Positions 1 through 64,000 of a stretch of DNA of 64,000 nt are shown piece after piece. The translations under genes and the position numbers were made by a program. This stretch comes from Planctomycetales bacterium. Its GTDB lineage: Bacteria; Planctomycetota; Planctomycetia; Isosphaerales; Isosphaeraceae. The notes beneath the pieces are model-generated. The model saw only the letters and a program-made list of their open reading frames with translations. It made no database searches and was not told the DNA's origin. Each line of letters opens with the position of its first letter. The first letter of the stretch is position 1. Location: positions 1 through 64,000 of the forward strand of contig DAIDHB010000117.1 in NCBI GenBank assembly GCA_027452145.1, in the 5' to 3' direction.

Positions 1-2
1 TG

Positions 3-203
3 AGCCCCCGTCAGGGGGCGATCGAACGTAGCCGGGGGGCATCAGCCCCCCGGGGGCGGACCGCCGCCTCACACACCAAATGCTCGCGACGGACCCTCCC
101 GGCCGCGACCCCGCCGGGCGGGGTCGCGGCCGGGAGGGTGATACAGATGTCAGGGAGATGAGGGGTCGCATGGCGGCCCGGGGGGCTGACGCCCCCCGGC
201 TAC
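3..203. repeat. Intergenic palindromes: G/C hairpins and two inverted copies of a repeat
   Basis: The 370 bases before the first gene hold no convincing gene but several palindromes. A unit reading GTAGCCGGGGGGCATCAGCC lies at 28-47 and continues into CCCCCGG. Its near-inverse, CCCGGGGGGCTGACGCCCCC followed by GGCTAC, lies at 178-203. A shorter GCCCCC/GGGGGC hairpin starts at 4. The pair in opposite orientation resembles a dispersed palindromic repeat family unrelated to the TCGGGCA family found elsewhere in the window. Confidence 0.6.
93..139. terminator. Perfect 20-bp inverted repeat with 7-nt loop
   Basis: Bases 93-112 and 120-139 are exact reverse complements (20 bp, all but a few pairs G-C), separated by GCCGGGC at 113-119. 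The hairpin would be extremely stable. There is no T-run on either side, so a classical intrinsic terminator is not proven. Its position between an unseen upstream gene and the gene at 371 fits a transcription end or an mRNA-stabilising element. Confidence 0.5.
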
Positions 204-370
204 GTCCTGACACCCACTTCGTGGGCTTCCGAGAGAGACTCTCTGTCCGCAGGCTCCGCCGGACGCCGCGGGATCGATCGCGCGCGCCGACGATGGCGGA
301 TGGCGGCGATCCCGAGTAAGCTGGTAGCGGCGACCGAGGAAGAGATCGGCCCCGGGACAGGAACCCTGCG

Positions 371-3286
371 ATGGCGCGGTGGCTCGAGTCGACGCGGGCA
401 CGACGCAACGCCTTGCTGGTGCTCGCGCTCGTAATGATCGGGATGGCGGCGGGCCGTTGGATCCTCCACACCGTTCGTTCGAAGACGCACACCAGCCCGG
501 CGGGATGGGCCGAGATCGAGGCCCTCGCCCGGGCGAGACGATGGTCGGCGCTCCGTCCGAAGCTCGAGCGGTTCATCGGCGTGCATCCCGAGCACGGCGA
601 ATCGCGGATCCTGCTGGCGGATATCGAAGTTCGGGAAAACCGCCGCGACGCGGCCGCCGAGCTGCTCCGCTCCGTCCGGCCGGACGATCCGAGCTGGCCG
701 CGGGCCCAGATGGTGCTGGGCCGGCTCGCGGTGATGGACCGGAGGGCCGCCGACGCCGAACGGATCTTCCGCGGCGTCGCCGAACGCGACCCCAGGGCGG
801 CCGATCCTCGACGGAACCTGGTCTACCTGCTCGGCCTCCAGATGCGCACGGCCGAGATGCGGGCCGTCCTCTGGGAGCTCTATCGGATCGATGAGGAGCC
901 GCAGACTCTCGCGGATCTCGTGCTGGAGCAGGTGACCGAGCCGGATGTCCGCGGCCTGGGGCGCGAGCTGGAACTGCTCGCCGCCCGCACGCCGGACGAT
1001 CCGCTGCTGCTCCGCGCCTGGGGGATGTGGCTGCTCTATCAGGGCCGCGCCGCCGAGGCCGTGTCGCATCTCCAGGCGGCCGCCTCGGCGCTCGTCAACG
1101 ACCCCGCCGGCCGGTTCGCCCTGGCCGAATGCCTCCTGGTGCTCGGCCGGTCGTTCGACGTCGCCGAGGTCCTCGGCCCGATCCCCGAGCGGCCCGCGGA
1201 CGCCGCGCAGTGGTGGCTGTACCGCGGGCGGATCGAGGAGGCGACCGGGCAGCCGGACATCGCGGTCGCCTCGCTCGAGCGCGCGACGGCGTTGAACCCA
1301 CGGAATCGCGAGGCCCACTTTCGCCTCGGCGAGGCGCTCAACCGGCGCGGTCAATCCAGCCCGGCCCGGCAGCACCTCGACCAGGCCCGGCGGATCGAGG
1401 AAAGCCTGGGCGCCGTACGCCGCGAGCACCGCCGCTTCCGGCGAACCACTCGCCAGCCGGACCCCGAGGAATTCGCCCGGCTGGGCGGACTCTGCGCCGA
1501 CGCCGGCCTCGTCGAGGAGGCGGCCGCCTGGCTCGAGCAGGCGCTCAAACTCGATCCCTCGCGGAAGGACCTGGCGGCCCGGCTGGCGCAGCTCCGCTCG
1601 TCGACCGAGCAACTGCCGATCGCCCTGGCCGATCCCCGCCCCGCAGCGCGAGGGGCCGCTGCGAATCGAGCGGGGGTCGAAACGTCGGCCACGGGATCGA
1701 AGGCGATCGCCGCTCCGCCGTTCCGCGAGGGCGCCGAGGCCGCGGGGATCAGGTACTTCTACGAGAGCGGGGCGAGCGGCGACCGCCTGTTCATCGCCGA
1801 TACCATGGGCGGCGGCGTGGGATTGATCGACTTCGACGGCGACGGCTGGCTGGACGTCTATCTCGTCAACGGATGCCGGCTGCCCGTCGATCCCAGGGAT
1901 CCGCCGCATCCCAACGTCCTGTACCGCAACCAGCGCGACGGGACCTTCCGCGACGTAACGGCGACGGCCGGTGTCGGAGGGAAGGGATACGGAATGGGCT
2001 GCGCGGTGGGCGATTATGACAACGACGGCGACGACGACCTGTTCGTCACCGGATACCGGGGCACGGTGCTCTACCGGAACCGCGGCGACGGGAGCTTCGA
2101 GGACGTCACGGCCCCGGCCGGGGTGTCCAGCGACGCCTGGAGCACCGCGGCGGGTTTCGGCGACCTGGACGGCGACGGCGACCTCGATCTCGTCGTCGTG
2201 ACCTACCTGGACGTCACGCCCGATGACCGGCGGATCTGCCGCGATAACGCGGGCCATCCGATCCATTGCACCCCGTCGGTGTACCAGCCCCAGGCCGATC
2301 TGCTGTTTCGCAACAACGGCGACGGCACCTTCACCGAGGCGGGCCGCGCGGCCGGCTTCGTCGACGCGGGCGGCCGCGGCCTGGGTCTGGCGATCGCGGA
2401 TTTCGACGATGACGGCAAGCTCGACATCTTCGTGGCCAACGACGGGACGCCCAATTTCCTCTACCGGAACAGCGGCGGCTGGCACTTCGAGGAGATCGGG
2501 CTCGAGGCCGGCATCGCCACGAATGGGTCGGGGGACGCGACGGCCAGCATGGGCGTCGTCGCCGAGGATCTCGACGGCGACGGTCGGATCGACCTGTTCA
2601 TCACCAACCTGGTCAACGAGTCGAACACCCTCTTCCGCAACCTGGGCGGGATGCAGTTCGTCGACGCCTCGCTCGGCGCGGGGCTGGATGCTCCCAGCCG
2701 GCCGCGGACGGGCTTCGGCGACACCGCCCTCGACGCCGACAACGACGGACGCCCCGACCTGTTCGTGGCCAACGGGCACGTCGATCATCGGCCCTGGGCC
2801 AACAGCCCGATGGCCCAGCCGCCGCAGTTCTTCTGGGGGCGGGAGCGCGGGCGGTTCGAGCTGGCCGGGCCCTCATCCGACGGCTTCGACCGCCCGGTCG
2901 TGGGCCGGGGAGCCGCCGCCGGCGACCTGAACAACGACGGTCGCGTCGACCTGGTGGTCGTCCATCGCGATGCCCCGACCGCGCTCTGGTGGAACCGAGG
3001 CGAGGGCGGCCACTGGCTCGGGCTACGGCTCCGAGGGACGCGCTCGGGCCGGACGCCGGTCGGAGCCCGCGTGACCTGCCGCGCCGGCGGGCGCACCATC
3101 GTCCGGCGACTGACGAGCGGGACCGGCTACCTGTCGGCCCATGACCCGCGACTCTGGTTCGGCCTTGGTAACTCGGCCGAGGTGGAACGGCTCGAGGTCC
3201 GCTGGCCGTCGGGGGCCATCCAGTCATGGGCCGGCCTGTCCGCCGACCGCATCCTCGTCATCGAGGAGGGGAAGGATCTGAAGTAG
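371..3286 (+). CDS. TPR / FG-GAP / ASPIC-UnbV (CRTAC1-type) membrane-anchored protein
   Basis: A 971-residue protein of unknown substrate, probably displayed on the outer face of a membrane. An N-terminal hydrophobic segment (about residues 12-30) is followed by tetratricopeptide repeats to about residue 410. After a short linker, FG-GAP/VCBS-type repeats run from about 480 to 860 and carry repeated calcium-binding loops such as DFDGDGWLD, DYDNDGDDD, DLDGDGDLD and DADNDGRPD. An ASPIC/UnbV-like domain closes the protein (RLTSGTGYLS, then VRWPSG). FG-GAP beta-propellers usually mediate Ca2+-dependent adhesion or protein contacts; the role here is inferred only at that level. The ATG is preceded by AGGA at a reasonable distance. 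The stop codon TAG is itself the first bases of a REP palindrome. A full-length paralogue lies at 11584-14496. Confidence 0.85.
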   Translation: MARWLESTRARRNALLVLALVMIGMAAGRWILHTVRSKTHTSPAGWAEIEALARARRWSALRPKLERFIGVHPEHGESRILLADIEVRENRRDAAAELLRSVRPDDPSWPRAQMVLGRLAVMDRRAADAERIFRGVAERDPRAADPRRNLVYLLGLQMRTAEMRAVLWELYRIDEEPQTLADLVLEQVTEPDVRGLGRELELLAARTPDDPLLLRAWGMWLLYQGRAAEAVSHLQAAASALVNDPAGRFALAECLLVLGRSFDVAEVLGPIPERPADAAQWWLYRGRIEEATGQPDIAVASLERATALNPRNREAHFRLGEALNRRGQSSPARQHLDQARRIEESLGAVRREHRRFRRTTRQPDPEEFARLGGLCADAGLVEEAAAWLEQALKLDPSRKDLAARLAQLRSSTEQLPIALADPRPAARGAAANRAGVETSATGSKAIAAPPFREGAEAAGIRYFYESGASGDRLFIADTMGGGVGLIDFDGDGWLDVYLVNGCRLPVDPRDPPHPNVLYRNQRDGTFRDVTATAGVGGKGYGMGCAVGDYDNDGDDDLFVTGYRGTVLYRNRGDGSFEDVTAPAGVSSDAWSTAAGFGDLDGDGDLDLVVVTYLDVTPDDRRICRDNAGHPIHCTPSVYQPQADLLFRNNGDGTFTEAGRAAGFVDAGGRGLGLAIADFDDDGKLDIFVANDGTPNFLYRNSGGWHFEEIGLEAGIATNGSGDATASMGVVAEDLDGDGRIDLFITNLVNESNTLFRNLGGMQFVDASLGAGLDAPSRPRTGFGDTALDADNDGRPDLFVANGHVDHRPWANSPMAQPPQFFWGRERGRFELAGPSSDGFDRPVVGRGAAAGDLNNDGRVDLVVVHRDAPTALWWNRGEGGHWLGLRLRGTRSGRTPVGARVTCRAGGRTIVRRLTSGTGYLSAHDPRLWFGLGNSAEVERLEVRWPSGAIQSWAGLSADRILVIEEGKDLK

Positions 3287-3396
3287 GTCGGGCAGTCCTG
3301 CCCGACTCCGGCCCGAATCCGCCCGGGCCGGAGTCGGGCAAGAATGCTCGACCTACTTCGAATCGGTCGGGAGTCGGTCGGGCATTCCTGCCCGAC
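3283..3396. repeat. REP/BIME block 1 (three palindromes)
   Basis: Three copies of a 20-base palindrome are present. A forward copy with leading GTAG lies at 3283-3306, an inverted copy ending in CCTAC at 3333-3356, and a forward copy GTCGGGCATTCCTGCCCGAC at 3377-3396. The asymmetric centre (CATTCCTG or its complement CAGGAATG) defines orientation. The block fills the gap between two convergent genes and its first copy supplies the TAG stop of the gene ending at 3286. It could act as a bidirectional transcription end. Confidence 0.85.
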
Positions 3397-3409
3397 CGAC
3401 TCCGAAGAA

Positions 3410-4486
3410 TCAATAGGCGTCGGCCGAGACCACCTCGCCACCGTTGCGGGTGGAGAGGTTCTGGTAGACGCCCTGCATCTGGCCGTTGGTATTGTAGACA
3501 AACATGTTGCCCTGGGGGCTCGACGTCCAGGCGGCCGTGATCGCCCGCGGATTCCACGAGTTGATCGAGTTCTTGATGAACTTGACCGACCCGTCGCAGA
3601 AGGCGAAGTTGGCGCCGCCGGGATGCATGCTGGTGGACGTGTCGGCGAAGTTGGACTGGCGGGGTACGATGGTAGCCGCACCGCTGTTGAGGGACTGTCG
3701 GTCGTTCTTGAAAAAGTTGGGCGGGAAGATCGAGCAGAACGTCGTATCGCCGTAATCGCCCGAGGTCCACCAGTTGTACCCGTAGATATCGCCGTTCTGA
3801 GAGGCCATCTCGGAGTGGGCGTGTTCGCCGTAGATGAACGTGTTGCTGGTACCGTCGGTGATGCTGGCGATCCGGACCGGTGTGAAGTTGGCAATCCCGC
3901 CGGCCGGGCCATTACCGTTGTGGGCGAAGATGCCCTTCGACATATTGAGCTGCGGGTCGTTCCACTGGTAGATCAGGCAGCCGAGGTTGCCGGCGTAGCT
4001 GCTGTAGGTCATGGGGATCGGCGAGCAATCCCAGCCGTCGCCCGGCGAGCCGGGCCAGCGAAGGCCGGCGATGATCCCGTCGCTGGGGCACCACAGGACG
4101 CTGAGCCCGAACCCATTCACGGTGCTGTTCGGGTACTCATACGGCATGACGCTGCTATTCCACGCGTTGAAGATGTTGGTCTGCTCGAAGTACTGCGTGG
4201 TCCGGAGAAAATGGCCAGCGTCCTGGCGGACGAGTTGCAGGTTCTGCCAGTTCCGACCCATGGAGTCGCCCATGGGGAACGTGCCGTTGGCGCTCTCGTA
4301 GTTCATGGCGCCCAGGGCGAGCTGCTTGAGGTTGTTGACGCACTGGGCGCGCCGGGCGGCCTCGCGGGCCGCCTGCACGGCCGGCAGCAGCAGGGCGATC
4401 AACACGGCGATGATGGCGATGACGACCAGGAGCTCGATCAGCGTGAAGCCGAATCGAGCGGACCCGTGGTGGGCTCGACTCCTCAT
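3410..4486 (-). CDS. DUF1559 pseudopilin-like protein
   Basis: A 358-residue member of the DUF1559 family, which is hugely expanded in planctomycetes and whose role is still poorly defined. The N-terminus holds a type IV pilin-like signal (GFTLIELLVVIAIIAVLIAL) that a prepilin peptidase would cut before the Phe. The family motif AREAARRAQCVNNLKQLALG follows. The C-terminal family motif is present (HPGGANFAFCDGSVKFIKNS), so the domain looks complete. I chose the ATG at 4486 and not the longer open frame to 4708, because AAGGGA lies 7 nt upstream and the pilin signal begins a few residues in. A small lipoprotein gene lies upstream on the same strand, an arrangement often seen with DUF1559 genes. 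Export and assembly into a surface fibre or the envelope is inferred from family features. Confidence 0.9.
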   Translation of the reverse strand: MRSRAHHGSARFGFTLIELLVVIAIIAVLIALLLPAVQAAREAARRAQCVNNLKQLALGAMNYESANGTFPMGDSMGRNWQNLQLVRQDAGHFLRTTQYFEQTNIFNAWNSSVMPYEYPNSTVNGFGLSVLWCPSDGIIAGLRWPGSPGDGWDCSPIPMTYSSYAGNLGCLIYQWNDPQLNMSKGIFAHNGNGPAGGIANFTPVRIASITDGTSNTFIYGEHAHSEMASQNGDIYGYNWWTSGDYGDTTFCSIFPPNFFKNDRQSLNSGAATIVPRQSNFADTSTSMHPGGANFAFCDGSVKFIKNSINSWNPRAITAAWTSSPQGNMFVYNTNGQMQGVYQNLSTRNGGEVVSADAY

Positions 4487-4693
4487 GTTCCATTCCCTTC
4501 TTGTCGCGGAACGATGAAACGATTCCCGAGAATGACGCGAAACAGTCACCTGGAAGCGCGGCCGCCGGGACGAGATCGCGAGCCGATCCCGAACGGGACC
4601 GCCGGGGCAGATCGGAAAGAAGAACGGATCGAAGTTGGACGAAAACGGCCGGATGACGTCGGTGTCTTCGCGGCTCCGCCGGCTACAGTCGGT

Positions 4694-4723
4694 CATCCCC
4701 CGCGGCATCGCTGCGGGGGGATG
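4694..4723. terminator. Hairpin between lipoprotein and DUF1559 gene
   Basis: An inverted repeat of the form CATCCCCCGC ... GCGGGGGGATG surrounds a short loop. It lies in the 291-base gap between the lipoprotein gene (ending 4778) and the DUF1559 gene. No T-run follows. It may end or attenuate the lipoprotein transcript. Confidence 0.4.
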
Positions 4724-4777
4724 TTGCGGGCATTCGCCCCGTGTTGGGCACGGATGGTCGAGGGCCCGGTGGCGGCC

Positions 4778-5032
4778 TTAGGACTTGTCCGGGGCCTGCT
4801 CCTTTTTCTTGTTCCACCGCTCTCGGACACCCTGATCGCCGCCCGGTGAGAGCTTGGCCTTGGTCCTGCCCTTCGTCGCCACGGGGGGGGCGGCCGGCGA
4901 CTGCAGGTCCGCCGAGGCCGCGGATTTCCCGGAGGTCCCCAGTCCGTCACCGCACCCGGCCAGGCCCAGAGTCAGGACGATGGCCAGGACCCCGGCCGGC
5001 CGATCCCACGACACTCTCCGTCTCTCGCTCAT
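4778..5032 (-). CDS. Small predicted lipoprotein
   Basis: An 84-residue protein with a basic N-terminus, a hydrophobic stretch and a clear lipobox (LTLGLAGCGDG), so Cys27 should be lipidated after signal peptidase II cleavage. The mature part is short, Ser/Ala/Pro-rich and then strongly charged (KAKLSPGGDQGVRERWNKKK). Small lipoproteins of this kind commonly sit beside DUF1559 genes, as here, where the DUF1559 gene lies 291 bases downstream on the same strand. The function is unknown. The gene begins with ATG and faces the regulator gene across a 583-base divergent spacer. Confidence 0.75.
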   Translation of the reverse strand: MSERRRVSWDRPAGVLAIVLTLGLAGCGDGLGTSGKSAASADLQSPAAPPVATKGRTKAKLSPGGDQGVRERWNKKKEQAPDKS

Positions 5033-5615
5033 CGGAATGTTGACCCTCCACGCGAATCCAAGCCCGGCTTCGTGGCGCGGTTTCCGGGGGCTTCACCGCC
5101 CGAATCTCGGGGCTCGAGCCCGGACGCTCGCTCCCCATCCCGGGGAATGAACGGTCTCGGCGCACGACCCCGAGTCAGATAAGAGGGATACGCCGGGCCT
5201 CGGGTCATCGTGACGCCCGGGGCACGGCATAACCGTCACATCTCCCAGGAGGTTCGAGCCTCCGGTGTCATTTGTTCTGGATGATCGTCGACCCTGAGAT
5301 AGAACGGCTCGCGGACACCGCTCCGCCACTCCCCGGCACGAACGACCGCCTGATCGGGAGGGAGGTTCGCTGACCGCTAGATAATGCAACGTAACCTTAC
5401 GTCTTCGCCGTCGTATCGACAATGAGAACAAGAGTATTCCAGATTGAGATCCCTTGTCAGACTGCGTGAACCCGTTAATGTACTGTGTGATCCCCGTTAA
5501 TGCGTTGAGAATCCGAGGGCCGCGGGTTAAGATTCTTTATCAGACGGGGGCGTTGATGTCGGATTGGCCCCGTCTCGGGGCTCCGCACCGGCCGGGTCGG
5601 CGAGGATGGCGGTCG
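5033..5615. other. Divergent intergenic region (583 bases)
   Basis: This spacer separates the lipoprotein gene (leftward) from the XylR-type regulator (rightward) and should contain both promoters. A possible -35 TTGTCA at 5454-5459 lies 16 bases before TAATGT at 5476-5481, overlapping the direct repeats annotated at 5471-5502. The stretch 5380-5500 is visibly richer in A+T than its surroundings. I see no supported gene in it. Confidence 0.4.
5471..5502 (+). promoter_or_regulatory. Direct repeats CCCGTTAATG x2, candidate operator of the regulator
   Basis: Exact 10-base direct repeats CCCGTTAATG lie at 5471-5480 and 5493-5502, 22 bases apart start to start, which is about two helical turns. 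A weaker third match, GGGTTAAG, is at 5524. AraC/XylR proteins bind pairs of direct repeats with this kind of spacing. The site lies 114-145 bases upstream of the regulator's start, so autoregulation is a reasonable inference. Confidence 0.5.
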
Positions 5616-6842
5616 ATGATCCCACCACCACGCGTCGCCGTGATGATCGAGACGTCCACCGTCTACGGGCGTCAACTGCTCCAGGGGATCACGCGCTACC
5701 TGCGGTCTCACCGCAACTGGTCGATCTACCTGGAGCAGCGGGAGGTGGATACGGTTCCCCCCGCCTGGCTGCGGACATGGCGGGGGGATGGCGTGCTCTC
5801 GCGCTGGAGCGACCCGCGGGTCGCCGAGACCCTGATCGAGCTGGGGCTGGCGGCGGTGGACCTGAGCGATCGCCGGCTCCCGTTCGGCCTGCCGCGGATC
5901 AATTCCGACGACCGCGCCATCGGTCGGCTGGCGGCTGAGCACCTGCTCGAGCGCGGCTGCCGATCGTTCGCCTGCTGCGCGTTCTCCGGCGAGCTGTGGG
6001 CCTCCCGGCGGACCGAGGCCTTCCTCGCGGCGCTGGCCGACGCCGGATACACGGCGGATGTGTACGAATCGCCCTGGCTGGGGCCCGGGGCCCACGTGCG
6101 CGAGGACGAGCGGGTCCGGATCGGCCGATGGCTGGAGCGGCTCCCCCGGCCCGTCGGGGTCATGACCTGCAACGACGTCCGCGGGATCGAGGTGCTGAAC
6201 GCGTGTCAGACGCTCAGCCTGAAGGTCCCCGAGGAGGTCGCGGTGATCGGCGTGGACGACGACGCGCTCCTCTGCGAGATCTGCAGCCCGCCGCTCTCCA
6301 GCGTCGTACCCAACATCGACCAGATCGGCTACGAGGCGGCGGCGCTCCTGGACCGGCTGATGGGCGGCGAGCGGGCCGGGTTCGAGGAACGATTCGTCCC
6401 GCCGTCGGGGGTGACCACCCGGCGGTCCACCGACGTGCTCCTGGTCGGGGATCCGCAGTTCGCCCTGGCCGTCCGCTTCATCCGCGAGAACGCCTGCCGC
6501 GGGATCACGGTCGCCGACGTGCTCGATCACGTGGCGATTTCACGGTCGACCCTCGAGCGGAACTTCCGCTATCACCTCGGGCGCTCGCCGCAGTCGGAGA
6601 TCCGCGCCGTGCAGCTCGGCCGGGCCAGGCAGTTACTGGCCGAGACCGACCACCCGGTCCACCGGATCGCCGAGCTGGTGGGGTATCAGCATGTCGAGTA
6701 CTTCAACGTGGTCTTCAAGCGTGAGACCGGCCAGACCCCCGGGCACTACCGCCGCGAGGTCCGGACACTGGGCGAGCGGGGCCCCGGCCGCTGGGCCGAG
6801 CGCGAGTCGGGCCGCCTGGGCCAGGGCGCGGCGAGGATGTAG
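5616..6842 (+). CDS. XylR-type transcription regulator (sugar-binding domain + AraC HTH)
   Basis: A 408-residue regulator with a periplasmic-binding-protein-like (LacI-type) ligand domain over about residues 1-280, starting VAVMIETSTVYGRQLLQGI. It contains the family phrase VAVIGVDDDALLCEICSPPLSSV. A C-terminal AraC-type double helix-turn-helix spans about residues 300-400 (LERNFRYHLGRSPQSEI, IAELVGYQHVEYFNVVFKRE). The order matches E. coli XylR, which binds a sugar and activates sugar-catabolism genes. The ligand cannot be read from sequence and no sugar operon is adjacent. I chose the ATG at 5616 because the family N-terminus begins there and GAGGA precedes it; the frame is open back to 5454 and an ATG at 5556 is the alternative. 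Confidence 0.88.
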   Translation: MIPPPRVAVMIETSTVYGRQLLQGITRYLRSHRNWSIYLEQREVDTVPPAWLRTWRGDGVLSRWSDPRVAETLIELGLAAVDLSDRRLPFGLPRINSDDRAIGRLAAEHLLERGCRSFACCAFSGELWASRRTEAFLAALADAGYTADVYESPWLGPGAHVREDERVRIGRWLERLPRPVGVMTCNDVRGIEVLNACQTLSLKVPEEVAVIGVDDDALLCEICSPPLSSVVPNIDQIGYEAAALLDRLMGGERAGFEERFVPPSGVTTRRSTDVLLVGDPQFALAVRFIRENACRGITVADVLDHVAISRSTLERNFRYHLGRSPQSEIRAVQLGRARQLLAETDHPVHRIAELVGYQHVEYFNVVFKRETGQTPGHYRREVRTLGERGPGRWAERESGRLGQGAARM

Positions 6843-6852
6843 CCTCAAGTCG

Positions 6853-6979
6853 GTCGGGCAGTCTTGCCCGACGCGGACCGGGTCGGACGGGACGGAGTCG
6901 GGCACGAATGCCCGACCTACTTCGGACGGAGTCGGGCAAGAGTGCCCGACCTACGACGGACCGGGCTGGAAAGCCCGAC
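6853..6979. repeat. REP/BIME block 2, upstream of the RAYT gene
   Basis: A forward-type palindrome GTCGGGCAGTCTTGCCCGAC lies at 6853-6872. It is followed by two inverted copies ending in CCTAC (6897-6920 and 6931-6954) and a shorter GGGCTGGAAAGCCC hairpin at about 6963-6976. The block lies directly between the regulator stop and the RAYT start, so it flanks the transposase on its left side. Confidence 0.85.
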
Positions 6980-6985
6980 GGACTC

Positions 6986-7864
6986 ATGGCCATCGAGCGG
7001 CACTACACTCGACACCTGCCCCACGTGGTCCCTGCTGGGTTTCCGATCTTCGTGACGTGGAATCTCAAGGGGGCGATGCCGAAGGCGGCCGTTGAGGGAT
7101 TGCTGCGGGAGCGTGAGCGATTGCGGAATCAAACTCCCCGCGCCGGCGAAACCGACGCCCAGCGGCGGCTCCGCGAGAGCAAGCTGATGTTCGCGGCCGC
7201 CGATCGATTCCTCGACCTGGCCGCCGATGGCCCCATGCACCTGAAGGACCCGCAGTCGGCCGGCATCGTCGAGGACGCCATCCTCTTCGGCGCAGGGGAT
7301 CGGTACGATCTCTTTGCCTGGTGCGTCCTGTCGAATCACGTGCACGTCTTGTTGACACCCCGCCAGGCCCTCGTTGAGATCACCCGAATCCTGAAGGGAT
7401 ATACGGCCTACCGGATCAACCGCCTTCACGATGCGTGCGGCCGTGAGTTCTGGCAGGATGAGTCCTACGACCACTGGTCGCGCGATGAGGACGAAATGTT
7501 CCGGATCATCGACTACATCGAGAAGAACCCCGTGGCCGCCGGTCTTTGTCGAAGCTCCGAGGACTGGCCCTGGTCTTCGGGGCGGTTCCGAAGAAGCTGG
7601 CCCCCCGGCGAAGCCTATAATCCGGTTAAACACGGCCTTCCATCCCGAAAGTCGGTCGGGCATTCCTGCCCGACAAAGTCGGTCGGGCATTCCTGCCCGA
7701 AGCGGGCCCGGATCGGACGGAGTCGGGCAAGAATGCCCGACCTACTTGGGCCCGGACCGGACGGAGTCGGGCAGGAATGCCCGACCGACTTGAGGCCGGG
7801 ACCGGACGGAGTCGGGCAGGAATGCCCGACCTACTTGAGGCCGGAGCCGAGCTGGAAAGTCTGA
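6986..7864 (+). CDS. REP-associated tyrosine transposase (RAYT, Y1/HUH family)
   Basis: A single-strand transposase of the IS200-like Y1 family in its RAYT branch, which in other bacteria is linked to the spread of REP palindromes. The HUH metal-binding motif is visible in WCVLSNHVHVLL (His118, His120), and the expected tyrosine helix follows (LKGYTAYRINR, Tyr139 or Tyr142). The family ending IIDYIEKNPVAAGL...WPWSS is present near residues 174-198. I chose the ATG at 6986 because the IS200-like fold starts a few residues later. The domain ends near residue 210. The remaining ~70 residues are REP palindromes read in frame (KSVGHSCPT, VGQECPT), giving 292 codons in total. REP arrays flank it on both sides. 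Confidence 0.88.
   Translation: MAIERHYTRHLPHVVPAGFPIFVTWNLKGAMPKAAVEGLLRERERLRNQTPRAGETDAQRRLRESKLMFAAADRFLDLAADGPMHLKDPQSAGIVEDAILFGAGDRYDLFAWCVLSNHVHVLLTPRQALVEITRILKGYTAYRINRLHDACGREFWQDESYDHWSRDEDEMFRIIDYIEKNPVAAGLCRSSEDWPWSSGRFRRSWPPGEAYNPVKHGLPSRKSVGHSCPTKSVGHSCPKRARIGRSRARMPDLLGPGPDGVGQECPTDLRPGPDGVGQECPTYLRPEPSWKV
7655..7834. repeat. REP/BIME block 3 (five palindromes), downstream of the RAYT gene
   Basis: Forward copies lie at 7655-7674 and 7682-7700 (GTCGGGCATTCCTGCCCGAC type). Inverted copies follow at 7722-7745, 7766-7785 and 7811-7834 (GTCGGGCAGGAATGCCCGAC type), separated by GGACCGGACGGA-like linkers that also recur. The block overlaps the 3' end of the RAYT reading frame and ends 48 bases before the next gene. 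The forward-then-inverted order is that of a BIME. Confidence 0.9.
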
Positions 7865-7881
7865 AGGACCTGGGGATCAGA

Positions 7882-9750
7882 ATGTTGACGATGGCCTCAC
7901 GAGTACGCGTCTGGTTGATCGGCACCGGCGTCGCGCTCGTCCTTGCCGGTCTGGCCTTCGCCTGGCATGCGCGGCGTCGCGCCTCGGATTCGGCCAGCCT
8001 GGGCGCCGAGGCCGCCTACGCCCACGGTGATTGGACTCGGGCGGCAGACCTGGCTCGGCGGCGATTAAAGGCGGAGCCGAACGACATCGAGGCCCGGCGC
8101 TTGCTGGCCCGCTCGATGGCCCGGCTCGGCCGTGACGCCGAGGCCAATGCCATGTTCGCCAGGCTCGGCACCGAGGCGCTCCGCGCCGAGGACCTCCTGC
8201 TGCTCGGCAAGGGACTCGATCGGGCCGGGCGCAAGGATGAAGCCGGACGGATCTGGGAAAAAGCCCTGCGGCTCGAGCCCGACCACCCCGAGACGCTCGA
8301 ACAGCTCGTGATCCTGGAATCCGCCCGGAACCAGCTCGTCGAGGCCGCCGAGCTGGCCGAACGGCTGGCGCTTCGACCTGGTTGGGAGTTCCGCGGCGAG
8401 CTGGACCTCGCCGCACTTCGCGCCGAGCTCAACGACCCGGCGAGGGCCGCGGCCGAATTGTGCCGCGCACTCGCACGTCCCGAGGCCGCCCGGCTCGATC
8501 CTGCCGCCGACCACCGTTATCGCAACCTGCTCGCCCGGTCACTTCTGCGGACCAGTCGGACCGGCGAGGCCCGTGACGTGCTCCGAAAGCTCCTCGATCG
8601 GGGGTCCGACTCCGAAACGTCCTGGCTGATGAGCCGCGCCGCGCTCCTTGACGGGTCCACCTCCGAGGCGGCCGCCGCGCTCGAGGCGGCCGGATCCTAC
8701 CGCGCCGAGCACCCGCTTGAGGCCGAGCCCGGCCCCTATCTCGGCGAGGCCCGTTGCGTCGACTGCCATGCGAAGGAGGCGCACCTGGTCCGGGCCAGCC
8801 GCCACTCGACGACCCTGGTTCGAGGAACGGGCCTGGAAGGCATCGCCTACCCGTCCGGTCCCATCGCCGACCCCGATGATCCCGCCGTCCGCCACACGTT
8901 CCGGCGGGAGGACGGCCGGATTCGCTTCGAGACGGGGGTCAAGGGCCGGGACGACGTGCTCGCCGCGGTCGTCGATTACGCGTTCGGCTCGCCTGACCGT
9001 TACGTCTCGTTTGTCGGCCGTGATGACCGGGGGCGAGGCTACGTACTGCGGCTTTCCCGGTATCAGTCGGGTCAACGCTCGGGCTGGGTGCGGACGACCG
9101 GACACACCGCCGAGGCCGAAAGCGGCCACAACTTCCTCGGCAAGCCCCTCGACGACCCCGACGGGGTGCAAAAGTGCCTCTTTTGCCACAGCACGAACTT
9201 CCGGGCGGTGCTCGATCAGACCGGGCCCGAGTCCCACGATTCGGCGATCGGCTGCGAGCGATGCCACGGCCCGGGAGCCGTCCACGAGAAGGCGGTCGCC
9301 GCGAAGCTCGCCGACCTCGCGATCATCCGCCCCTCCGAGGCGACGGCTGAGGGGCGCGTGCGCCTCTGCGGCCAGTGCCACAGCTTCCACCAGGCCCTGC
9401 CGTTGCCCAGGACCGACCCCTTCTGGATCCGGTTCCAGGGCACGACCCTCCCCTGGAGCCGCTGCTACACCGAGAGCGAGGGCGCGTTTGACTGCATGAC
9501 CTGCCACAACCCGCACCACGACGCCGACCGATCCGAGGCCCGCTACGATCGTCGATGCCTCGATTGCCATGCCGCTCGTCCGAAGGACGCTCCACCTGGT
9601 CCGACCGGGCCGAAAACCCGCGCGGCCCGCGGCTCGGTCTGCCCGGTGAACCCGACGACCGGCTGCGTCGGCTGCCACATGCCGCCGTTCCGCAGCGAGC
9701 CGCTCCACGCGACCTTTACCGATCACTTCATCCGGGTGCATCCGAAGTAG
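7882..9750 (+). CDS. Membrane-anchored TPR multiheme cytochrome c (seven CxxCH)
   Basis: A 622-residue c-type cytochrome, probably anchored by an N-terminal transmembrane helix (VWLIGTGVALVLAGLAFAW) and facing the periplasm. Tetratricopeptide repeats fill about residues 35-270. The C-terminal half carries seven heme-attachment motifs at about residues 292 (CVDCH), 432 (CLFCH), 458 (CERCH), 496 (CGQCH), 538 (CMTCH), 559 (CLDCH) and 595 (CVGCH), like cytochrome c554/NrfA-like multiheme proteins. It should move electrons, but the donor and acceptor are unknown. The ATG at 7882 is preceded by GGGGA; ATG 7891 is an alternative. The stop codon TAG is the first three bases of a REP palindrome, as in the gene ending at 3286. 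Confidence 0.85.
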   Translation: MLTMASRVRVWLIGTGVALVLAGLAFAWHARRRASDSASLGAEAAYAHGDWTRAADLARRRLKAEPNDIEARRLLARSMARLGRDAEANAMFARLGTEALRAEDLLLLGKGLDRAGRKDEAGRIWEKALRLEPDHPETLEQLVILESARNQLVEAAELAERLALRPGWEFRGELDLAALRAELNDPARAAAELCRALARPEAARLDPAADHRYRNLLARSLLRTSRTGEARDVLRKLLDRGSDSETSWLMSRAALLDGSTSEAAAALEAAGSYRAEHPLEAEPGPYLGEARCVDCHAKEAHLVRASRHSTTLVRGTGLEGIAYPSGPIADPDDPAVRHTFRREDGRIRFETGVKGRDDVLAAVVDYAFGSPDRYVSFVGRDDRGRGYVLRLSRYQSGQRSGWVRTTGHTAEAESGHNFLGKPLDDPDGVQKCLFCHSTNFRAVLDQTGPESHDSAIGCERCHGPGAVHEKAVAAKLADLAIIRPSEATAEGRVRLCGQCHSFHQALPLPRTDPFWIRFQGTTLPWSRCYTESEGAFDCMTCHNPHHDADRSEARYDRRCLDCHAARPKDAPPGPTGPKTRAARGSVCPVNPTTGCVGCHMPPFRSEPLHATFTDHFIRVHPK

Positions 9751-9880
9751 GTCGGGCATTCCTGCCCGACGCGGGTCCGATCCCGCCCGGTCCGCCCGAT
9801 CCCGCGTCGGGCAGGAATGCCCGACCTACTTGAAGACGCCAGTCCGCCGTGGGTAGTTCAGGCAGTGTTGCCCGACGCGG
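9747..9880. repeat. REP/BIME block 4 between convergent genes
   Basis: A forward copy with leading GTAG (9747-9770) and an inverted copy ending in CCTAC (9806-9829) are clear. A decayed third copy (TTCAGGCAGTGTTGCCCGAC) follows at about 9856-9875. The block lies between the cytochrome gene and the oppositely oriented HEAT gene, and its first copy contributes the cytochrome stop codon. Confidence 0.85.
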
Positions 9881-9897
9881 GTCCGCCCGTGCGGAGG

Positions 9898-11403
9898 TCA
9901 CTCCCTCACCGGGAGTCCATGCCTGGACCTGGGATACCGAACGGGCCGTATCTGCGATCCCTGTTGATCCGCCGGCATTGTCTTGAGCTCCGGGACGAGC
10001 TGTTCCGCCTTCGAGCCGAGCCTCCGCAGCGCCCGGGTGAGCGCAGGCTTCTGCGGCTCGGGCGCCGTCGTCCATGCCCTGGCCAGGACAGCCAGCACAT
10101 GGTCCTCGTCCGGCGTCCCTCGCACGATCTCGGCGAGCGCCTCCGCGATGGTCCCGCGGAGGGCAACGTCTTCCGGGGTCGACTCGAACGTCGACAGCAG
10201 GAGCGGCACGGAGGGCGCGGCGGCACGATTGAGGATGCCGAGGGACCAGGCGGCCTCCGCGAGTTCGTCGAAGTACGCCTCTCTCTCCCTGTCCTTCGCC
10301 CAATGGCCCGGCGAGCCCGACAAGCCGGGGTCCAGTTTCCGCGCCGACTCGCCCGAACGCTTCACGATTTCGCAGAGAAGCTCGACGGCTCCGGGCGGCG
10401 GGGGCGCATCCGGGGTGAGCTCGCCGATCGCCCCCGCCGCCATGCCGAGGATGTTCGGGGCGGTCCCATGATCGCCGGGATGGGGGGAATCGAGCTCCTT
10501 CCGGATCAATTTCAGGATGGCAGGTAGCGCCGGTCGTGCGTCGCGGCCCATGTGGTTGATCGCCGCCGTGCACAGGAGACAAATATCGGTGCGGTCGCTC
10601 GACAATCCCTCGATCAACTGCGGCAGGACCGAGGGCTCGAGTCGGACTTTCCAGAAAACATGCCAGTAGCCATCGCCGGCGCGGCGCGCGCCCGGGCTTT
10701 CGCTCGCGATGCGCCGCAGCGCCACGGGGACGATCAGCTCAGGTCCCTGGCCGTACTCGATCAGCGCGTCGGCCGCCCAGATGCGGATGCGAGCGTCGTC
10801 GTCATCCAGGCACTCGACCAGCCGGGGTGGAGGAGCATCGAACGAACTGCCTCGGGCAATCGCTCTGAGCGATATCGCCGCCTGAAGCCGCAGGTCCGGC
10901 GAGGGGTCGTCGAGGAGGACAGCGAGCGCCTGCTCGGCGGCCCGGAGATCACCAGGAAAGGGCCGAGGCAGGTTGCCGACGACGGAAGCCGCCACGTTCC
11001 GGATCGCCTCTGATTTGTCCTTCATCGCCCGGATGAGGTGCGGAAATACCTGCCGCAGCTCGTCGGGCGTCAGGTCGACCCGGGTCAGTCCGATGACCCT
11101 CGCCCGGTCAGCCTCCTCGCCCTGCTCAATCTCACGGATAACGACCTCGATCGGTTTCCGGGGCAGAATCTGCGCCGACGAGGCCCCCGGATTCCGGCGC
11201 CGGTCCTCAGCGTCAGGGGACCCATCCATGGCCTGGGTGATCCGGTTGAAGAGTGACCAGGCCCGGAAATAGGCTTGCGGTGATCGGTAGATATAGAGGC
11301 CGATCGCGGTCATGATCACCGCCACACTGAGGGCCAGGGCGATCAATGCCACTCGAGTTCGACTGATTCTCTTCTTCTCGCCGCCATCGGGAGCGTTCGA
11401 CAT
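9898..11403 (-). CDS. Membrane-anchored HEAT-repeat protein
   Basis: A 501-residue protein with a transmembrane helix near the N-terminus (VALIALALSVAVIMTAIGLYIY, about residues 18-39). The large C-terminal region is alpha-helical and reads as HEAT repeats (for example PHLIRAMKDKSEAIRNVAAS, LAVLLDDPSPDLRLQAAISL, ECLDDDDARIRIWAADALIE). HEAT arrays usually form protein-protein scaffolds; partner and role are unknown. I chose the ATG at 11403, since GGAGG lies 7 nt upstream and the longer frame to 11541 encodes nothing recognisable. It is the third gene of a leftward set after the DUF5009-like and CRTAC1-type genes, 180 bases from the latter. Confidence 0.75.
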   Translation of the reverse strand: MSNAPDGGEKKRISRTRVALIALALSVAVIMTAIGLYIYRSPQAYFRAWSLFNRITQAMDGSPDAEDRRRNPGASSAQILPRKPIEVVIREIEQGEEADRARVIGLTRVDLTPDELRQVFPHLIRAMKDKSEAIRNVAASVVGNLPRPFPGDLRAAEQALAVLLDDPSPDLRLQAAISLRAIARGSSFDAPPPRLVECLDDDDARIRIWAADALIEYGQGPELIVPVALRRIASESPGARRAGDGYWHVFWKVRLEPSVLPQLIEGLSSDRTDICLLCTAAINHMGRDARPALPAILKLIRKELDSPHPGDHGTAPNILGMAAGAIGELTPDAPPPPGAVELLCEIVKRSGESARKLDPGLSGSPGHWAKDREREAYFDELAEAAWSLGILNRAAAPSVPLLLSTFESTPEDVALRGTIAEALAEIVRGTPDEDHVLAVLARAWTTAPEPQKPALTRALRRLGSKAEQLVPELKTMPADQQGSQIRPVRYPRSRHGLPVRE

Positions 11404-11583
11404 CACATTGCCTCCGCAACCGTGGATGTGTCTACGGCGATTCTCGTGTCGTAAGGCTACCATCCCGGACATGACCCGACAATCAACATCCATGGAAAGC
11501 GCTGGCGTGTGGACAGGAGCTCGCCCCACGCCCTGACGCACGATACCGGGCTCCCGGCAGTCGTCGCCTCGCGAAGCCGATCC

Positions 11584-14496
11584 CTACTTGCGGCGCCAGC
11601 CCGGGAGAGTCGCCGGCAACGGATCGCCCTCGCGAAGGAGGTAGCCGGTGTCGGCGGCAAGACCGTCGAAGCGATCGACGCGGCCGGACGGCCATCGGAC
11701 CTCGACGCGGTCGACCCGGCGGGCCGCGACCAGGCCGAAATGGAGGCGGGGATCCGCGGCCGACTGGAAGCTGCCGCCGCCGAAGCGCTGGGCGACCCGG
11801 GCCCGGCCATCGGCGATAACAGTAACGCCGGCGCCGACCGCGTCGCGATTCGAGGCCGTGCCCCGGAGGCCCAGCGTGAGAAAGTGCTCCGGCGCGGACT
11901 GATTGTGCAGGAGCATAACCGGCTCGTCCTGTGAGACGATCACGACATCAACGCGGCCGTCGTTGTCGAGATCGCCAGCGGCGAGGCCTCGTCCCAGCCG
12001 CGGGATCGCGAACGGCTCGCCGGCCTGCCTGGTGACGTCGACCACCCGGCCCCGGCCGTCGTTCAGATAAAGCTGAACCGGCATCTTCCAGGGGAACTGC
12101 GGCCGGCCGTCGTGGATGTGGCCATTCGCGGTAATCAGGTCGAGCCATCCGTCATTATCGGCGTCGAAAAACGCGGTCCCGAATCCAAGGACGTACCGGC
12201 TGGGGACGGCGAGGCCGATCGCCGAGGTCTGGTCGCAGAAAATCCCCTGGCCCAGGTTGCGGAAATACGTGGTCGACTCGTTGTAGAAGTTCGTAACCGC
12301 CAGGTCGATCCGGCCGTCGCCGTCGAGGTCGCCGCAGGCGACGCCCATCCCCGCCTGGTAGGCGCCCGTGCCGTTGCCGGCCAGGCCGGCGGTCAGGGCC
12401 GACTCCTCGAATTTGAGCCCGCCGCGGTTGCGGAAGAAGAAGTTCGCGGTCATGTCGTTGGCGACGAACAGGTCGACCCGCCCGTCCTCGTCGAGGTCGG
12501 CCGCGACGACTCCCCACCCGCGGCCGTCGCGGTCGACGATCCCGGCCTCGCCGGATACATCCACGAACCGGCCGCCGTCGTTGCGGAACAGGTGGTCCGG
12601 CAGCGCCTCAAAGTCGAGCGGCAGGCAGCGGTAGACCGTTGGGTCGGCCGGATCGGAACAGCTCCGCGGTACCCGGTCGTCCCACTTCATGTAATGGCAG
12701 ACATACAGGTCGAGGTCGCCGTCGCCGTCCAGGTCGGCGAAGGCCGCGGAGGTCGGCCAGTCTCGATCGCCGCCGAGGCCGGCCCGGTTCGTCACATCCT
12801 CGAAGGTCCCGTCGCCCCGGTTGCGGTGGAGCGCGTAGGACTTCCAGCGGGTGACGAAGAGGTCGGGCCGGCCGTCGTTGTCGTAATCGCCGACCGCGAC
12901 GCCATGACCATAACCGCCCCGCATCGCGGCGAGTCCGGAGGCAACCGTGGCGTCCTCAAACGTGCCATCGCCGCGGTTGCGGAACAGCCGATCGTCGTTG
13001 CGAACGACCTTCGCGTCGGGAGGAAACGGCCCGCCCTGGACCAGGTAAACGTCGAGCCAGCCGTCGCCGTCGTAGTCGAGCAGTCCAACGCCTCCGCTCG
13101 CCGTCACGGGCGGGATGAGTCGTCCCTTCGCGCCGCCGCTCTCGTGGAGGAATGAGAGGCCGGCGGCTGTCGCGTCGTCGACGAATTGCGGAACGCCCCG
13201 GGGCGGCCGCGAGGGAGAAGAAGCCGACTTCGGCTGGCGGTCGGTTCTGTCGGCATCGTCGAGGACGAGGTCGGCGAGCGTCGTGCGATGGGTCGCAGCC
13301 GTTCGCTCGCGGGAAACCGGGTGGCCCGACGGGGTCGACACCACGTTCCGGCCCCGGGACCCGGCGGCGATCGACGCCCAGCGCTCCGCGTCGAAGGACC
13401 GTCCCAGCCGGCCCGCGAGCCGAGCGAGCTCGCCGGCGTGCGCCTGGGGATCCGGCGCGACGAGCTGTCGAGCGTACTCCCATCGGTCGTGCTCAATCGA
13501 CCGGACGGCGGCCCGTAGGGCCCGGGCCTCGGCGGTGCGACCGGCCTCCTGCTCGAGCTCGGCGAGGCGTTCGCGCGCGGGTGCGTCCCCTTGGTCCAGC
13601 TTGATCTTCGCCTCCAGGGCGTGTCGCTCGGCCGGGTGATCGCCTCGCCGCGCGGCCAGCCAGGCGCGAAGCGTCAGGGCTCGCCCTTCGGGCTCGTCGT
13701 CGGCCGGCAGATGAGGCAGGATGCGACGGACCTCGTCGGGCCGGTTCGCGGCCAGAGCCCAGTCGAGCCTCATGCGCCAGACCGCCGGATCCTCCGGGCG
13801 ACGCGCCAGGCAGCGGTCGAGCCGGCGCCTGGCCTCCTCGAAATCCCCCTCGCGGATCGCCAGGTTGGCGCGTGCCAGCCAGACGCGGTCGTCGTCGGGC
13901 GCCTGCTGGAGCGCCCGATCCAGCGTCCGACGGATGCCCTCGATCGGGAACGGATCCACATCGAGCTTGTAGAGCCGCTGGAGTGTGATTACCGCGGAGC
14001 TCATCCTGTCGAAGCCTGCTTGCAGGCCCCGCCGGGCCTCGTCATTGCGGCCCTGCATCCTGAGAAGCAAAACCAGGCCCCATTGCGCCTCGGCGACGTG
14101 CGGGCCCGGCCGGTTCGCAGCGCGGACGAGCAGGTCCTCGCACTGCGCGAACCGGCCGCGATCCAGGGCGATCCGCGATCGCCGGACGTCGCTCCAGCCG
14201 GCCCACTCCGAGTCTGGGGAGACCCGCTCGAAATCGTCCCAGGCCGCCTGGACCTGCTGCTGGGCCTGTTCGCAGACGCCGCGATGGTAGCGCGCATCGT
14301 CCCAGCCGGGCCGGCGAGCCAGGACGTCGCTCAGGTGCTTTTGGGCCGAGCGGTACTGCCCGGCGTCCATCTCGCGCAGGGCCTCGGCGAGCAATCCCCG
14401 GCATTTCCGGTCCTCGACGGCGCGGGCGATCCCCCACGCCGCCAGCGAGGCGACGATCGCGACGATCGTGATCAGCCCAACCCATCTCGAGCGCAT
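11584..14496 (-). CDS. TPR / FG-GAP / ASPIC-UnbV (CRTAC1-type) protein, second copy
   Basis: A 970-residue paralogue of the protein at 371-3286 with the same order of parts. It has an N-terminal hydrophobic anchor (VGLITIVAIVASLAAWGIA), TPR repeats over about residues 30-370 and a low-complexity linker. FG-GAP/VCBS calcium loops follow (LDYDGDGWLDVYL, DYDNDGRPDLF, DLDGDGDLDLY, DLDEDGRVDLF), then a C-terminal ASPIC/UnbV-like domain (VRWPSGRVDRFDGL). It starts 21 bases after the DUF5009-like gene, so the two are almost surely cotranscribed. A surface or periplasmic binding role is inferred from the family. Two near-identical architectures within 15 kb suggest an old duplication or paired function. 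Confidence 0.85.
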   Translation of the reverse strand: MRSRWVGLITIVAIVASLAAWGIARAVEDRKCRGLLAEALREMDAGQYRSAQKHLSDVLARRPGWDDARYHRGVCEQAQQQVQAAWDDFERVSPDSEWAGWSDVRRSRIALDRGRFAQCEDLLVRAANRPGPHVAEAQWGLVLLLRMQGRNDEARRGLQAGFDRMSSAVITLQRLYKLDVDPFPIEGIRRTLDRALQQAPDDDRVWLARANLAIREGDFEEARRRLDRCLARRPEDPAVWRMRLDWALAANRPDEVRRILPHLPADDEPEGRALTLRAWLAARRGDHPAERHALEAKIKLDQGDAPARERLAELEQEAGRTAEARALRAAVRSIEHDRWEYARQLVAPDPQAHAGELARLAGRLGRSFDAERWASIAAGSRGRNVVSTPSGHPVSRERTAATHRTTLADLVLDDADRTDRQPKSASSPSRPPRGVPQFVDDATAAGLSFLHESGGAKGRLIPPVTASGGVGLLDYDGDGWLDVYLVQGGPFPPDAKVVRNDDRLFRNRGDGTFEDATVASGLAAMRGGYGHGVAVGDYDNDGRPDLFVTRWKSYALHRNRGDGTFEDVTNRAGLGGDRDWPTSAAFADLDGDGDLDLYVCHYMKWDDRVPRSCSDPADPTVYRCLPLDFEALPDHLFRNDGGRFVDVSGEAGIVDRDGRGWGVVAADLDEDGRVDLFVANDMTANFFFRNRGGLKFEESALTAGLAGNGTGAYQAGMGVACGDLDGDGRIDLAVTNFYNESTTYFRNLGQGIFCDQTSAIGLAVPSRYVLGFGTAFFDADNDGWLDLITANGHIHDGRPQFPWKMPVQLYLNDGRGRVVDVTRQAGEPFAIPRLGRGLAAGDLDNDGRVDVVIVSQDEPVMLLHNQSAPEHFLTLGLRGTASNRDAVGAGVTVIADGRARVAQRFGGGSFQSAADPRLHFGLVAARRVDRVEVRWPSGRVDRFDGLAADTGYLLREGDPLPATLPGWRRK

Positions 14497-14517
14497 GAGG
14501 CCCGCATCCGGCTCCGA

Positions 14518-15786
14518 TCAAAGCCTGAGATAGATCTTATGCGATTCGAGGTAGCGCACGAACAGGTAGGTGATGGCGAAAAACACGACGAGCCCGGTCG
14601 CTCCGTACCAGAAGGGCGAGTCATCGGGCACGACCGCCCCCACCGCTCCACCGACCATGTGGTGGATGATGTAAGCGGCCAGCGGGTTCTGCCCGAACGT
14701 GCGGAACAGCCCCACCCTGAGCCCCCAGAGGTCGCAGAGCGGAATGAAGAGCGCATAGACCGCCAGCGCGAACCCGGAAGAAAACAGGGTGAACGGCAGG
14801 CTGACCACCTTCTTGTTCATCGACCAGTAGCTGCGCGGGCGGATCGAGGTCTCCGGCGGCATGACGAAGGGCGGCGTCGCGAGCAGCGAGGCGATGGGCC
14901 GGCCGCGAGCGTTCGACAGCGGCGGAATCACGGGCGACGCGGCAATGTCCGTCGGCTTGCCCTCGGTATTCACAGCCAGCGCGACCGACGCCCGGTCCGT
15001 GTCGTACAGGGTCCCCAGGCAGTTGAGGCCATAGCCCACCGCCATCAGGATGATCCCGGCCCCCAGCAGCCGCCCGGTCGCCGGCCACGGCCGGTACGAC
15101 GTCATGACGTCATACGTGATCGCCCCGAACAGCATCGGGATCGCCCAGCCGATCGGCCCGAAGAATCCGCCGTCCCACGCGGATTTCCCGACCAGGCCGA
15201 GCCAGTTGTCGAGCCCGTTGGGCAGGCCGTAGACGAACGCGAAGTTGAACCAGTACGAGATCACCAGGTGGATCGCCGCGCAAGCGATCCAGGCCATCGT
15301 GAGCGCCCGCGTGCTCGCCGCGATGACGGGCAGAATAACAAGCTGCGTGACCCCGATGAGGGCCAGGACCTCCCACAGGTCGGCCTTGAGCACCTGGCCG
15401 ATGAACTGCCCGACCTTCGCGGGCGTCAGCTCGGCCCATTTGGGGAAACTCAGGTCCTCGTGGCCGTACATCGCCAACGAGACCAGCACCAGCGCCAGGC
15501 TGCGAATGATGATATGGCCGTACGCACGCAGCGGACCCTGCTGCCCGAGGCGCTTCAGCATCGTCAGCCGGTACGAGAACCCGGCGGCGAAGAAGAAGCT
15601 GGGCATGATCGTGTCGGCGTAGCTGAAATACGGGTGCGGGTCGTGGTGCTTGAGCACCTGCGGGAACACCGTCAGCCCGCCGACAAAGTTGACCAGGAAC
15701 ATCCCGGCGACCGTGTAGCCGCGGAACTGGTCCATCGACACGATCCGGCCGGGGGCCGGCCTGGCGGGAGCGGGTTCGACGCTCAT
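14518..15786 (-). CDS. DUF5009 / heparan-alpha-glucosaminide N-acetyltransferase-like membrane protein
   Basis: A 422-residue multi-pass membrane protein that reads like the bacterial HGSNAT/DUF5009 family, related to acyltransferases that move an acetyl group across a membrane onto a sugar. Family features include the opening [20 protein letters not shown], the segment [20 protein letters not shown], about ten hydrophobic helices and a conserved C-terminal [17 protein letters not shown]. The His of human HGSNAT that carries the acetyl group cannot be assigned by eye. It is the first gene of a leftward set with the CRTAC1-type and HEAT genes. The region upstream is shared with the divergent racemase operon. 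The substrate is unknown. Confidence 0.8.
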
Positions 15787-15944
15787 GGGGTCGCTCGGCC
15801 TTCGAGGAACCAGTCGGTGAGGCGATCTCGAACTGCGGCTTGAAGTGTATCAGCCCGCCCCTGAGCCCGGTAGAGGGCTGTCGGGCTCATCGAACCGGCC
15901 GCCCGGCAACCCGCCGGAAAACTCGCCCGCCCAGAACAACACGG

Positions 15945-15950
15945 TATAAT
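15945..15950 (+). promoter_or_regulatory. Possible -10 box of the racemase operon
   Basis: A perfect TATAAT stands out in this GC-rich spacer, 86 bases upstream of the ATG at 16037. I see no good -35 at 16-18 bases, so the call rests on the -10 alone. Confidence 0.35.
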
Positions 15951-16000
15951 CACCCCATCGCGACAGGACCCCCGAAAGACCGGCCGGTTGTCCCATAACT

Positions 16001-16032
16001 GAAAACCGAAAACCGAAAACCGAAAACGAAAC
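16001..16032 (+). repeat. Heptanucleotide tandem repeat GAAAACC just upstream of a start codon
   Basis: GAAAACC is repeated three times, followed by a fourth partial unit (GAAAAC) and GAAAC, ending 4 bases before the ATG of the racemase gene. It occupies the place of a Shine-Dalgarno site and no other good one is visible. Copy-number change by slippage would alter the spacing and A-richness of the 5' leader. Confidence 0.7.
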
Positions 16033-16036
16033 CCGG

Positions 16037-17149
16037 ATGCGAATCGACCGAGTCGACCTGAGGATCGTCAGGCTCCCGCTGGTCCGCCCATTCCGGACCA
16101 GCTCGAGCTGGAAGGACCACCTGGACCATATCCTGGTGCGGGTGGAAGGCGACGGCGCCGAGGGCTGGGGCGAATGTGCCAGTCCGTCCGACCCCTACTA
16201 TTGCCCCGAGACCACCGAGACCTGCTGGCATATCCTCAAGGATTTTCTTGTGCCGGCGGTGATCGGTCGCGACTGGACGACCATCGAGGAGGTCGTGGCG
16301 AATTACCGGGCCGTGAAGGGGAACCGGTTCGCCCGCGCCGGGCTGGAGATGGCCTGCTGGGACATGCTCGCCCGGTCGAAGGGCTCGCCGCTCCACGCGA
16401 TGCTCGGCGGCACGCGAGGCGAGATCCTCTCGGGCGTGAGCCTGGGGATCGAGGAGTCGGTCGAGGCGCTGCTCGAGCAGGTCGACCGGTATCTCGAAGA
16501 GGGCTATCGGCGGATCAAGCTGAAGATCGCGCCGGGGTGGGACGTCGACGTCGTGCGCCGGGTCCGCGAGCGCCATCCCTCGGCGCTCCTCCAGGTCGAC
16601 GCGAACTCGGCCTACACGCTCGACGACCTGCCGACCATGCAGGCGCTCGACGACTTCGACCTGCTACTGATCGAGCAGCCTCTGGCACACGACGACATCA
16701 TCGACCACGCCCGGCTCCAGGCCGAGCTGAAGACGCCCGTCTGCCTGGACGAGAGCATCCACTCGGCCGACGACGCCCGCAAGGCGATCGAGCTGGGCGC
16801 CTGTCGCGTGATCAACATCAAGGTGAGCCGTGTCGGCGGGCTGCTCGAGGCCAAACGGGTCCACGACGTCTGCCAGGCGCGCGGCATCCCCGTCTGGTGC
16901 GGCGGGATGCACGAGTTCGGCATCGGCCGGGCGGCGAACGTCGCGATCTCCTCGCTGCCCGGCTTCAGCCTGCCCGGGGACGTCTCGGGCTCGGACAAGT
17001 ATTACGCGGTGGACGTCGTCGATCCCCCGATCCTGGCCCACAGGGGCGCAATCGGGATGTTCGACGGCCCGGGCCTCGGCGTCGCGCCGATCGTCGACCG
17101 CATCGAGGCGCGGGCGCTCCGCACGCTGTCGTTGCAGGCTCGCCGCTGA
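16037..17149 (+). CDS. N-succinylamino-acid racemase / o-succinylbenzoate synthase (enolase superfamily)
   Basis: A 370-residue enolase-superfamily enzyme of the NSAR/OSBS branch. All catalytic parts can be read: the Lys pair in RIKLKIAP (Lys161, Lys163), the metal ligands Asp188 (LQVDAN), Glu213 (LLIEQPL) and Asp238 (CLDES), and the second base Lys262 (NIKVSRVGG). Family members either make o-succinylbenzoate for menaquinone or racemise N-succinyl amino acids, and many do both. No men gene is nearby. An M20 hydrolase and a GNAT acyltransferase follow directly, which is the known gene set for converting D- to L-amino acids through N-succinyl intermediates. I therefore favour the racemase role. 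The protein should be cytosolic and Mg2+-dependent. Start ATG 16037 fits the family N-terminus. Confidence 0.85.
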   Translation: MRIDRVDLRIVRLPLVRPFRTSSSWKDHLDHILVRVEGDGAEGWGECASPSDPYYCPETTETCWHILKDFLVPAVIGRDWTTIEEVVANYRAVKGNRFARAGLEMACWDMLARSKGSPLHAMLGGTRGEILSGVSLGIEESVEALLEQVDRYLEEGYRRIKLKIAPGWDVDVVRRVRERHPSALLQVDANSAYTLDDLPTMQALDDFDLLLIEQPLAHDDIIDHARLQAELKTPVCLDESIHSADDARKAIELGACRVINIKVSRVGGLLEAKRVHDVCQARGIPVWCGGMHEFGIGRAANVAISSLPGFSLPGDVSGSDKYYAVDVVDPPILAHRGAIGMFDGPGLGVAPIVDRIEARALRTLSLQARR

Positions 17150-17184
17150 ACGCGGCTCGCATCGAAATCGAGGAGAGCGAATCC

Positions 17185-18327
17185 GTGACCTACCGATCCG
17201 ACCCCGTCGAATGCCAGGAAATCCTGGCCCGGCTCGAGGAGCTGGTCTCCTACGAGTCGCCCAGCCGCGACAAGATCGCACTCGACCGCCTGGGCGCGCG
17301 CCTCGCGGCGATGCTCGGCTCGGCCGGCGGGCTCGTCGAGGTCGTCCCGAACTCCCAGGGCGGCGATCACCTGATTGCCCGATTTCCGTTCCCGGGTTCC
17401 GACGCGATCCGGCCGGCGCTGGTGCTCGGCCATTTCGACACCGTCTGGCCCCATGGCACGCTCGCGCGGCTGCCGTTCCGGCTCGAAGACGACGGCCGCG
17501 CCTACGGGCCCGGGATCTACGACATGAAGGCCGGGCTGGCGATCTTCCTGCATTGCATGGAAAACGCCCGGATCCATCCGCCGCCGCGGCCCGTCTGGGC
17601 ACTGTTGACCTCGGACGAGGAGATCGGCAGCCCGACCTCGCGCAGTTTGATTGAGGAGCTGGCCCGGCAGTGCGCCTTCGCGCTGGTGCTCGAGCCGCCG
17701 CTGGCCGACGGCGGGCTGAAGACCGCGCGCAAGGGCGTCGGCCGGTTCCGGCTGGATGTCGCGGGCAAGGCCGCGCACGCGGGCGTCGCCCCGCAGGAGG
17801 GCCGCAGCGCGATCGTCGAGCTGGCGCACCAGATCCTTCGCATCCAGGACTTCCAGGACCCCGGCGCCGGGACGACCACGAACGTCGGCGTGATCCAGGG
17901 CGGGACGACCACAAACGTCGTCCCGGCGAGCGCGTCGGCCGACATCGACGTCCGCGTGGCCACCGCGGCGGAGGCCCTGCGGATCGAGTCGGCCCTCCGC
18001 GCGATCCTGCCGGCCACCGAGGGGACCCGCGTGACGGTATCCGGCGGATTCAACCGGCCGCCGATGGAGCGCTCGCCGGCGATCGCGTCGCTGTTCGAGC
18101 AGGCCCGGCGGATCGCCGAGAAGCTTGGCCTGCCTCTCACCGAAGGCTCCACGGGCGGCGGCAGCGACGGCAATTTCACCGCCGCGCTCGGCCTCCCGAC
18201 GCTCGACGGCCTCGGCGCCCGCGGCGCCGGCGCGCACGCCGACAACGAGCACATCGTGGTCGAATCCCTGGGCGAGCGGGCGCGATTGCTCGCCGCCCTC
18301 CTGAACGAATTGAAGGTCGAATCATGA
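17185..18327 (+). CDS. M20 family metallopeptidase / N-acyl-amino-acid hydrolase
   Basis: A 380-residue di-zinc hydrolase of the M20 (carboxypeptidase G2-like) family. It shows the metal-binding motifs LGHFDTVWPHG, GPGIYDMKAG, the catalytic TSDEEIGS and the C-terminal GAHADNEH, with the dimerisation domain between (AGKAAHAGVAPQEGRSAI). In the pathway suggested by its neighbours it would remove the succinyl group from N-succinyl-L-amino acids. Carboxypeptidase-like activity is the alternative. The start is a GTG preceded by GAGGAGA 9 nt upstream; the frame stays open far upstream but that part has no family match. It begins 35 bases after the racemase and its TGA overlaps the ATG of the GNAT gene. 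Confidence 0.85.
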   Translation: MTYRSDPVECQEILARLEELVSYESPSRDKIALDRLGARLAAMLGSAGGLVEVVPNSQGGDHLIARFPFPGSDAIRPALVLGHFDTVWPHGTLARLPFRLEDDGRAYGPGIYDMKAGLAIFLHCMENARIHPPPRPVWALLTSDEEIGSPTSRSLIEELARQCAFALVLEPPLADGGLKTARKGVGRFRLDVAGKAAHAGVAPQEGRSAIVELAHQILRIQDFQDPGAGTTTNVGVIQGGTTTNVVPASASADIDVRVATAAEALRIESALRAILPATEGTRVTVSGGFNRPPMERSPAIASLFEQARRIAEKLGLPLTEGSTGGGSDGNFTAALGLPTLDGLGARGAGAHADNEHIVVESLGERARLLAALLNELKVES

Positions 18328-19196
18328 CGAGCCCGGCCGGGCCCCAGGCCCTGATCATCGACGAGATCACGATCCGACGCGCCGAGACCTTGGCTGACTA
18401 TCGCGCCTGCCAGGACGCCCAGCGCCGCGCGTGGGGCATCCAGGAAGACGGTTACGTGATCCCGATCGCCACGATGGTCGGGGCCAATCTCCACGGCGGC
18501 CTGGTTCTGGGCGCGTTCCTCCCCGGCGGCGAGGCGGTCGCGATGTCGTTCGCGTTCCTCGGCCGCGTCGAGGGTCGGCTCTGCCTGTACTCGCAGCTCA
18601 CAGGCGTCGTGCCGGGCTATCAGTCGCACGGGCTGGGATTTCGGATCAAGATGCACCAGCGCGATTTCGCCCGCGAGGAGGGGCTCTCAACGATCGCCTG
18701 GGCGTTCGACCCGCTCCAGTCGGGCAACGCACATTTCAACCTGTCGCGCCTGGGCGCCACGGCGGTGCGCTACCTCGACAACATGTACGGCGAGCGCACC
18801 GACGCCCTCAATGCCGGCGTGCCGACCGATCGCCTCATCGCCGAGTGGGACGTGGCCGGCGACGACCGGACGCCGATCGCCCCTGACGCGGCGACGCTCC
18901 TGCCCCGCTTGATCCCGACCACCGCCGGCCCGTGGGGCGGCGCCGACCCCGACGCGGCCCCAACGAATGGCGTCAGCCCCCGGTTCGACGAGTGGCCCAG
19001 CCTCCTCATCGAGATCCCCGCCGACATCGCGAGGCTCCGCCGCGAGCGGCCCGAGCTGGCCGAACGCTGGCGCTCGGCCGTCCGCCAGGCATTTCAGGCG
19101 AGCGTCGCCAGGGGCTACCGCGCGATCGGCGTGGTCCGCGACGAGAGCTCGACGCCCCGTCGCGTCTTCTATGTCCTGGAGCGGCCGGAGCCCTGA
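18324..19196 (+). CDS. GNAT-superfamily N-acyltransferase (COG3375-like)
   Basis: A 290-residue protein resembling the predicted GNAT acyltransferases found beside NSAR genes (ITIRRAETLADYRACQDAQ, GVVPGYQSHGLGFRIKMHQRDFA). The GLGFRIK stretch corresponds to the acyl-CoA pyrophosphate loop, and AWAFDPLQSGNAHFNLSRLGA is typical of this subgroup. The expected reaction is N-succinylation of an amino acid with succinyl-CoA, the first step of the D-to-L conversion route; acetyl transfer cannot be excluded. It overlaps the hydrolase stop by 4 bases (ATGA), which implies coupled translation and a shared task. Confidence 0.78.
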   Translation: MTSPAGPQALIIDEITIRRAETLADYRACQDAQRRAWGIQEDGYVIPIATMVGANLHGGLVLGAFLPGGEAVAMSFAFLGRVEGRLCLYSQLTGVVPGYQSHGLGFRIKMHQRDFAREEGLSTIAWAFDPLQSGNAHFNLSRLGATAVRYLDNMYGERTDALNAGVPTDRLIAEWDVAGDDRTPIAPDAATLLPRLIPTTAGPWGGADPDAAPTNGVSPRFDEWPSLLIEIPADIARLRRERPELAERWRSAVRQAFQASVARGYRAIGVVRDESSTPRRVFYVLERPEP

Positions 19197-19259
19197 TCCG
19201 GCCCCGGCCGTTTCTCGCCCGTGCGGCCTCCACCCTACGCTTCGCCCGCATGGCGGCGC

Positions 19260-19265
19260 TATAAT
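19260..19265 (+). promoter_or_regulatory. Possible -10 box upstream of a two-gene operon
   Basis: TATAAT at 19260-19265 lies 55 bases before the ATG at 19320 in the 123-base gap after the GNAT gene. No convincing -35 is visible. It suggests that the next two genes have their own promoter. Confidence 0.3.
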
Positions 19266-19319
19266 GAAGCCGCGTCCAGGGAGGATCAGGGCCCCGCGAA
19301 GATTGACCCCCGGTGATCC

Positions 19320-19763
19320 ATGAGCCGAGCGATCCCGCCCAGCCTGCCGCAATACACCGGCCTGCGCCGGGGCCGTCGCACGCTCCGGCTGCTCGGCCCG
19401 CTGGTGCAGCTCGGCTTCCTGGGCCTGGGGTTCTCGGTGTTCCTCGACAGGTCGCAGTCGCTGCTCTCCGACGCGCAATTCACGTGGGGCGAGCGCACCG
19501 TCATGGGCTCCGTGGCCCTGGTCGCGCTGGGCGGCTCGGCACTGGCCGGCTGGGTCGTCGGCGTGATGATCCGGCTTCTGGCCGACACCCTCGACGCGAT
19601 GGCCGACGCCGCGGAATCGGCCCGTCGGACGACCGAGCTGATCGAGGGCCACGTCGTGCCGGCGCTCCTGCGGATCGCCTCGGCCCTCGAGCAGTCGCAA
19701 TCGCCATCGCCGTCGCCACGCGATCGGATCGAGCCGGCGCGCCAGCGCCCGGCCAGGCCCTGA
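19320..19763 (+). CDS. Hypothetical membrane protein, two TM helices
   Basis: A 147-residue protein I do not recognise. Two hydrophobic segments are visible (LGPLVQLGFLGLGFSVFL near residues 25-42 and SVALVALGGSALAGWVVGVM near 64-83). An amphipathic helix follows (LADTLDAMADAAESARRTTELI) that could form a short coiled coil. The Ser/Pro/Arg-rich tail looks disordered. It ends 16 bases before the next gene, so the two are probably cotranscribed. A role in the cell envelope is all that can be inferred. Confidence 0.6.
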   Translation: MSRAIPPSLPQYTGLRRGRRTLRLLGPLVQLGFLGLGFSVFLDRSQSLLSDAQFTWGERTVMGSVALVALGGSALAGWVVGVMIRLLADTLDAMADAAESARRTTELIEGHVVPALLRIASALEQSQSPSPSPRDRIEPARQRPARP

Positions 19764-19779
19764 CGAAGGAGTCCCTGCC

Positions 19780-20922
19780 ATGGATCAGCCCGCTCGGCGT
19801 CCGGAACGTGTGATACCCAGGAACTCCGCAACCCGTCCGGCGCCGGCGACCGAGCCCGCCCCTCCGTCAAAACCAGCCCAGTCGGTGTTCGTCCCCTCAG
19901 CCGAGGCGAAGGAGCGCCGGTCGCGGCGCTGGGCGTGGATCGGCATGTCGCTGCTGGCCCTCCTGGCGATCGGCGCCGTCGGCGTGATGGTCTACTGGCC
20001 GCGGCTCAAACCCCGCCCGCGCCACCTCGACGCGGTCGAGCAGGTCGCCGGCAAGTACCTCGACGCCCTGGTCCGCAACGACGAGGAGACGAAAAGCCGG
20101 CTGGGGACGGTCGAGGAGCCGCCGGGTATCGGCTCGTATCGCGACGTCTACCACCAGCGGGCCCGCGACCGCCAGGTCCGCGGCTCGTTCGCCCCGATCG
20201 CCGCGCTTCACAAGCGCATCGACAGCGAGTTCAACTACGACGCGACCGCCGGCCGCTTCACGCCGAAGAACGCCCTGGGCATGGCCGCCGAGACCCTCGA
20301 CGCCCTGCACGCCGCGAAGAAGCAGGCCGAGGAATCGGGGATGTACAAGAAGATGCAGAGCGGCGACCCGAACGAGATCTTCGACGCGGCCGAGCAGTAT
20401 GGCAAGGTCTTCGAGAACATCTCGACGAACATCCTGCCTCCCAAGCGCCTGGTGCCGACCTACAAGATGCTCGTCGAGTCCTCGAAGCCCCCGCTGACCG
20501 ACGCGGCCCGGTCGCTGGCACTGACGGTCGCCGAAAACCCGAAGCTCTGGGACGCGCTGCTGGGGCGGTCGTTCTATGCGCTCAAGCCCGACGGCCCGTT
20601 CATCTACGAGGAGTCCGAGGTCACCGCGACCGCCCGCGACCGCCTGGCGTCGCTGGGCGACCCTCCCACGCGGCTGCGGCTCAAGCTGGTGCGGTTCCGG
20701 CTCGAGGGGATCGACACCGGCTGGAAGGTCGTCGAGGCCCACCGGGTCCAGCCGGGCGAGAAACCGACCGCACCGACGTCGCCATCGGCGCCGAGCCCGG
20801 CCTCACCGTCCGTCTCGCCGGGCGAGCCGCGGTCGTACTCGACAACTCCCCCGCCCGGCGGGCCGGCGGTGTCTCCTGGCGACGTGCCCGGCGGCTCATT
20901 GCAGCCGCCCGCGCCCCAGTAG
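19780..20922 (+). CDS. Hypothetical membrane-anchored protein
   Basis: A 380-residue protein without a recognisable domain. A Pro-rich cytosolic N-terminus (about residues 1-50) is followed by one transmembrane helix (WIGMSLLALLAIGAVGVMVYW). A globular part spans about residues 75-330 and starts HLDAVEQVAGKYLDALVRND, which resembles the opening of NTF2-like or lumazine-binding modules but is not conclusive. The tail is rich in Pro and Ser. GAAGGAG precedes the ATG. The 3' end overlaps the convergent D-amino-acid enzyme gene by 27 bases, so the two transcripts are antisense at their ends. Confidence 0.6.
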   Translation: MDQPARRPERVIPRNSATRPAPATEPAPPSKPAQSVFVPSAEAKERRSRRWAWIGMSLLALLAIGAVGVMVYWPRLKPRPRHLDAVEQVAGKYLDALVRNDEETKSRLGTVEEPPGIGSYRDVYHQRARDRQVRGSFAPIAALHKRIDSEFNYDATAGRFTPKNALGMAAETLDALHAAKKQAEESGMYKKMQSGDPNEIFDAAEQYGKVFENISTNILPPKRLVPTYKMLVESSKPPLTDAARSLALTVAENPKLWDALLGRSFYALKPDGPFIYEESEVTATARDRLASLGDPPTRLRLKLVRFRLEGIDTGWKVVEAHRVQPGEKPTAPTSPSAPSPASPSVSPGEPRSYSTTPPPGGPAVSPGDVPGGSLQPPAPQ

Positions 20923-21993
20923 CTCCCAGACCGCCACGACGCGCCCGTCGCGGTGCGCCAGCGCCCGGTCGTGCAATACAAACGTGAAATCACTATACCC
21001 GGGAATTACGTGCACCTTGTCGCCGATCTTCAGGTCGGCCCCCGGCGCAAGCGTAATCACCGCGTGCTCGGCCGACAGTCCGGCGACGGTGCAATCGGGG
21101 TGGTCTCGCAGCACCGGAACGGCCTTGTGCGGACTGATCGACTTGAGCCCGATGTCGAGGATCGCCCGGTCAGCCGCCGGCCTGCTGACGACCGTCGCCA
21201 GCACCGAGATCGCCGCCCGGTGCCCCTCGACGCCGCAGGCCTCGGTATAGTACCGGCAGGCGAAGATTCCCCCACCAGCCTGGAGCTCCGTAACCCCCCG
21301 AAAATCGGCCGTGTACTGGTAGCTGCCCGACCCGCCGGCCGAGACGATCCGGCAGTTCAGCCCGGAGGCATGAAACAGGTCGCGGGCCTCCAGCAGCCGG
21401 CCGATCGACCCGGCGATCGCCGCGCGCTTCGCGACCGGATCGGCGATCATGAGCGTGTGCCCCTCGTAGCCCATCAAACCCTCAAGGCGCAGTCCCGGCG
21501 TCCGATCGACCAGCCGCGCCAGCTCGAGGGCCGCCTCGGGCGTCGCGACACCCGTGCGGTTCATGCCCAGGTCGAGGTCCACCAGGATGCCGACAGTGGT
21601 TCGCAGCGCCGAGGCCGCGCGCCCGATCGGCTCGAGGTGATCGACGTGATCGACCGTGGCCTTCACGTCGGCCATGAGTTGCAGGGCCGCCAATCGGTCG
21701 ACCTTGCTCGGCCCGACGACCAGGTGGGCGATCAGGATGTCCTCGATTCCGCCCGCCGCCATGACCTCGGCCTCGGACACCTTGGCCACCGTGACGCCGA
21801 TGGCCCCGGCGCGTCGCAACAGGTGAGCCACCGCCGGACATTTGAATGCCTTGGCATGCGGGCGCCACGCGACCCCTCGCTCGCGCAGGTGCCCCGCCAT
21901 GCGCCCGATGTTCTGCTGCATGAGGTCCAGGTCGACCAGCAGGGCGGGTGTATCCATCTCGTCGACGGGCAGGCCGATCGGGCTGAGTTGCAT
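20896..21993 (-). CDS. DSD1/D-threonine aldolase family PLP enzyme
   Basis: A 365-residue fold-type III PLP enzyme related to D-threonine aldolase and D-serine dehydratase. The N-terminal alanine-racemase-like barrel starts DTPALLVDLDLMQQNI, with the PLP lysine in the RPHxK motif (RPHAK, Lys48). A C-terminal beta domain ends GDKVHVIPGYSDFTFVLHD. In well-studied D-threonine aldolases the last motif contains a metal-binding His (PGHxD). Here the residue is Tyr (PGYSD), so metal use and specificity may differ. It probably acts on a D-beta-hydroxy amino acid. Its closeness to the NSAR-type operon, end to end with the two genes that follow that operon, makes a D-amino-acid region plausible. Confidence 0.8.
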   Translation of the reverse strand: MQLSPIGLPVDEMDTPALLVDLDLMQQNIGRMAGHLRERGVAWRPHAKAFKCPAVAHLLRRAGAIGVTVAKVSEAEVMAAGGIEDILIAHLVVGPSKVDRLAALQLMADVKATVDHVDHLEPIGRAASALRTTVGILVDLDLGMNRTGVATPEAALELARLVDRTPGLRLEGLMGYEGHTLMIADPVAKRAAIAGSIGRLLEARDLFHASGLNCRIVSAGGSGSYQYTADFRGVTELQAGGGIFACRYYTEACGVEGHRAAISVLATVVSRPAADRAILDIGLKSISPHKAVPVLRDHPDCTVAGLSAEHAVITLAPGADLKIGDKVHVIPGYSDFTFVLHDRALAHRDGRVVAVWELLGRGRLQ

Positions 21994-22201
21994 CGGGCGA
22001 TCCTCGCGAGGCGGCGGCCGGCCGTCGGCCGCACAGGGCAGGGCGGGGCAGGGCAGGGCACGAGGACGACAGGCCTCGCGCGACCGCGCCAGGCTCGCAA
22101 AGTCCGTTCAGAAGTTCAAGACGGGACGGAGGGTTCGCCCCCCACCGACCATCGGTTCCGGCCGCCGCCGGTCCCGGATGGCATTTCGCCGGGCGAGACG
22201 C

Positions 22202-22207
22202 TAACTT
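22202..22207 (+). promoter_or_regulatory. Possible -10 box of tRNA-Val
   Basis: TAACTT lies 25 bases upstream of the tRNA 5' end. The same hexamer is seen at the candidate promoters of tRNA-Ser (49986-49991) and acpP (63201-63206, minus). No good -35 is visible here. Confidence 0.3.
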
Positions 22208-22232
22208 TGAGGATGCCGATGCAGCCCGCTCG

Positions 22233-22305
22233 GGGCGATTAGCTCAGCGGTTAGAGCGCCTGCTTTACACGCAGGATGTCGGGGGTTCGAATCCCTCATC
22301 GCCCA
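22233..22305 (+). tRNA. tRNA-Val (anticodon UAC)
   Basis: The 73-base cloverleaf has an acceptor stem GGGCGAT/ATCGCCC with discriminator A. The D arm is GCTC/GAGC and the anticodon stem CCTGC/GCAGG has loop TTTACAC (anticodon TAC). The T arm is GGGGG/CCCTC with loop TTCGAAT. CCA is not encoded. It reads GUA and, by wobble, other valine codons. Confidence 0.95.
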
Positions 22306-22348
22306 TTGTTCCCATCCCATGCGAGTGCCGTCGCCGACGGAGGCTGTC

Positions 22349-22867
22349 ATGCCCGTCTATCCCGGGTTCGTCGTCCGGTCGTACCGGAACTTCGCGCCGG
22401 CCAGGATGTTCCGGGTCTCCGTCGGCCCGGATGCGCTCTATTTCCTCCGCGCCCCGGGGATTATCGGTGCCGCCGATGCGGGGACGGGTCACAGCCTGGA
22501 CCCGGGGCAGCTCGCCGTCGCCGCGATCTTCCGCTGGCTCGGCCGCCGGAATATCGAGAAGGCCCGGGCCGAGCTCGACGGCGACCCGGAGGAGCTCGTC
22601 CGCTCGAGTCGAAAGCACTTCAAGCTTCTGGTCGACGAGATGATCGAATCGAGGCTCGATCCCCCGTCGATGCTCAGCGGTCACGGTTTCTACTACTCTC
22701 GCTGGCAGGTCGTCACGCCGTCCGGCAACACAACCTACCAGATCGAGGACGCCGAGAGCCTGAACGCGGCGCTCGACCATCTCCCCGGGCTGCTCGGCCC
22801 GCGGCTTGCCGTGAACGTCGAACGGCCCCACGGCGGCGAGCGCGTGCGACCGCGGCTCATGGGGTGA
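22349..22867 (+). CDS. Conserved hypothetical protein
   Basis: A 172-residue soluble protein I cannot assign. It begins VYPGFVVRSYRNFAPARMFRV and contains a stretch typical of a structured alpha/beta protein (HFKLLVDEMIESRLDPPSML, YYSRWQVVTPSGNTTYQIED). There is no signal peptide or transmembrane helix. I chose ATG 22349 because GGAGG lies 6 nt upstream; ATG 22319 in frame is the alternative. It lies between tRNA-Val and the convergent antiporter gene. Confidence 0.6.
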   Translation: MPVYPGFVVRSYRNFAPARMFRVSVGPDALYFLRAPGIIGAADAGTGHSLDPGQLAVAAIFRWLGRRNIEKARAELDGDPEELVRSSRKHFKLLVDEMIESRLDPPSMLSGHGFYYSRWQVVTPSGNTTYQIEDAESLNAALDHLPGLLGPRLAVNVERPHGGERVRPRLMG

Positions 22868-22903
22868 TCGAGCGGCCGGATACCAGCGATCGCCGCTCGA
22901 GCC

Positions 22904-24007
22904 TCAATGCCCCGCCCGGCCGGGCAGGTAGAAGAACCCGATGCCGAGGATCGCGTACACGGCGACCATCATCGCCCCCTCGAGCCAGTGCGATTCGCCG
23001 TCGGAGGTCATCGTCTGCGCCACGATCACCGCGATCGCGATCGACATCACCTCGAACTGCGTGAACAGCAGATCCATCGGATGGCCGATCAGGCGGCTGG
23101 CGAGCAGGACCACCGGCGCAACCAGTAGCGCGACCTGCGTGCTGGCGCCCAGCGTGACCGCCAGCGTCAGGTCCATCTTGCCCCGCCAGGCGAACAGGAT
23201 CGCATTGATCATCTCCGAGATGTTCCCGACGCTCGCCAGCAGGAAGATCCCGGCGAACGTCGCCGTCAGGCCGAGTTTCTCCGCCGTGGGCTCCAGGGCA
23301 CCGGTGAGCGTCTCGCTCTCGACTGCAAGCCCGACCGCCGCGACCGCCAGGACGAGCAGCGACCGGCCTGGGCCCCATCCGACCTTGCCGGTCTCGATCG
23401 GGCCCTCCGCCTGCTTGGGCGCGAAGAGCTGGCGGTGCGTGAAGAGCGTGAACGCCAGGCTGGCCAGGTACGCCAGGAACAGGATCCCCGCGATCCCGAC
23501 GCTGATCTTGTCCTCCTCGGACTTCGAGGCGAAATGGAACAGCGCCGGCACCATCAGACCGACGGCCGCCAGCAGCAGCAGCTTCGAGCTGAGCCCGGCG
23601 AACGCGATGTTGTAGCGCAGGGTGTTGTGCCGCGCGCCGCCGGCGATGATCGACAGGCCCAGGATGAGCAGGATGTTGCTCAGCAGGGTGCCGGTCAGCG
23701 ACGCCTTGACCATCGGCTCCAGCCCCCTGCGCAGGGCGCTGATGGCGATGATCACCTCGGGCACGTTCCCCATCGTTCCGTTCAGCAGGCCGCCCAGGGT
23801 CGTTCCCAGTCGCAGCGACAGGTTTTCGGTGGCCTCGCCGATGTAGATCGTCAGCGGCACCACGGCCGTCGCCGCCGTCATGAAGACGATGATCGGGCTC
23901 GCGCCGAAATGGGCCAGCGCCAGCGAGATCGGGATGAAGACCAGCAGCCCCATGACGAACATCGCGATCCCCTCCCCGGTTGATCCGGCCGAAGCCAGGC
24001 GAGTCAA
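22904..24007 (-). CDS. cax: Ca2+/H+ antiporter (CAX family)
   Basis: A 367-residue inner-membrane exchanger that should expel Ca2+ in return for protons. It has about eleven hydrophobic helices and both alpha repeats of the family: LGGLLNGTMGNVPEVIIAIS in the first half and FLLASVGNISEMINAILFAW in the second. The Glu of each GNxxE motif is the expected ion-binding residue. Length is as usual for bacterial CAX proteins. It follows the membrane protein gene at 24027 by 19 bases, which makes it the last gene of the leftward string. Confidence 0.9.
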   Translation of the reverse strand: MTRLASAGSTGEGIAMFVMGLLVFIPISLALAHFGASPIIVFMTAATAVVPLTIYIGEATENLSLRLGTTLGGLLNGTMGNVPEVIIAISALRRGLEPMVKASLTGTLLSNILLILGLSIIAGGARHNTLRYNIAFAGLSSKLLLLAAVGLMVPALFHFASKSEEDKISVGIAGILFLAYLASLAFTLFTHRQLFAPKQAEGPIETGKVGWGPGRSLLVLAVAAVGLAVESETLTGALEPTAEKLGLTATFAGIFLLASVGNISEMINAILFAWRGKMDLTLAVTLGASTQVALLVAPVVLLASRLIGHPMDLLFTQFEVMSIAIAVIVAQTMTSDGESHWLEGAMMVAVYAILGIGFFYLPGRAGH

Positions 24008-24026
24008 GTCTCGCCCCCTGATCGAC

Positions 24027-24701
24027 TCAGGAATACGGCAGGTTGTGTACCAACGCCGAGACCCGCGCCTCGATCATCCGGGCTGGCTGCCGCGCCAGCG
24101 TGGCGAACAGGAAAGGCGGCCACAGGAGATGGACGGCCTGGAACATCTGGAACGCCTGGCTCCGGGCGCTCGGATTCGGGCTGGAGACGACGAAGGCAAA
24201 CATCAGCCAGCAGCCGCCGATGAGCGCCGCCAGTCCCAGCACGACGAACAGCCAGCCGATGCCGAGCAGCACGCGGCCGGATGGGACCTCGATGGCGTAG
24301 TCGATTCGCGTCCGCGACCCGACCGTCGTGAAGCGGAACTGGCCGCGGCGGACCTTGCCGTCGATGCCGCCGGCGGACCCCACGGAGCCCGTGGTCTCGA
24401 GGTCCAGGCGCCGGGAATCGCACGACAGGATCCGGACCGGCCCGAACGGCGGCAGGCCGTCCCGGGCGAGCGTCGCGGCGAGCTTCTCCGACAGGTCATC
24501 GGGCCGGCCGTCGACCTCGGCCTCGCCCGCGAGCAGTCCCGGGCCCGACGGTTCCTCGACCTCGAACCGCATGGCGGACGACCGGTCCCTCTCGCGGATG
24601 TCGCGCGTCGTCCGCCACAGGAACGCCAGGCCCGCCAGCCAGATCAGGGCGCCGACGGACGTCAGCCCGATCACGATCCACGCAGCAGCATTCGTATCCA
24701 T
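24027..24701 (-). CDS. Hypothetical membrane protein with three TM helices
   Basis: A 224-residue protein. An N-terminal helix (WIVIGLTSVGALIWLAGLAFLW) leads into a cytosolic or periplasmic domain with beta-strand character (residues about 40-140). Two further hydrophobic segments follow (VLLGIGWLFVVLGLAALIGG, HLLWPPFLFATLA). No family is recognised. I chose ATG 24701 because GAGG lies 6 nt upstream. It sits between the ABC-like protein (52 bases upstream) and the Ca2+/H+ antiporter (19 bases downstream), so all three may be cotranscribed. Confidence 0.6.
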   Translation of the reverse strand: MDTNAAAWIVIGLTSVGALIWLAGLAFLWRTTRDIRERDRSSAMRFEVEEPSGPGLLAGEAEVDGRPDDLSEKLAATLARDGLPPFGPVRILSCDSRRLDLETTGSVGSAGGIDGKVRRGQFRFTTVGSRTRIDYAIEVPSGRVLLGIGWLFVVLGLAALIGGCWLMFAFVVSSPNPSARSQAFQMFQAVHLLWPPFLFATLARQPARMIEARVSALVHNLPYS

Positions 24702-24753
24702 TACGGCCTCATTTCCACACGCCCCGGGCCGTCGCGGCCCGCAGTCGCGGCCC

Positions 24754-26505
24754 TCACGCAAGTCCGCCCGCGGCATCGGTGACCAGCGGCTCGCTGCCCG
24801 CGGCGCCGGCCGCGGCGGCGTCCGGACCGTCCGGGCCGGGGCCGTCCACCTGCCATCGCCCCTCGCCCAGGATCAGCAACACCCGGTCGTGGTAGCCCTC
24901 CAGCCGGTGGGGATCGCCGATGCTGATGACGCTGATCGCGGCCTCGCGAAACAGGCGGTAGACGTTCTCGACCTGCTCGGCGTTGAGCTCGGCCCCCATG
25001 CGATCGATGAACACGAACCGCGGGGCCGCAAGCAGCACCCGGGCGAAGTCGAGCAGCCGAAGGTCGGACGGCGACAGTACGCTGGGGCCGAGGACCTCGG
25101 CGTCGATCCCGCCGACCCGGAGGACCGCCGCGGCCACGCCGATTCGCTCCAGCACCCGGCCGATCTCGTCGTCGGACGGATGACGGGTTGAGGCGCCCAC
25201 GAGCTGCGATCGCAGCGAGCAGCGGATCGTCAGGGGGCGATTCGGGACGAACGCCATCCCCTCGGGCCCCGGCCGGACGATCCGGCCCCGGCCCGACTCC
25301 CAGAACCCGGCCGTCGCCAGGAATAGCGCCGACTCGGCGGCCGAATCGGGCCCGGCGATCAGCAGGCTGCCGCCGTGCTTCACCTCGAGCGAGAGCCCGT
25401 CGAGCAGCGGCCGGTGCTCGTGCCGCGACCGCAGCGACAGGTCCTCGAAGGCTACCCGCGACTCGTCGGTCACGACCTGGATCGCCGACGAGGCCGCCGT
25501 CCGCGACTGCTCGAGCGCCTCGGCGATCGTGTCCAGCCGCGTCGTCACCGCGGCGAACGACGACAGCGTCTCGAACTGCGTCACGATCAGCGAGAACCCG
25601 CTCAAAAACGCCGAGAACGCCATCGCCGACTGCGTCACCACGCCGAACTCGACCCGCCCCAGCATGTACATCGGCGCCACGATCACCAGCGGGATGATCT
25701 GCGTCAAATAGTTATATCCATTTGTGAAGAAACCCAGGTTCCGGGTGACCTCGATGATCCGCTTGTTGTTGGCGACCACGTCGGCCAGGCGGGCGCGCAG
25801 GCAGTCGCGCACGGTCCTCGATGCCCCCGTCGTGGCGATCGCCTCGGCCGTCTCGCGCGTCTGGATCAGGTGGTAGCGCAGGTCCGCCTCCTTCTGGAGC
25901 TGGAGGTTGTCCAGCACCACCAGCGGCCGGCCGAGGAAGACCGTCATCGCCGAGCCGACCGCTGCGTACAGAAGGGCCGCCAGCACGAGGAGCGGCGTGA
26001 TCGACCACAGCACGCCCAGGAACGCCAGCGAGGTGATCCCGGCGTTCAGCGTCATCAGGAAGAACGAGAGCGTGGTCTGGGTATACGACTTGACGTCCTC
26101 GGTGATCCGCTCGTCGGGGTTATCCACCTCGTCGCGCGCCTTGAGCCGGTAGAACCGGTCGCGCGACATGTACAGGTCGATCAGCAGCCGCGTCAGCCAG
26201 CCGCGCCACAGCAGCCGCAGCCGCTCCTCGCTGAACCGATAGAATGCCGCCATGATCGTCGACAGCGCGAAGACCATGACGTAGACGGCGGCGTAGAAGC
26301 GGAAGTCCCTCCACTTGCGGTCGGAGATGGACGTCATGAAGTCGCGGCCGACGTAGCTATTGACCACGTTCAGCAGGCTGAGCGACAGGAGCAGCGTCAG
26401 GAGCGACGCGAACCAGGCGATGGCCCGCCAGCGGAGATCGGACGAGAAGAAGAGCTGGATGGTCCGTAACGATCGGGTCCAGGCCCGGTTCTGAGTCCCG
26501 ATCAT
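24754..26505 (-). CDS. SbmA/YddA-like ABC membrane protein with degenerate ATPase domain
   Basis: A 583-residue fusion. Residues 1-340 form a six-helix domain of the ABC_membrane_2 (SbmA/BacA, peroxisomal ABCD) type, with family phrases SYVGRDFMTSISDR and NPDERITEDVKSYT. Residues 350-560 are an ABC nucleotide-binding domain in overall order only. The Walker A loop reads GPDSAAESAL (385-394), with Glu in place of the essential Lys. The signature is LSPSD in place of LSGGE, Walker B is FVFIDRMG with Arg in place of the catalytic Glu, and the switch histidine region reads SIGDPH. ATP hydrolysis is therefore unlikely. A scaffold, sensor or proton-driven SbmA-like uptake role is possible. Confidence 0.85.
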   Translation of the reverse strand: MIGTQNRAWTRSLRTIQLFFSSDLRWRAIAWFASLLTLLLSLSLLNVVNSYVGRDFMTSISDRKWRDFRFYAAVYVMVFALSTIMAAFYRFSEERLRLLWRGWLTRLLIDLYMSRDRFYRLKARDEVDNPDERITEDVKSYTQTTLSFFLMTLNAGITSLAFLGVLWSITPLLVLAALLYAAVGSAMTVFLGRPLVVLDNLQLQKEADLRYHLIQTRETAEAIATTGASRTVRDCLRARLADVVANNKRIIEVTRNLGFFTNGYNYLTQIIPLVIVAPMYMLGRVEFGVVTQSAMAFSAFLSGFSLIVTQFETLSSFAAVTTRLDTIAEALEQSRTAASSAIQVVTDESRVAFEDLSLRSRHEHRPLLDGLSLEVKHGGSLLIAGPDSAAESALFLATAGFWESGRGRIVRPGPEGMAFVPNRPLTIRCSLRSQLVGASTRHPSDDEIGRVLERIGVAAAVLRVGGIDAEVLGPSVLSPSDLRLLDFARVLLAAPRFVFIDRMGAELNAEQVENVYRLFREAAISVISIGDPHRLEGYHDRVLLILGEGRWQVDGPGPDGPDAAAAGAAGSEPLVTDAAGGLA

Positions 26506-26746
26506 CGAGGCCCCTCGGCGCCCTCCGCGCGGCGACTCGCAGGATGGCCGACCGTTGTCCCCGCGCCGGCATCATGCCTGGCGATGCCGCTTCCCCGGGC
26601 GCGGGAGGGTCGCGATCCCGGCTCAATTCTGCCCGCACACGCCCCGGATTTCCACACCAGCCGGGCAGGTTTTCGGAACCGGCGGCCGGCCGCGGGCACC
26701 ACGATTCGCCTCGTGCTGCCGGCCGGTTCGGCCGTGTGGGTTCCGG

Positions 26747-26941
26747 TCAGGTCCGCCGGACCTTTGACTTCGCCTTCGTCGGTGTCTTCGGCGGCGCCGA
26801 CGACTTGCCCTGGATGAACTGGAAGTCCTCGTATCGGACGTTGACCGGATCGGTGCAGCCGTCCCGTTCGGCCAGCACCGGATGCGGTCTTCTCCGGGGT
26901 GTGCCGCCGATCGATCGCGGAAAGCTCGGAATATCGATCAT
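26747..26941 (-). CDS. Small basic ORF coupled to the caspase-like gene
   Basis: A 64-residue reading frame, unrecognised, with a hydrophilic Lys/Pro-rich end (GKSSAPPKTPTKAKSKVRRT). Its ATG lies 3 bases after the TGA of the caspase-like gene (TGAGGGATG), an arrangement suited to termination-reinitiation. That placement is the main argument that it is real. No domain, signal or membrane segment is visible. It could be a chance frame at the end of the operon. Confidence 0.4.
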   Translation of the reverse strand: MIDIPSFPRSIGGTPRRRPHPVLAERDGCTDPVNVRYEDFQFIQGKSSAPPKTPTKAKSKVRRT

Positions 26942-26944
26942 CCC

Positions 26945-27913
26945 TCATGGCTGACTCTCCCGACGCCCCTCCGCCTGCTGGTACAGGCGCCCCAGCTCGA
27001 GGAGGATCGGCTCAATCCGTCGGTAGTATTCGTCCTCCTTCATCCGGGCCTTCTGGTCGCGCAGGGAAGCCAGCGATAGCTCCAGCTCATCGCGGCGGCG
27101 GCGGACGTCGGGCGGGAGCTTCCGCTCGCGCTCGCTGGGAACCAGGTGGATCTGGTGGGCGCGCAGGCCGTCCGGCGAGGCGCCGTCCTTCGCGCGGCGG
27201 GTCGCACGGACCCCGCGGAACCAGTCGGGCGGCGTGCCGAGGCGGTCGCCGTTGTCGTCGAGCAGAGCGTGCTCGCTGGCGAGCTGCGAGCGCGTCCTGT
27301 AGTAGTCCTCGACGCGATGACTCGCCGAGAGGAAGGCCTCGAGCAGCGAGACCTGGCCGTCCTTGTCGAGATCGGCGCGGGGGTCGGCGATCGACTCCGC
27401 CAGGTACTGGCCGAAGCGGGCGTAGTTGATCTCCCTGCCGCTACGTGTCGCCGTGATGACCACCCTTCCCGGCGCGGAGACCCGGTTGAGGAACGGGGCG
27501 CTCGCGGAAGTGCAGTCGATCACCACGACCGGCCGCTTCGCGGGGCCGAGCCATTCCGCCAGCTCGACGTCAGTCACATCAGGTCCGCGGAGGTTGAACT
27601 TGGCCGCGCGGCCGTCGAATGTCCCGTGGCCGATCAGGACGATCCAGAGGGGCGCGGTTGCCGCACCGGCCGCCTCGGCGAGCAACCCCTTGAGGCGATC
27701 GCGATCGGTCGATCCCGGATGATCGTCGAGGCCGATCGTCGTGGCGTCGGCCTGGCCTCGAGACGCCGCCGTCTTCCACAGGTCGGCCCAGGCGCGGAAT
27801 TGCGAGGCATACTCGGGCGTGCCCGGAGCGCCGACCACGACGATGACGCGCGAGGTGTCACCCGGCGATGCCGAGAAAGCCCCGAGCCCGATCGATAGCC
27901 ACAGTGTCAACAT
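26945..27913 (-). CDS. Exported caspase-like (clan CD, C13-type) cysteine peptidase
   Basis: A 322-residue protein with an N-terminal hydrophobic export signal (MLTLWLSIGLGAFSAS). A caspase/legumain-like fold follows. The catalytic histidine is expected in WIVLIGHGTFDG and the cysteine in VVVIDCTSASAPFL, then VVITATRSG as in C13 peptidases. After it comes an EF-hand-like loop DLDKDGQVSLLEAF, which hints at calcium control. The C-terminal quarter is charged, helical and coiled-coil-like (RRRRDELELSLASLRDQKAR). I chose ATG 27913, since the upstream open frame is an out-of-frame reading of the neighbour. It starts 19 bases after the amidotransferase-like gene. Substrate unknown; clan CD peptidases usually cut after one specific residue. 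Confidence 0.8.
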   Translation of the reverse strand: MLTLWLSIGLGAFSASPGDTSRVIVVVGAPGTPEYASQFRAWADLWKTAASRGQADATTIGLDDHPGSTDRDRLKGLLAEAAGAATAPLWIVLIGHGTFDGRAAKFNLRGPDVTDVELAEWLGPAKRPVVVIDCTSASAPFLNRVSAPGRVVITATRSGREINYARFGQYLAESIADPRADLDKDGQVSLLEAFLSASHRVEDYYRTRSQLASEHALLDDNGDRLGTPPDWFRGVRATRRAKDGASPDGLRAHQIHLVPSERERKLPPDVRRRRDELELSLASLRDQKARMKEDEYYRRIEPILLELGRLYQQAEGRRESQP

Positions 27914-27932
27914 CTCGCGGTTCTCGAAGGGT

Positions 27933-30311
27933 TCAGGGCAGGCCGTTGAGGCGGCGGATGCCCCACTCGCCGGCCAGGCAGGCGATCGCGATGAGGAAGT
28001 ACAACGGCTGATGCCAGAGCGGGGCCGTCCAGGGTTCCTTGATCGGGGCATCCCGCGAGGAGAGGCTCGAGACGAACGCGCCCAGGCGGTCGCCGTCGAC
28101 GACCTCGCCGCCGGTGCGGCTGGCAATCGATTCGAGCCAGGCGCGATCGGGCTCGAGGCGGGCGAACTCGTCGGCGGCGGGCTGCGCGGCCCAGCCGGTC
28201 TCGCGCTGGCCGACGGCCGAGCCATCGGGCGCAGTGGCACTCGCCAGCAAGCGATAGGGCCCAGCCTTGCGGGTGACATAAGTGGCGGCGTAGGTGCCCG
28301 CCTCGCGGCCGTCGGGCTGGGCATCGAGGTTCAATTCCTCGCCGCCCGGCGCGGTGATCTTCAGGGTGACGCGAGCATTGTCGAGCGGGAGGTACAGGGC
28401 GTCGCGGACGCGCACCCGCAGGTCCACCGCGGGCGCGGTCGCGTCGGCCACCGGGCGCGCGGTGACCTCGATCCGGCGGGGGACGTCGGCGACGAGCCAG
28501 CGGATCGTCTGGCGCCAGGCGCGCTTCGGCTCGACGTCGTTCGGGTCGGTGCGCTTGAGGTCCCACCGCCAGAGCCCTCCGAGCAGCATCGACGCGACGC
28601 GTCCCTTGCCGAACGGCTGGGCCACGAGCGCCGGCGCGGTGCGGCCGGATCCGTCGCGGGCCTCCGAAAGCACCACGGCGCCCGGCTTGATCCCCCGCAC
28701 CTGGTTGAGCACGGGCAGCGTGGGCAGCTCGTCGAGCCGCTTGCGTTCGTCCTCCTCGGTCTTCCGCAGTCGGACCCACGGCTGGAGGAATCCCTCGCGG
28801 GTCAGTGAGAGCCGATAGTCGGCATCGCCGTTGCTGGGCGGGGTCGAACGGTCGAGGTACACGGGTAGGAGCTCGCCGACCGGCGTGCGGTCGTAGCGTC
28901 CGTCAGCGAACGAGTCGGGGCCGCCGAGCATCATCAGGCCGCCGCCGCGCTGGCTGACGAAGTTCCGCAAGAGCGCGAGCTGGTCGGCGGTGAAGAACGA
29001 TGATTCCAGATCGTCGAGGATGACGGCGTGATACGGATACAGCTCCTCGGCCGTTTTGGGGAACCCGTCGCGCAGCTCGTCGGGGCCGGTTGTGCCGAAG
29101 CGGGCGAGGACTGGCTGGTCGGAGCGCTCGGCGAGGTCGGGGTCGGACTGGTCGAAGCCCTCATAGAACGGGTTGGCCTCGCCGCGCCGGCCGCTGCGGA
29201 AGTCGAACTTCGGCTGCTTGCGGGCGATCCGGATCAGGCCCACGATGCCGACCTGGTCATCGGCCTCGAGGGCCCGGCGGAGGAAGCCGAACTCGGGATC
29301 GGGACGGCCGCTGACATAGAGCACGCGGTACGGCCCGCCGCCCTGATCCACCACGACGAGCCGGCTGTTGTTGGCGACCGTCTGCTCGCCGCCGTCGGAG
29401 TCGCCGGAAGAGGGCGGGACCGCGGCGTCGGGATCGGCGGGGATCTCCGCATCGCGGGCGAAGGCGCGGACGCGGTAGAAGGCCAGCCCCTTCGTCTCGG
29501 GGCGGAACTGGAAGCGGAACGACAGCGGCCGGTCGTCGCGATTGGCTGACATCTCCTGCCGCTCGACGTCCTTGCCCGTTTCGTCGGTGACAACCGCGAC
29601 GATCGGCCGGCCGCGATAGCCGGTCGCGGCGACGTCGGCGCGGAGGACGACCGGCGCCGCCTCGAAGTTGGTCTGGGTGATCGAGACGCCGCGGACGCCG
29701 ATATCCCGCCCGCCGCCGCGCGAGGGAGGGATCACCGGGAAGATGGGCGGGAGTTGCGCGGTGTCGATGTCGCCCGTGTCGGTGCGGCTGCCGTCGGTGA
29801 ACACCAGCACGCCCGCGATGGGGAGTCCGTGGAACCGCTTCGCCAGCGACTGGAGCGAGGTGCCGAGCGACGAGCCGACGCCGTCGAAGACAAGCGTGTC
29901 GAACCCCTCGACCGCGCGGAGGTGCGAGTCAAAAGCATAGCGCCTGACGTCGAAGTCCTGCTCGAGCCGGGTCTTCCAGGCGGCCTCCTTGCCGAGGCGG
30001 TCGCGCAGCCACTCGCCGCGGGTGGGCGTGCCGCGGCCGTCGCGGATGAGCATGCTCTGGCTGTTGTCGGCGAGGATGACGAAGGCGTTGGCCCCGCGCC
30101 GGGGCCGGGTACCGGTGAGCATCGGCTCGACGAGCGCGATCAACAGCGCGGCGAAGCCGATGGCCTTGAGCGTCGCGGCGGCGAGCCGGACGGGGCGGCC
30201 GGCGCGGGCGCGGGCGTAGTTCCACAGCAGGGCCGCCACGGCGAGCCCCGCGAGAATGCCGGCGACCGAGGACCACTGGGGCGAGCCCCAGACAAGCGAG
30301 GGGAGCTTCAT
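27933..30311 (-). CDS. vWA / glutamine-amidotransferase-like membrane protein
   Basis: A 792-residue protein. Two hydrophobic segments open it (VAGILAGLAVAALLWNYARA and IGFAALLIALVEPML). A von Willebrand A-like domain follows with a MIDAS-type motif (FVILADNSQSM, about residues 77-87). A class I amidotransferase-like domain (PF07090 type) lies in the middle (RGGGLMMLGGPDSFADGRYD, then TPVGELLPVYLD). A C-terminal transmembrane helix (PLYFLIAIACLAGEWGIRRL) ends it. Such proteins lack a proven amidotransferase reaction and are typical of MoxR/BatA clusters. The ATG overlaps the stop of the upstream coiled-coil gene (ATGA), so translation is coupled. Confidence 0.85.
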   Translation of the reverse strand: MKLPSLVWGSPQWSSVAGILAGLAVAALLWNYARARAGRPVRLAAATLKAIGFAALLIALVEPMLTGTRPRRGANAFVILADNSQSMLIRDGRGTPTRGEWLRDRLGKEAAWKTRLEQDFDVRRYAFDSHLRAVEGFDTLVFDGVGSSLGTSLQSLAKRFHGLPIAGVLVFTDGSRTDTGDIDTAQLPPIFPVIPPSRGGGRDIGVRGVSITQTNFEAAPVVLRADVAATGYRGRPIVAVVTDETGKDVERQEMSANRDDRPLSFRFQFRPETKGLAFYRVRAFARDAEIPADPDAAVPPSSGDSDGGEQTVANNSRLVVVDQGGGPYRVLYVSGRPDPEFGFLRRALEADDQVGIVGLIRIARKQPKFDFRSGRRGEANPFYEGFDQSDPDLAERSDQPVLARFGTTGPDELRDGFPKTAEELYPYHAVILDDLESSFFTADQLALLRNFVSQRGGGLMMLGGPDSFADGRYDRTPVGELLPVYLDRSTPPSNGDADYRLSLTREGFLQPWVRLRKTEEDERKRLDELPTLPVLNQVRGIKPGAVVLSEARDGSGRTAPALVAQPFGKGRVASMLLGGLWRWDLKRTDPNDVEPKRAWRQTIRWLVADVPRRIEVTARPVADATAPAVDLRVRVRDALYLPLDNARVTLKITAPGGEELNLDAQPDGREAGTYAATYVTRKAGPYRLLASATAPDGSAVGQRETGWAAQPAADEFARLEPDRAWLESIASRTGGEVVDGDRLGAFVSSLSSRDAPIKEPWTAPLWHQPLYFLIAIACLAGEWGIRRLNGLP

Positions 30312-33300
30312 CGGCCGCTCCCCAGTCGTTCGTAGTAGCGCCGGACGCCCTCGGCGAAGCGGGGCGGCACGGGATCGCGGTCGATCGGCACGAGCGCGTC
30401 GGGCGACTCGCGCCGCCGCAATTCCTCGCCGATCCGCTGCCGCAGCTCGTTGATCGGGTTCGTCACCAGGTCGTTGAGCCTGGTCCAGTCGGGGACCTTC
30501 GAATGGCGGCGGAATTCCTCGCGGGCGCCGCGGACGCGGTCGCGGATCCGCGCGGCGTCGGCGCGCCAATCGGGGTCATCGAGCAGTTCCTCGACGTCGC
30601 GCATCCGGTCGGACCACTGGCGGAAGCTCCCGCCGGTGATCGGGCCGCCGGGTCCGCCGTGCGGGCCGTCGGCCGTCCGTTCGCCGCCGAGACGCTCGGG
30701 GCGGTTCGCGTCCTGGTTCCCACCGCGTCGGAGTCCGCCGCCCTGGCGTTCGCCCGGCTGGCCGCCCTGCTGCTGGCCGCCCTGTTGCTGGCCGCCCTGT
30801 TGCTGGCCGTCGCGGTTCTGGTCCTGTCCGCCCTGCTGCTGGCCGCCTTGCTGACCTTGTTGCTGGCCCTGTTGCTGGCCGCCTCGTTGGCCCTGTTGCT
30901 GGCCGCCTCGTTGTCCTTGCTGCTGGCCGCCTTGCTGACCTTGCTGCTGGCCCTGTTGCTGACCGTCCTGCTGACCTTGCGGCTGGCCATCTCGTTCGCC
31001 TTCTTGCTGGCTGCCGCGCTGGCCTTGCTGCTGACCGTTCTGCTGCCCGCCGCGCTGGCCCTGCTGCTGGCCATCCTGTTGACCTTGCTGCTGACCGTCT
31101 CGTTCACCTTGTGGCTGGCCGCCGCGCTGGCCCCGTTGCTGACCGTCGCGCTGCTGAGCCCCTGGCTCGGACGGAGCCTCGCCCTCCCGATTGTCGCGAG
31201 CCTCGCCCTGCTGGGGCTGGCCCTGGCCGGGGCGGGGCTGGCGCTGCTGGCCGTTGGAGTTGTCCGGGTTCTGGCCGGGGCGATTACGCTGGGGGTTGTT
31301 CCTCGCGATCTCGCGATTGACCTGATCGGCAAGGTCGTCGAGCTCGTTGCGGGCGCGGCGGAGCGCGGCGGTCTCATCCCCGAGGACGGATTCGGCCGCG
31401 TGCTCGATCCCCTTGCGCAAGTCCTCGACGCCGCGGCCGGCGTGCTGGGCGGCGCGCGAGGCTTCCTCGGGGATGCCGGCATCCACGAGCTGCTGGGTCG
31501 CCTTGAGTGCCTCGGCAACCTTCTGCTCGTTCGCCTGGCGGACCGTGTCGTAGAGGTTCCGGGCCAGCAGGGGCTCGGTCTCCTCGGCGTCCTGGGTCGT
31601 TTTGCGCATCCGATCGAGGATCTCGTCGGCCTTCTTCGTCTGCTGCTCGCTCGACTGGCGGAGCTGCTTCCGCTCGTCGGACTCGCGGAGCGAGCGCTCG
31701 GGCTGCTTCTGCCAGGCTTCGAGTTTTTCGTTGATCTTCTTCTGCTCCTCGTCCAGGCGGCGGGCATCGGAGCGCATCCGGGTCATCTCCTCGGCGAAGC
31801 GGTTGGAGGTCTCGTTGCGGAACCGCTCGCGGAGGTCGTTAAGCTTCTCGCCGGCGCGGGCGCCCTCGGTGACCGCCTGGGGAATCCGGCCCTGCTCGAG
31901 GGCCTCCGAGGCCTTGCGGAGGTTCTCGCGTCCTTCCTGGACCTGCTGACGCGCCTCGGCCATGCGCTGCTGGTTCTGCTCGCTCTCCATCCGCTCGCGC
32001 AATTCGTCCGTGTCGCGAAGGATTTCCCGCTGCTGGTCGCGGAGCCGCTTGAGCTGCCGCTCGAGCTCGGCGCGGGCCTCGGGGGTCTTCGCCGCCTCGA
32101 GGGCCGACTGGATCTCCTTGAGCCGCTCGTTGAGGTCCCGCTGGCGCTGGGCCAGCTCGCGCAGGCGGTTCAACACCTGCCGGTTCTCGGCCTGCTCGCG
32201 CTCGCGCTGGGTCTGGTTCTCCTGCGAGCGCGCCGTGCGCTGCTCCTCGAACCGGTTCTCATCGGGCTTCAGGTCGAGCTGCTGGAGCTGCCGCCGCGAG
32301 GAGCTACTCGAGCTCTGGCTATTGCGGCTCTGCCGCGACGAGCGGATCACCTGGATCTCGCGGGCGCGGAGCTTCAACAGCGCCTGCGAGGCCGTCTGCG
32401 CGGCGGTGAGCGCCGGCCGCAAAGGCGGGATGCTCGGGCCGTCGACGGCCTGGCCCAGGTGGACGCCGGCGTCCTTCATGGCCCTGAGCGCCTGCTCGAG
32501 CGCGGCGCGGGAGGTCGGGTCGCGGAGCCGCTCGCCGAGCTGGCTGGCCTGGTCGAGCACGGCCTTCTGCGAGTCGCGCAGCGTGGTCGCGTCGGGGACG
32601 AACTCGGCGGTCGGCTGCGGGCGGGTCTCGCGGCGAATGAGCTTCCAGATGCCGCTGATGATCTGCCGCTGGAGCTCGACGAGCTGGCCGGCCTCCTGGG
32701 CGTTCTGTCCCTGCTGACCCTCCATCTCGGCCGAGCCCGAGGGCTGCTCGCCCTGGCGGAAGATCTGCTCGAACGGGCGGACCTCGGCGAAGAACATGTC
32801 GCTCGACGTCCGGCGGACATTGCCGTCCGGGCCGATGTCCTCGGCCCAGAAGGTGTACGAGACGAGCTGATCCGGCACGGCCTTCATCGCCTCGAAGTCG
32901 ATCGTGTGCTGCGCCTCGACCCGCAGCGGCGGCTTCGGATTGCCCTTCGGCGGAGCCGATCCCGCCGCGGTTTTAGGCTTCGGTGCGGCGAGGGCGAGGT
33001 CCGTCGGCTCGCCGCCGCCCGTGCTGAAGCTGATCCCGTGGCGGACCAGGCCGAAGTCGTCCTCGATTCGGGCGTGCAGCTCGAGTTCCTCGAGCGGCGA
33101 GACCTCGACGTCGTGCCCGGGCCGGGTGATCGCGATCGTCGGCGGCTTGTTGCGGGTGACGTTGATCGCGATCTCGGGCTCGATCGGGCTGGTGCGGCCC
33201 TCGGCGTCGAGCAGCCGGACCTTCAGCCGCCGCGGGTCGGCGAGCACCAGCTTCGCGCGATACGTATGCGGCTGCGACTCGTCGCGGACGAGCGGGATCG

Positions 33301-34294
33301 CTCCCTCCTTGTCGATCAGCTCGCCTGCCGCGACGTCCTTGTTCAGCCGGCAGACGAGCGTCAGCGCGGTCCCCTCGACGGCCGTCACGTGGCGGACGTC
33401 CTCGACGATCCGGGGCGGCATGCCGGTGTAGTCGGGGAAGGCCAGGTGGGCATCGGCGCGCTTGAGCTCGGGGTACTCGAACACCCGTACCCGATACGAC
33501 GGCGTGGTCCGGCCCTCGAACTCGACGCGGTAGCTCAGGTCCGAGGGGACCGACTCGATCCGGCCGGCGAACGCGGGGTCCTCGAGGCTGCGAGACATGC
33601 TCCGCCGCGGACCGCCGGGGACCTCGCCGTCGATCACGAGTGTTGCATCGGCGGGCGGTGCCGTGAGGAACCGGGCGACGACGAGCAAGGGGCTGCCGCG
33701 CTCGAGCTCGACGTCGCCGGGCTCGACCTGCACCTCGGAGGCATCCGCCTGCCAGCCCGGCCGCCTGCCGCCCTGTGCCGAGGTGCGCTCCTGGAGCACC
33801 AGGAACCCGATGACGCCGGCCAGGAGGATCAGGCCCCCCGCGTGGGCAAGCCCGGCGAGGCTCAGCTTCCACGATGGCACGGTCTGGTCCCAGTCGTGCG
33901 TGAGGCGGTGCGCGAGCGCCTCGCGGACGACGGTCGCCTGGAGAAACCCAAGCCGTCCGCCCGGCGCGGACTCGACCTCCTCGACGGCGGCCAGCAGCTC
34001 GGCGTTCAGCTCGGGGTGGACGCTCTCGATCCGCCGCGCCACCCACCGGGGATCGCGGGCCAAACGCGCGGCCAATAGCCCGAACACCAGCCAGCAGGCC
34101 CCCGCCACGAGCAGCAGGATCGCCGGGATCGCGCCGACTGGCAGGATCCTCGCCAGCGGACCCGGCCCGAACGCCGCGACCGCGCAGCCGACGAGCGCCA
34201 GCACCAGCCAGCAGGCCGCCAGCCCGGTCCAGAGGCGGACGCGGCGGAACCGAACGGCCACCTGCTCCAACGCCTGCCGCAACCTGGCGCTCAT
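30308..34294 (-). CDS. Giant DUF4175-like membrane protein with coiled coil and Gln/Gly-rich region
   Basis: A 1328-residue protein. Three hydrophobic segments lie in the first ~170 residues (ACWLVLALVGCAVAAFGPG, AILLLVAGACWLVFGLLAA, GGLILLAGVIGFLVL). A beta-rich region follows with the DUF4175-like phrase NKPPTIAITRPG. A long alpha-helical coiled coil comes next (about 650-1000: RELAQRQRDLNERLKEIQSA, ELRERMESEQNQQRMAEARQ). About 150 residues are then almost only Gly, Gln and Arg (GQQQGQQGGQQQGQRGG repeats, about 30745-31260), before a C-terminal domain with EELLDDPDWRADAARIRDRV. It is a structural partner of MoxR/vWA clusters by context. Both ends overlap neighbours by ATGA. Confidence 0.8.
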   Translation of the reverse strand: MSARLRQALEQVAVRFRRVRLWTGLAACWLVLALVGCAVAAFGPGPLARILPVGAIPAILLLVAGACWLVFGLLAARLARDPRWVARRIESVHPELNAELLAAVEEVESAPGGRLGFLQATVVREALAHRLTHDWDQTVPSWKLSLAGLAHAGGLILLAGVIGFLVLQERTSAQGGRRPGWQADASEVQVEPGDVELERGSPLLVVARFLTAPPADATLVIDGEVPGGPRRSMSRSLEDPAFAGRIESVPSDLSYRVEFEGRTTPSYRVRVFEYPELKRADAHLAFPDYTGMPPRIVEDVRHVTAVEGTALTLVCRLNKDVAAGELIDKEGAIPLVRDESQPHTYRAKLVLADPRRLKVRLLDAEGRTSPIEPEIAINVTRNKPPTIAITRPGHDVEVSPLEELELHARIEDDFGLVRHGISFSTGGGEPTDLALAAPKPKTAAGSAPPKGNPKPPLRVEAQHTIDFEAMKAVPDQLVSYTFWAEDIGPDGNVRRTSSDMFFAEVRPFEQIFRQGEQPSGSAEMEGQQGQNAQEAGQLVELQRQIISGIWKLIRRETRPQPTAEFVPDATTLRDSQKAVLDQASQLGERLRDPTSRAALEQALRAMKDAGVHLGQAVDGPSIPPLRPALTAAQTASQALLKLRAREIQVIRSSRQSRNSQSSSSSSRRQLQQLDLKPDENRFEEQRTARSQENQTQREREQAENRQVLNRLRELAQRQRDLNERLKEIQSALEAAKTPEARAELERQLKRLRDQQREILRDTDELRERMESEQNQQRMAEARQQVQEGRENLRKASEALEQGRIPQAVTEGARAGEKLNDLRERFRNETSNRFAEEMTRMRSDARRLDEEQKKINEKLEAWQKQPERSLRESDERKQLRQSSEQQTKKADEILDRMRKTTQDAEETEPLLARNLYDTVRQANEQKVAEALKATQQLVDAGIPEEASRAAQHAGRGVEDLRKGIEHAAESVLGDETAALRRARNELDDLADQVNREIARNNPQRNRPGQNPDNSNGQQRQPRPGQGQPQQGEARDNREGEAPSEPGAQQRDGQQRGQRGGQPQGERDGQQQGQQDGQQQGQRGGQQNGQQQGQRGSQQEGERDGQPQGQQDGQQQGQQQGQQGGQQQGQRGGQQQGQRGGQQQGQQQGQQGGQQQGGQDQNRDGQQQGGQQQGGQQQGGQPGERQGGGLRRGGNQDANRPERLGGERTADGPHGGPGGPITGGSFRQWSDRMRDVEELLDDPDWRADAARIRDRVRGAREEFRRHSKVPDWTRLNDLVTNPINELRQRIGEELRRRESPDALVPIDRDPVPPRFAEGVRRYYERLGSGR
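30745..31260 (-). repeat. Low-complexity coding repeat (Gly-Gln-Gln-Gln)
   Basis: Short imperfect units based on CTGCTGGCC / CTTGCTGACC (plus strand) repeat over about 500 bases and encode a GQQQG/GQRGG-rich linker in the DUF4175-like protein. The repeat is slippage-prone, so its length probably varies between strains. Confidence 0.8.
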
Positions 34295-36432
34295 GATGAC
34301 GGGTCCTCCGACGGGTTCTGGCTCTGGCGGGGGCGCGCGAGCCGCCCCGCCAGGCCGGTTTCGACGATCAGGATGCCGAGGGTCGCGAGGATCAGCCAGC
34401 GCCACATCTTCTGGCGCCCCTCGAGCTCGGCGTTGTGCATCTGCCGCTGGTGCTCCCGGTCCATCGCCTTCCGCTCGGGGCTGGCGAGCCGGCAGCCGAA
34501 CTGCTCGAGCGACTCGACGTTCCACGCCGAGGTCTTGCTCTCGGATGGGTCGAGGTTCACCACGAACGATCTGGGCACGTCGGCGCCGGTCACCGTGTAG
34601 ATCCCCGGCTCATCGGCCTGGTCGAACGTCGTAACCCTCGGCGCCAGGTTCACGACGGCGCCCGACGGCTTGCGGACCGACAGCCCGCGTGCCGGATCCC
34701 TCGGCGCCGGCAGCGTGATCCGGTCGCCGACCGTGCGTTCCTCGGCCTCGAACGGCCGGACGTCGCGGCGGTCGAGCATCGCCATCATCAAGGGGACGAA
34801 CTTCGATGACCGCGCGAGCTGGCTGTCCTCCCGGCTCCATCCGCTGGCCATCACCACGACGCTGCCGCGCTCGACGGGTGCCTCCAGAACGGCCGGGTCG
34901 CCGTCCTCGAACCGGGCGATCACGCGGGCTCGGGCCTGGTTCTCGCCCTTGCCCGCGAGGATATCGTCGCGGACCTTCCGGCGCTTCCAGAAGTGGACTT
35001 TAGTGAAGTCGCTGTACTGCGGCCCGGCGAACGGGGCGAACAGCGGATGGTCGAAGGCGATCTCGCCCAGCAGGGCGTCGCGCGTCGACCGGGCTTCCTC
35101 GATCGGACGCGGCGGCGAGTCCAGCAGCGCGCCGAGCGTTTCGCCGCTGCCGGGCCGGGCCGCGACATACAGCACCGTGGTGCCCGCCCGCGCAAGGTCG
35201 CGAAGGCGACGGGCGTTCTCGGCCGTCGTCTCGCCGGCGAGCACCGCCAGGCGGACCGGATGCGCGGGGTCGGCAGCGATCGGGGCCTTCGGCGACTGAG
35301 CCACAACCTTGACGGTCCGCCGGGGCGTATCGACGAACACCCGCATCAGGTAGAAGAGCAGGCCGCTCGGGTCGTCGGGACGGTCGTCGCCGAGGAACAG
35401 GACCGTGGCCTCTTCTCGCGGTTCGTCCAGCACATGGAGCGCATTATCAAACGGGGCCGAGTCGCCCGTGAGGACGATCGACTGGGGCGACTGCCCGCCC
35501 TCGGGCCGGGGAATGCGCACGACACGGCTCTCGCCAGGAGGGACATACGCATTCACCGGCTCGCCCAGCTTCTTCCCGTCCGCGGCGGCCCAGTGCAGGA
35601 CGAACTGGTCGCGGCTCGACGCGGCGTCATTGAAGACCCGCACGCGAGGCTCGGCGGTCGGCCCGGCGCCTGGTCCCTCGACCGACTCGGCCAGGCGCTG
35701 GAGACCGGCGTTCGAGGCGTCGTCGGCGACCGTCTTGATCTCGAGCTCGACATCAGTCGGCCATTCGAACTCGCCCAGCGCTTCGAGCCGGCCGCCCTGC
35801 TGGAGGTCGCTCACCAGCACGATCCGCCGCGGCATGCGGGCAGACCGGTCGCTCGAGTCGGCGACCTCCTCAACGGCGGCCACCGCGTCGACCAGCGCCT
35901 GGCCGAGATCGGTCGAGCTCCAGGTCGGCTCCAGGGCGTCGATCCTCGCCAGTGCGACCGCCCGGCCCTGGGGAGCCGTGAGCGTCGACGACTCGCGGAA
36001 CGTCAAGACCGGCCGGGTCGTCCGGTCGAAGGCGAGGACGGCGAGTTCCTCGGTCGGCCCACAATCCTCGACGGCGCGGCGGGCCGCGGCCTTCGCGCGG
36101 GTCCACAGGTCGCCGCGGCGGAGGCTCGCGCTGGTGTCGACCAGGATCGCCGTGCGCCTCGGGGCGTCCTCGGGCAGGGTCCAGCTCGCCGCCTCGCGGA
36201 GGAACGGCCGGGCGAACGCGAAGGCCAGCAGCGACAGCGCGGCCGCCCGAAGCAACAGCAGCAGGAGGTTGTCGAGCCGGCTGCGGCGGGTCAACTTCGG
36301 CGGCGACGGCGACAGGAACATCAGGGAGCTGAACGGCACCTCGCCCTTCGGCGCGCGGCGGATCAGGTGGAACACGATCGGCGCGGCGACCGCGAGCAGG
36401 CCCAGGAGATACAGGGGCGTGAGGGCGCTCAT
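34291..36432 (-). CDS. BatA-type membrane protein with vWA domain
   Basis: A 713-residue protein opening with the BatA N-terminal module (TPLYLLGLLAVAAPIVFHLI, GEVPFSSLMFL, LDNLLLLLLRAAALSLLAFA), which places two helices in the inner membrane. A von Willebrand A domain with MIDAS motif follows (AILVDTSASLRRGD, about residues 96-109). The rest holds a large domain with beta-rich stretches and a final transmembrane helix (WRWLILATLGILIVETGLAG). BatA proteins work with MoxR ATPases and DUF58 proteins in maturation of envelope or extracytoplasmic complexes. Both ends overlap neighbours by 4 bases (ATGA). Confidence 0.88.
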   Translation of the reverse strand: MSALTPLYLLGLLAVAAPIVFHLIRRAPKGEVPFSSLMFLSPSPPKLTRRSRLDNLLLLLLRAAALSLLAFAFARPFLREAASWTLPEDAPRRTAILVDTSASLRRGDLWTRAKAAARRAVEDCGPTEELAVLAFDRTTRPVLTFRESSTLTAPQGRAVALARIDALEPTWSSTDLGQALVDAVAAVEEVADSSDRSARMPRRIVLVSDLQQGGRLEALGEFEWPTDVELEIKTVADDASNAGLQRLAESVEGPGAGPTAEPRVRVFNDAASSRDQFVLHWAAADGKKLGEPVNAYVPPGESRVVRIPRPEGGQSPQSIVLTGDSAPFDNALHVLDEPREEATVLFLGDDRPDDPSGLLFYLMRVFVDTPRRTVKVVAQSPKAPIAADPAHPVRLAVLAGETTAENARRLRDLARAGTTVLYVAARPGSGETLGALLDSPPRPIEEARSTRDALLGEIAFDHPLFAPFAGPQYSDFTKVHFWKRRKVRDDILAGKGENQARARVIARFEDGDPAVLEAPVERGSVVVMASGWSREDSQLARSSKFVPLMMAMLDRRDVRPFEAEERTVGDRITLPAPRDPARGLSVRKPSGAVVNLAPRVTTFDQADEPGIYTVTGADVPRSFVVNLDPSESKTSAWNVESLEQFGCRLASPERKAMDREHQRQMHNAELEGRQKMWRWLILATLGILIVETGLAGRLARPRQSQNPSEDPSS

Positions 36433-37390
36433 GCCGGGCCTCCCCGGCGCGTGCCGCCGCCCGCGCGCCGACCCGGCCGCCGGGCCCGCCGCATCCGCGC
36501 CCGCAGCAGGTCAAAGAGCACCAGCTCGAGCGGCCGATCCGTCGTGATCGTCTCGAACTCGATCCCGAGGTCAAGGCACGCGCGCTGGACCTCGTCGGCG
36601 TGGGCGTTGAACCGGCGGAGGTACTCGGCGCGGGCCTGCTCGGGGTCGACGTACAGCTCCCGGCCGCTCTCGACGTCGCGGAACATCGCCGGCGCCGCGA
36701 ACGAGAAGCCGACCTCGGCCGGATCGAGCACGCGGAGCACGATCACGTCGTGCCCGCGCGAGCTGAGGTAGCCCAGCCGCGTCTTCAGCACCGAGGCATC
36801 CGCAAGCAGGTCGGAGATGAGAACAATCAGCCCGCGCTTGCGCACGGTGGCCGCGATCTCCTCGATCGGACCGGCCAGGTCGGTCGCCCGGCCCGAGGGC
36901 TCGCGCTCGAGCGCGGCCATGATCCGGCGCAGGTGGCCGGGACGATACCGCGCGGGCAGGAAGTCGACGATCCGATCCTCGAACGTGATCAGGCCGACGG
37001 CATCGCGCTGGGTCGCCAGAAAGTAGGCAATCGTCGCGGCCATGGTCCGGGCATACTCGATCTTGCTATAGGCCCCCGAGCGATACCCCATCGACCGGCT
37101 GGTGTCGAGCACCAGGTGGCAGCGCAGGTTCGTCTCGTCCTCGAACCGCTTGACGTAGTACCGATCCGACCGCGCGAACAGCTTCCAGTCGAGGTACCGC
37201 GGATCGTCGCCGGGCGTGTACTGGCGATACTCGCTGAACTCGACCGAGAAGCCGTGAAACGGGCTCTTGTGAATCCCCTTGATGAACCCCTCCACGGCGG
37301 CCCGCGCGCGCACTTCCAGACTCTTAATCCGCATCAATGTCTGCGGGTCAATCAGCGTGGCGGCCGAACTGGGCTGGAGCGCGGGCGCCA

Positions 37391-37391
<1 letters not shown>
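36429..37391 (-). CDS. DUF58 protein (vWA-like)
   Basis: A 320-residue soluble protein of the DUF58 family, partner of MoxR ATPases. The family signature is complete: GIHKSPFHGFSVEFSEYRQY, TPGDDPRYLDWKLFARSDRY, and the vWA/MIDAS-like HLVLDTSRSMGY followed by LIVLISDLLAD. Unlike many DUF58 proteins it has no N-terminal membrane helices. It presumably transmits the action of MoxR to the vWA membrane proteins encoded next. The start codon shares one base with the MoxR stop (TAATG) and its stop overlaps the BatA start (ATGA). Confidence 0.92.
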
Positions 37392-38398
<1,007 letters not shown>

Positions 38399-38485
38399 GC
38401 CGGAATCCCCTGGGGGTTGGTGCGTCGGGAGGAGCGTTCGGGCGGAGTCGCTCGGAGTCGGTTCCGGAAGGTCGGTTCCACCTTG

Positions 38486-38547
38486 GTAGGGTGGGTGAAA
38501 CCCACCGGGGGGAAGCCGCGGCAATTGGTGGGTTTCACCCACCCTAC
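38486..38547. repeat. Inverted repeat GTAGGGTGGGTGAAACCCACC
   Basis: GTAGGGTGGGTGAAACCCAC (38486-38505) and its inverse GTGGGTTTCACCCACCCTAC (38528-38547) face each other across a short spacer in the gap between the DUF4159 and MoxR genes. Each arm is itself palindromic at GTGGGTnnnACCCAC. It looks like another REP-like family inserted in the cluster and could partly terminate or process the transcript. Confidence 0.7.
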
Positions 38548-38563
38548 GGGACGCAAGAGGCTG

Positions 38564-39451
38564 TCAGTGGGTCATGGCATAGGTCACAATGTTGATGCCC
38601 ATCGGGTACGACTTCTTCTCGGAGAACTCGCGGAAATACTCCTCGTTCTCGGCCTCGCGCTCCCAGCCGTCGCCGAGGTCGGTGTTGTGGCAGATGATCG
38701 CCATCATCCGGCCGTTGTCGTCGAAGATGCCCCTGTAGTGAACCGTCTGCGAGTCGCCGCCGTGGTCTTCCCAGGTGGGCGAGCCGGGGCCGTACCACGA
38801 GCCGATGCCCGGCACCTGCGGCTTTTCCTTGAGCTGGTAGACGCAGCGGAAGATCTCGTGGTCGATGCTCAGCTCGGTCGGCTCGTACTTATCTTCGGGG
38901 AAGACGCGCTTGATCTGCTCGTAGAAGTTCTGCCACTGGTCATCGCCCCAGAAGTCGTCGACCATCAGGAAACCGCCGGAGAGGAGGTATTTTCGCAGCG
39001 CGGCGACCTCGTCGTCGGAGAACATGAGCCGGCCCGGCTCAATCATGTAGAGGAACGGATGGTCGAAGAGCTGCGGATCGGTCAGGCGGAGGAAGATCGG
39101 CTGAGGGTTCACCTTGATCGTGGTGAGCTGCTGGAGGCGAAACGAGAAGTTCAGGTCGCTGTCGGGATAGTCCACCGCCCAGTTTCCGCCGCCCCAGCCG
39201 CGGCCGTACCGCCGGCCGCCGCGCCCGCCCCAGCCGCCTCGGTAGCCGCCCGAGTCGTACTGGACGCGGACGAACGTGAAGACGTCGCGCTTGAAGCGTC
39301 CTTCATTCTTCCAGTTGGGCACGCCGTTGCGATCGTCGGCGAACTGACCCGGCCGGCCGCGAGGGCGGCGGCCGAACTGCGCCCAGGCCAGGCCGGATAC
39401 GACCGCGACCAGGATCGGGATCACCAGCAGCATCGCTCGGCGGCATTTCAT
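38564..39451 (-). CDS. DUF4159 exported protein
   Basis: A 295-residue protein with a signal peptide (AMLLVIPILVAVVSGLAWAQ, cleavage likely near residue 25). A Gly/Arg/Tyr-rich stretch follows (GGYRGGWGGRGGRRYGRGWG). The DUF4159 domain has the family phrases FSFRLQQLTTIKVNPQP, LRKYLLSGGFLMVDDFWGDD and FRCVYQLKEKPQVP. The family has a glutamine-amidotransferase-like fold of unknown activity and commonly sits with MoxR/BatA genes. The start overlaps the stop of the TPR/peptidase-MA gene (ATGA). Confidence 0.88.
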   Translation of the reverse strand: MKCRRAMLLVIPILVAVVSGLAWAQFGRRPRGRPGQFADDRNGVPNWKNEGRFKRDVFTFVRVQYDSGGYRGGWGGRGGRRYGRGWGGGNWAVDYPDSDLNFSFRLQQLTTIKVNPQPIFLRLTDPQLFDHPFLYMIEPGRLMFSDDEVAALRKYLLSGGFLMVDDFWGDDQWQNFYEQIKRVFPEDKYEPTELSIDHEIFRCVYQLKEKPQVPGIGSWYGPGSPTWEDHGGDSQTVHYRGIFDDNGRMMAIICHNTDLGDGWEREAENEEYFREFSEKKSYPMGINIVTYAMTH

Positions 39452-42039
39452 GGGCGGCTTCCCTGGTTCGGCGTCGGGTTCGCGGCGGGAGCGGGGGCGG
39501 GCTGGCCGGTCGCGGCATTCCCGGCCAGCTCGAGTAAAAGCTTGTGAGCGTCGAGGAATCGCGGAGCCTCCTCGAGCGACATCAGCACCTCGCGGCGGGC
39601 CTCGTCGCGGCGGCCCTGTTTCTGGAGCAGCCGGGCAAGGCGGTAATGCAGGTCGGACGGGTCGGACTCGTCCAGCCGGGCGACCGCGCGATAGGCGCCG
39701 ACGGCCCGGTCGAGCTGGTCCAGGCTCTCGGAGGCCACGGCAAGCCCGCGGTACGGCGCGGCGATCAACGGGTTGACGGCGAGCAATCGATTCGCGTCGC
39801 GGACGACCGCGTTCCAGTCATGCGCGGCTTCCTCGATCTCCAGCAGACGCAGGAGCGCCGGCGAGGCGCTGCCGTCGCGCGCCGCGAGCTCCTCGAGCGC
39901 CTTGCGTTCGGCGGCGGCGTCCGACTGCTTGCGGGAGATCGCGGCCAGCAGCATGTACGGATTCTCCGGCCCGACGTATTCGGGGTACAGCGACCGGAGC
40001 GTCTCGACGACCTCCCGGGCGCGCGCCAGCTTCCCTTCCTCAATCAGTTTGGCGGCCAGCCGTCGCAGGCCGGGGAAGCTCTTCGGGTGCTTCTCGACCC
40101 ACGCCGACAGGGCCGACGAGTCGGCCTCCGGGGGAAGCTCGGGCTCGTCCCAGCTCGCCTGCGGCGCCACGCGCTGGGCGCGCTGGCGGGCGAACGCGGC
40201 GAACCGCTCGTCTAACTGTTTCAGCGTCATCCCGGTCCGCCGCGGCAGCGCCTCGTTGATCGGCACGCCGGCGCCCAGGTCATCCAGCACTTGCTGGAGC
40301 GACGGTAATCCGGCCCGCTCGACCAGGAACTCGACCGCCAGCGCCGACTCGTAGTAGGCGAATTGCAGGTGCGTCGCCGTCTTGGCGCCGAGGAACGCCG
40401 CGCTGAGCTGGCTCAGGGGCGTCAGCTCCTTGCCGAGGATCATTTCGCGGAACTTCGGGCTCATCGGCGTCGCCCACGAGGGGTCGGCGCGCTCCTCCTC
40501 GTAGACCGAGATCCCCTCGCTGAGCCACCGCGGCATCTTGTTGCGCGTCTTGCTCAGCGTCACGACGTGGCAGAACTCGTGCCAGAGCACGGCCTCCCAG
40601 TTCGACGGGTGCGCCCCCTGGCTCGCCGGGCTATTGGCCGTGATCACCCGGCCGAAGCAGACGCCCAGCAATCCGTCGGCGCCCGGCAGGCCGAAGGTGC
40701 GCACGGCGAACTCGCGCCGCTGGGGGAAGATCTCGACGATCACCGGCGCCGGCGGCGAGGCGCCGTAGCGGGCAGCCAGCGTCTTCTTCGCGCGGGAGAG
40801 CAGCTCGAGCACCCGGGGGCCGTACAGGTCGGCCTCACGCGGATCCATCCGGACGACGAACCCATCCCCCTGGAGGGTCCGGAATGCGGCGATCCGGTCG
40901 TGCAGCGTGGAGAGGTTATAGGCGACGACGTTGTAGGCGTCCGCGGCGAAGATGCCGGCGGCGAGCTTCCAGCCCTCGTCCTCCTCGCCGAGCCGCAGCA
41001 GGTCCTGGCAGAGCTGGATCCTCGCCGGCTGGTAGTCACTGTCGAAATCGAGCGACTTGCGCTGGTAGCTCGACCCCTCGGCGAACCGGTACTTCTGCGA
41101 GAGCTTGCGACCGATCAGGTGATCGACCTCGGGATTGGCGGCCCAGTGCGCCAGCGCCAGCCGACGCGCCGCGGCCTCGCCCTGGGCGTCGTTCCGCAGG
41201 TGCGCCAGCACGGCGAGATACGCGAACGCCCGCGGCTCGTGCGGGTTGACCTCCTGCACTCTTTTGATGATCGCGGCCGCCTCGTCGTACTTCTCGGCGT
41301 CGACCAGATGGTCGACCCGCAGCAGCAGGCTATCAACGTGGTGCGGGTTGAGCTTCAGGGCCTCGGCCAGCTCCTTCTCCGAGCCCGACTGGTCCTCGGG
41401 CGAGTAGGCGCTCGCCAGCAGGAAGTGATAGTGCGGGTCCGCGGCGGCCTCCTTCGGCGCCTTGCGGAGGGTCTCGGCGGCCAGGGCGAAGTCCTGCTTG
41501 GCCAGGGCCAGCTCGGCGATCGCCAGATACGCATCGACGAGGCCGGGCTGTTCCTTGATGGCCGTGTCGTAGCACAGGTCAAGGACCTTCCGCGAGTCCT
41601 GCTTCATCAGGAGGAAGTAGCGGCCGATCGCGACCCGCGACTCGGGCGTGGCGAAGGTCTGGGGCGAGCCCTGGACGACCCGCTCGAGCTCCTCCATCAG
41701 CACGGGAACTGCGTCCGCCCGGCCGTTGTAGCGGAAGACATCGCGTGCCAGCAGCCGGAGATTGATGCTGGCGGGGAACCGGCGCATCCCCCGCTCGACG
41801 GTCTCCATCGCCTCGGCGTAGTGGCCGCGCCGCATCTCGGCGAGGGCCTTGAGGACCCGCCACCGCTCGCTCCAGCCGCCGACGCCGGCGATCTCCTCGG
41901 CGGCCATCCGGGCGCATTCGTCGTACTTGCCGGCACGGTACAGCGCCTCGCCGTCCTCGACCTCCGCAGCCGCCGCCCCGCCGGACGCCATGAGACACAG
42001 CAGGAGTACCCGGCAGCCAGAACGGGCGGAGAAGGACAT
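39448..42039 (-). CDS. Exported TPR protein with peptidase-MA zinc protease domain
   Basis: An 863-residue protein with a signal peptide (VLLLCLMASGGAAAAEVEDG). TPR repeats span about residues 25-380. A gluzincin-type metallopeptidase domain holds the zinc motif HEFCH at 487-491 and the third-ligand region WLSEGISVYEEE shortly after. A second TPR set follows to the C-terminus, which ends in a Pro/Ala-rich tail. It should degrade or clip peptides outside the cytosol; the substrate is unknown. I chose ATG 42039 because the signal peptide begins there; no strong Shine-Dalgarno is visible. It is the first gene of the MoxR-type cluster. Confidence 0.82.
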   Translation of the reverse strand: MSFSARSGCRVLLLCLMASGGAAAAEVEDGEALYRAGKYDECARMAAEEIAGVGGWSERWRVLKALAEMRRGHYAEAMETVERGMRRFPASINLRLLARDVFRYNGRADAVPVLMEELERVVQGSPQTFATPESRVAIGRYFLLMKQDSRKVLDLCYDTAIKEQPGLVDAYLAIAELALAKQDFALAAETLRKAPKEAAADPHYHFLLASAYSPEDQSGSEKELAEALKLNPHHVDSLLLRVDHLVDAEKYDEAAAIIKRVQEVNPHEPRAFAYLAVLAHLRNDAQGEAAARRLALAHWAANPEVDHLIGRKLSQKYRFAEGSSYQRKSLDFDSDYQPARIQLCQDLLRLGEEDEGWKLAAGIFAADAYNVVAYNLSTLHDRIAAFRTLQGDGFVVRMDPREADLYGPRVLELLSRAKKTLAARYGASPPAPVIVEIFPQRREFAVRTFGLPGADGLLGVCFGRVITANSPASQGAHPSNWEAVLWHEFCHVVTLSKTRNKMPRWLSEGISVYEEERADPSWATPMSPKFREMILGKELTPLSQLSAAFLGAKTATHLQFAYYESALAVEFLVERAGLPSLQQVLDDLGAGVPINEALPRRTGMTLKQLDERFAAFARQRAQRVAPQASWDEPELPPEADSSALSAWVEKHPKSFPGLRRLAAKLIEEGKLARAREVVETLRSLYPEYVGPENPYMLLAAISRKQSDAAAERKALEELAARDGSASPALLRLLEIEEAAHDWNAVVRDANRLLAVNPLIAAPYRGLAVASESLDQLDRAVGAYRAVARLDESDPSDLHYRLARLLQKQGRRDEARREVLMSLEEAPRFLDAHKLLLELAGNAATGQPAPAPAANPTPNQGSRP

Positions 42040-42149
42040 CGGAGGAGTCCCGCCTTGGTGGATGGAGGAATTCTCAGGTCGGCCGGAACCGTCGACGCGC
42101 CCATGCCAGGACCGCGGGAGAGGCGGCATGATCGATTCGATCCGATCCG

Positions 42150-42180
42150 ATTATAGACCGGCCCGGAACGGAATTGCCAA
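42150..42180 (-). promoter_or_regulatory. Candidate promoter of the long MoxR-type gene cluster
   Basis: On the minus strand TTGGCA (42180-42175) and TATAAT (42155-42150) are 19 bases apart. The -35 differs from TTGACA at one base and the -10 is perfect. The start of transcription would fall about 100 bases upstream of the ATG at 42039. The spacer is two bases longer than ideal. Confidence 0.45.
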
Positions 42181-42238
42181 GTGCCCGCGCCATGCCTTCA
42201 TCCACCGGACTCACGAATTCACGCCCGCCGGCGCCCGT

Positions 42239-43354
42239 TCATGATGGTCGGATTGAAAGCCGGCCGGCGAGGGACCGGCCGGTACCGCGGTAGCGCACCG
42301 GGACATGGTCGGCCTTCGAACCGGGGTCCCAGCTATCGAGGGGAACGTCGTAGCCGCCGACCCGGCGACGGCCATTGGGTTCGTTCGCGCCAATTTGCCA
42401 GCTCTCGGCGTCGGTCCGGCGGGCGGCATTGGGTTCGTTCGCGCGATTCTGCCAGCTCTCGGCGGCGATCCGGCGACGGCCATTGGGTTCGTTCGCGCCG
42501 ATTCGGGGGTTGCTGGCATCGAGCGGGCGGGAGAGATTGGGTTCGTTCGCGCGCTTTTCGGGATGCGAGCCGGCCGGCATCGCATGGTCGTCCCGGCCGA
42601 CCCGGCGGAGCAAATCGGCCGACCGGCGGGTGAGCGGTCTTGTCCGGGATGGCGAGGGCCCGGTCCCCATCTCGAGGCCGGCCCCAGTTGGATGGACGGA
42701 CGGCGCGATCTCGACCGGGCCCTGGCTCGACCAGCCGGGCTCGACGGCCTGCGTCATCGCCAGGGCGGACGCCAGTCCGGCGATCGTGGCGGACGACGGG
42801 TCGGCGGACGCGCTCCGGGCGATCGACAGACTCGCCGTGCGGGAGCCCGGCAACGACTTCCTCGGCCTCGACGCCCCGGCCCGCGGCCGCGCTGCCTTCT
42901 CGCGCCGCGGCCGGCTCGCGACCCGCAGACGCCCCAGCGTGTCGAGCGCGCCCAGCAGCATCCGGCCCAGGCCGAGCTGGTGATCGAGGTAACCGCCGGC
43001 CGGGACCACCGGGACCGTCGCGTTCGTCGGGGCGGGCGCATCGCCCGCGGCTCTGATCATCTCGGTGTAGCGGCGATCGGCGCAATCCATCTGCCAGGAT
43101 GCGCGGACCGCGCGCTCCACCAGGTAGTGCTCGACCGGCCCGTCGGGTGCCAGCCGGTCGGTCCACTCTCCGAGGCGGCGGGCAAAATCCTGATCATCCT
43201 CCGCCATTGTCGACGGAATCCAGGACATTGCCGCCTGCGTGTGCTGGTCCAGCGCGGCCTTCCCACGCGGGAATCCGCCTCGCCGCGGCACCTTCGCCCC
43301 GGTCTTGATCGCAGTGGTGCTTTCCGCCACGTCGCTTCGTCTCGGCGTGCTCAT
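42239..43354 (-). CDS. Planctomycete hypothetical protein with ANEPN tandem repeats
   Basis: A 371-residue protein. Residues ~30-105 resemble the N-terminal domain of a protein group common in planctomycetes (FPRGKAALDQHT, DDQDFARRLGEWTDRLAPDG, HYLVERAVRASWQMD); this is from memory. The C-terminal third contains four copies of an 18-residue unit with the core ANEPN (KRANEPN, IGANEPN, NRANEPN, IGANEPN), encoded by 54-base tandem repeats. The middle is rich in Arg, Ser and Pro. The function is unknown. ATG 43354 is preceded by AGGGAAG. The region seems prone to repeat expansion. Confidence 0.65.
   Translation of the reverse strand: MSTPRRSDVAESTTAIKTGAKVPRRGGFPRGKAALDQHTQAAMSWIPSTMAEDDQDFARRLGEWTDRLAPDGPVEHYLVERAVRASWQMDCADRRYTEMIRAAGDAPAPTNATVPVVPAGGYLDHQLGLGRMLLGALDTLGRLRVASRPRREKAARPRAGASRPRKSLPGSRTASLSIARSASADPSSATIAGLASALAMTQAVEPGWSSQGPVEIAPSVHPTGAGLEMGTGPSPSRTRPLTRRSADLLRRVGRDDHAMPAGSHPEKRANEPNLSRPLDASNPRIGANEPNGRRRIAAESWQNRANEPNAARRTDAESWQIGANEPNGRRRVGGYDVPLDSWDPGSKADHVPVRYRGTGRSLAGRLSIRPS
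42374..42560. repeat. 54-base tandem repeat (four units)
   Basis: ATTGGGTTCGTTCGCGC starts at 42374, 42428, 42482 and 42536, an exact period of 54 bases (18 codons). Unit ends differ, but GCCAGCTCTCGGCG is shared by the first two. The repeat is in frame in the gene on the minus strand, where it encodes the ANEPN motif. Confidence 0.9.
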
Positions 43355-43850
43355 CGAGGTCTTCCCTTTTCCGGGATTCTGCTGCGGTTCCCAGCAGCGG
43401 GGTCGAGAGGAATGGGCCCGCCATCTTCGCGAGACCCCGACAAGTTTCCCCTCTGCACTAGATTATAGGAAACTTTTAGCCGCGCGATGCGGCTTTTTCT
43501 AAATTTCTGTTTGTGTGGTTCAGGCTGACATTCGGGGCCGAAACCGCGTGCCAAGGCAATCAGCGTCGCAAACCGTTTAGCTCGAATAACTTGTTCATCC
43601 TGATCGTCCACAGCCTACCCGTTCCTTGCCCCCCGGATTTCTTTTGAAGGCACTTACGCATACGGGCCGGCAGTCAGAAGATGCCTGGACCGGGCAGGAT
43701 AAATCCATGCAGTTATACATTTACTAATTGGCCGCCGGGAGATCGGTAGTGGTCCCTCGCGTCGTCGGGGCTCGCTTCCTAGAATGATTGCTCGGATGGC
43801 GGACTCCGGACGAGACGGTGGAGCTTCCTGGGAATAAGGAGCGAAGACCG
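43355..43850. other. Intergenic region (496 bases), locally A+T-richer
   Basis: This spacer lies between the repeat protein gene (leftward) and the DUF1559 gene (rightward) and should hold both promoters. The part 43440-43740 is clearly lower in GC than the rest of the window. An 86-codon frame on the minus strand (43351-43611) has no recognisable features and was not called. A hairpin with T-run is annotated at 43478-43500, and AAGGAG for the next gene is at 43836. Confidence 0.4.
43478..43500 (+). terminator. Intrinsic terminator-like hairpin with T-run
   Basis: AGCCGC (43478-43483), loop GCGAT, GCGGCT (43489-43494), then TTTTCT. It is the only hairpin I found in the window with a T-run. 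It points rightward although no rightward gene ends nearby; it may be a leftover of a lost gene or act on an antisense transcript. Confidence 0.5.
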
Positions 43851-44759
43851 ATGCGACACGATTCGAAGAGGGGGATTGGCCCGATCGACGTCGTGGTGGC
43901 GGCCGGGCTGACGCTGGTCGTGATGGCCCTGATCGTCCCCGCCGTGCGCGACGCCCGCGCGGCGGCGCGGCGGGCGAGCTGCGTGAACAACCTCAAGCAG
44001 ATCGGGCTGGGATTCCACAATTACACTGCGGCGAACGACGTGCTGCCGATGAGCCAGACGGCCGGCGCCCGGGGAGTCGCCGACGCCCACGGTACGGGCA
44101 GCACCGTGTTCACGGCCCTGCTGCCGTACATGGAGATGGCCCCCGTCTACAACAGTTACAACTTCTCCCTGGAGAACTGGCACGTCGTCAATGACACGGT
44201 GACGCGGACGACGGTGACGGTGTTCCTCTGCCCCGACAATCCCGACACCGAGGGTACGCCGGCGTGGGAGATCCGGTATCCCGAGAGCAAGGCGACCTTC
44301 GCCAAGGGGCACTACGGCGCCAACTGGGGCGGCGGGCGCGGGGCCTGGGGCGAGGACTTCGTCAAGGAGAAGGGCACCTACCTGGGCGTGATGATGACGG
44401 TGATCTCGCCGGACGGGATGGTCAACGCGAAGGACGGCCGGCCGAGGGCGCGCAACGTGGGCTTCCCGGGAATCACCGACGGGACGTCCAACACCCTGGC
44501 GATCGTCGAGAAGCAGGATAGCTTTGGCTGGGCGGTCGGCGGCTGGGGCGGGAGCGAGTTCGACGTGAACACGACCCCAGCCTACGAGGGGAACGACCCG
44601 CTGGCGCGGAAGGTCTACACCGGCTCACCACACGAAGAAGGCCCGAACGCGGCGTTCTGCGACGGCTCGGTCCGCAGTCTCTCGCCGAAGATGGACAAAA
44701 AGCTGTGGTACGCCCTGATCACGCGGGCCGGCGGCGAGGTCGTCCGGTTCGAACAGTAA
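43851..44759 (+). CDS. DUF1559 protein with atypical pilin signal
   Basis: A 302-residue DUF1559 protein. The family core is present: ARAAARRASCVNNLKQIGLG near residue 45, GITDGTSNTLAIVEKQDSFG, and the C-terminal GPNAAFCDGSVRSLSPKMD. The N-terminus has the hydrophobic helix but not the usual GFTLIELL. It reads KRGIGPIDVVVAAGLTLVVM, so Pro and Ile replace Phe and Thr at the cleavage site and the conserved Glu5 is absent. Processing by prepilin peptidase is therefore doubtful. AAGGAG lies 9 nt before the ATG. It stands alone and converges on the zinc-ribbon protein gene across a long hairpin. Confidence 0.88.
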   Translation: MRHDSKRGIGPIDVVVAAGLTLVVMALIVPAVRDARAAARRASCVNNLKQIGLGFHNYTAANDVLPMSQTAGARGVADAHGTGSTVFTALLPYMEMAPVYNSYNFSLENWHVVNDTVTRTTVTVFLCPDNPDTEGTPAWEIRYPESKATFAKGHYGANWGGGRGAWGEDFVKEKGTYLGVMMTVISPDGMVNAKDGRPRARNVGFPGITDGTSNTLAIVEKQDSFGWAVGGWGGSEFDVNTTPAYEGNDPLARKVYTGSPHEEGPNAAFCDGSVRSLSPKMDKKLWYALITRAGGEVVRFEQ

Positions 44760-44762
44760 CCT

Positions 44763-44833
44763 GGCGAACCGGCGGCGTGAGCCGCTGGGTGCTGCCACAG
44801 CCATGACCCGGCGGCTCATGCCGCCGGTTCGCC
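44763..44833. repeat. Long imperfect hairpin between convergent genes
   Basis: GGCGAACCGGCGGC (44763-44776) pairs exactly with GCCGCCGGTTCGCC (44820-44833). The inner stretches GTGAGCCGCTGGGT and ACCCGGCGGCTCAT extend the stem. The element fills the space between two convergent genes and would make a strong bidirectional transcription end. A diverged relative is at 52315-52397. Confidence 0.8.
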
Positions 44834-44900
44834 CAATCCTTCCGAAAGACCGGTTCCGGTAGGGCATGGCATGGCATGGCCCGGACGGGACGGGAGCCGG

Positions 44901-45599
44901 TCAGGCCTCGCGCTCGAGCCGCTCGCGCAGGCCGCGGATATCCCGGACCAGCTCGGGGAGGCTGGTGGCCAGCAGGAGCAGCGGGACCGAGACGAGCAAA
45001 AGCGCCAGGGCACACGCCAGCCCGCCGACCATCGCCGGCAGGGCCGTGCCCGGCCCGCCCTGGAACGACCGCCAGATCAGGTATCCCTCGATGGGAACCA
45101 TCACCGCGATCATGGCGACGACCGCCCCCACGCAGATCAGGCCCCACGACTCGACGAACCGGAGATGCCAGGGGGCCAGGCCACGCGCGGCCGGGGCGGT
45201 CGGGGCGAGGGCCGGGACCTCGTCGGAGCTGGGTGCTTCGATGTCGACGTCCGTCGCCGTCCGGTCGTCCTCCCAGCCGTCGCCCGGGTCGGGCCCGGCA
45301 TCCTCAAGGGTGAAGATCAGCTCGTAGTTCGAATCCCCGGCGCCGAGCGGCCGACCCGGTTCGGCGTCGTCATATCCCCGGAAATAGCCGTCGGTCAGGA
45401 AGCCCTGTGCCTCGACGCGCCCCGAGAACCCGTCCGCCGGGACCGACGCGGGAACCTCGTCACGCGCCGGCGCCAGCCGGGCCAGCCCGGGCGTGGGGAA
45501 GTTCGCGCGGCAGCGGCGGCACCTCAGGCTGTTCGCCTCCGGCGCCAGATGATCGGGCAGGTGCCCCTTGCGACCGCAATTCGGACATCGAATGAACAC
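44901..45599 (-). CDS. Zinc-ribbon membrane protein
   Basis: A 232-residue protein. The first 35 residues hold two Cys pairs (RCPNCGRKG and LRCRRCRANF), a zinc ribbon of the MJ0042 type seen in many planctomycete and myxobacterial proteins. A long acidic, Pro-rich linker follows. Two transmembrane helices lie near the C-terminus (LICVGAVVAMIAVMVPIEGY, VGGLACALALLLVSVPLLLL), and a basic/acidic amphipathic helix ends it (PELVRDIRGLRERLEREA). The zinc ribbon would face the cytosol. The function is unknown; it may sense or bind nucleic acid or protein near the membrane. Confidence 0.7.
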   Translation of the reverse strand: MFIRCPNCGRKGHLPDHLAPEANSLRCRRCRANFPTPGLARLAPARDEVPASVPADGFSGRVEAQGFLTDGYFRGYDDAEPGRPLGAGDSNYELIFTLEDAGPDPGDGWEDDRTATDVDIEAPSSDEVPALAPTAPAARGLAPWHLRFVESWGLICVGAVVAMIAVMVPIEGYLIWRSFQGGPGTALPAMVGGLACALALLLVSVPLLLLATSLPELVRDIRGLRERLEREA

Positions 45600-46024
45600 G
45601 CGTCCCCCCTCGGTAAGACCGGACTGTTCGATATCCTAAAGAAAACCGACGCGGCAACATAATGGAAACGAGCCACATGTCGCGAAAAATCATCATCGGC
45701 GCCCCGATCCCCCGGGACGAGTCTCGATCAATCGAGTGATCCGTCGGGATCTCGGCGGGGTTCGACGCTCCTGGCCGGGCGGCTCGGGCCATGTAAGGAG
45801 ACAACGGCCAAAACGTGGGCATGCAGTTGATATGCCGCCTGCCGGTCGGGCTCGCCTTGTGTTGCCTTCCGTCAACACGGATCGTGAATGGCCGCGGCCG
45901 GGAGTCGGGAGCCGTAAACACAAGTCCCGTTTCCAGAATGCGATAAGCTCCGAAGCTGGCCTTGGAGGCCTGGGCTGATCCGGCTAGACTCCGCCCCTGC
46001 CGGAGGGCATCTGGAGGGCCTGGC
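45600..46024. other. Divergent intergenic region (425 bases)
   Basis: This spacer lies between the zinc-ribbon gene (leftward) and the TPR/glycosyltransferase gene (rightward). Small open frames on both strands (about 76-80 codons) show no features and were not called. A GGAGGG ribosome site for the rightward gene lies at about 46011-46017. I see no other clear signal. Confidence 0.35.
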
Positions 46025-47617
46025 ATGGAAGCGATCGAGCGGGGAAAGGCGGCGGCCCTGGAGGAGACCGGCGCATCGCCGGCGGGCGACGGGGACGTTC
46101 GCGTCCGCTCGCACTGCGAGCGGGCGGTCGAGCTGGCCCAGACCGGCCGGTTCGAGAGCGCCGAGGCCGAGGCTCGGGCCGCGCTGGGGTTGCGGCCGCG
46201 CGACGTCGAGGCGACCATCGCGCTGGGCGTCGCGGTCTGGCGGCAGGGGCGGCACGAGGAGGCCGAGGCCATCTACCGCGATGCCGAGCGATGGCACCCC
46301 GGCGACTACCGGATCGCGACCAATCTCGGCCTGGCCCTGATGGTGGGAGAGCGCCGCGACGAGGCGGCTGGCTGGTTCGAACGGGCGCTGGAGCTCGAGC
46401 CATCGGCGTTCCACGCGATGATGAACCTGGGCGTGCTGGTTTCCGATCGGGGCGACTTCGACGGGGCCTCGGTCCTCCTGGAGCGCGCGCTGGACGGGCT
46501 GTCGGGCGGGAGCGAGGTCCTCCAGAGCGTGGCGATGAACCGGATCCGCCAGGGGAGGTGGCAGGAGGCGGCCGAGCTCTACGAGCGGGCGCTGACGGTG
46601 TCGCCCGATTCGCCGGAGCTCCACCGCAACCTCGGCTACTGCCTGCTCGCGCTGGGCGATTTCGCCCGCGGCTGGAGCGAGCATGAGTGGCGGCTCCGGT
46701 GCGATCCGCATCCCGGCGTGCGGGTCAACCGGCCGTTGTGGGCGGGGGACGACCTGCGCGGGCGGACGATCCTCCTGCATTACGAGCAGGGGTTCGGCGA
46801 CACGCTGCAATTCGTCCGCTATGCCCGGCTGGTGAAGGAACGGGGCGGGCGAGTGGTCGTGCTCTGCCAGCCGCCTCTGGTGCGGCTGATCTCGCGGTGC
46901 GAGGGGGTCGACCTGGCCTTCGACGGCCTGGGGGTCGAGCCCGAGTGCCACGTCCACGCCCCGCTGTTGAGCTTGCCGCAACTGCTGCGCACGACGCCGG
47001 AGACGATCCCCGCGCGGGTGCCGTACCTCTCCGCCGCGCCGGCCCAGGTCGCGCACTGGCGGTCGGTGATCGCCGGGCTGAGACAGCCCGACGCGTGGGA
47101 TACCGGCCCTCGCCGGCACCCGCCGTTCCTGGTGGGCGTGGCCTGGCAGGGGCGGCCGACCCATCGGGCCGATCGCTGGCGATCGTTCCCGCTCGAGCGG
47201 CTCGCGCCCGTCGCGGCGGTGCCGGGGGTGCGATTGCTGAGCCTCCAGGTCGACCACGGCGTTGAACAGCTCGCCTCGCTCGGAGGGCGATTCCGTGTCG
47301 ATGAGATCCCCGGGCGCCTCGGGCGCGATTTCAGCGAGACCGCGGCGATCGTGCCGGAACTCGACCTGGTCATCGCGCCGGACTCGGCGCTGGCGCACCT
47401 GGCCGGCGGCCTGGGCGTCCCGGTCTGGGTGGCGCACTCGTCGGCCGCCGACTGGCGATGGTTCGCCGGCCGCGAGGATTCGCCGTGGTATCCCACCATG
47501 CGCCTGTTCCGCCAGGGGCGCCTCAACGACTGGGAGAGTGTCTTCGCCCGCATGGCCGGGGAGTTGGCCGCCCTGATCGAGCGTCGCCAGCACGAGACCG
47601 CCGCGGGCGCGGCGTAG
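46025..47617 (+). CDS. TPR protein with glycosyltransferase family 9-like domain
   Basis: A 530-residue soluble protein. TPR repeats cover about residues 25-225 (RAVELAQTGRFESAEAEARA, AAGWFERALELEPSAFHAMM). A C-terminal GT-B-like domain follows with family 9 features: LHYEQGFGDTLQFVRYARLV and, near the end, LDLVIAPDSALAHLAGGLGV, which resembles the heptosyltransferase nucleotide-sugar site. Proteins of this build are often encoded near surface polysaccharide or flagellin glycosylation genes, but none are seen here. It probably transfers a sugar to protein or glycan. ATG 46025 has GGAGGG upstream; the frame is open from 45962. Confidence 0.78.
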   Translation: MEAIERGKAAALEETGASPAGDGDVRVRSHCERAVELAQTGRFESAEAEARAALGLRPRDVEATIALGVAVWRQGRHEEAEAIYRDAERWHPGDYRIATNLGLALMVGERRDEAAGWFERALELEPSAFHAMMNLGVLVSDRGDFDGASVLLERALDGLSGGSEVLQSVAMNRIRQGRWQEAAELYERALTVSPDSPELHRNLGYCLLALGDFARGWSEHEWRLRCDPHPGVRVNRPLWAGDDLRGRTILLHYEQGFGDTLQFVRYARLVKERGGRVVVLCQPPLVRLISRCEGVDLAFDGLGVEPECHVHAPLLSLPQLLRTTPETIPARVPYLSAAPAQVAHWRSVIAGLRQPDAWDTGPRRHPPFLVGVAWQGRPTHRADRWRSFPLERLAPVAAVPGVRLLSLQVDHGVEQLASLGGRFRVDEIPGRLGRDFSETAAIVPELDLVIAPDSALAHLAGGLGVPVWVAHSSAADWRWFAGREDSPWYPTMRLFRQGRLNDWESVFARMAGELAALIERRQHETAAGAA

Positions 47618-47788
47618 GCTGATCCGGGCGTTCGAAGGGCCCGGGTGATCCGGAGAACCGGGGCTTTCCCGACTCCGGGCGATCCGCGATGATAGGGCAA
47701 AGGGGCCGCGATCCGGCGAGTCGGCGGCGGCGCCCGAACAAACCGTGCCGTGCGGACGGACAGACAACCTGAACCGAGGGTGAATCCC

Positions 47789-48322
47789 ATGAAGAAACTC
47801 CTGGGCCTGATGCTGGTGGCGACGGGCCTGGTCGCCGTCGGCGCGCGGGGCGACGAGGCGGCCGAGACCGCCCTGATCAAGAAGAAGGCCCAGTCGCTGG
47901 GCGACTCGATCAAGAAGGGGGACTATGCGACGCTGGCCGATCTGACCTACCCCAAGGTGGTCCAGATGGCCGGCGGCAAGGAGAAGATGGTCGAGCGGGT
48001 AAGCCAGCAGATGGAGCAGATGAAGGCCCAGGGCGTGACGCTCACCAGGGTGGATGTGGGCGAGCCCGGCAAGCGGGCCTCGAAGGGGAAGCATACGTTC
48101 GTCGTCGTCCCGTCGACCACCGAGCTGGCCACCCCGGACGCAAAGATCGCGGTGAAGTCGTACCTGCTGGGGATCTCGCCCGACGGCGGCAAGACGTGGA
48201 CCTTCATCGACGGCAACGGCCTGGCCAACAAGCAAGGGCGCGACCTGATCCTGCCCGAGATGCCCGAGGGCTTCCAACTGCCGGAACCGCAGAAGCCCGA
48301 GATCACCAGGAAGGCCCAGTGA
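47789..48322 (+). CDS. Exported hypothetical protein
   Basis: A 177-residue protein with a signal peptide (KKLLGLMLVATGLVAVGARG, cleavage likely after residue 21). The mature part is Lys-rich and looks like a small alpha/beta domain (KAQSLGDSIKKGDYATLADL, GKHTFVVVPSTTELATPDAK, YLLGISPDGGKTWTFIDG). It resembles the NTF2-like exported proteins common in planctomycetes, but the match is not strong. GAGGG precedes the ATG. It lies alone between the glycosyltransferase-like gene and lpdA. Confidence 0.65.
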   Translation: MKKLLGLMLVATGLVAVGARGDEAAETALIKKKAQSLGDSIKKGDYATLADLTYPKVVQMAGGKEKMVERVSQQMEQMKAQGVTLTRVDVGEPGKRASKGKHTFVVVPSTTELATPDAKIAVKSYLLGISPDGGKTWTFIDGNGLANKQGRDLILPEMPEGFQLPEPQKPEITRKAQ

Positions 48323-48540
48323 GCCGAGGAAGCGGCCGACCGGGCCGAATCGAGCTGACCCGACGCCGACGCCCGTCCGTCCTGGTACGATGGTTCGGGT
48401 GGGTACGGGTTTGAGTCATCACCATCGCCGCGGCGGCCGGGCGGGGTCGAATCGATCCCCTCGCGTCGGCGCGGCAGAATACCCGCGGCGCGGCCGGGAA
48501 TGGGCCGATTCGCCCGCGGCGGACCAGGAGCGAGTCTACG

Positions 48541-49947
48541 GTGGCAACCCAGTTTGATCTGATCGTGATCGGGGCGGGCCCGGGCGGCTATGTCGCGGCG
48601 ATCCGCGCCGCGCAGCTCGGCATGAAGGTGGCGTGCGTCGAGAAGAGCCGCACGCTGGGCGGGACGTGCCTGAACGTCGGCTGCATCCCCAGCAAGGCGA
48701 TGCTCGACTCGAGCGAGCTGTTCCACCTGTCGAAGGAGCGGTTCGCGAAGCACGGCATCAAGTTCGACGGCCTCAGCCTCGACCTGCCGGCGATGCTCGC
48801 CCGCAAGGCCGAGGTCGTCAAGGGCCTGACGGACGGCGTCCGGTTCCTCTTCCGCAAGAACAAGATCGAGCCCGTCTTCGGCACAGGGAAGATCACCGCG
48901 CCCGACACGGTGCAGGTCGCGCTCAACGAGGGGGGATCGGCCGAGCTGAAGGCCCGGAACATCCTGGTGGCAACCGGGTCCGAGCCGGTCGCGTTGCCGT
49001 TCCTGCCGTTCGACGGCCGCGTCGTGGTCGATTCGACCGGGGCCCTGAGCTTCAATCGCGTGCCCGAGCACCTGGTGGTGATCGGCGCCGGCTACATCGG
49101 GCTGGAGCTGGGCTCGGTCTGGAACCGGCTGGGGTCGAAGGTCACGGTGCTCGAGTTCCTGCCGAGGATCACGCCGACGGCCGACCAGGAGCTGGGCGAG
49201 ATGCTGCGCAAGAGCCTGGTCAAGCAGGGGCTGGAGATCCACCTGGAGACGAAGGTCACCGGGGCGACCGTCGAGGGGGACCGCGCGGTCGTCAAGGCGC
49301 AGGGGAAGGATGGCTCCGAGTCGACCTATGCCTGCGACCGGGTCCTCGTGGCAGTCGGCCGCCGGGCGTACACCCAGGGCCTGGGGCTGGCCGAGCTGGG
49401 GATCGCCGTGGACGCCCGGACGGGGAAGGTCCCGGTGGATGCTCACTACCGCACAAGCGTCCCGTCGATCCTGGCGATCGGCGACGCGATCGAAGGGCCG
49501 ATGCTGGCGCACAAGGCCGAGGACGAGGGGATCGCGTGTGTCGAGCTGCTGGCGGGCAAGGCGGGGCACGTGAATTACGACACGATCCCCGGGGTGATCT
49601 ACACCTGGCCCGAGATGGCCGCCGTGGGCCAGACGGAGGAGCAGTTGAAGGAAGCGGGCCGGCAGTACAAGGTGGGCAAGTTCCCGTTCCTGGCGAATGG
49701 CCGGGCCAAGGCGATGGACGAGAGCGAGGGCGTGGTGAAGATCCTCGCCGACGCGGCGACCGACCGGGTGCTGGGCGTGCACATCCTGGGCCCGCGGGCG
49801 TCGGAGATGATTGCCGAGGCCGTCGCGGTGATGGAGTTCGCCGGCAGCGCCGAGGACATCGCACGGACGTGCCATGCGCATCCGACGCTCTCCGAGGCGA
49901 CCCGCGAGGCCGCGCTGGCGGTCGACGGCCGGGCGATCCATAGCTGA
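48541..49947 (+). CDS. lpdA: Dihydrolipoyl dehydrogenase (E3)
   Basis: A 468-residue FAD/NAD disulfide oxidoreductase that reoxidises dihydrolipoamide in pyruvate, 2-oxoglutarate or glycine-cleavage complexes. The FAD fold (LIVIGAGPGGYVAAIRAAQL), redox disulfide (GGTCLNVGCIPSK), NAD fold (VVIGAGYIGLELGSVWNRLG) and C-terminal active-site His-Glu (HAHPTLSEATREAAL) are all intact and the length is normal. The start is GTG; AGGAG lies 12 nt upstream. It is not next to E1 or E2 genes, so it may serve several complexes. Confidence 0.95.
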   Translation: MATQFDLIVIGAGPGGYVAAIRAAQLGMKVACVEKSRTLGGTCLNVGCIPSKAMLDSSELFHLSKERFAKHGIKFDGLSLDLPAMLARKAEVVKGLTDGVRFLFRKNKIEPVFGTGKITAPDTVQVALNEGGSAELKARNILVATGSEPVALPFLPFDGRVVVDSTGALSFNRVPEHLVVIGAGYIGLELGSVWNRLGSKVTVLEFLPRITPTADQELGEMLRKSLVKQGLEIHLETKVTGATVEGDRAVVKAQGKDGSESTYACDRVLVAVGRRAYTQGLGLAELGIAVDARTGKVPVDAHYRTSVPSILAIGDAIEGPMLAHKAEDEGIACVELLAGKAGHVNYDTIPGVIYTWPEMAAVGQTEEQLKEAGRQYKVGKFPFLANGRAKAMDESEGVVKILADAATDRVLGVHILGPRASEMIAEAVAVMEFAGSAEDIARTCHAHPTLSEATREAALAVDGRAIHS

Positions 49948-49961
49948 CTGACGGGTCGGAA

Positions 49962-49991
49962 TTGACGACCGGCCGCGCCGTCTGGTAACTT
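49962..49991 (+). promoter_or_regulatory. Candidate promoter of tRNA-Ser
   Basis: TTGACG (49962-49967) and TAACTT (49986-49991) are 18 bases apart, 60 bases upstream of the tRNA. The -35 matches the consensus at five of six positions. Confidence 0.5.
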
Positions 49992-50051
49992 CCGTGAAGA
50001 CCCGAGGGCGGTGACCCGGCCAATCATCCGGCCGGTTGCCGCCGATCACCC

Positions 50052-50140
50052 GGAGAGGTGGCTGAGTGGTCGATAGCGACGGTTTGCTAAACCGTTAGAC
50101 TGGGCAACCGGTCTCGGGGGTTCGAATCCCCCCCTCTCCG
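50052..50140 (+). tRNA. tRNA-Ser (anticodon GCU)
   Basis: The 89-base gene has acceptor stem GGAGAGG/CCTCTCC with discriminator G. The anticodon stem ACGGT/ACCGT has loop TTGCTAA (anticodon GCT). It has the long variable arm typical of serine tRNA and a T loop TTCGAAT. CCA is not encoded. It reads AGC and AGU. Confidence 0.95.
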
Positions 50141-50252
50141 CTCCGCTGAAAGAGCTGTGGCAACGATCTTCCATGTCATGTCAGCCGTTGCCAGGCACCT
50201 GGGATCTCGGCATCAGGACTGAAGAAGGCCGGAACGAACCCGGTAGGGCCGA

Positions 50253-50471
50253 ATGCAACTGACCGCCGTCTTCGTGCCGGTTCCAGGCGGGGGCTACGTC
50301 GGCTTCGTCGAGGAGCTGCCCGGGGCCAATACCCAGGGTGCGACGCTCGAGGAGGCCCGAGAGAACCTCCGGGAGGCCGTGACCCTGGTCATCGAGAGTA
50401 ATCGCGAGCTGGCCGAACGGTCGCTCCAGGGTCAAGCCGTGACGCGAGAGCCACTCGATCTCATGGTATGA
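50253..50471 (+). CDS. hicB: HicB-type antitoxin
   Basis: A 72-residue HicB-like protein with the partially degraded RNase H fold typical of the family (TAVFVPVPGGGYVGFVEELP, TQGATLEEARENLREAVTL). It lacks the C-terminal DNA-binding extension found in longer HicB proteins. It would bind and neutralise HicA. Its stop overlaps the start of the hicA reading frame by ATGA, as in intact hicBA operons, but the toxin frame is broken. The pair lies just downstream of tRNA-Ser. Confidence 0.85.
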   Translation: MQLTAVFVPVPGGGYVGFVEELPGANTQGATLEEARENLREAVTLVIESNRELAERSLQGQAVTREPLDLMV

Positions 50472-50653
50472 AGCGTCACGAACTCATCCGGCACCTGGAG
50501 GCCCACGGTTGCCGGCTCCTGCGCGAGGGCGGGAGGCACACCGTCTCCTTCAACCCGGCCACGAACGCGACATAGGCCGTCCCGCGGCATACCGAGATCG
50601 ACGAGTACCTGGCCCGGAAGATCTGCCGTGACCTCCAGATCCCGCCGCCGTAA
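50468..50653 (+). pseudogene. hicA: hicA toxin gene with an internal stop codon
   Basis: The 62-codon frame reads MKRHELIRHLEAHGCRLLRE then GGRHTVSFNPATNAT, a TAG at 50573-50575 (codon 36), and continues in the same frame AVPRHTEIDEYLARKICRDL QIPPP to TAA at 50653. The second part is the normal C-terminal half of HicA, so one nonsense base explains the break. The active-site His24 (GGRH) is in the first part, but the last strand and helix are lost. The gene is probably inactive unless the stop is suppressed. Confidence 0.85.
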
Positions 50654-50748
50654 AAGTCTACCGGCGCGAGGCAGCGGACGCGCCGATCGGAGGGACGCTG
50701 CACCGGGTCGATGGACGCCACTCGACCAATCCGCGTGGGCGGCGCCGA

Positions 50749-51150
50749 TCAATGCGCCTGGGCGCCGCCCCCAAGGCTGATACCGAGCCGACAAAGCCAT
50801 CCCAGCGGCCCCGTTTGCGGGGCCCGCCGGTGGTCCACGCGGACCGATTTGACCCGGATGCCGGCGTCCCAACTGAAGGCGATCCCGATCACCTGCCGGC
50901 CCGATTCGGTGCGCGCGTGGCTGACGCAGCCGAGCATCGTCCGGCCCGAGCCGCGGGTCTCGCCGGGCCGGCGCGGGAAGACCAGGCGGACCACATCGCC
51001 TTCCGTCAGCCGCCGGTCGACCGCCACGCAGACGCCGCCGCCCCCGACGTCCACGATCTCGCCGTCCATCGGCGGCCCTCCGTCCAGCCGGTGCACGGCC
51101 ACCCGGCCGCGGCACCGGTGCCGCTCGGGCCGGTGACGACATGTCTTCAT
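50749..51150 (-). CDS. PilZ-like domain protein
   Basis: A 133-residue single-domain protein that reads like a PilZ domain, which binds the second messenger c-di-GMP. The N-terminal Arg motif is visible (RHRCRGRV) and the second motif reads EIVDVGGGGVCV, where the usual D/N-x-S-x-x-G has Gly in place of Ser. The later part GDVVRLVFPRRP and GIAFSWD fit the PilZ barrel. Ligand binding is plausible but the Ser change makes it less sure. I chose ATG 51150, preceded by GAGGAT. Confidence 0.65.
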   Translation of the reverse strand: MKTCRHRPERHRCRGRVAVHRLDGGPPMDGEIVDVGGGGVCVAVDRRLTEGDVVRLVFPRRPGETRGSGRTMLGCVSHARTESGRQVIGIAFSWDAGIRVKSVRVDHRRAPQTGPLGWLCRLGISLGGGAQAH

Positions 51151-51346
51151 CGCACGATCCTCCCCCAAACCGGCTGGAACCCCTGGTCGGGCGGCGCCAC
51201 GAACCCGCGATTCCCGATCAGATTCGGTACCTATCTCAACGGTAGGCCGCGATCGGTCGATATGGGGGAAGGCGCGCGAGAAGGGCGCCGGGCGTTGCGG
51301 GGAGGAAACATCCTGGTCGAAGCCGTCGAGCTGGGGAGCGTCCGCT

Positions 51347-52099
51347 CTACGAGCTCGTCGGCATGGGACCCGAGCCCTCGACCTGGTTCAGGAATGCCGG
51401 GACCGAGAGGCCCGAGCCGGGCAAGGATGTCCAGCTCGGCAGGCCCGGGCGGGTCTGGACCATGTAGGCCCAGTGGCCGATCTGGAGCGTTTGCAGGGGC
51501 GATGTGAACATCTGGTTCTCCATCGTCCACCCGCCGCGCTTGCGCTGCATCGTGCCGTAGCCCTCGGTCACCGTGGTGCTGGATCCGCCGCTGATCGGGG
51601 TAAATGTGAGCAGGACGCGGCCCTGGGGCGTGACCGAGCCGACCATCGCCGATCCGGAAGCCGACGAGCCGCCGAGCTGCGTGACCGACTTGCCCCAGAA
51701 GTAGCCATCGCGGTAGCGCGTGATCTGGAAAACCGTCTGGTCCTGGACCGCGGTGATGGTGCCCGCCCCGCTGTTGTACAGGGTCGCGGCGAGGTTGCGG
51801 TCGGGCACGTACCAGTACGAGCTGGCCAGCCACGACCAGCGCCGGACGGTCGCGAGCGACGAGACCGGGGCCGTTTCGGCGGGTCCGCGCCCGTGCTTGC
51901 GGGCGGGGGCGACCGAGACCGAGACCGACGGCCGGTCTACGGGTCGGGCGAGCGAGCCGTGGTCGGCGGACCGCAAGACGACGGTCGGGACGGGCGGCCC
52001 GGCGAGGTCGATCCGGGCGAGGCCGCTCATTAGCGAGCGTTCCTCCAGCCGGTCGATGACGATCGAGATCGGCGATCGGCGCCCTGGACTGCGCTTCAT
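51347..52099 (-). CDS. Exported hypothetical protein with LEPR-like N-terminus
   Basis: A 250-residue protein. The N-terminus KRSPGRRSPISIVIDRLEER followed by SLMSG resembles the LEPR-type motif (LEpRxLL) found at the start of many planctomycete surface proteins and thought to act in export. The mature part is rich in Ser, Thr, Gly and aromatic residues, with beta-type repeats (WYVPDRNLAATLYNSGAGTI, TEGYGTMQRKRGGWTMENQM). It is likely exported to the cell surface. No enzyme motif is visible. GGAGG lies 12 nt before the ATG. Confidence 0.65.
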   Translation of the reverse strand: MKRSPGRRSPISIVIDRLEERSLMSGLARIDLAGPPVPTVVLRSADHGSLARPVDRPSVSVSVAPARKHGRGPAETAPVSSLATVRRWSWLASSYWYVPDRNLAATLYNSGAGTITAVQDQTVFQITRYRDGYFWGKSVTQLGGSSASGSAMVGSVTPQGRVLLTFTPISGGSSTTVTEGYGTMQRKRGGWTMENQMFTSPLQTLQIGHWAYMVQTRPGLPSWTSLPGSGLSVPAFLNQVEGSGPMPTSS

Positions 52100-52314
52100 G
52101 AGAGTCTCGTCCTCCGCTCGTGGAGAGCTCGGTGCGGTCGTCGGGTGCGGCGGAGCGCATGGCATGAGCGGGTCGAGACCCGGTCCGGCGGCGTTCCGGA
52201 GTCAGAACCGATCGCCGGCACCCGGCAACCTCCGTCTGTCGATAAGCTAGAACATGGGCGGCCGGACGCAAGGGGGCGCGGCTCCGGGGCTGAGCCGCTC
52301 ACCGAAATCCGGCG

Positions 52315-52397
52315 GACCGGCGACGTCAGTCGTCGGGTCCCTCAGTCCCGCGCACCCGACGACCGGCGCATGATGACCCGGCGACTCACGTCGCGGG
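52315..52397. repeat. Diverged copy of the long hairpin element
   Basis: The arms CCGGCGACGTCAGTCGTCGG (52317-52336) and CCCGGCGACTCACGTCGCGG (52377-52396) are near-inverse. The inner ACCCGGCGnCTCAnG and the outer CGGCGnCG...AGnCGnnGGGT match the element at 44763-44833, which suggests one repeat family. It lies in the 320-base gap between the exported protein gene and the PVC dehydrogenase gene, which otherwise holds no feature I can support. Confidence 0.6.
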
Positions 52398-52419
52398 GGT
52401 CTCTCTCGCGCGCCGGACC

Positions 52420-55410
52420 TCACCTGCCCGACGCGCTCTGGAGGTAGCGGAACAGGTCGCGGATCTGCGGCTCGGTGAGCTTGTCGAGCAGGCCCTCGGG
52501 CATCAGCGAGACATCCGCCGCTCGCGTCGCGTCGATCGCGTCGCGCGGGATGACCGTCTTCTGGCGGTTGGCGTCGACGAGGGTCATCGTGCGGTCGTCC
52601 TCATCCACCACGAGGCCCGTCAACACGCGGCCGTCGTTGAGCGCGACCGTCTGCGCCTGGTATTCCTTGCGGACCATCCGGCTGGGATCCACCAGGCTCG
52701 TGAGCAGGAAGTCCAGGTCGCCGCGCTCGGAGCCAGTCAGATCGGGGCCGATCGTCTCGCCCTCGCCGAACAGCTTGTGGCAGACGGCGCAGTTCTCCTT
52801 GAAGACGGGCCGGCCGCGGGCGGCGTTCCCCTTGTCGCCCTCGGGGAGCATCCCGCGGACCTCGGCGATCCGCCGGTCCTTCTCGGGCGAGCCGGCGCGC
52901 GGGACCTTGCCCCAGGCGGATTCGAGCCGGGCCAGAAGCGCCGAGTCGCCGAGTTGGACCATGGATTGCACATGAGCCGTCGCCAGCTCCTTCGCCGGGA
53001 TCCTGCGGTGCTCGATCGCGTCGAGCAGCGGCGCGGCCCACTCGCGGCGGGTGCTCAACAACCCGAGGATCCGGTTTTTTACCGTGGGCGAGGCCGTCGC
53101 ATAGCGCTCGATCAACGGAGCGGCCACCGAGGCACGCGCGAATCCGCCGATCGCGGCGATCGCCGCGAGCTGGATCGTCGGGTTCGAGTCGTGTTGCACC
53201 AGGTCCACCAGGGCGGGCAGGTCGTCGTCGCGGTGGATCTGGCCGAGCAGCTCGATCATGGCGACGCGGTCAGCGACCGCGACCTTGCCGTCGCGGGCGA
53301 CGCCGATCGCGGCCGCGATCCCCTCGGGGCTGCCGAGCCGGGCGGCCAGGCGGATCAGCGTCATACCGGGCCTCGGGTTGGCCTCGGACCAGAGCTTCGC
53401 CAGCGGCGCGGCCATCGGGCCGGGGACAGCGGTCAGCACCCGCCCGCGCAGCCCCTGGTCCATCCCCGACGCGATCCGGCCGCCGGGGCCGCTCGCCGAC
53501 GCTGCCAGCAGCCGGCCGCAGGCGGCGAAATCGGCGTCGGTGCCGTCCGAGGCCAGTGCCCGCGCCACTCGCTCGAGGATCGCCGATTCGCCGAGCGGCG
53601 AGTTCGTCATCGACGGCGTGGCCAGCAGCTCGACCACGGCGTCGCGGTCCTTCCGCATTGCCCGCTCGAATGCCCACCAGAGCAGGTTGGGGATAAATGG
53701 GTCGGTGCGGTCCTCGTCGCGGCGTACGAGAGCCGCGAGGATCGGCAGGGCGTCGCGCGGCTCCCACCGCTGGCAGCTCGAGGCGAGCTGGCTGCGGACG
53801 GTCGAGTCGGGCTCGGATCCCGCCAGGGCGGCCAGGCGATTGCGAAGCGAGGGGTTCATCGTGCCGTCGTCGCCCAGCAGCCGGACCGTCCAGCGCCGGA
53901 CGCCGGCCAGCGGGTGGTCGAGCAAACCGGTCGCCGTCGCGTCGTCGAACCCGCCGCTGACATACAGCGCCCACAGGTCGCGCAGGGCGATCGTCTCGTC
54001 GCGGTCGTCGGCCAGGAACTGCTTCAGCATCGGCACGACCGAGCGATCCCGGCGCTCGGCGAGGATCCGCCGGGCCTCGGTCGGGAACCAGTCGTTGGTG
54101 CTGGTGCGCAATGCGACCAGTTCGGCCGAGGACTTGCTCGCGAGGTCAAAAGGCGGAACATGCCGCCTCTCGCCGTAAACAATCCGGTAGATCCGGCCGT
54201 TGGTGCGGTCCCAGTTGTCGCGGGGGTCGAGGTGCGAGGCGCGGCGGTCGTACCAGTCGACGACGTAGACGCACGCATCGGGCCCAAGGAGCAGGTCGAT
54301 CGGCCGACACCATCGGTCGCGCGAGTCGATCAGCGTGCCGCCGTGCCGGCCGGCGAAGGTCGAGCCGTCTCGCTCGAGGACGTGCCAGTAGACGGCGTTG
54401 GCCAGCAGGTTGCCGCCGATGAACGTGCCGCGGAACTCGGGCGGGTAGGCGTCGCCCTTGTAGATGATCCCGCCGGGCGTGACGTGTCCGCCGCGCTTGG
54501 CTCCCTTGTAGGCGACCGGGCCGAAATAGCCGTAAGCGCGGGGGTTGTGCAGCGGACCGTGCTTGGCGAAGCCCTTGACGTAATAGCCGCCCGGGACCAT
54601 GTGGAATGTGACATAACCGCCGTTGCTGCTGCCGAACGCGTTGCCGCCCGGGTCAAAATCGACGCCCCAGGTGTTGCCGCCCCCCTCGGCGAAGACCTCG
54701 AACCGGCGATCGTCGGGGTGATAGCGCCAGATCGCCTGCTGGAACTCGTGGCCTCGGATCTTTGCGGTGACGGTGCTCCCCTGGGCGCCGTAGAGCCATC
54801 CGTCGGGGCCCCAGGTCATCGAGTTGACCGTCGCGTGGGCGTCCTGGAGGCCGAAGCCGGATAGCAAGACCTCGGGATCGCCGTCGGGGCGGTCGTCGTG
54901 GTTGCGGTCGGGGTAGAACAACAAATAAGGCGCCTGGCCGACGAAGACGCCGCCGTGGCCGACGGCCAGGCCGGAGGCCAGGTTCAGCCCCTCGGCGAAG
55001 ATCGTGGCCTTGTCCGCCTTGCCGTCGCCGTCGGTGTCCTCGAGGATCTTGATCCGGTCGGCGCCGCGAGGGCCGTGCGGGGGCGGCTCGGGTACGCGGT
55101 CGTACTCGGTCCGCAGATACTGATCCACTTTCACCGGCTTGAGCCCGGCCGGATTGGGGTACTGGAGGTACTCGATGACCCACAGCCGCCCCCGCTCGTC
55201 GAAGCAGGCGGTGACGGGCTGGCGGACCATCGGCTCGGACGCGAAGACCTCGATGTGGAAGCCCTGGGGCACGACCATCCGCCGCACCGCCTCATCGGGC
55301 GTGAAGCCGCCGGTCTGATTCGCCTGCTGGGCGTTGGCGCCTTGGGCGAGGAGGAACGAGGTCAACGTCGCCAGCAGCCAGGCCCGTCGTCGCGTCGCGT
55401 ATCGATCCAT
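52420..55410 (-). CDS. PVC-type membrane-bound dehydrogenase / HEAT / cytochrome c protein
   Basis: A 996-residue exported protein of a build typical for planctomycetes. The signal peptide is AWLLATLTSFLLAQGANAQ. A six-bladed beta-propeller dehydrogenase-like domain spans about residues 35-430 (VFASEPMVRQPVTACFDERG, RIKILEDTDGDGKADKATIF, GPDACVYVVDWYDRR). HEAT-like repeats cover about 450-850. A C-terminal heme domain has one CxxCH (ENCAVCHKLFGEGETIGPDL) followed by the family ending VDPSRMVRKEY...LTGLVVDEDD. It probably oxidises a sugar or alcohol outside the cytosol and passes electrons to its heme. Substrate unknown. Confidence 0.92.
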   Translation of the reverse strand: MDRYATRRRAWLLATLTSFLLAQGANAQQANQTGGFTPDEAVRRMVVPQGFHIEVFASEPMVRQPVTACFDERGRLWVIEYLQYPNPAGLKPVKVDQYLRTEYDRVPEPPPHGPRGADRIKILEDTDGDGKADKATIFAEGLNLASGLAVGHGGVFVGQAPYLLFYPDRNHDDRPDGDPEVLLSGFGLQDAHATVNSMTWGPDGWLYGAQGSTVTAKIRGHEFQQAIWRYHPDDRRFEVFAEGGGNTWGVDFDPGGNAFGSSNGGYVTFHMVPGGYYVKGFAKHGPLHNPRAYGYFGPVAYKGAKRGGHVTPGGIIYKGDAYPPEFRGTFIGGNLLANAVYWHVLERDGSTFAGRHGGTLIDSRDRWCRPIDLLLGPDACVYVVDWYDRRASHLDPRDNWDRTNGRIYRIVYGERRHVPPFDLASKSSAELVALRTSTNDWFPTEARRILAERRDRSVVPMLKQFLADDRDETIALRDLWALYVSGGFDDATATGLLDHPLAGVRRWTVRLLGDDGTMNPSLRNRLAALAGSEPDSTVRSQLASSCQRWEPRDALPILAALVRRDEDRTDPFIPNLLWWAFERAMRKDRDAVVELLATPSMTNSPLGESAILERVARALASDGTDADFAACGRLLAASASGPGGRIASGMDQGLRGRVLTAVPGPMAAPLAKLWSEANPRPGMTLIRLAARLGSPEGIAAAIGVARDGKVAVADRVAMIELLGQIHRDDDLPALVDLVQHDSNPTIQLAAIAAIGGFARASVAAPLIERYATASPTVKNRILGLLSTRREWAAPLLDAIEHRRIPAKELATAHVQSMVQLGDSALLARLESAWGKVPRAGSPEKDRRIAEVRGMLPEGDKGNAARGRPVFKENCAVCHKLFGEGETIGPDLTGSERGDLDFLLTSLVDPSRMVRKEYQAQTVALNDGRVLTGLVVDEDDRTMTLVDANRQKTVIPRDAIDATRAADVSLMPEGLLDKLTEPQIRDLFRYLQSASGR

Positions 55411-55619
55411 CGGGGAAGGTCCCTGGAGTGTGATCGGGGCAGGGGACTTCGAGGAATCTCTCTTTTACCGCGCCGGCGCGGGACTTCCCACAACCTGGAG
55501 CTTCGCCATGGGACGGGGGACTTCTTGCGGGATCCACGCGTCCCGACGCAAGATAGCTGCATCAGACTCGCCGGTCGGCGGGCCGCTGATCCGAGGCGTT
55601 TGCTGGGGGCCGATTTCTC

Positions 55620-56477
55620 GTGAAACGCTCGACGCGGGCCGAACTCTCCAGGCAGACGGTGGAGATCGTCGAACGGGGCTCTTATCGTTCCCTCACCGGC
55701 CGCATTGTCGACATCGCCGATGCGATCCGGACGTGCCTGGACTCCACGCGGCTCTACACACCGGAGGAGCTGGAGCGGCTACGCCAGGAGGTCCTCGGTC
55801 GCCCCGCCGCGCCGACCCGCCTTACCTGCGAGGTGGTCAACGAAACGACCCTCAGCGGCATCGCCCGCGTGTTGTCCGGCGGACGGGGGTCGGTCGCGGC
55901 CCTGAACTTCGCGTCCGCCAAAAACCCCGGCGGAGGCTTTCTCAACGGCAGCCAGGCCCAGGAAGAGTCCCTGGCCCGCAGCTCGGCCCTTCACGCGTCG
56001 TTGCTCCGAGCGTGGGCCTTCTATGAGCGGCATCGAGCATCTCCGTCGCTGCTGTACAGCGACGCGATCGTCCTGTCGCCCGATTGCCCGGTCTTCCGCG
56101 ACGATGAGGGGCGGCTACTCGAGGAGCCGCAACTGGTGACCTTCATCACGAGCGCAGCCCCGAACGCCGGGGCCATCGCCGAGAAAAGGCCCGCGGAGAC
56201 CGCGGCCATACCGGAGGTGTTCCGTCGCCGTTGCGAATACGTGCTCGCACTGGCGGCATCTCGGGGGTACAGCCAACTGGTGCTGGGCGCGTGGGGTTGC
56301 GGCGTCTTCCGCAACGACCCCGGCGTCGTCGCATCCGCCTTCGCGAACCACCTGCGACACGGGGCCTGGTCGATGCGGTTCGAGCGGGTCGTATTCTCGG
56401 TGCTGGACACCTCGAGCTCGCGCGAGACGTTTGGAGCGTTCGCGCGTGCATTCGGCCCGAACGATCAGGGCGAGTAA
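55620..56477 (+). CDS. TIGR02452-type poly(ADP-ribose) glycohydrolase-like macrodomain enzyme
   Basis: A 285-residue protein of the microbial PARG group. The signature loop is complete: NFASAKNPGGGFLNGSQAQE then ES, with GGG at 104-106 and the catalytic Glu pair in QEE at 114-116. The N-terminal PARG extension (YRSLTGRIVDIADAIRTCLD) and the C-terminal LGAWGCGVFRNDPGVVA also fit. Enzymes of this family remove poly- or mono-ADP-ribose. No ADP-ribosyltransferase or NAD-related gene is adjacent, so its target is unknown. The start is GTG at 55620. Length and intact motifs suggest a working enzyme. Confidence 0.9.
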   Translation: MKRSTRAELSRQTVEIVERGSYRSLTGRIVDIADAIRTCLDSTRLYTPEELERLRQEVLGRPAAPTRLTCEVVNETTLSGIARVLSGGRGSVAALNFASAKNPGGGFLNGSQAQEESLARSSALHASLLRAWAFYERHRASPSLLYSDAIVLSPDCPVFRDDEGRLLEEPQLVTFITSAAPNAGAIAEKRPAETAAIPEVFRRRCEYVLALAASRGYSQLVLGAWGCGVFRNDPGVVASAFANHLRHGAWSMRFERVVFSVLDTSSSRETFGAFARAFGPNDQGE

Positions 56478-56964
56478 CAGAGGGACAACTCGCGGAGCGG
56501 TCGAGGGCTGTCGACTCGATCCGCGCGGTCCGGTCCGATAGAGCTGCTCCTCTCGGCCGTGGGCCATTTCACTGTTCGGTGCACGGCAAAGTTCCATGGG
56601 GAACTGGCCGAATCGCTGCGGGGGCCGTCGATAGCGGCGCGGACCTGTTCGTCGGCGCTTGCACACCGCGACCGACATGGCGTCGCCGCAGACGCCGGCC
56701 GGCCCGACATCCGCCCGATGGAAGACCCGGGCCGATCACCAGGCGATCCAGAAGAGCCGCCCGCCAGCGGAACCGGGCGGACCAGCACCGATGGCCGGAC
56801 GAAGTCGCCGATAACCATCAACCATCGGCAATCGATTCCGGCGCTTTCCCCTGGTCTCATTCCAAGAAAGAACGTAGAAATCGCTGATGTCGGACCCGGC
56901 CCGCTGCAAACGATGGATGCGGTGATTCAGCGCCTCCCCTACGGTCACCCCGGAGATCACGACC
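56478..56964. other. Intergenic region (487 bases)
   Basis: I see no gene that can be supported between the PARG-like gene and the small exported protein. Open frames of 130-220 codons on both strands overlap each other and lack any motif. The segment 56790-56880 is somewhat lower in GC and may hold the promoter of the next gene. Confidence 0.35.
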
Positions 56965-57612
56965 ATGCGGCTCCCCCGCGTTAGGTCTGCGGTGCGAATC
57001 CCGATCGTCGCGGTGGCGGTCCTGGCAGCGGCCCTTGCCGCATGGATCGAGTGCAGTGAGGACCCGTTGTGGCGCTGGAATCTGAATGGCGAGATGACGT
57101 GGAGCCGTTCTCCAGTGGGCGAGTTCTTCCCGAAGGACGAGGTCGAGATATCCCAGCCGAACATCCTACTCAAGGTCTCGGATGCCGACGCTCCTGACGG
57201 AGGGCCCCGGTACAACCAACTGCCGAGCTACCGCAAACTCCGGTGGTGTCTCGGCCGAGCGGGCGAGTTGTCCAGACGGGAGATCGTTCACGGAGCCTAC
57301 TGCGGATGGAGAAGGAGCTGGCAAGACGGCCTGTCCAGGGCAGAGCTGGCCGAGGTTCAACGGATCATCTCGAAGCTCCCTCCTTCGAACGGGCCGTATC
57401 ACCATGGCGACCTGCTCCTGGTAAGCACCCTCAGCGAGGGTTCCTGGGTGACGAAGGTCTACGACAAGGCCGCCCCTCCGCCTGCGGTTCGGGACCTGGT
57501 AACGCTTCTTCACCTCAGGTATTCATCGACTCGAGTCTCTTCCCAGCCGCCGGCGCGTAGCAGTCCTGGCGGTGGCCCACCCAATTCACCGCGATCGGCA
57601 GCAGGGGCCTGA
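56965..57612 (+). CDS. Hypothetical exported or membrane-anchored protein
   Basis: A 215-residue protein that I do not recognise. A hydrophobic N-terminal segment (IPIVAVAVLAAALAAWIECS) is a signal anchor or signal peptide. The mature part has a compact, Trp-rich character (DPLWRWNLNGEMTW, GAYCGWRRSWQDGLSRAELA). The helix ELAEVQRIISKLP is followed by YHHGDLLLVSTLSEGSWVTK, which resembles a small beta domain. The last 25 residues are disordered (Ser/Pro/Gly). GGAG precedes the ATG. It converges on the WD40 gene. Confidence 0.5.
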   Translation: MRLPRVRSAVRIPIVAVAVLAAALAAWIECSEDPLWRWNLNGEMTWSRSPVGEFFPKDEVEISQPNILLKVSDADAPDGGPRYNQLPSYRKLRWCLGRAGELSRREIVHGAYCGWRRSWQDGLSRAELAEVQRIISKLPPSNGPYHHGDLLLVSTLSEGSWVTKVYDKAAPPPAVRDLVTLLHLRYSSTRVSSQPPARSSPGGGPPNSPRSAAGA

Positions 57613-57804
57613 ACCGGCGACGTGGACCTGAAGCGGCGTCGCCGACCCGTAGCGGGAACGCCGTTCATTCCGCTGGCCTCGGTCCGGCCGACCCGACCGA
57701 CCGTGCCCTGAGTGCTTCCCCACGCTCCCCCGCCGAGACCCTGATGGCCTCGGCCGCCGGCCGGACACCACCCTCCCGACCACGCCGATCCGTCATCGAC
57801 GGAC

Positions 57805-57862
57805 GTCAGGCTGAGAGCCTGACCTACTGCGGAGGCAGGGTCGGGCTGAAAGCCTGACCTAC
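57805..57862. repeat. REP block 5 (diverged palindromes)
   Basis: Two inverted copies ending in CCTAC: GTCAGGCTGAGAGCCTGACC (57805-57824) and GTCGGGCTGAAAGCCTGACC (57840-57859), each followed by TAC. They are shorter in the centre than the other copies. Read on the minus strand, the second is translated as the end of the WD40 protein and the first supplies its TAG stop codon. Confidence 0.8.
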
Positions 57863-59350
57863 CTGGGACTGGACACGCGAGACGTCCCAGATCCTGATCA
57901 TCCCGTCCGCCCCGCCGGAGACCAGCACGGGAAGGTCCCTCGGTGCGGCGGTGGTTACTCGGCCTTCGTGGGCCCTCCATCGTGTCAGCTCGTTGCCGGT
58001 CTGGGCGTCGATCGCGACGATGTCGCCGTGGAGCGTCGGCACGTACAGGACCCTCCCGGTGGGATCGAAGCTCGGGTCCACTGAGCCACGCCAGTAGCCG
58101 TCTTCACGGCTTGACTCAACGTCGTTCCTGTCATCGGCCAGGTCGATGAGGTATCGCAGGCGGAACGACGGGAACTCGTAGACGCAAAGATTCCATTTCT
58201 CATGGCTCCAGGCGATTCCGAGCAGGACGAGCGTATCGCCCGACGGGCTGAGACGGGCCCCGAAGACGCCGACGATGTGGGGGTCCAGCCAGGAGCGCTC
58301 CTCGCCGTTCTTCCGGTTCCGGATCGATTGTGGGACCAGGAAGTCACCGGATTCCTCCCGACCGGATTCGTCGATGAAGCGGTAGAGACTCACGGTGTCC
58401 GCGTCGTAGCCCCCGATCGAGAGGAATCGTTCCCCGTCGGGGTGCGCGACGAGCCGGCCAACCCTGCGCAACGAGCCGACCGAGCGGCCGGTCGCGACGT
58501 CGATGATTTCTGTCCTTTCCTCCATCGAGCGATCGGCCGCGATGAGCCGGCCCGAGGGGGAGAACAGGGTCGAGCTGAAGCCCCGCTGGTCGGCCGAGAC
58601 CTCCAGGTCATCGTGAGGCACACCAGAGAACCTGGTCGGACCGGAAGCCGCGGCCAGCGGCCGGATCGGGGCGCCGTCCCGGATGTCCACCAGCTCCAGC
58701 GGCCTGCCGATCCCGGCCAGGGCCATCGTCCGGCCGTCGGGATGGAACGCGACGTCGCCGATGCAACCCACCGTGATCCATGGAATCTCGCGCTCGGCGG
58801 ACCTGAGGATGTACCTCGCGTCGGCGGGGCGATGGGTCCCATAACGGGCGACTTCCTCGATCGCGACGGAATCCCAGCTCCAGAGGCAGCACTCATCGCG
58901 GTCTCTTGAGAAACTGACGACCCGAAGGCCGCCCGGTTGTACCACGAGCTTTCCAACCCGGGACCCCTGCCGGACCTGGCCGATCGGCCGGATGGTTTGG
59001 GTCGGTCGGCTGGAGGGTTCGATGACCGCGATCGGCTCGGCGGAACCCTCTTCGATGTCGTCGACGTCGTCGGGGTCCGGATGCAGGAATGCGAAGTCGG
59101 CGAATTCCTCGGGCCAGTCCTCGCGGGGCGGCAGGACGACCGCCACCTCGCTCCCGGGCTTGTATCGATCCTCGATGATGACCGCGTCGGGATGGCGCCG
59201 GAGGCGTTCGAACTCCTCGTCGCTGACGGTGCCGAAGTTGGCCTGGACCTGACCGGTGACCCAGTCGCCGGCCGGATGCTTCGTCAGGATCACGTCCATC
59301 ACGGCCTGGCCGATCGCATGCCCCCGACGGCAGAGGAAATAGGTCGTCAT
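57824..59350 (-). CDS. WD40-repeat protein with unusual N-terminus
   Basis: A 508-residue protein. Residues 1-100 form an unassigned acidic domain (FLCRRGHAIGQAVMDVILTK, then PPREDWPEEFADFAFLHPDP). The rest is a WD40 beta-propeller with degenerate repeats such as DVAFHPDGRTMALAGIGRPL, TLFSPSGRLIAADRSME and VSGGADGMIRIWDVS. A scaffold role is likely. The last 13 residues (VGQAFSPTLPPQ region) are encoded by a REP palindrome and the stop codon is the TAG of the next palindrome, so the original protein end has been replaced. It starts 81 bases after the TPR gene and is probably cotranscribed with it. Confidence 0.75.
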   Translation of the reverse strand: MTTYFLCRRGHAIGQAVMDVILTKHPAGDWVTGQVQANFGTVSDEEFERLRRHPDAVIIEDRYKPGSEVAVVLPPREDWPEEFADFAFLHPDPDDVDDIEEGSAEPIAVIEPSSRPTQTIRPIGQVRQGSRVGKLVVQPGGLRVVSFSRDRDECCLWSWDSVAIEEVARYGTHRPADARYILRSAEREIPWITVGCIGDVAFHPDGRTMALAGIGRPLELVDIRDGAPIRPLAAASGPTRFSGVPHDDLEVSADQRGFSSTLFSPSGRLIAADRSMEERTEIIDVATGRSVGSLRRVGRLVAHPDGERFLSIGGYDADTVSLYRFIDESGREESGDFLVPQSIRNRKNGEERSWLDPHIVGVFGARLSPSGDTLVLLGIAWSHEKWNLCVYEFPSFRLRYLIDLADDRNDVESSREDGYWRGSVDPSFDPTGRVLYVPTLHGDIVAIDAQTGNELTRWRAHEGRVTTAAPRDLPVLVSGGADGMIRIWDVSRVQSQVGQAFSPTLPPQ

Positions 59351-59431
59351 GCTTCAATTCCCGGCGGCGAACCAGACGGAGATGCCGGACGGACGACGGC
59401 CGGTCGATGGTCGATCCGATTTCGAGAGCTC

Positions 59432-60880
59432 TCACCCAGGCCACTTGCCGATCGGGCAGGATTCCTGGAGCAGCCGGCTCTTGGCCGAGGTGAAACAGCC
59501 GCAGATCTTGCAGCGCACGCCGGTGTGGTGCTCGCAGGTGGAGCAGACCTGGAGCCGGCGCTGGCGGACGTCGGGCGGAGTCGTCTTGAACCCCGAGCCG
59601 GCGAACTGCGCCATGGCCCGCGTGGCGGTGAGCGCCATGCGGAGCAACCCGGGGCCGGTCGTCCCCTTCGGATTGGCCTGGGCCGGGGCCTGCGCGGCGA
59701 GGGCCCCGGCGGTCAGCGAGCCGCCCAGGAAGGATTCGGGGCCGCGGGCGATGCCTGGGGCCGTGGGCATCGGCTCGTTGTCGAACAGGCCCATGCGGTA
59801 TTTCTGGAGGTAGGCCCCGTACCAGCCCGCCTGCGGCTTTCCCAGCCGGCCAAAGAGCGCGATCGCTTCCTGGCCGCGGGCGATGGCCTCGTCGCGGCGG
59901 TCGAGCTCGGCGAGGTTGATCGCCTCGAGCCACAGGAGATTGGCCTCCTGATGCTTATCGCCGACGCTGCGGGCCAGCTCGAGCGCCCGGGCGAACCACT
60001 CGAGGGCACCGCGGGGGTTGCGCACCATGGCATTGACCAGGCCCATGTGCTCCATGGCGATCTTCTCCGCCATCACGTCGCCGCGCGAGCGGGCGTGGGC
60101 CAGCTCCTGCTCGAAGAGCTGGCGGCCGCGGTCGGGCTGCTGGAGGTGCAGCATCGCCATGCCGAGGTTGCCCATGACGTCGGCCTCGCGCTCGACGTCG
60201 CCGAGCTCGCGGGCAAGGGCGAGGGCCGGCTCGAGCAGGCCGACGGCGCCGCGGGGGTCGCCCTCGTTAAGGATGATGATTCCCAGGTCGGTCAGCGCGC
60301 GGGCCTCGGCCGTTCGGTCGCCCTTCGCCCGCGCTGCGGCGAGTGCCTCCTCGCCCTGCTTCCGGGGGCTGGCGTCGTCGGGCTCGGGCGGCGGGGGCGC
60401 GGCCGTCGTCGACGAGGACTTCGTGCCGACGCCTTCGACGAGGAACAGCCGGGGGCCGAGCCGCTGGCAGCGCCGGGCGTCGGGCCATCGCGTTCGGATG
60501 CGCTCCTCATCGAGCGTGGCCGAGGGATCCTCGAGCCAGACGAGCAGACCGTCGGCCGACCGCTCGCCGACCTGCTCGGCCGTGACGCCGCCGGGCAGCT
60601 CGTACGTGCGGCGGCCCTTCCCGGCGCCCAGACGTCCCAGCAGCCGGCCAATCAGGCCGCCGCCGGCCTCGCGGGCCCGGATGGTCGTCGCGGCCGTCGA
60701 ACCGAGACCGTCCGAGACGGCGATCTCGCCGCGCGCGACGTTGCCGATCCGCTCCCACTCGCGACTGCCGTTGCCGCCATCGCTGACGGCCGGCCGCCAG
60801 ACGACCAGGCGGCCGTCACCGGCGGACTCGCGGAGGATTCCGTCGTCGAGGGTGCATTCCCGCCAGTCGATTGCCGCCAT
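59432..60880 (-). CDS. TPR protein with C-terminal cysteine cluster
   Basis: A 482-residue protein. The first ~150 residues form an unassigned domain (IDWRECTLDDGILRESAGDG, ERIRTRWPDARRCQRLGPRL). TPR repeats follow over about residues 165-360 (EARALTDLGIIILNEGDPRG, EADVMGNLGMAMLHLQQPDR). The C-terminus is a compact zinc-binding module CSTCEHHTGVRCKICGCF, then ESCPIGKWPG, closely like small cysteine proteins known from phages. I chose ATG 60880; the Shine-Dalgarno is not clear. It precedes the WD40 gene. Together they look like scaffold proteins. Confidence 0.7.
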   Translation of the reverse strand: MAAIDWRECTLDDGILRESAGDGRLVVWRPAVSDGGNGSREWERIGNVARGEIAVSDGLGSTAATTIRAREAGGGLIGRLLGRLGAGKGRRTYELPGGVTAEQVGERSADGLLVWLEDPSATLDEERIRTRWPDARRCQRLGPRLFLVEGVGTKSSSTTAAPPPPEPDDASPRKQGEEALAAARAKGDRTAEARALTDLGIIILNEGDPRGAVGLLEPALALARELGDVEREADVMGNLGMAMLHLQQPDRGRQLFEQELAHARSRGDVMAEKIAMEHMGLVNAMVRNPRGALEWFARALELARSVGDKHQEANLLWLEAINLAELDRRDEAIARGQEAIALFGRLGKPQAGWYGAYLQKYRMGLFDNEPMPTAPGIARGPESFLGGSLTAGALAAQAPAQANPKGTTGPGLLRMALTATRAMAQFAGSGFKTTPPDVRQRRLQVCSTCEHHTGVRCKICGCFTSAKSRLLQESCPIGKWPG

Positions 60881-61045
60881 CCCTCGTCGTCTCCTGGAAT
60901 GGCCCGGGCGAGATCGAGTTCGCGCAGGCTGTCGGGCTGGTCCGTCCAGACAGGCGCCTCTCCGCCGAGGCCATGCGCGATTGTAGCCGCGCACCGCGCC
61001 CCACACAAAGGGCCGGGCGGATTGGGGACCGATTCATTCAAATTC

Positions 61046-61195
61046 GGCAGGCTTTCCAGCCCGACGGTCGAACCTCGTCGAGCTGGAAAGCCTGCCTACT
61101 TTTATACCGGCGGAATCAACCTGTATCAGCCAGACCAGGGCGACGGCCGATCGGCCCGACGTGGCATGCGCGTCGGGCAAGAATGCCCGACCTAC
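61046..61195. repeat. REP block 6
   Basis: A diverged pair, GGCAGGCTTTCCAGCCCGAC (61047-61066) and AGCTGGAAAGCCTGCC (61081-61096), faces each other. An intact inverted copy GTCGGGCAAGAATGCCCGAC followed by CTAC lies at 61172-61195. The block occupies the 326-base gap after the fabF gene (leftward) and before the TPR gene. I see nothing else in this gap. Confidence 0.75.
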
Positions 61196-61206
61196 TTCAG
61201 AATCGA

Positions 61207-62460
61207 TCAGCGCGACGGCTGATAGCGGCGGATGAGGAGGCTGGCGTTGTGGCCGCCGAAGCCGAAGCTGTTGGACATCACCGTGTCGACGCGGGCCTCG
61301 CGGGCGACATTCGGGATGTAGTCCAGGTCGCAGCCCTCGCCGGGGTTGTCCAGGTTGATGGTCGGCGGCAGGACGCCGTTGTGGATCGCCAGGGCCGAGG
61401 CGATCAGCTCGACGCCGCCGGAGGCGCCCAGCAGGTGCCCCAGCTCGCTCTTGGTGCTGGAGATCTGGAGCTTCGCCGCATGCGGGCCGAAGACGTCCTT
61501 CATCGCGCGGGTCTCGGCCAGGTCGCCGAGCGGCGTGCTGGTGCCGTGCGCGTTGATGTACTGGACGGCCTCGGCCCCGATGCCGGCGTCGGAGAGGCAC
61601 CGCCGCATCGAGCGGGCGGCGCCGCGGCCCTGCTCATCCGGGGCGGTGATGTGCCAGCCGTCGGCCGACATGCCGTAACCGATCAATTCGGCGTAGATCC
61701 GCGCGCCGCGCTGGAGCGCGACCTCCTCGGCCTCGAGGATCAGGATGCCGGCACCCTCGGCCAGGATGAAGCCATCCCGGTCGCGGTCGAACGGCCGGCA
61801 GGCGCGGGTCGGGTCATCGTTGAGGGTGGAGAGCGCCCGCATCGACGCGAATCCGCCCAGTCCCATGTGGGTGATCGCGGCCTCGCTGCCGCCGGAGATC
61901 ATCACGTCGGCCCAGCCGGCCTGGATGAGTTTCAGCGCGTCGCCGATCGCGTTGGCCGCCGAGGCGCACGCGGTGGCGACCGCCGAGCACGGGCCCTGGA
62001 GTCCCCACTTGATCGAGACCTGGCCGCTGGCGGCATTGACCATCAGCTTGGGGATGGTGAAGGGGCTGATCCGCGACGGGCCCTTTTCCATCATGACCGT
62101 GTGCTGGGCCTCGAACTCATTCAGGCCGCCGATGCCCGAGCCGATCATCACGCCGCACTGCTCCGGCGGGAGCTTCGCGAAGTCGATGCCCGAATCGGCG
62201 ACGGCCGAGGTGGCCGCGGCGAGGGCGAACTGGGCGAACCGGTCGAGGTGCCGCGCCTCCTTGACGCCGAAGCGGGCGGCGGGGTCCCAGTCGCGGACCT
62301 GCCCGCCGAACTTCACCTTGAACTCGGTCGTGTCGAACAGCGTCAGCGGACCGATTCCGCTCCGGCCCTCGCAGAGGGCCGACCAGAACTGGTCCAGGCT
62401 TTCGCCCAGCGACGTGACCACCCCCATCCCGGTGATGACGACGCGGCGTGGATGTCCCAT
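61207..62460 (-). CDS. fabF: 3-oxoacyl-[acyl-carrier-protein] synthase II
   Basis: A 417-residue condensing enzyme that adds malonyl-ACP to acyl-ACP in fatty acid elongation. The catalytic triad is readable: Cys in ATACASAANAIGDAL, His in YINAHGTSTPLGD, His in STKSELGHLLGASG. The length and the opening RRVVITGMGVVTSLGESLD fit FabF. It lies 200 bases downstream of acpP on the same strand; that gap contains a (GATCC)4 run at 62630-62649. Confidence 0.95.
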   Translation of the reverse strand: MGHPRRVVITGMGVVTSLGESLDQFWSALCEGRSGIGPLTLFDTTEFKVKFGGQVRDWDPAARFGVKEARHLDRFAQFALAAATSAVADSGIDFAKLPPEQCGVMIGSGIGGLNEFEAQHTVMMEKGPSRISPFTIPKLMVNAASGQVSIKWGLQGPCSAVATACASAANAIGDALKLIQAGWADVMISGGSEAAITHMGLGGFASMRALSTLNDDPTRACRPFDRDRDGFILAEGAGILILEAEEVALQRGARIYAELIGYGMSADGWHITAPDEQGRGAARSMRRCLSDAGIGAEAVQYINAHGTSTPLGDLAETRAMKDVFGPHAAKLQISSTKSELGHLLGASGGVELIASALAIHNGVLPPTINLDNPGEGCDLDYIPNVAREARVDTVMSNSFGFGGHNASLLIRRYQPSR

Positions 62461-62629
62461 GGTGTCTTCTGATCTAGGTTAGGAGCCTGGAGTAGGAGTT
62501 GGGGACGACGGGACCGCCACGCGACGCGCGCGAATGCCCACTCGTCCTCGCGGACTAGCCGAAGCGACGGGCCTCGCTCGCTTCCGGTCCGACCGTGGGC
62601 GATGCGAGGCGAGCGGACCGTCGGACTCC

Positions 62630-62649
62630 GATCCGATCCGATCCGATCC
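62630..62649. repeat. Short tandem repeat (GATCC)4
   Basis: Four direct copies of GATCC lie in the gap between acpP and fabF. A similar shorter run, GATCCGATCCGAT, lies at 42140-42152 beside the candidate promoter of the MoxR-type cluster. No function is known to me. Confidence 0.7.
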
Positions 62650-62660
62650 ATTCCAGTCCG

Positions 62661-62903
62661 TCACGGCTTCGAGTGGGCGTGCCCCTGGATGTAGTCGATG
62701 GCCTGGCCGACCGTCTGGATCTTTTCGGCCTCCTCGTCCGGGATGGTGATGTCGAACTCTTCTTCGAACTCCATCACCAGTTCCACGGTGTCGAGCGAGT
62801 CGGCACCCAGATCGTTGACAAAGGACGTCTCCCGGTTGACCTGGTCCTTGGAGACCCCCATCTGCTCGCTGACGATTTCGATCACGCGCTCTTCCACGGA
62901 CAC
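62661..62903 (-). CDS. acpP: Acyl carrier protein
   Basis: An 80-residue acyl carrier protein, acidic and helical. The 4'-phosphopantetheine site is the Ser of [12 protein letters not shown] (Ser41 by its place in the motif). It carries growing acyl chains for FabF, FabG and partners. The start is GTG, preceded by a perfect AGGAGG 7 nt upstream. It lies between fabG and fabF on the minus strand, a usual order. Confidence 0.95.
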
Positions 62904-63334
62904 GGGCGAACCTCCTGGCCTACTGGCGATCGTTCACTGTCTGTCTCATCGACTCGTCCGGCGACACCCCTGCACGGCACATCTTTCGCCCGGCCACGCC
63001 ACCGGCCGACGGCGCCGGCCCGATCGGTGGGACGTATCCTGTTCGGCGGGAAGAATTTGGGCCAGATCACCCGATGGGGTTTCGGCCCGTGCGCCCAGGC
63101 GGGGACCTCCTCGCAAGGCGTCGGAACGGGTCACGCGACGAATCCGGGTACCGGCCGGCGGGGGCGGGCCGCGAACCTCCGATACTCGTCGGGACGACCC
63201 AAGTTAGCATCCCCTTCCCGAATTGTCCACCTGACGTCGGACATCCGCTTCGGCGGATCCTGCCCGTTGTCCGGGACCCGTCGGGACCGGACGGCGACGG
63301 CAGTCCGGGCGGCGTCGGGGCACCGGCCCGGGTT
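62904..63334. other. Leader region upstream of acpP (431 bases)
   Basis: No gene can be supported between fabG and acpP. The region holds the candidate promoter at 63201-63229, so it would form a ~290-base leader of the acpP mRNA. Overlapping open frames of 60-260 codons on both strands are motif-free. Confidence 0.4.
63201..63229 (-). promoter_or_regulatory. Candidate promoter of acpP-fabF
   Basis: On the minus strand TGGACA (63229-63224) and TAACTT (63206-63201) are 17 bases apart. The -35 matches TTGACA at five of six positions. It lies about 300 bases before the acpP start and suggests that acpP-fabF can be transcribed apart from fabG. Confidence 0.5.
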
Positions 63335-64000
63335 TTACATGCTGAGCCCGCCGTCGACCGCGATCACCTGGCCGGTGAGGTAGCCTGCGGCGGGGCCGGC
63401 CAGGTAGGCGACCAGGTCGGCGATGTCTTCCGGGGCGCCGAAGCGGCGGACCGGGATCCGCTCCTTGACCTCGGTCTTGAGCTTGTCGGGCAGCACGTCG
63501 GTCATGTCGGTGCTGATGAACCCGGGCGCGACCACGTTGACGGTGACCCCGCGCGAGGCCAGCTCGCGGGCGACCGACTTGCTCAGGCCGATCACGCCCG
63601 CCTTGCTGGCGGCGTAATTGGCCTGGCCGGCGTTGCCGACGAGCCCCGACACGCTGCTAATATTGATGATCCGCCCGAACCGCGCCCGCATCATGATCGC
63701 GCCGACAGCCCGGCAGAACAGGAACGTCCCCTTCAGGTTGGTGTCGATGACCTCGTCCCAGGCCGTGTCCTCCATGCGAAGCACCAGGCCGTCGCGGGTC
63801 AGTCCCGCATTGTTGACCAGGACGTCGATCCGGCCGAATTTCGCCTCGACCTCCTCGACGACGCGGTGGACGTCGGACGCCGACGCCACGTCGGCGGCGA
63901 AGCCCTCGGCGGTGCCGCCGGCCTCGCGGATTGCCTTGAGCGTGGTCTCCAGGCCCTCGAGGGTCCGCGCCACGCCCGCGACCGAGGCCCCGCACGCGGC
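63335..64000 (-). CDS. fabG: 3-oxoacyl-[acyl-carrier-protein] reductase, 5' end outside the window
   Basis: The visible 221 residues are most of a short-chain dehydrogenase that reduces 3-oxoacyl-ACP with NADPH. The catalytic Ser in INISSVSG, the Tyr-x-x-x-Lys in GQANYAASKAG, the NNAGLT motif and the ending YLTGQVIAVDGGLSM are present. About 25-30 N-terminal residues, including the GxxxGIG nucleotide loop, lie beyond position 64000; the frame is open to the edge. Its place ahead of acpP and fabF supports FabG and not another SDR. Confidence 0.92.
   Translation of the reverse strand, partial: AACGASVAGVARTLEGLETTLKAIREAGGTAEGFAADVASASDVHRVVEEVEAKFGRIDVLVNNAGLTRDGLVLRMEDTAWDEVIDTNLKGTFLFCRAVGAIMMRARFGRIINISSVSGLVGNAGQANYAASKAGVIGLSKSVARELASRGVTVNVVAPGFISTDMTDVLPDKLKTEVKERIPVRRFGAPEDIADLVAYLAGPAAGYLTGQVIAVDGGLSM

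Follow-up and report, generated by a model that had tools for sequence, protein, structure and literature searches.

TnpAREP enzymes recognize the REP hairpin via its foot and its loop, cleave DNA with formation of a tyrosine link, and carry out strand transfer (PMC8266576, PMC6006769). In the E. coli TnpAREP the region comprising W94, Q95, E100, H101 and R104 contacts the GTAG guide, and these guide-contacting residues, W-Q and E/D-H..R, distinguish RAYTs from the IS200 transposases (PMC6006769, PMC8266576). One subclass of the TnpAY1 enzymes, subclass 2.7, is defined by the motifs [ND]HVH, WQ and YI[LR][NQ]NP and has long canonical REPs (PMC6006769). For the Proteobacteria, the idea that RAYT and REP co-evolve has been put forward and tested (PMC8266576, PMC6006769). 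Di Nocera et al. (2013) described GTAG REPs together with flanked tyrosine transposases also for Planctomycetes, naming R. baltica, and they reported repeats that overlap the transposase ends as well as GTGG feet in O. terrae (PMC3733652). A first-pass annotation of the locus presented here had assumed that such systems are little described in planctomycetes, which was therefore overstated.

The DNA analysed is a stretch of 64,000 nucleotides, called the window in the following, from a Planctomycetales bacterium of the family Isosphaeraceae (assembly GCA_027452145.1, contig DAIDHB010000117.1). It contains what is very probably a REPtron, that is, a resident single-copy RAYT (TnpAREP) gene surrounded by copies of the GTAG-tagged REP that is cognate to it. 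The features are:

3283 to 3396, both strands not distinguished: REP block of three copies, directly past the 3'-end of a DUF1559 gene (3410-4630, minus strand)
6849 to 6872, plus strand: REP, foot GTCG, loop GTCT
6897 to 6920, minus strand: REP, foot GTAG, loop TTCG
6931 to 6954, minus strand: REP, foot GTAG, loop CTCT
6962 to 6977, minus strand: decayed REP CGGGCTTTCCAGCCCG, 8 bases ahead of the RAYT start codon
6986 to 7864, plus strand: RAYT gene (TnpAREP-like Y1/HUH endonuclease), conserved over 6986-7645 (220 aa), followed by a tail of about 70 aa that is encoded by REPs, stop codon 7862-7864
7337 to 7345, plus strand: HUH motif His118-Val-His120, H118 and H120 invariant in 37 homologues
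7451 to 7483, plus strand: Trp156-Gln157...Asp162-His163...Arg166, by alignment to 4er8 the counterpart of the E. coli TnpAREP region that contacts the GTAG guide
7514 to 7516, plus strand: codon of the catalytic Tyr177, a residue kept almost without exception among 37 homologues and replaced by Asp in one of the two copies of G014
7651 to 7674, plus strand: REP, foot GTCG, within the read-through reading frame of the RAYT
7678 to 7701, plus strand: REP, foot GTCG, last stem base mutated
7722 to 7745, minus strand: REP, foot GTAG, loop TTCT
7766 to 7789, minus strand: REP, foot GTCG, loop TTCC
7811 to 7834, minus strand: REP, foot GTAG, loop TTCC
9747 to 9876, both strands not distinguished: REP block of two full copies and one decayed copy, flanked by the convergent cytochrome gene (7882-9750) and by ORF 9898-11541
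57805 to 57862, minus strand: REPs of a sister family, GTAG-GTCAGGC...GCCYGAC, in two copies at the 3'-end of a WD40-like gene
61172 to 61195, minus strand: single REP, directly past the 3'-end of a beta-ketoacyl synthase gene (61207-62460, minus strand)

The palindrome GTCGGGCAnnnnTGCCCGAC starts at positions 6853, 6897 and 6931 upstream of the RAYT gene and at 7655, 7682, 7722, 7766 and 7811 downstream of it; the copy at 7682 has one mismatch, its last base being A and not C. When up to three mismatches were allowed, 15 matches to GTCGGGCAnnnnTGCCCGAC were found in the window compared to 1.35 expected, and none of 100 shuffled sequences reached 15. For the palindrome with a GTAG foot 10 matches were found, while shuffling yielded an expectation of 0.00. 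The blocks of three and five palindromes that the first-pass annotation had placed upstream and downstream of the gene were thereby verified, with the decayed fourth copy at 6962-6977 as an addition to the upstream block. Its description of forward and inverted copies mixed in each block, similar to BIMEs, agrees with the strands of the REPs listed above. It had furthermore counted at least four other blocks in the window. Three of them were recovered (3283-3396, 9747-9876 and 61172-61195), but the fourth (57805-57862) exists only if the sister family is counted. The gene had been regarded as lying between the two blocks, which is true for its conserved part, whereas the open reading frame continues through the 3'-block to 7864, resulting in a read-through form of 292 aa. 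The reason is that the foot of the first 3'-REP reads AAG-TCG; with the consensus AAG-TAG the frame would be closed there by a stop codon. The additional C-terminal tail could impair the protein.

The two motifs that had been noted for the protein could be localized: NHVHVLL comprises residues 117-123, and the tyrosine helix is IIDYIEKNP with Tyr177. W156 and R166 are invariant among the 37 aligned homologues, and the residues W156, Q157, D162, H163 and R166 align with W94, Q95, E100, H101 and R104 of 4er8. The protein scored above the cut-off of the Y1_Tnp profile. Its best NCBIfam model was REP_Tyr_transpos, with 75.7-76.1 bits and thus below the equivalog cut-off of 80 bits, and the same model was matched by 37 of the 37 aligned homologues. 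In a phmmer search against solved structures the best match was 4er8, the E. coli TnpAREP (E=1.3e-6). An AlphaFold model, built from the 37 homologues, had a mean pLDDT of 89.8, and a Foldseek search of the PDB with this model ranked TnpAREP bound to REP (4er8) first (E=1.8e-7, TM 0.69 by target), with ISDra2 (about 5e-4) and IS608 behind it. The gene is present in a single copy in its own genome (G000; 10.9 Mb, 556 contigs), where its next relative is 28% identical, and dN/dS was about 0.2 in comparisons with two relatives in the genome G014.

Genome-wide statistics for G000 are based on counts of patterns and on sampled loci. The first-pass annotation had proposed a genome-wide count, which yielded 232 exact copies of the palindrome and not a single copy of the reversed control pattern. 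The REP unit is AAGTAG-GTCGGGCA-NTCN-TGCCCGAC, and written out as a single strand it reads AAGTAGGTCGGGCATTCCTGCCCGAC. For a closer view, 67 distinct copies were oriented by their pyrimidine-rich loop. All 67 have GTCGGGCA-NTCN-TGCCCGAC in common, T and C of the loop are conserved at 99%, and the 5'-foot is GTAG in 57 and GTCG in 7 copies, usually preceded by AA. No foot tetranucleotide was found on the 3'-side of the stem in these 67 copies. Because the foot is one-sided, the palindromes are canonical GTAG REPs. In G000 there are 75 pairs of REPs that are at most 35 bases apart; many of them share an 11-nt spacer (near GCTCAGGCCCC) with the feet pointing outward, and the paired REPs fold as DNA into one long hairpin. 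These inverted pairs with the 11-nt spacer are REPINs. The REP pairs that adjoin the RAYT gene in the window have spacers other than this common one. A sister REP family, GTAGGTCAGGC with the stem GTCAGGCT, has 88 copies in G000 and 176 copies in the genome G016, and no RAYT was found beside those of its loci in G000 that were examined.

The similarity to the E. coli TnpAREP/REPtron (4er8; RAYT group 2, subclass 2.2) is extensive and includes the HUH-Y1 core, the W-Q and E/D-H..R region, flanking GTAG REPs in both orientations, a single resident gene and the BIME/REPIN pairing. In contrast to the E. coli REPs, the stem of the window REP is a perfect 8 bp helix devoid of a bulge, and in contrast to the E. 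coli enzyme the window RAYT has Asp at the position of E100, a longer helical stretch separating the first strand from the core helix that follows, and a C-terminal tail that is REP-encoded. The perfect palindrome, the GTAG foot, the fixed loop T, the Asp at E. coli position 100 and the copy number in the hundreds are shared with RAYT group 3/subclass 2.5 of Pseudomonas, Stenotrophomonas and Marinomonas (PMC8266576). However, that group has DH[LF]H, while the window RAYT has NHVH and is a longer protein. In a comparison by published motifs its signature more closely resembles that of the small and scattered subclass 2.7 ([ND]HVH, WQ); NHVH and WQ are present, and YIEKNP differs from the motif of that subclass. 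With the REPtrons of Rhodopirellula baltica and the verrucomicrobium O. terrae (PMC3733652) the locus shares GTAG palindromes in the PVC group, flanked transposases and repeats that overlap gene ends. It differs from that case in the family, Isosphaeraceae, and the likeness refers to tag and gene layout. The joint comparison of RAYT and REP and the feet other than GTRG, which are both described below, go beyond that report. The REP pairs resemble the REPINs of Pseudomonas fluorescens (Bertels and Rainey, 2011, PMC3116915), which are likewise pairs of inverted REPs with a constant short spacing, are kept as a unit and form a long hairpin; the sequence is another one, and mobility is deduced here from comparison and not from population sequencing. 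Taken on its own, the window system is an ordinary and well-formed further case of the known RAYT/REP kind.

The exact palindrome was found in three of 45 genomes of the family, which all belong to one genus: G000 (232 copies), G016 (52 copies) and G019 (5 copies). The remaining 42 genomes have 0 copies. The first-pass annotation had proposed to test whether the repeats occur only together with this RAYT clade. The outcome was mixed: 42 family genomes lack the exact palindrome, and in G016 and G019 the best listed matches to the RAYT have at most about 31-34% identity, none of them close, in incomplete assemblies of more than 1,100 contigs. Both are fragmented MAGs, with a completeness of 83% (G016) and 77% (G019), and assemblies of this type can easily miss a RAYT gene that has repeats on both sides. 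The closest RAYTs were found in G014, which belongs to another genus (67% and 62% identical), and at the locus L134 (54%). Both G014 genes are flanked by GTAG-GTCAGGC palindromes, of which this genome holds 281, so that G014 has close RAYTs and yet a REP that differs by one letter from the window type. The L134 gene is adjoined by GTCAGGC and GTCGGGC types; the full GTAG foot is present in one copy, and GTAC or GTGG in others.

In one of the two G014 paralogues (L054, G014:C230) the catalytic Tyr is replaced by Asp, the Gln of W-Q by Pro, and Asn-His by Ser-His. Judged from these replacements it is probably a dead copy, which is still flanked by REPs, and the 3'-REP contains its stop codon.

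At the RAYT locus a XylR-like regulator is conserved in G014 and in G016-G019, and neither a RAYT nor a REP was found beside it in these genomes within up to about 1.5 kb. A clean empty site in relatives was rejected, because the right-hand side of the locus is not conserved. Outside of the family, among the genomes drawn from the phylum, the tagged form GTAGGTCGGGC..GCCCGAC is numerous only in G171, a member of a distant family, with 24 copies that mostly have the loop TTCCA. No RAYT match was obtained in G171 at E <= 1e-12, and the REP regions fetched (G171:C1, L229-L231) contain no HUH motif. Two REPs 858 bases apart in this genome were considered as RAYT flanks and were rejected because a pilin-like region lies between them. 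The G171 REPs may be due to convergence, transfer or a divergent RAYT.

After the rule that a genome has the REP if and only if it has the RAYT had failed to come out clean, it was tested whether the two vary together. Of about 44 RAYT loci in planctomycetes, nearly every one is accompanied by foot-tagged hairpins of its own. A RAYT tree, which had also been suggested in the first pass, was built from 39 planctomycete RAYTs. With foot labels assigned by eye to the classes GTAG, GTGG, GGAG, GTGA and GGAC, the foot class changes 9 times on this tree versus a mean of 19.2 changes after shuffling, and none of 200 shuffles was as low. The window RAYT falls into a fully supported clade of four, all of which have GTCRGGC stems. 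Other hairpins belong to the RAYTs of G018 (GGGAGC-GCGGGCG) and G012 (GGGAGC-ACGGGCG), with few genomic copies each, and of G038 (GGGACC-GCGGGCG), with 80 genomic copies, and stems tagged with GTGG or GTGA were found beside further distant planctomycete RAYTs. These sequence comparisons are good evidence that RAYT and REP co-evolved in Planctomycetota.

Could the REPs belong to another RAYT, unseen or lost, while the window gene is a resident homologue that REPs happened to flank? The two MAGs of the same genus that have the REP without a RAYT of the window type would fit this explanation, as would the second REP family in G000 with no RAYT beside it and the four REP blocks within 6.6 kb, which reveal that the region is rich in REPs in general. 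Against it, the chance that both flanks of one of eight Y1 genes are hit was roughly estimated to be about 5e-5, a value that assumes about 140 evenly spread clusters and is thus an underestimate in view of the local richness. In addition, the RAYTs of G014 and L134 are flanked alike by near-identical palindromes, the foot class follows the RAYT tree, and no such repeats flank the other Y1 genes of G000 that were examined. This explanation was thus regarded as improbable, and the assignment of the REPs to the window RAYT was retained.

The genomic positions of the REPs bear on a second explanation. According to heuristic gene calls, 24 of 34 REP clusters lie between two called genes, which are in tandem in 12, convergent in 9 and divergent in 3 cases; 6 clusters are inside an ORF call and 4 are near contig ends. 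Most REPs are thus located behind genes, between tandem or convergent ones, they form strong hairpins, and in several cases the foot is the stop codon of the preceding gene. The palindromes might therefore be terminators or hairpins of mRNA 3'-ends that were multiplied by host recombination, with the RAYT being irrelevant for their spread. Yet a terminator needs neither a one-sided, unpaired GTAG foot nor a fixed loop, the abundance is restricted to a lineage, and foot and stem vary together with the RAYT, so that this explanation is very unlikely. By analogy to the E. coli REPs, a role at the RNA level can coexist with RAYT-driven spread.

Least probable of all is an ordinary IS200/IS605 element with subterminal hairpins that are palindromic by chance and solo ends scattered in the genome: the HUH/Y1 fold is common to both, hairpins are present near both ends, and the protein has weak matches to IS200/IS605 transposases, but the copy number of one, with no further copies of gene plus ends, refutes the standard IS reading, hundreds of hairpins occur without the gene and also as inverted pairs with a fixed spacer, the W-Q..D-H..R motif is present, and the best match is 4er8. 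Taken together, the sequence family, the predicted fold, the REP anatomy, the REPIN pairing and the joint change across relatives support the conclusion that the window protein is a RAYT with its REPs.

For the REPtron a mode of action can be proposed by analogy to the studied TnpAREP enzymes. A REP that becomes single-stranded, e.g., on the lagging-strand template, would fold into a hairpin, which the RAYT would grip via the GTAG foot and the loop. The DNA would then be cut beside the repeat by Tyr177, with a tyrosine-DNA link and a metal held by His118/His120, and the strands would subsequently be rejoined. In this way REPs and REPINs might slowly be copied to other places, for the most part past the ends of genes, and the RAYT gene itself would be immobile. 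Binding and cleavage of the REP by the window RAYT are what we infer from these enzymes, and the joint change of RAYT and REP is no proof of cleavage.

To follow the fate of single REPs between species, eight orthologous sites of G000 and G016 were compared, a small sample that was partly picked via matches. At three sites (L001, L163, L007) the GTCGGGC type is present in both genomes. At three others (L008, L166, L171) G000 has the GTCGGGCA type while G016 has the GTCAGGC type; both arms are changed, and the foot and the flanks are kept (L008 1501-1550, L171 1501-1519 and L166 1501-1550 versus L215, L076 and L218 of G016). Some decay was observed at L166. No recognizable REP was present at the G016 sites orthologous to L003 and L164, and the REP of L001 is missing in G017, G018 and G019. 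These comparisons suggest gain or loss of REP sites from one species to another. They also suggest that the REP type can switch in place, which could occur by compensatory mutation or by conversion.

It is tempting to speculate that the planctomycete RAYTs have diversified their guide tetranucleotide (GTAG, GTGG, GTGA, GGAG, GGAC) together with the stem and would thus represent a natural specificity series, and that, between species, a sister type may overwrite REPs in place, so that both arms and the loop differ and foot and flanks are kept; we consider this proposal, taken as a whole, to have somewhat less than an even chance of being correct. The feet GTGA, GGAG and GGAC go beyond the GT[AG]G canon of the earlier studies (PMC3733652, PMC8266576, PMC6006769); they are the freshest part of the results and merit a proper study. 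The locus adds to the Isosphaeraceae a complete RAYT/REP system that comprises hundreds of repeats, and about 40 natural pairs of enzyme and substrate, some with feet beyond GTRG, could be used to test how a guide is read by domesticated transposases and for what reason these are retained by their hosts.

Several residues were noted in this context. In the RAYTs L110, L112, L114 and L116, which form one clade, W-M replaces W-Q, and all four have the foot GTGA and not GTAG or GTGG. The RAYTs of one clade with GGAG or GGAC feet have a common His after the R-D-E motif, and L129, which has a GGAG foot, is devoid of it. A guide code of one residue is not claimed, because the exchange of Gln157 to Met (four RAYTs with GTGA foot) and the His are each confined to a single clade, and L129 is an exception.

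Overlaps of REPs with gene ends were also observed. The stop codon TAG of the multiheme cytochrome gene at 9748-9750 is the TAG of a REP foot, and the TAG of the GTAG foot is apparently the in-frame stop codon of the preceding gene also at the sampled G000 sites L002, L010 and L182. The WD40-like gene (57824-59350, minus strand) ends with the REP-encoded peptide SQVGQAFSPTLPPQ, and similar peptides, VGHSCPT/VGQECPT, are encoded by several spurious ORFs over REPs of the window.
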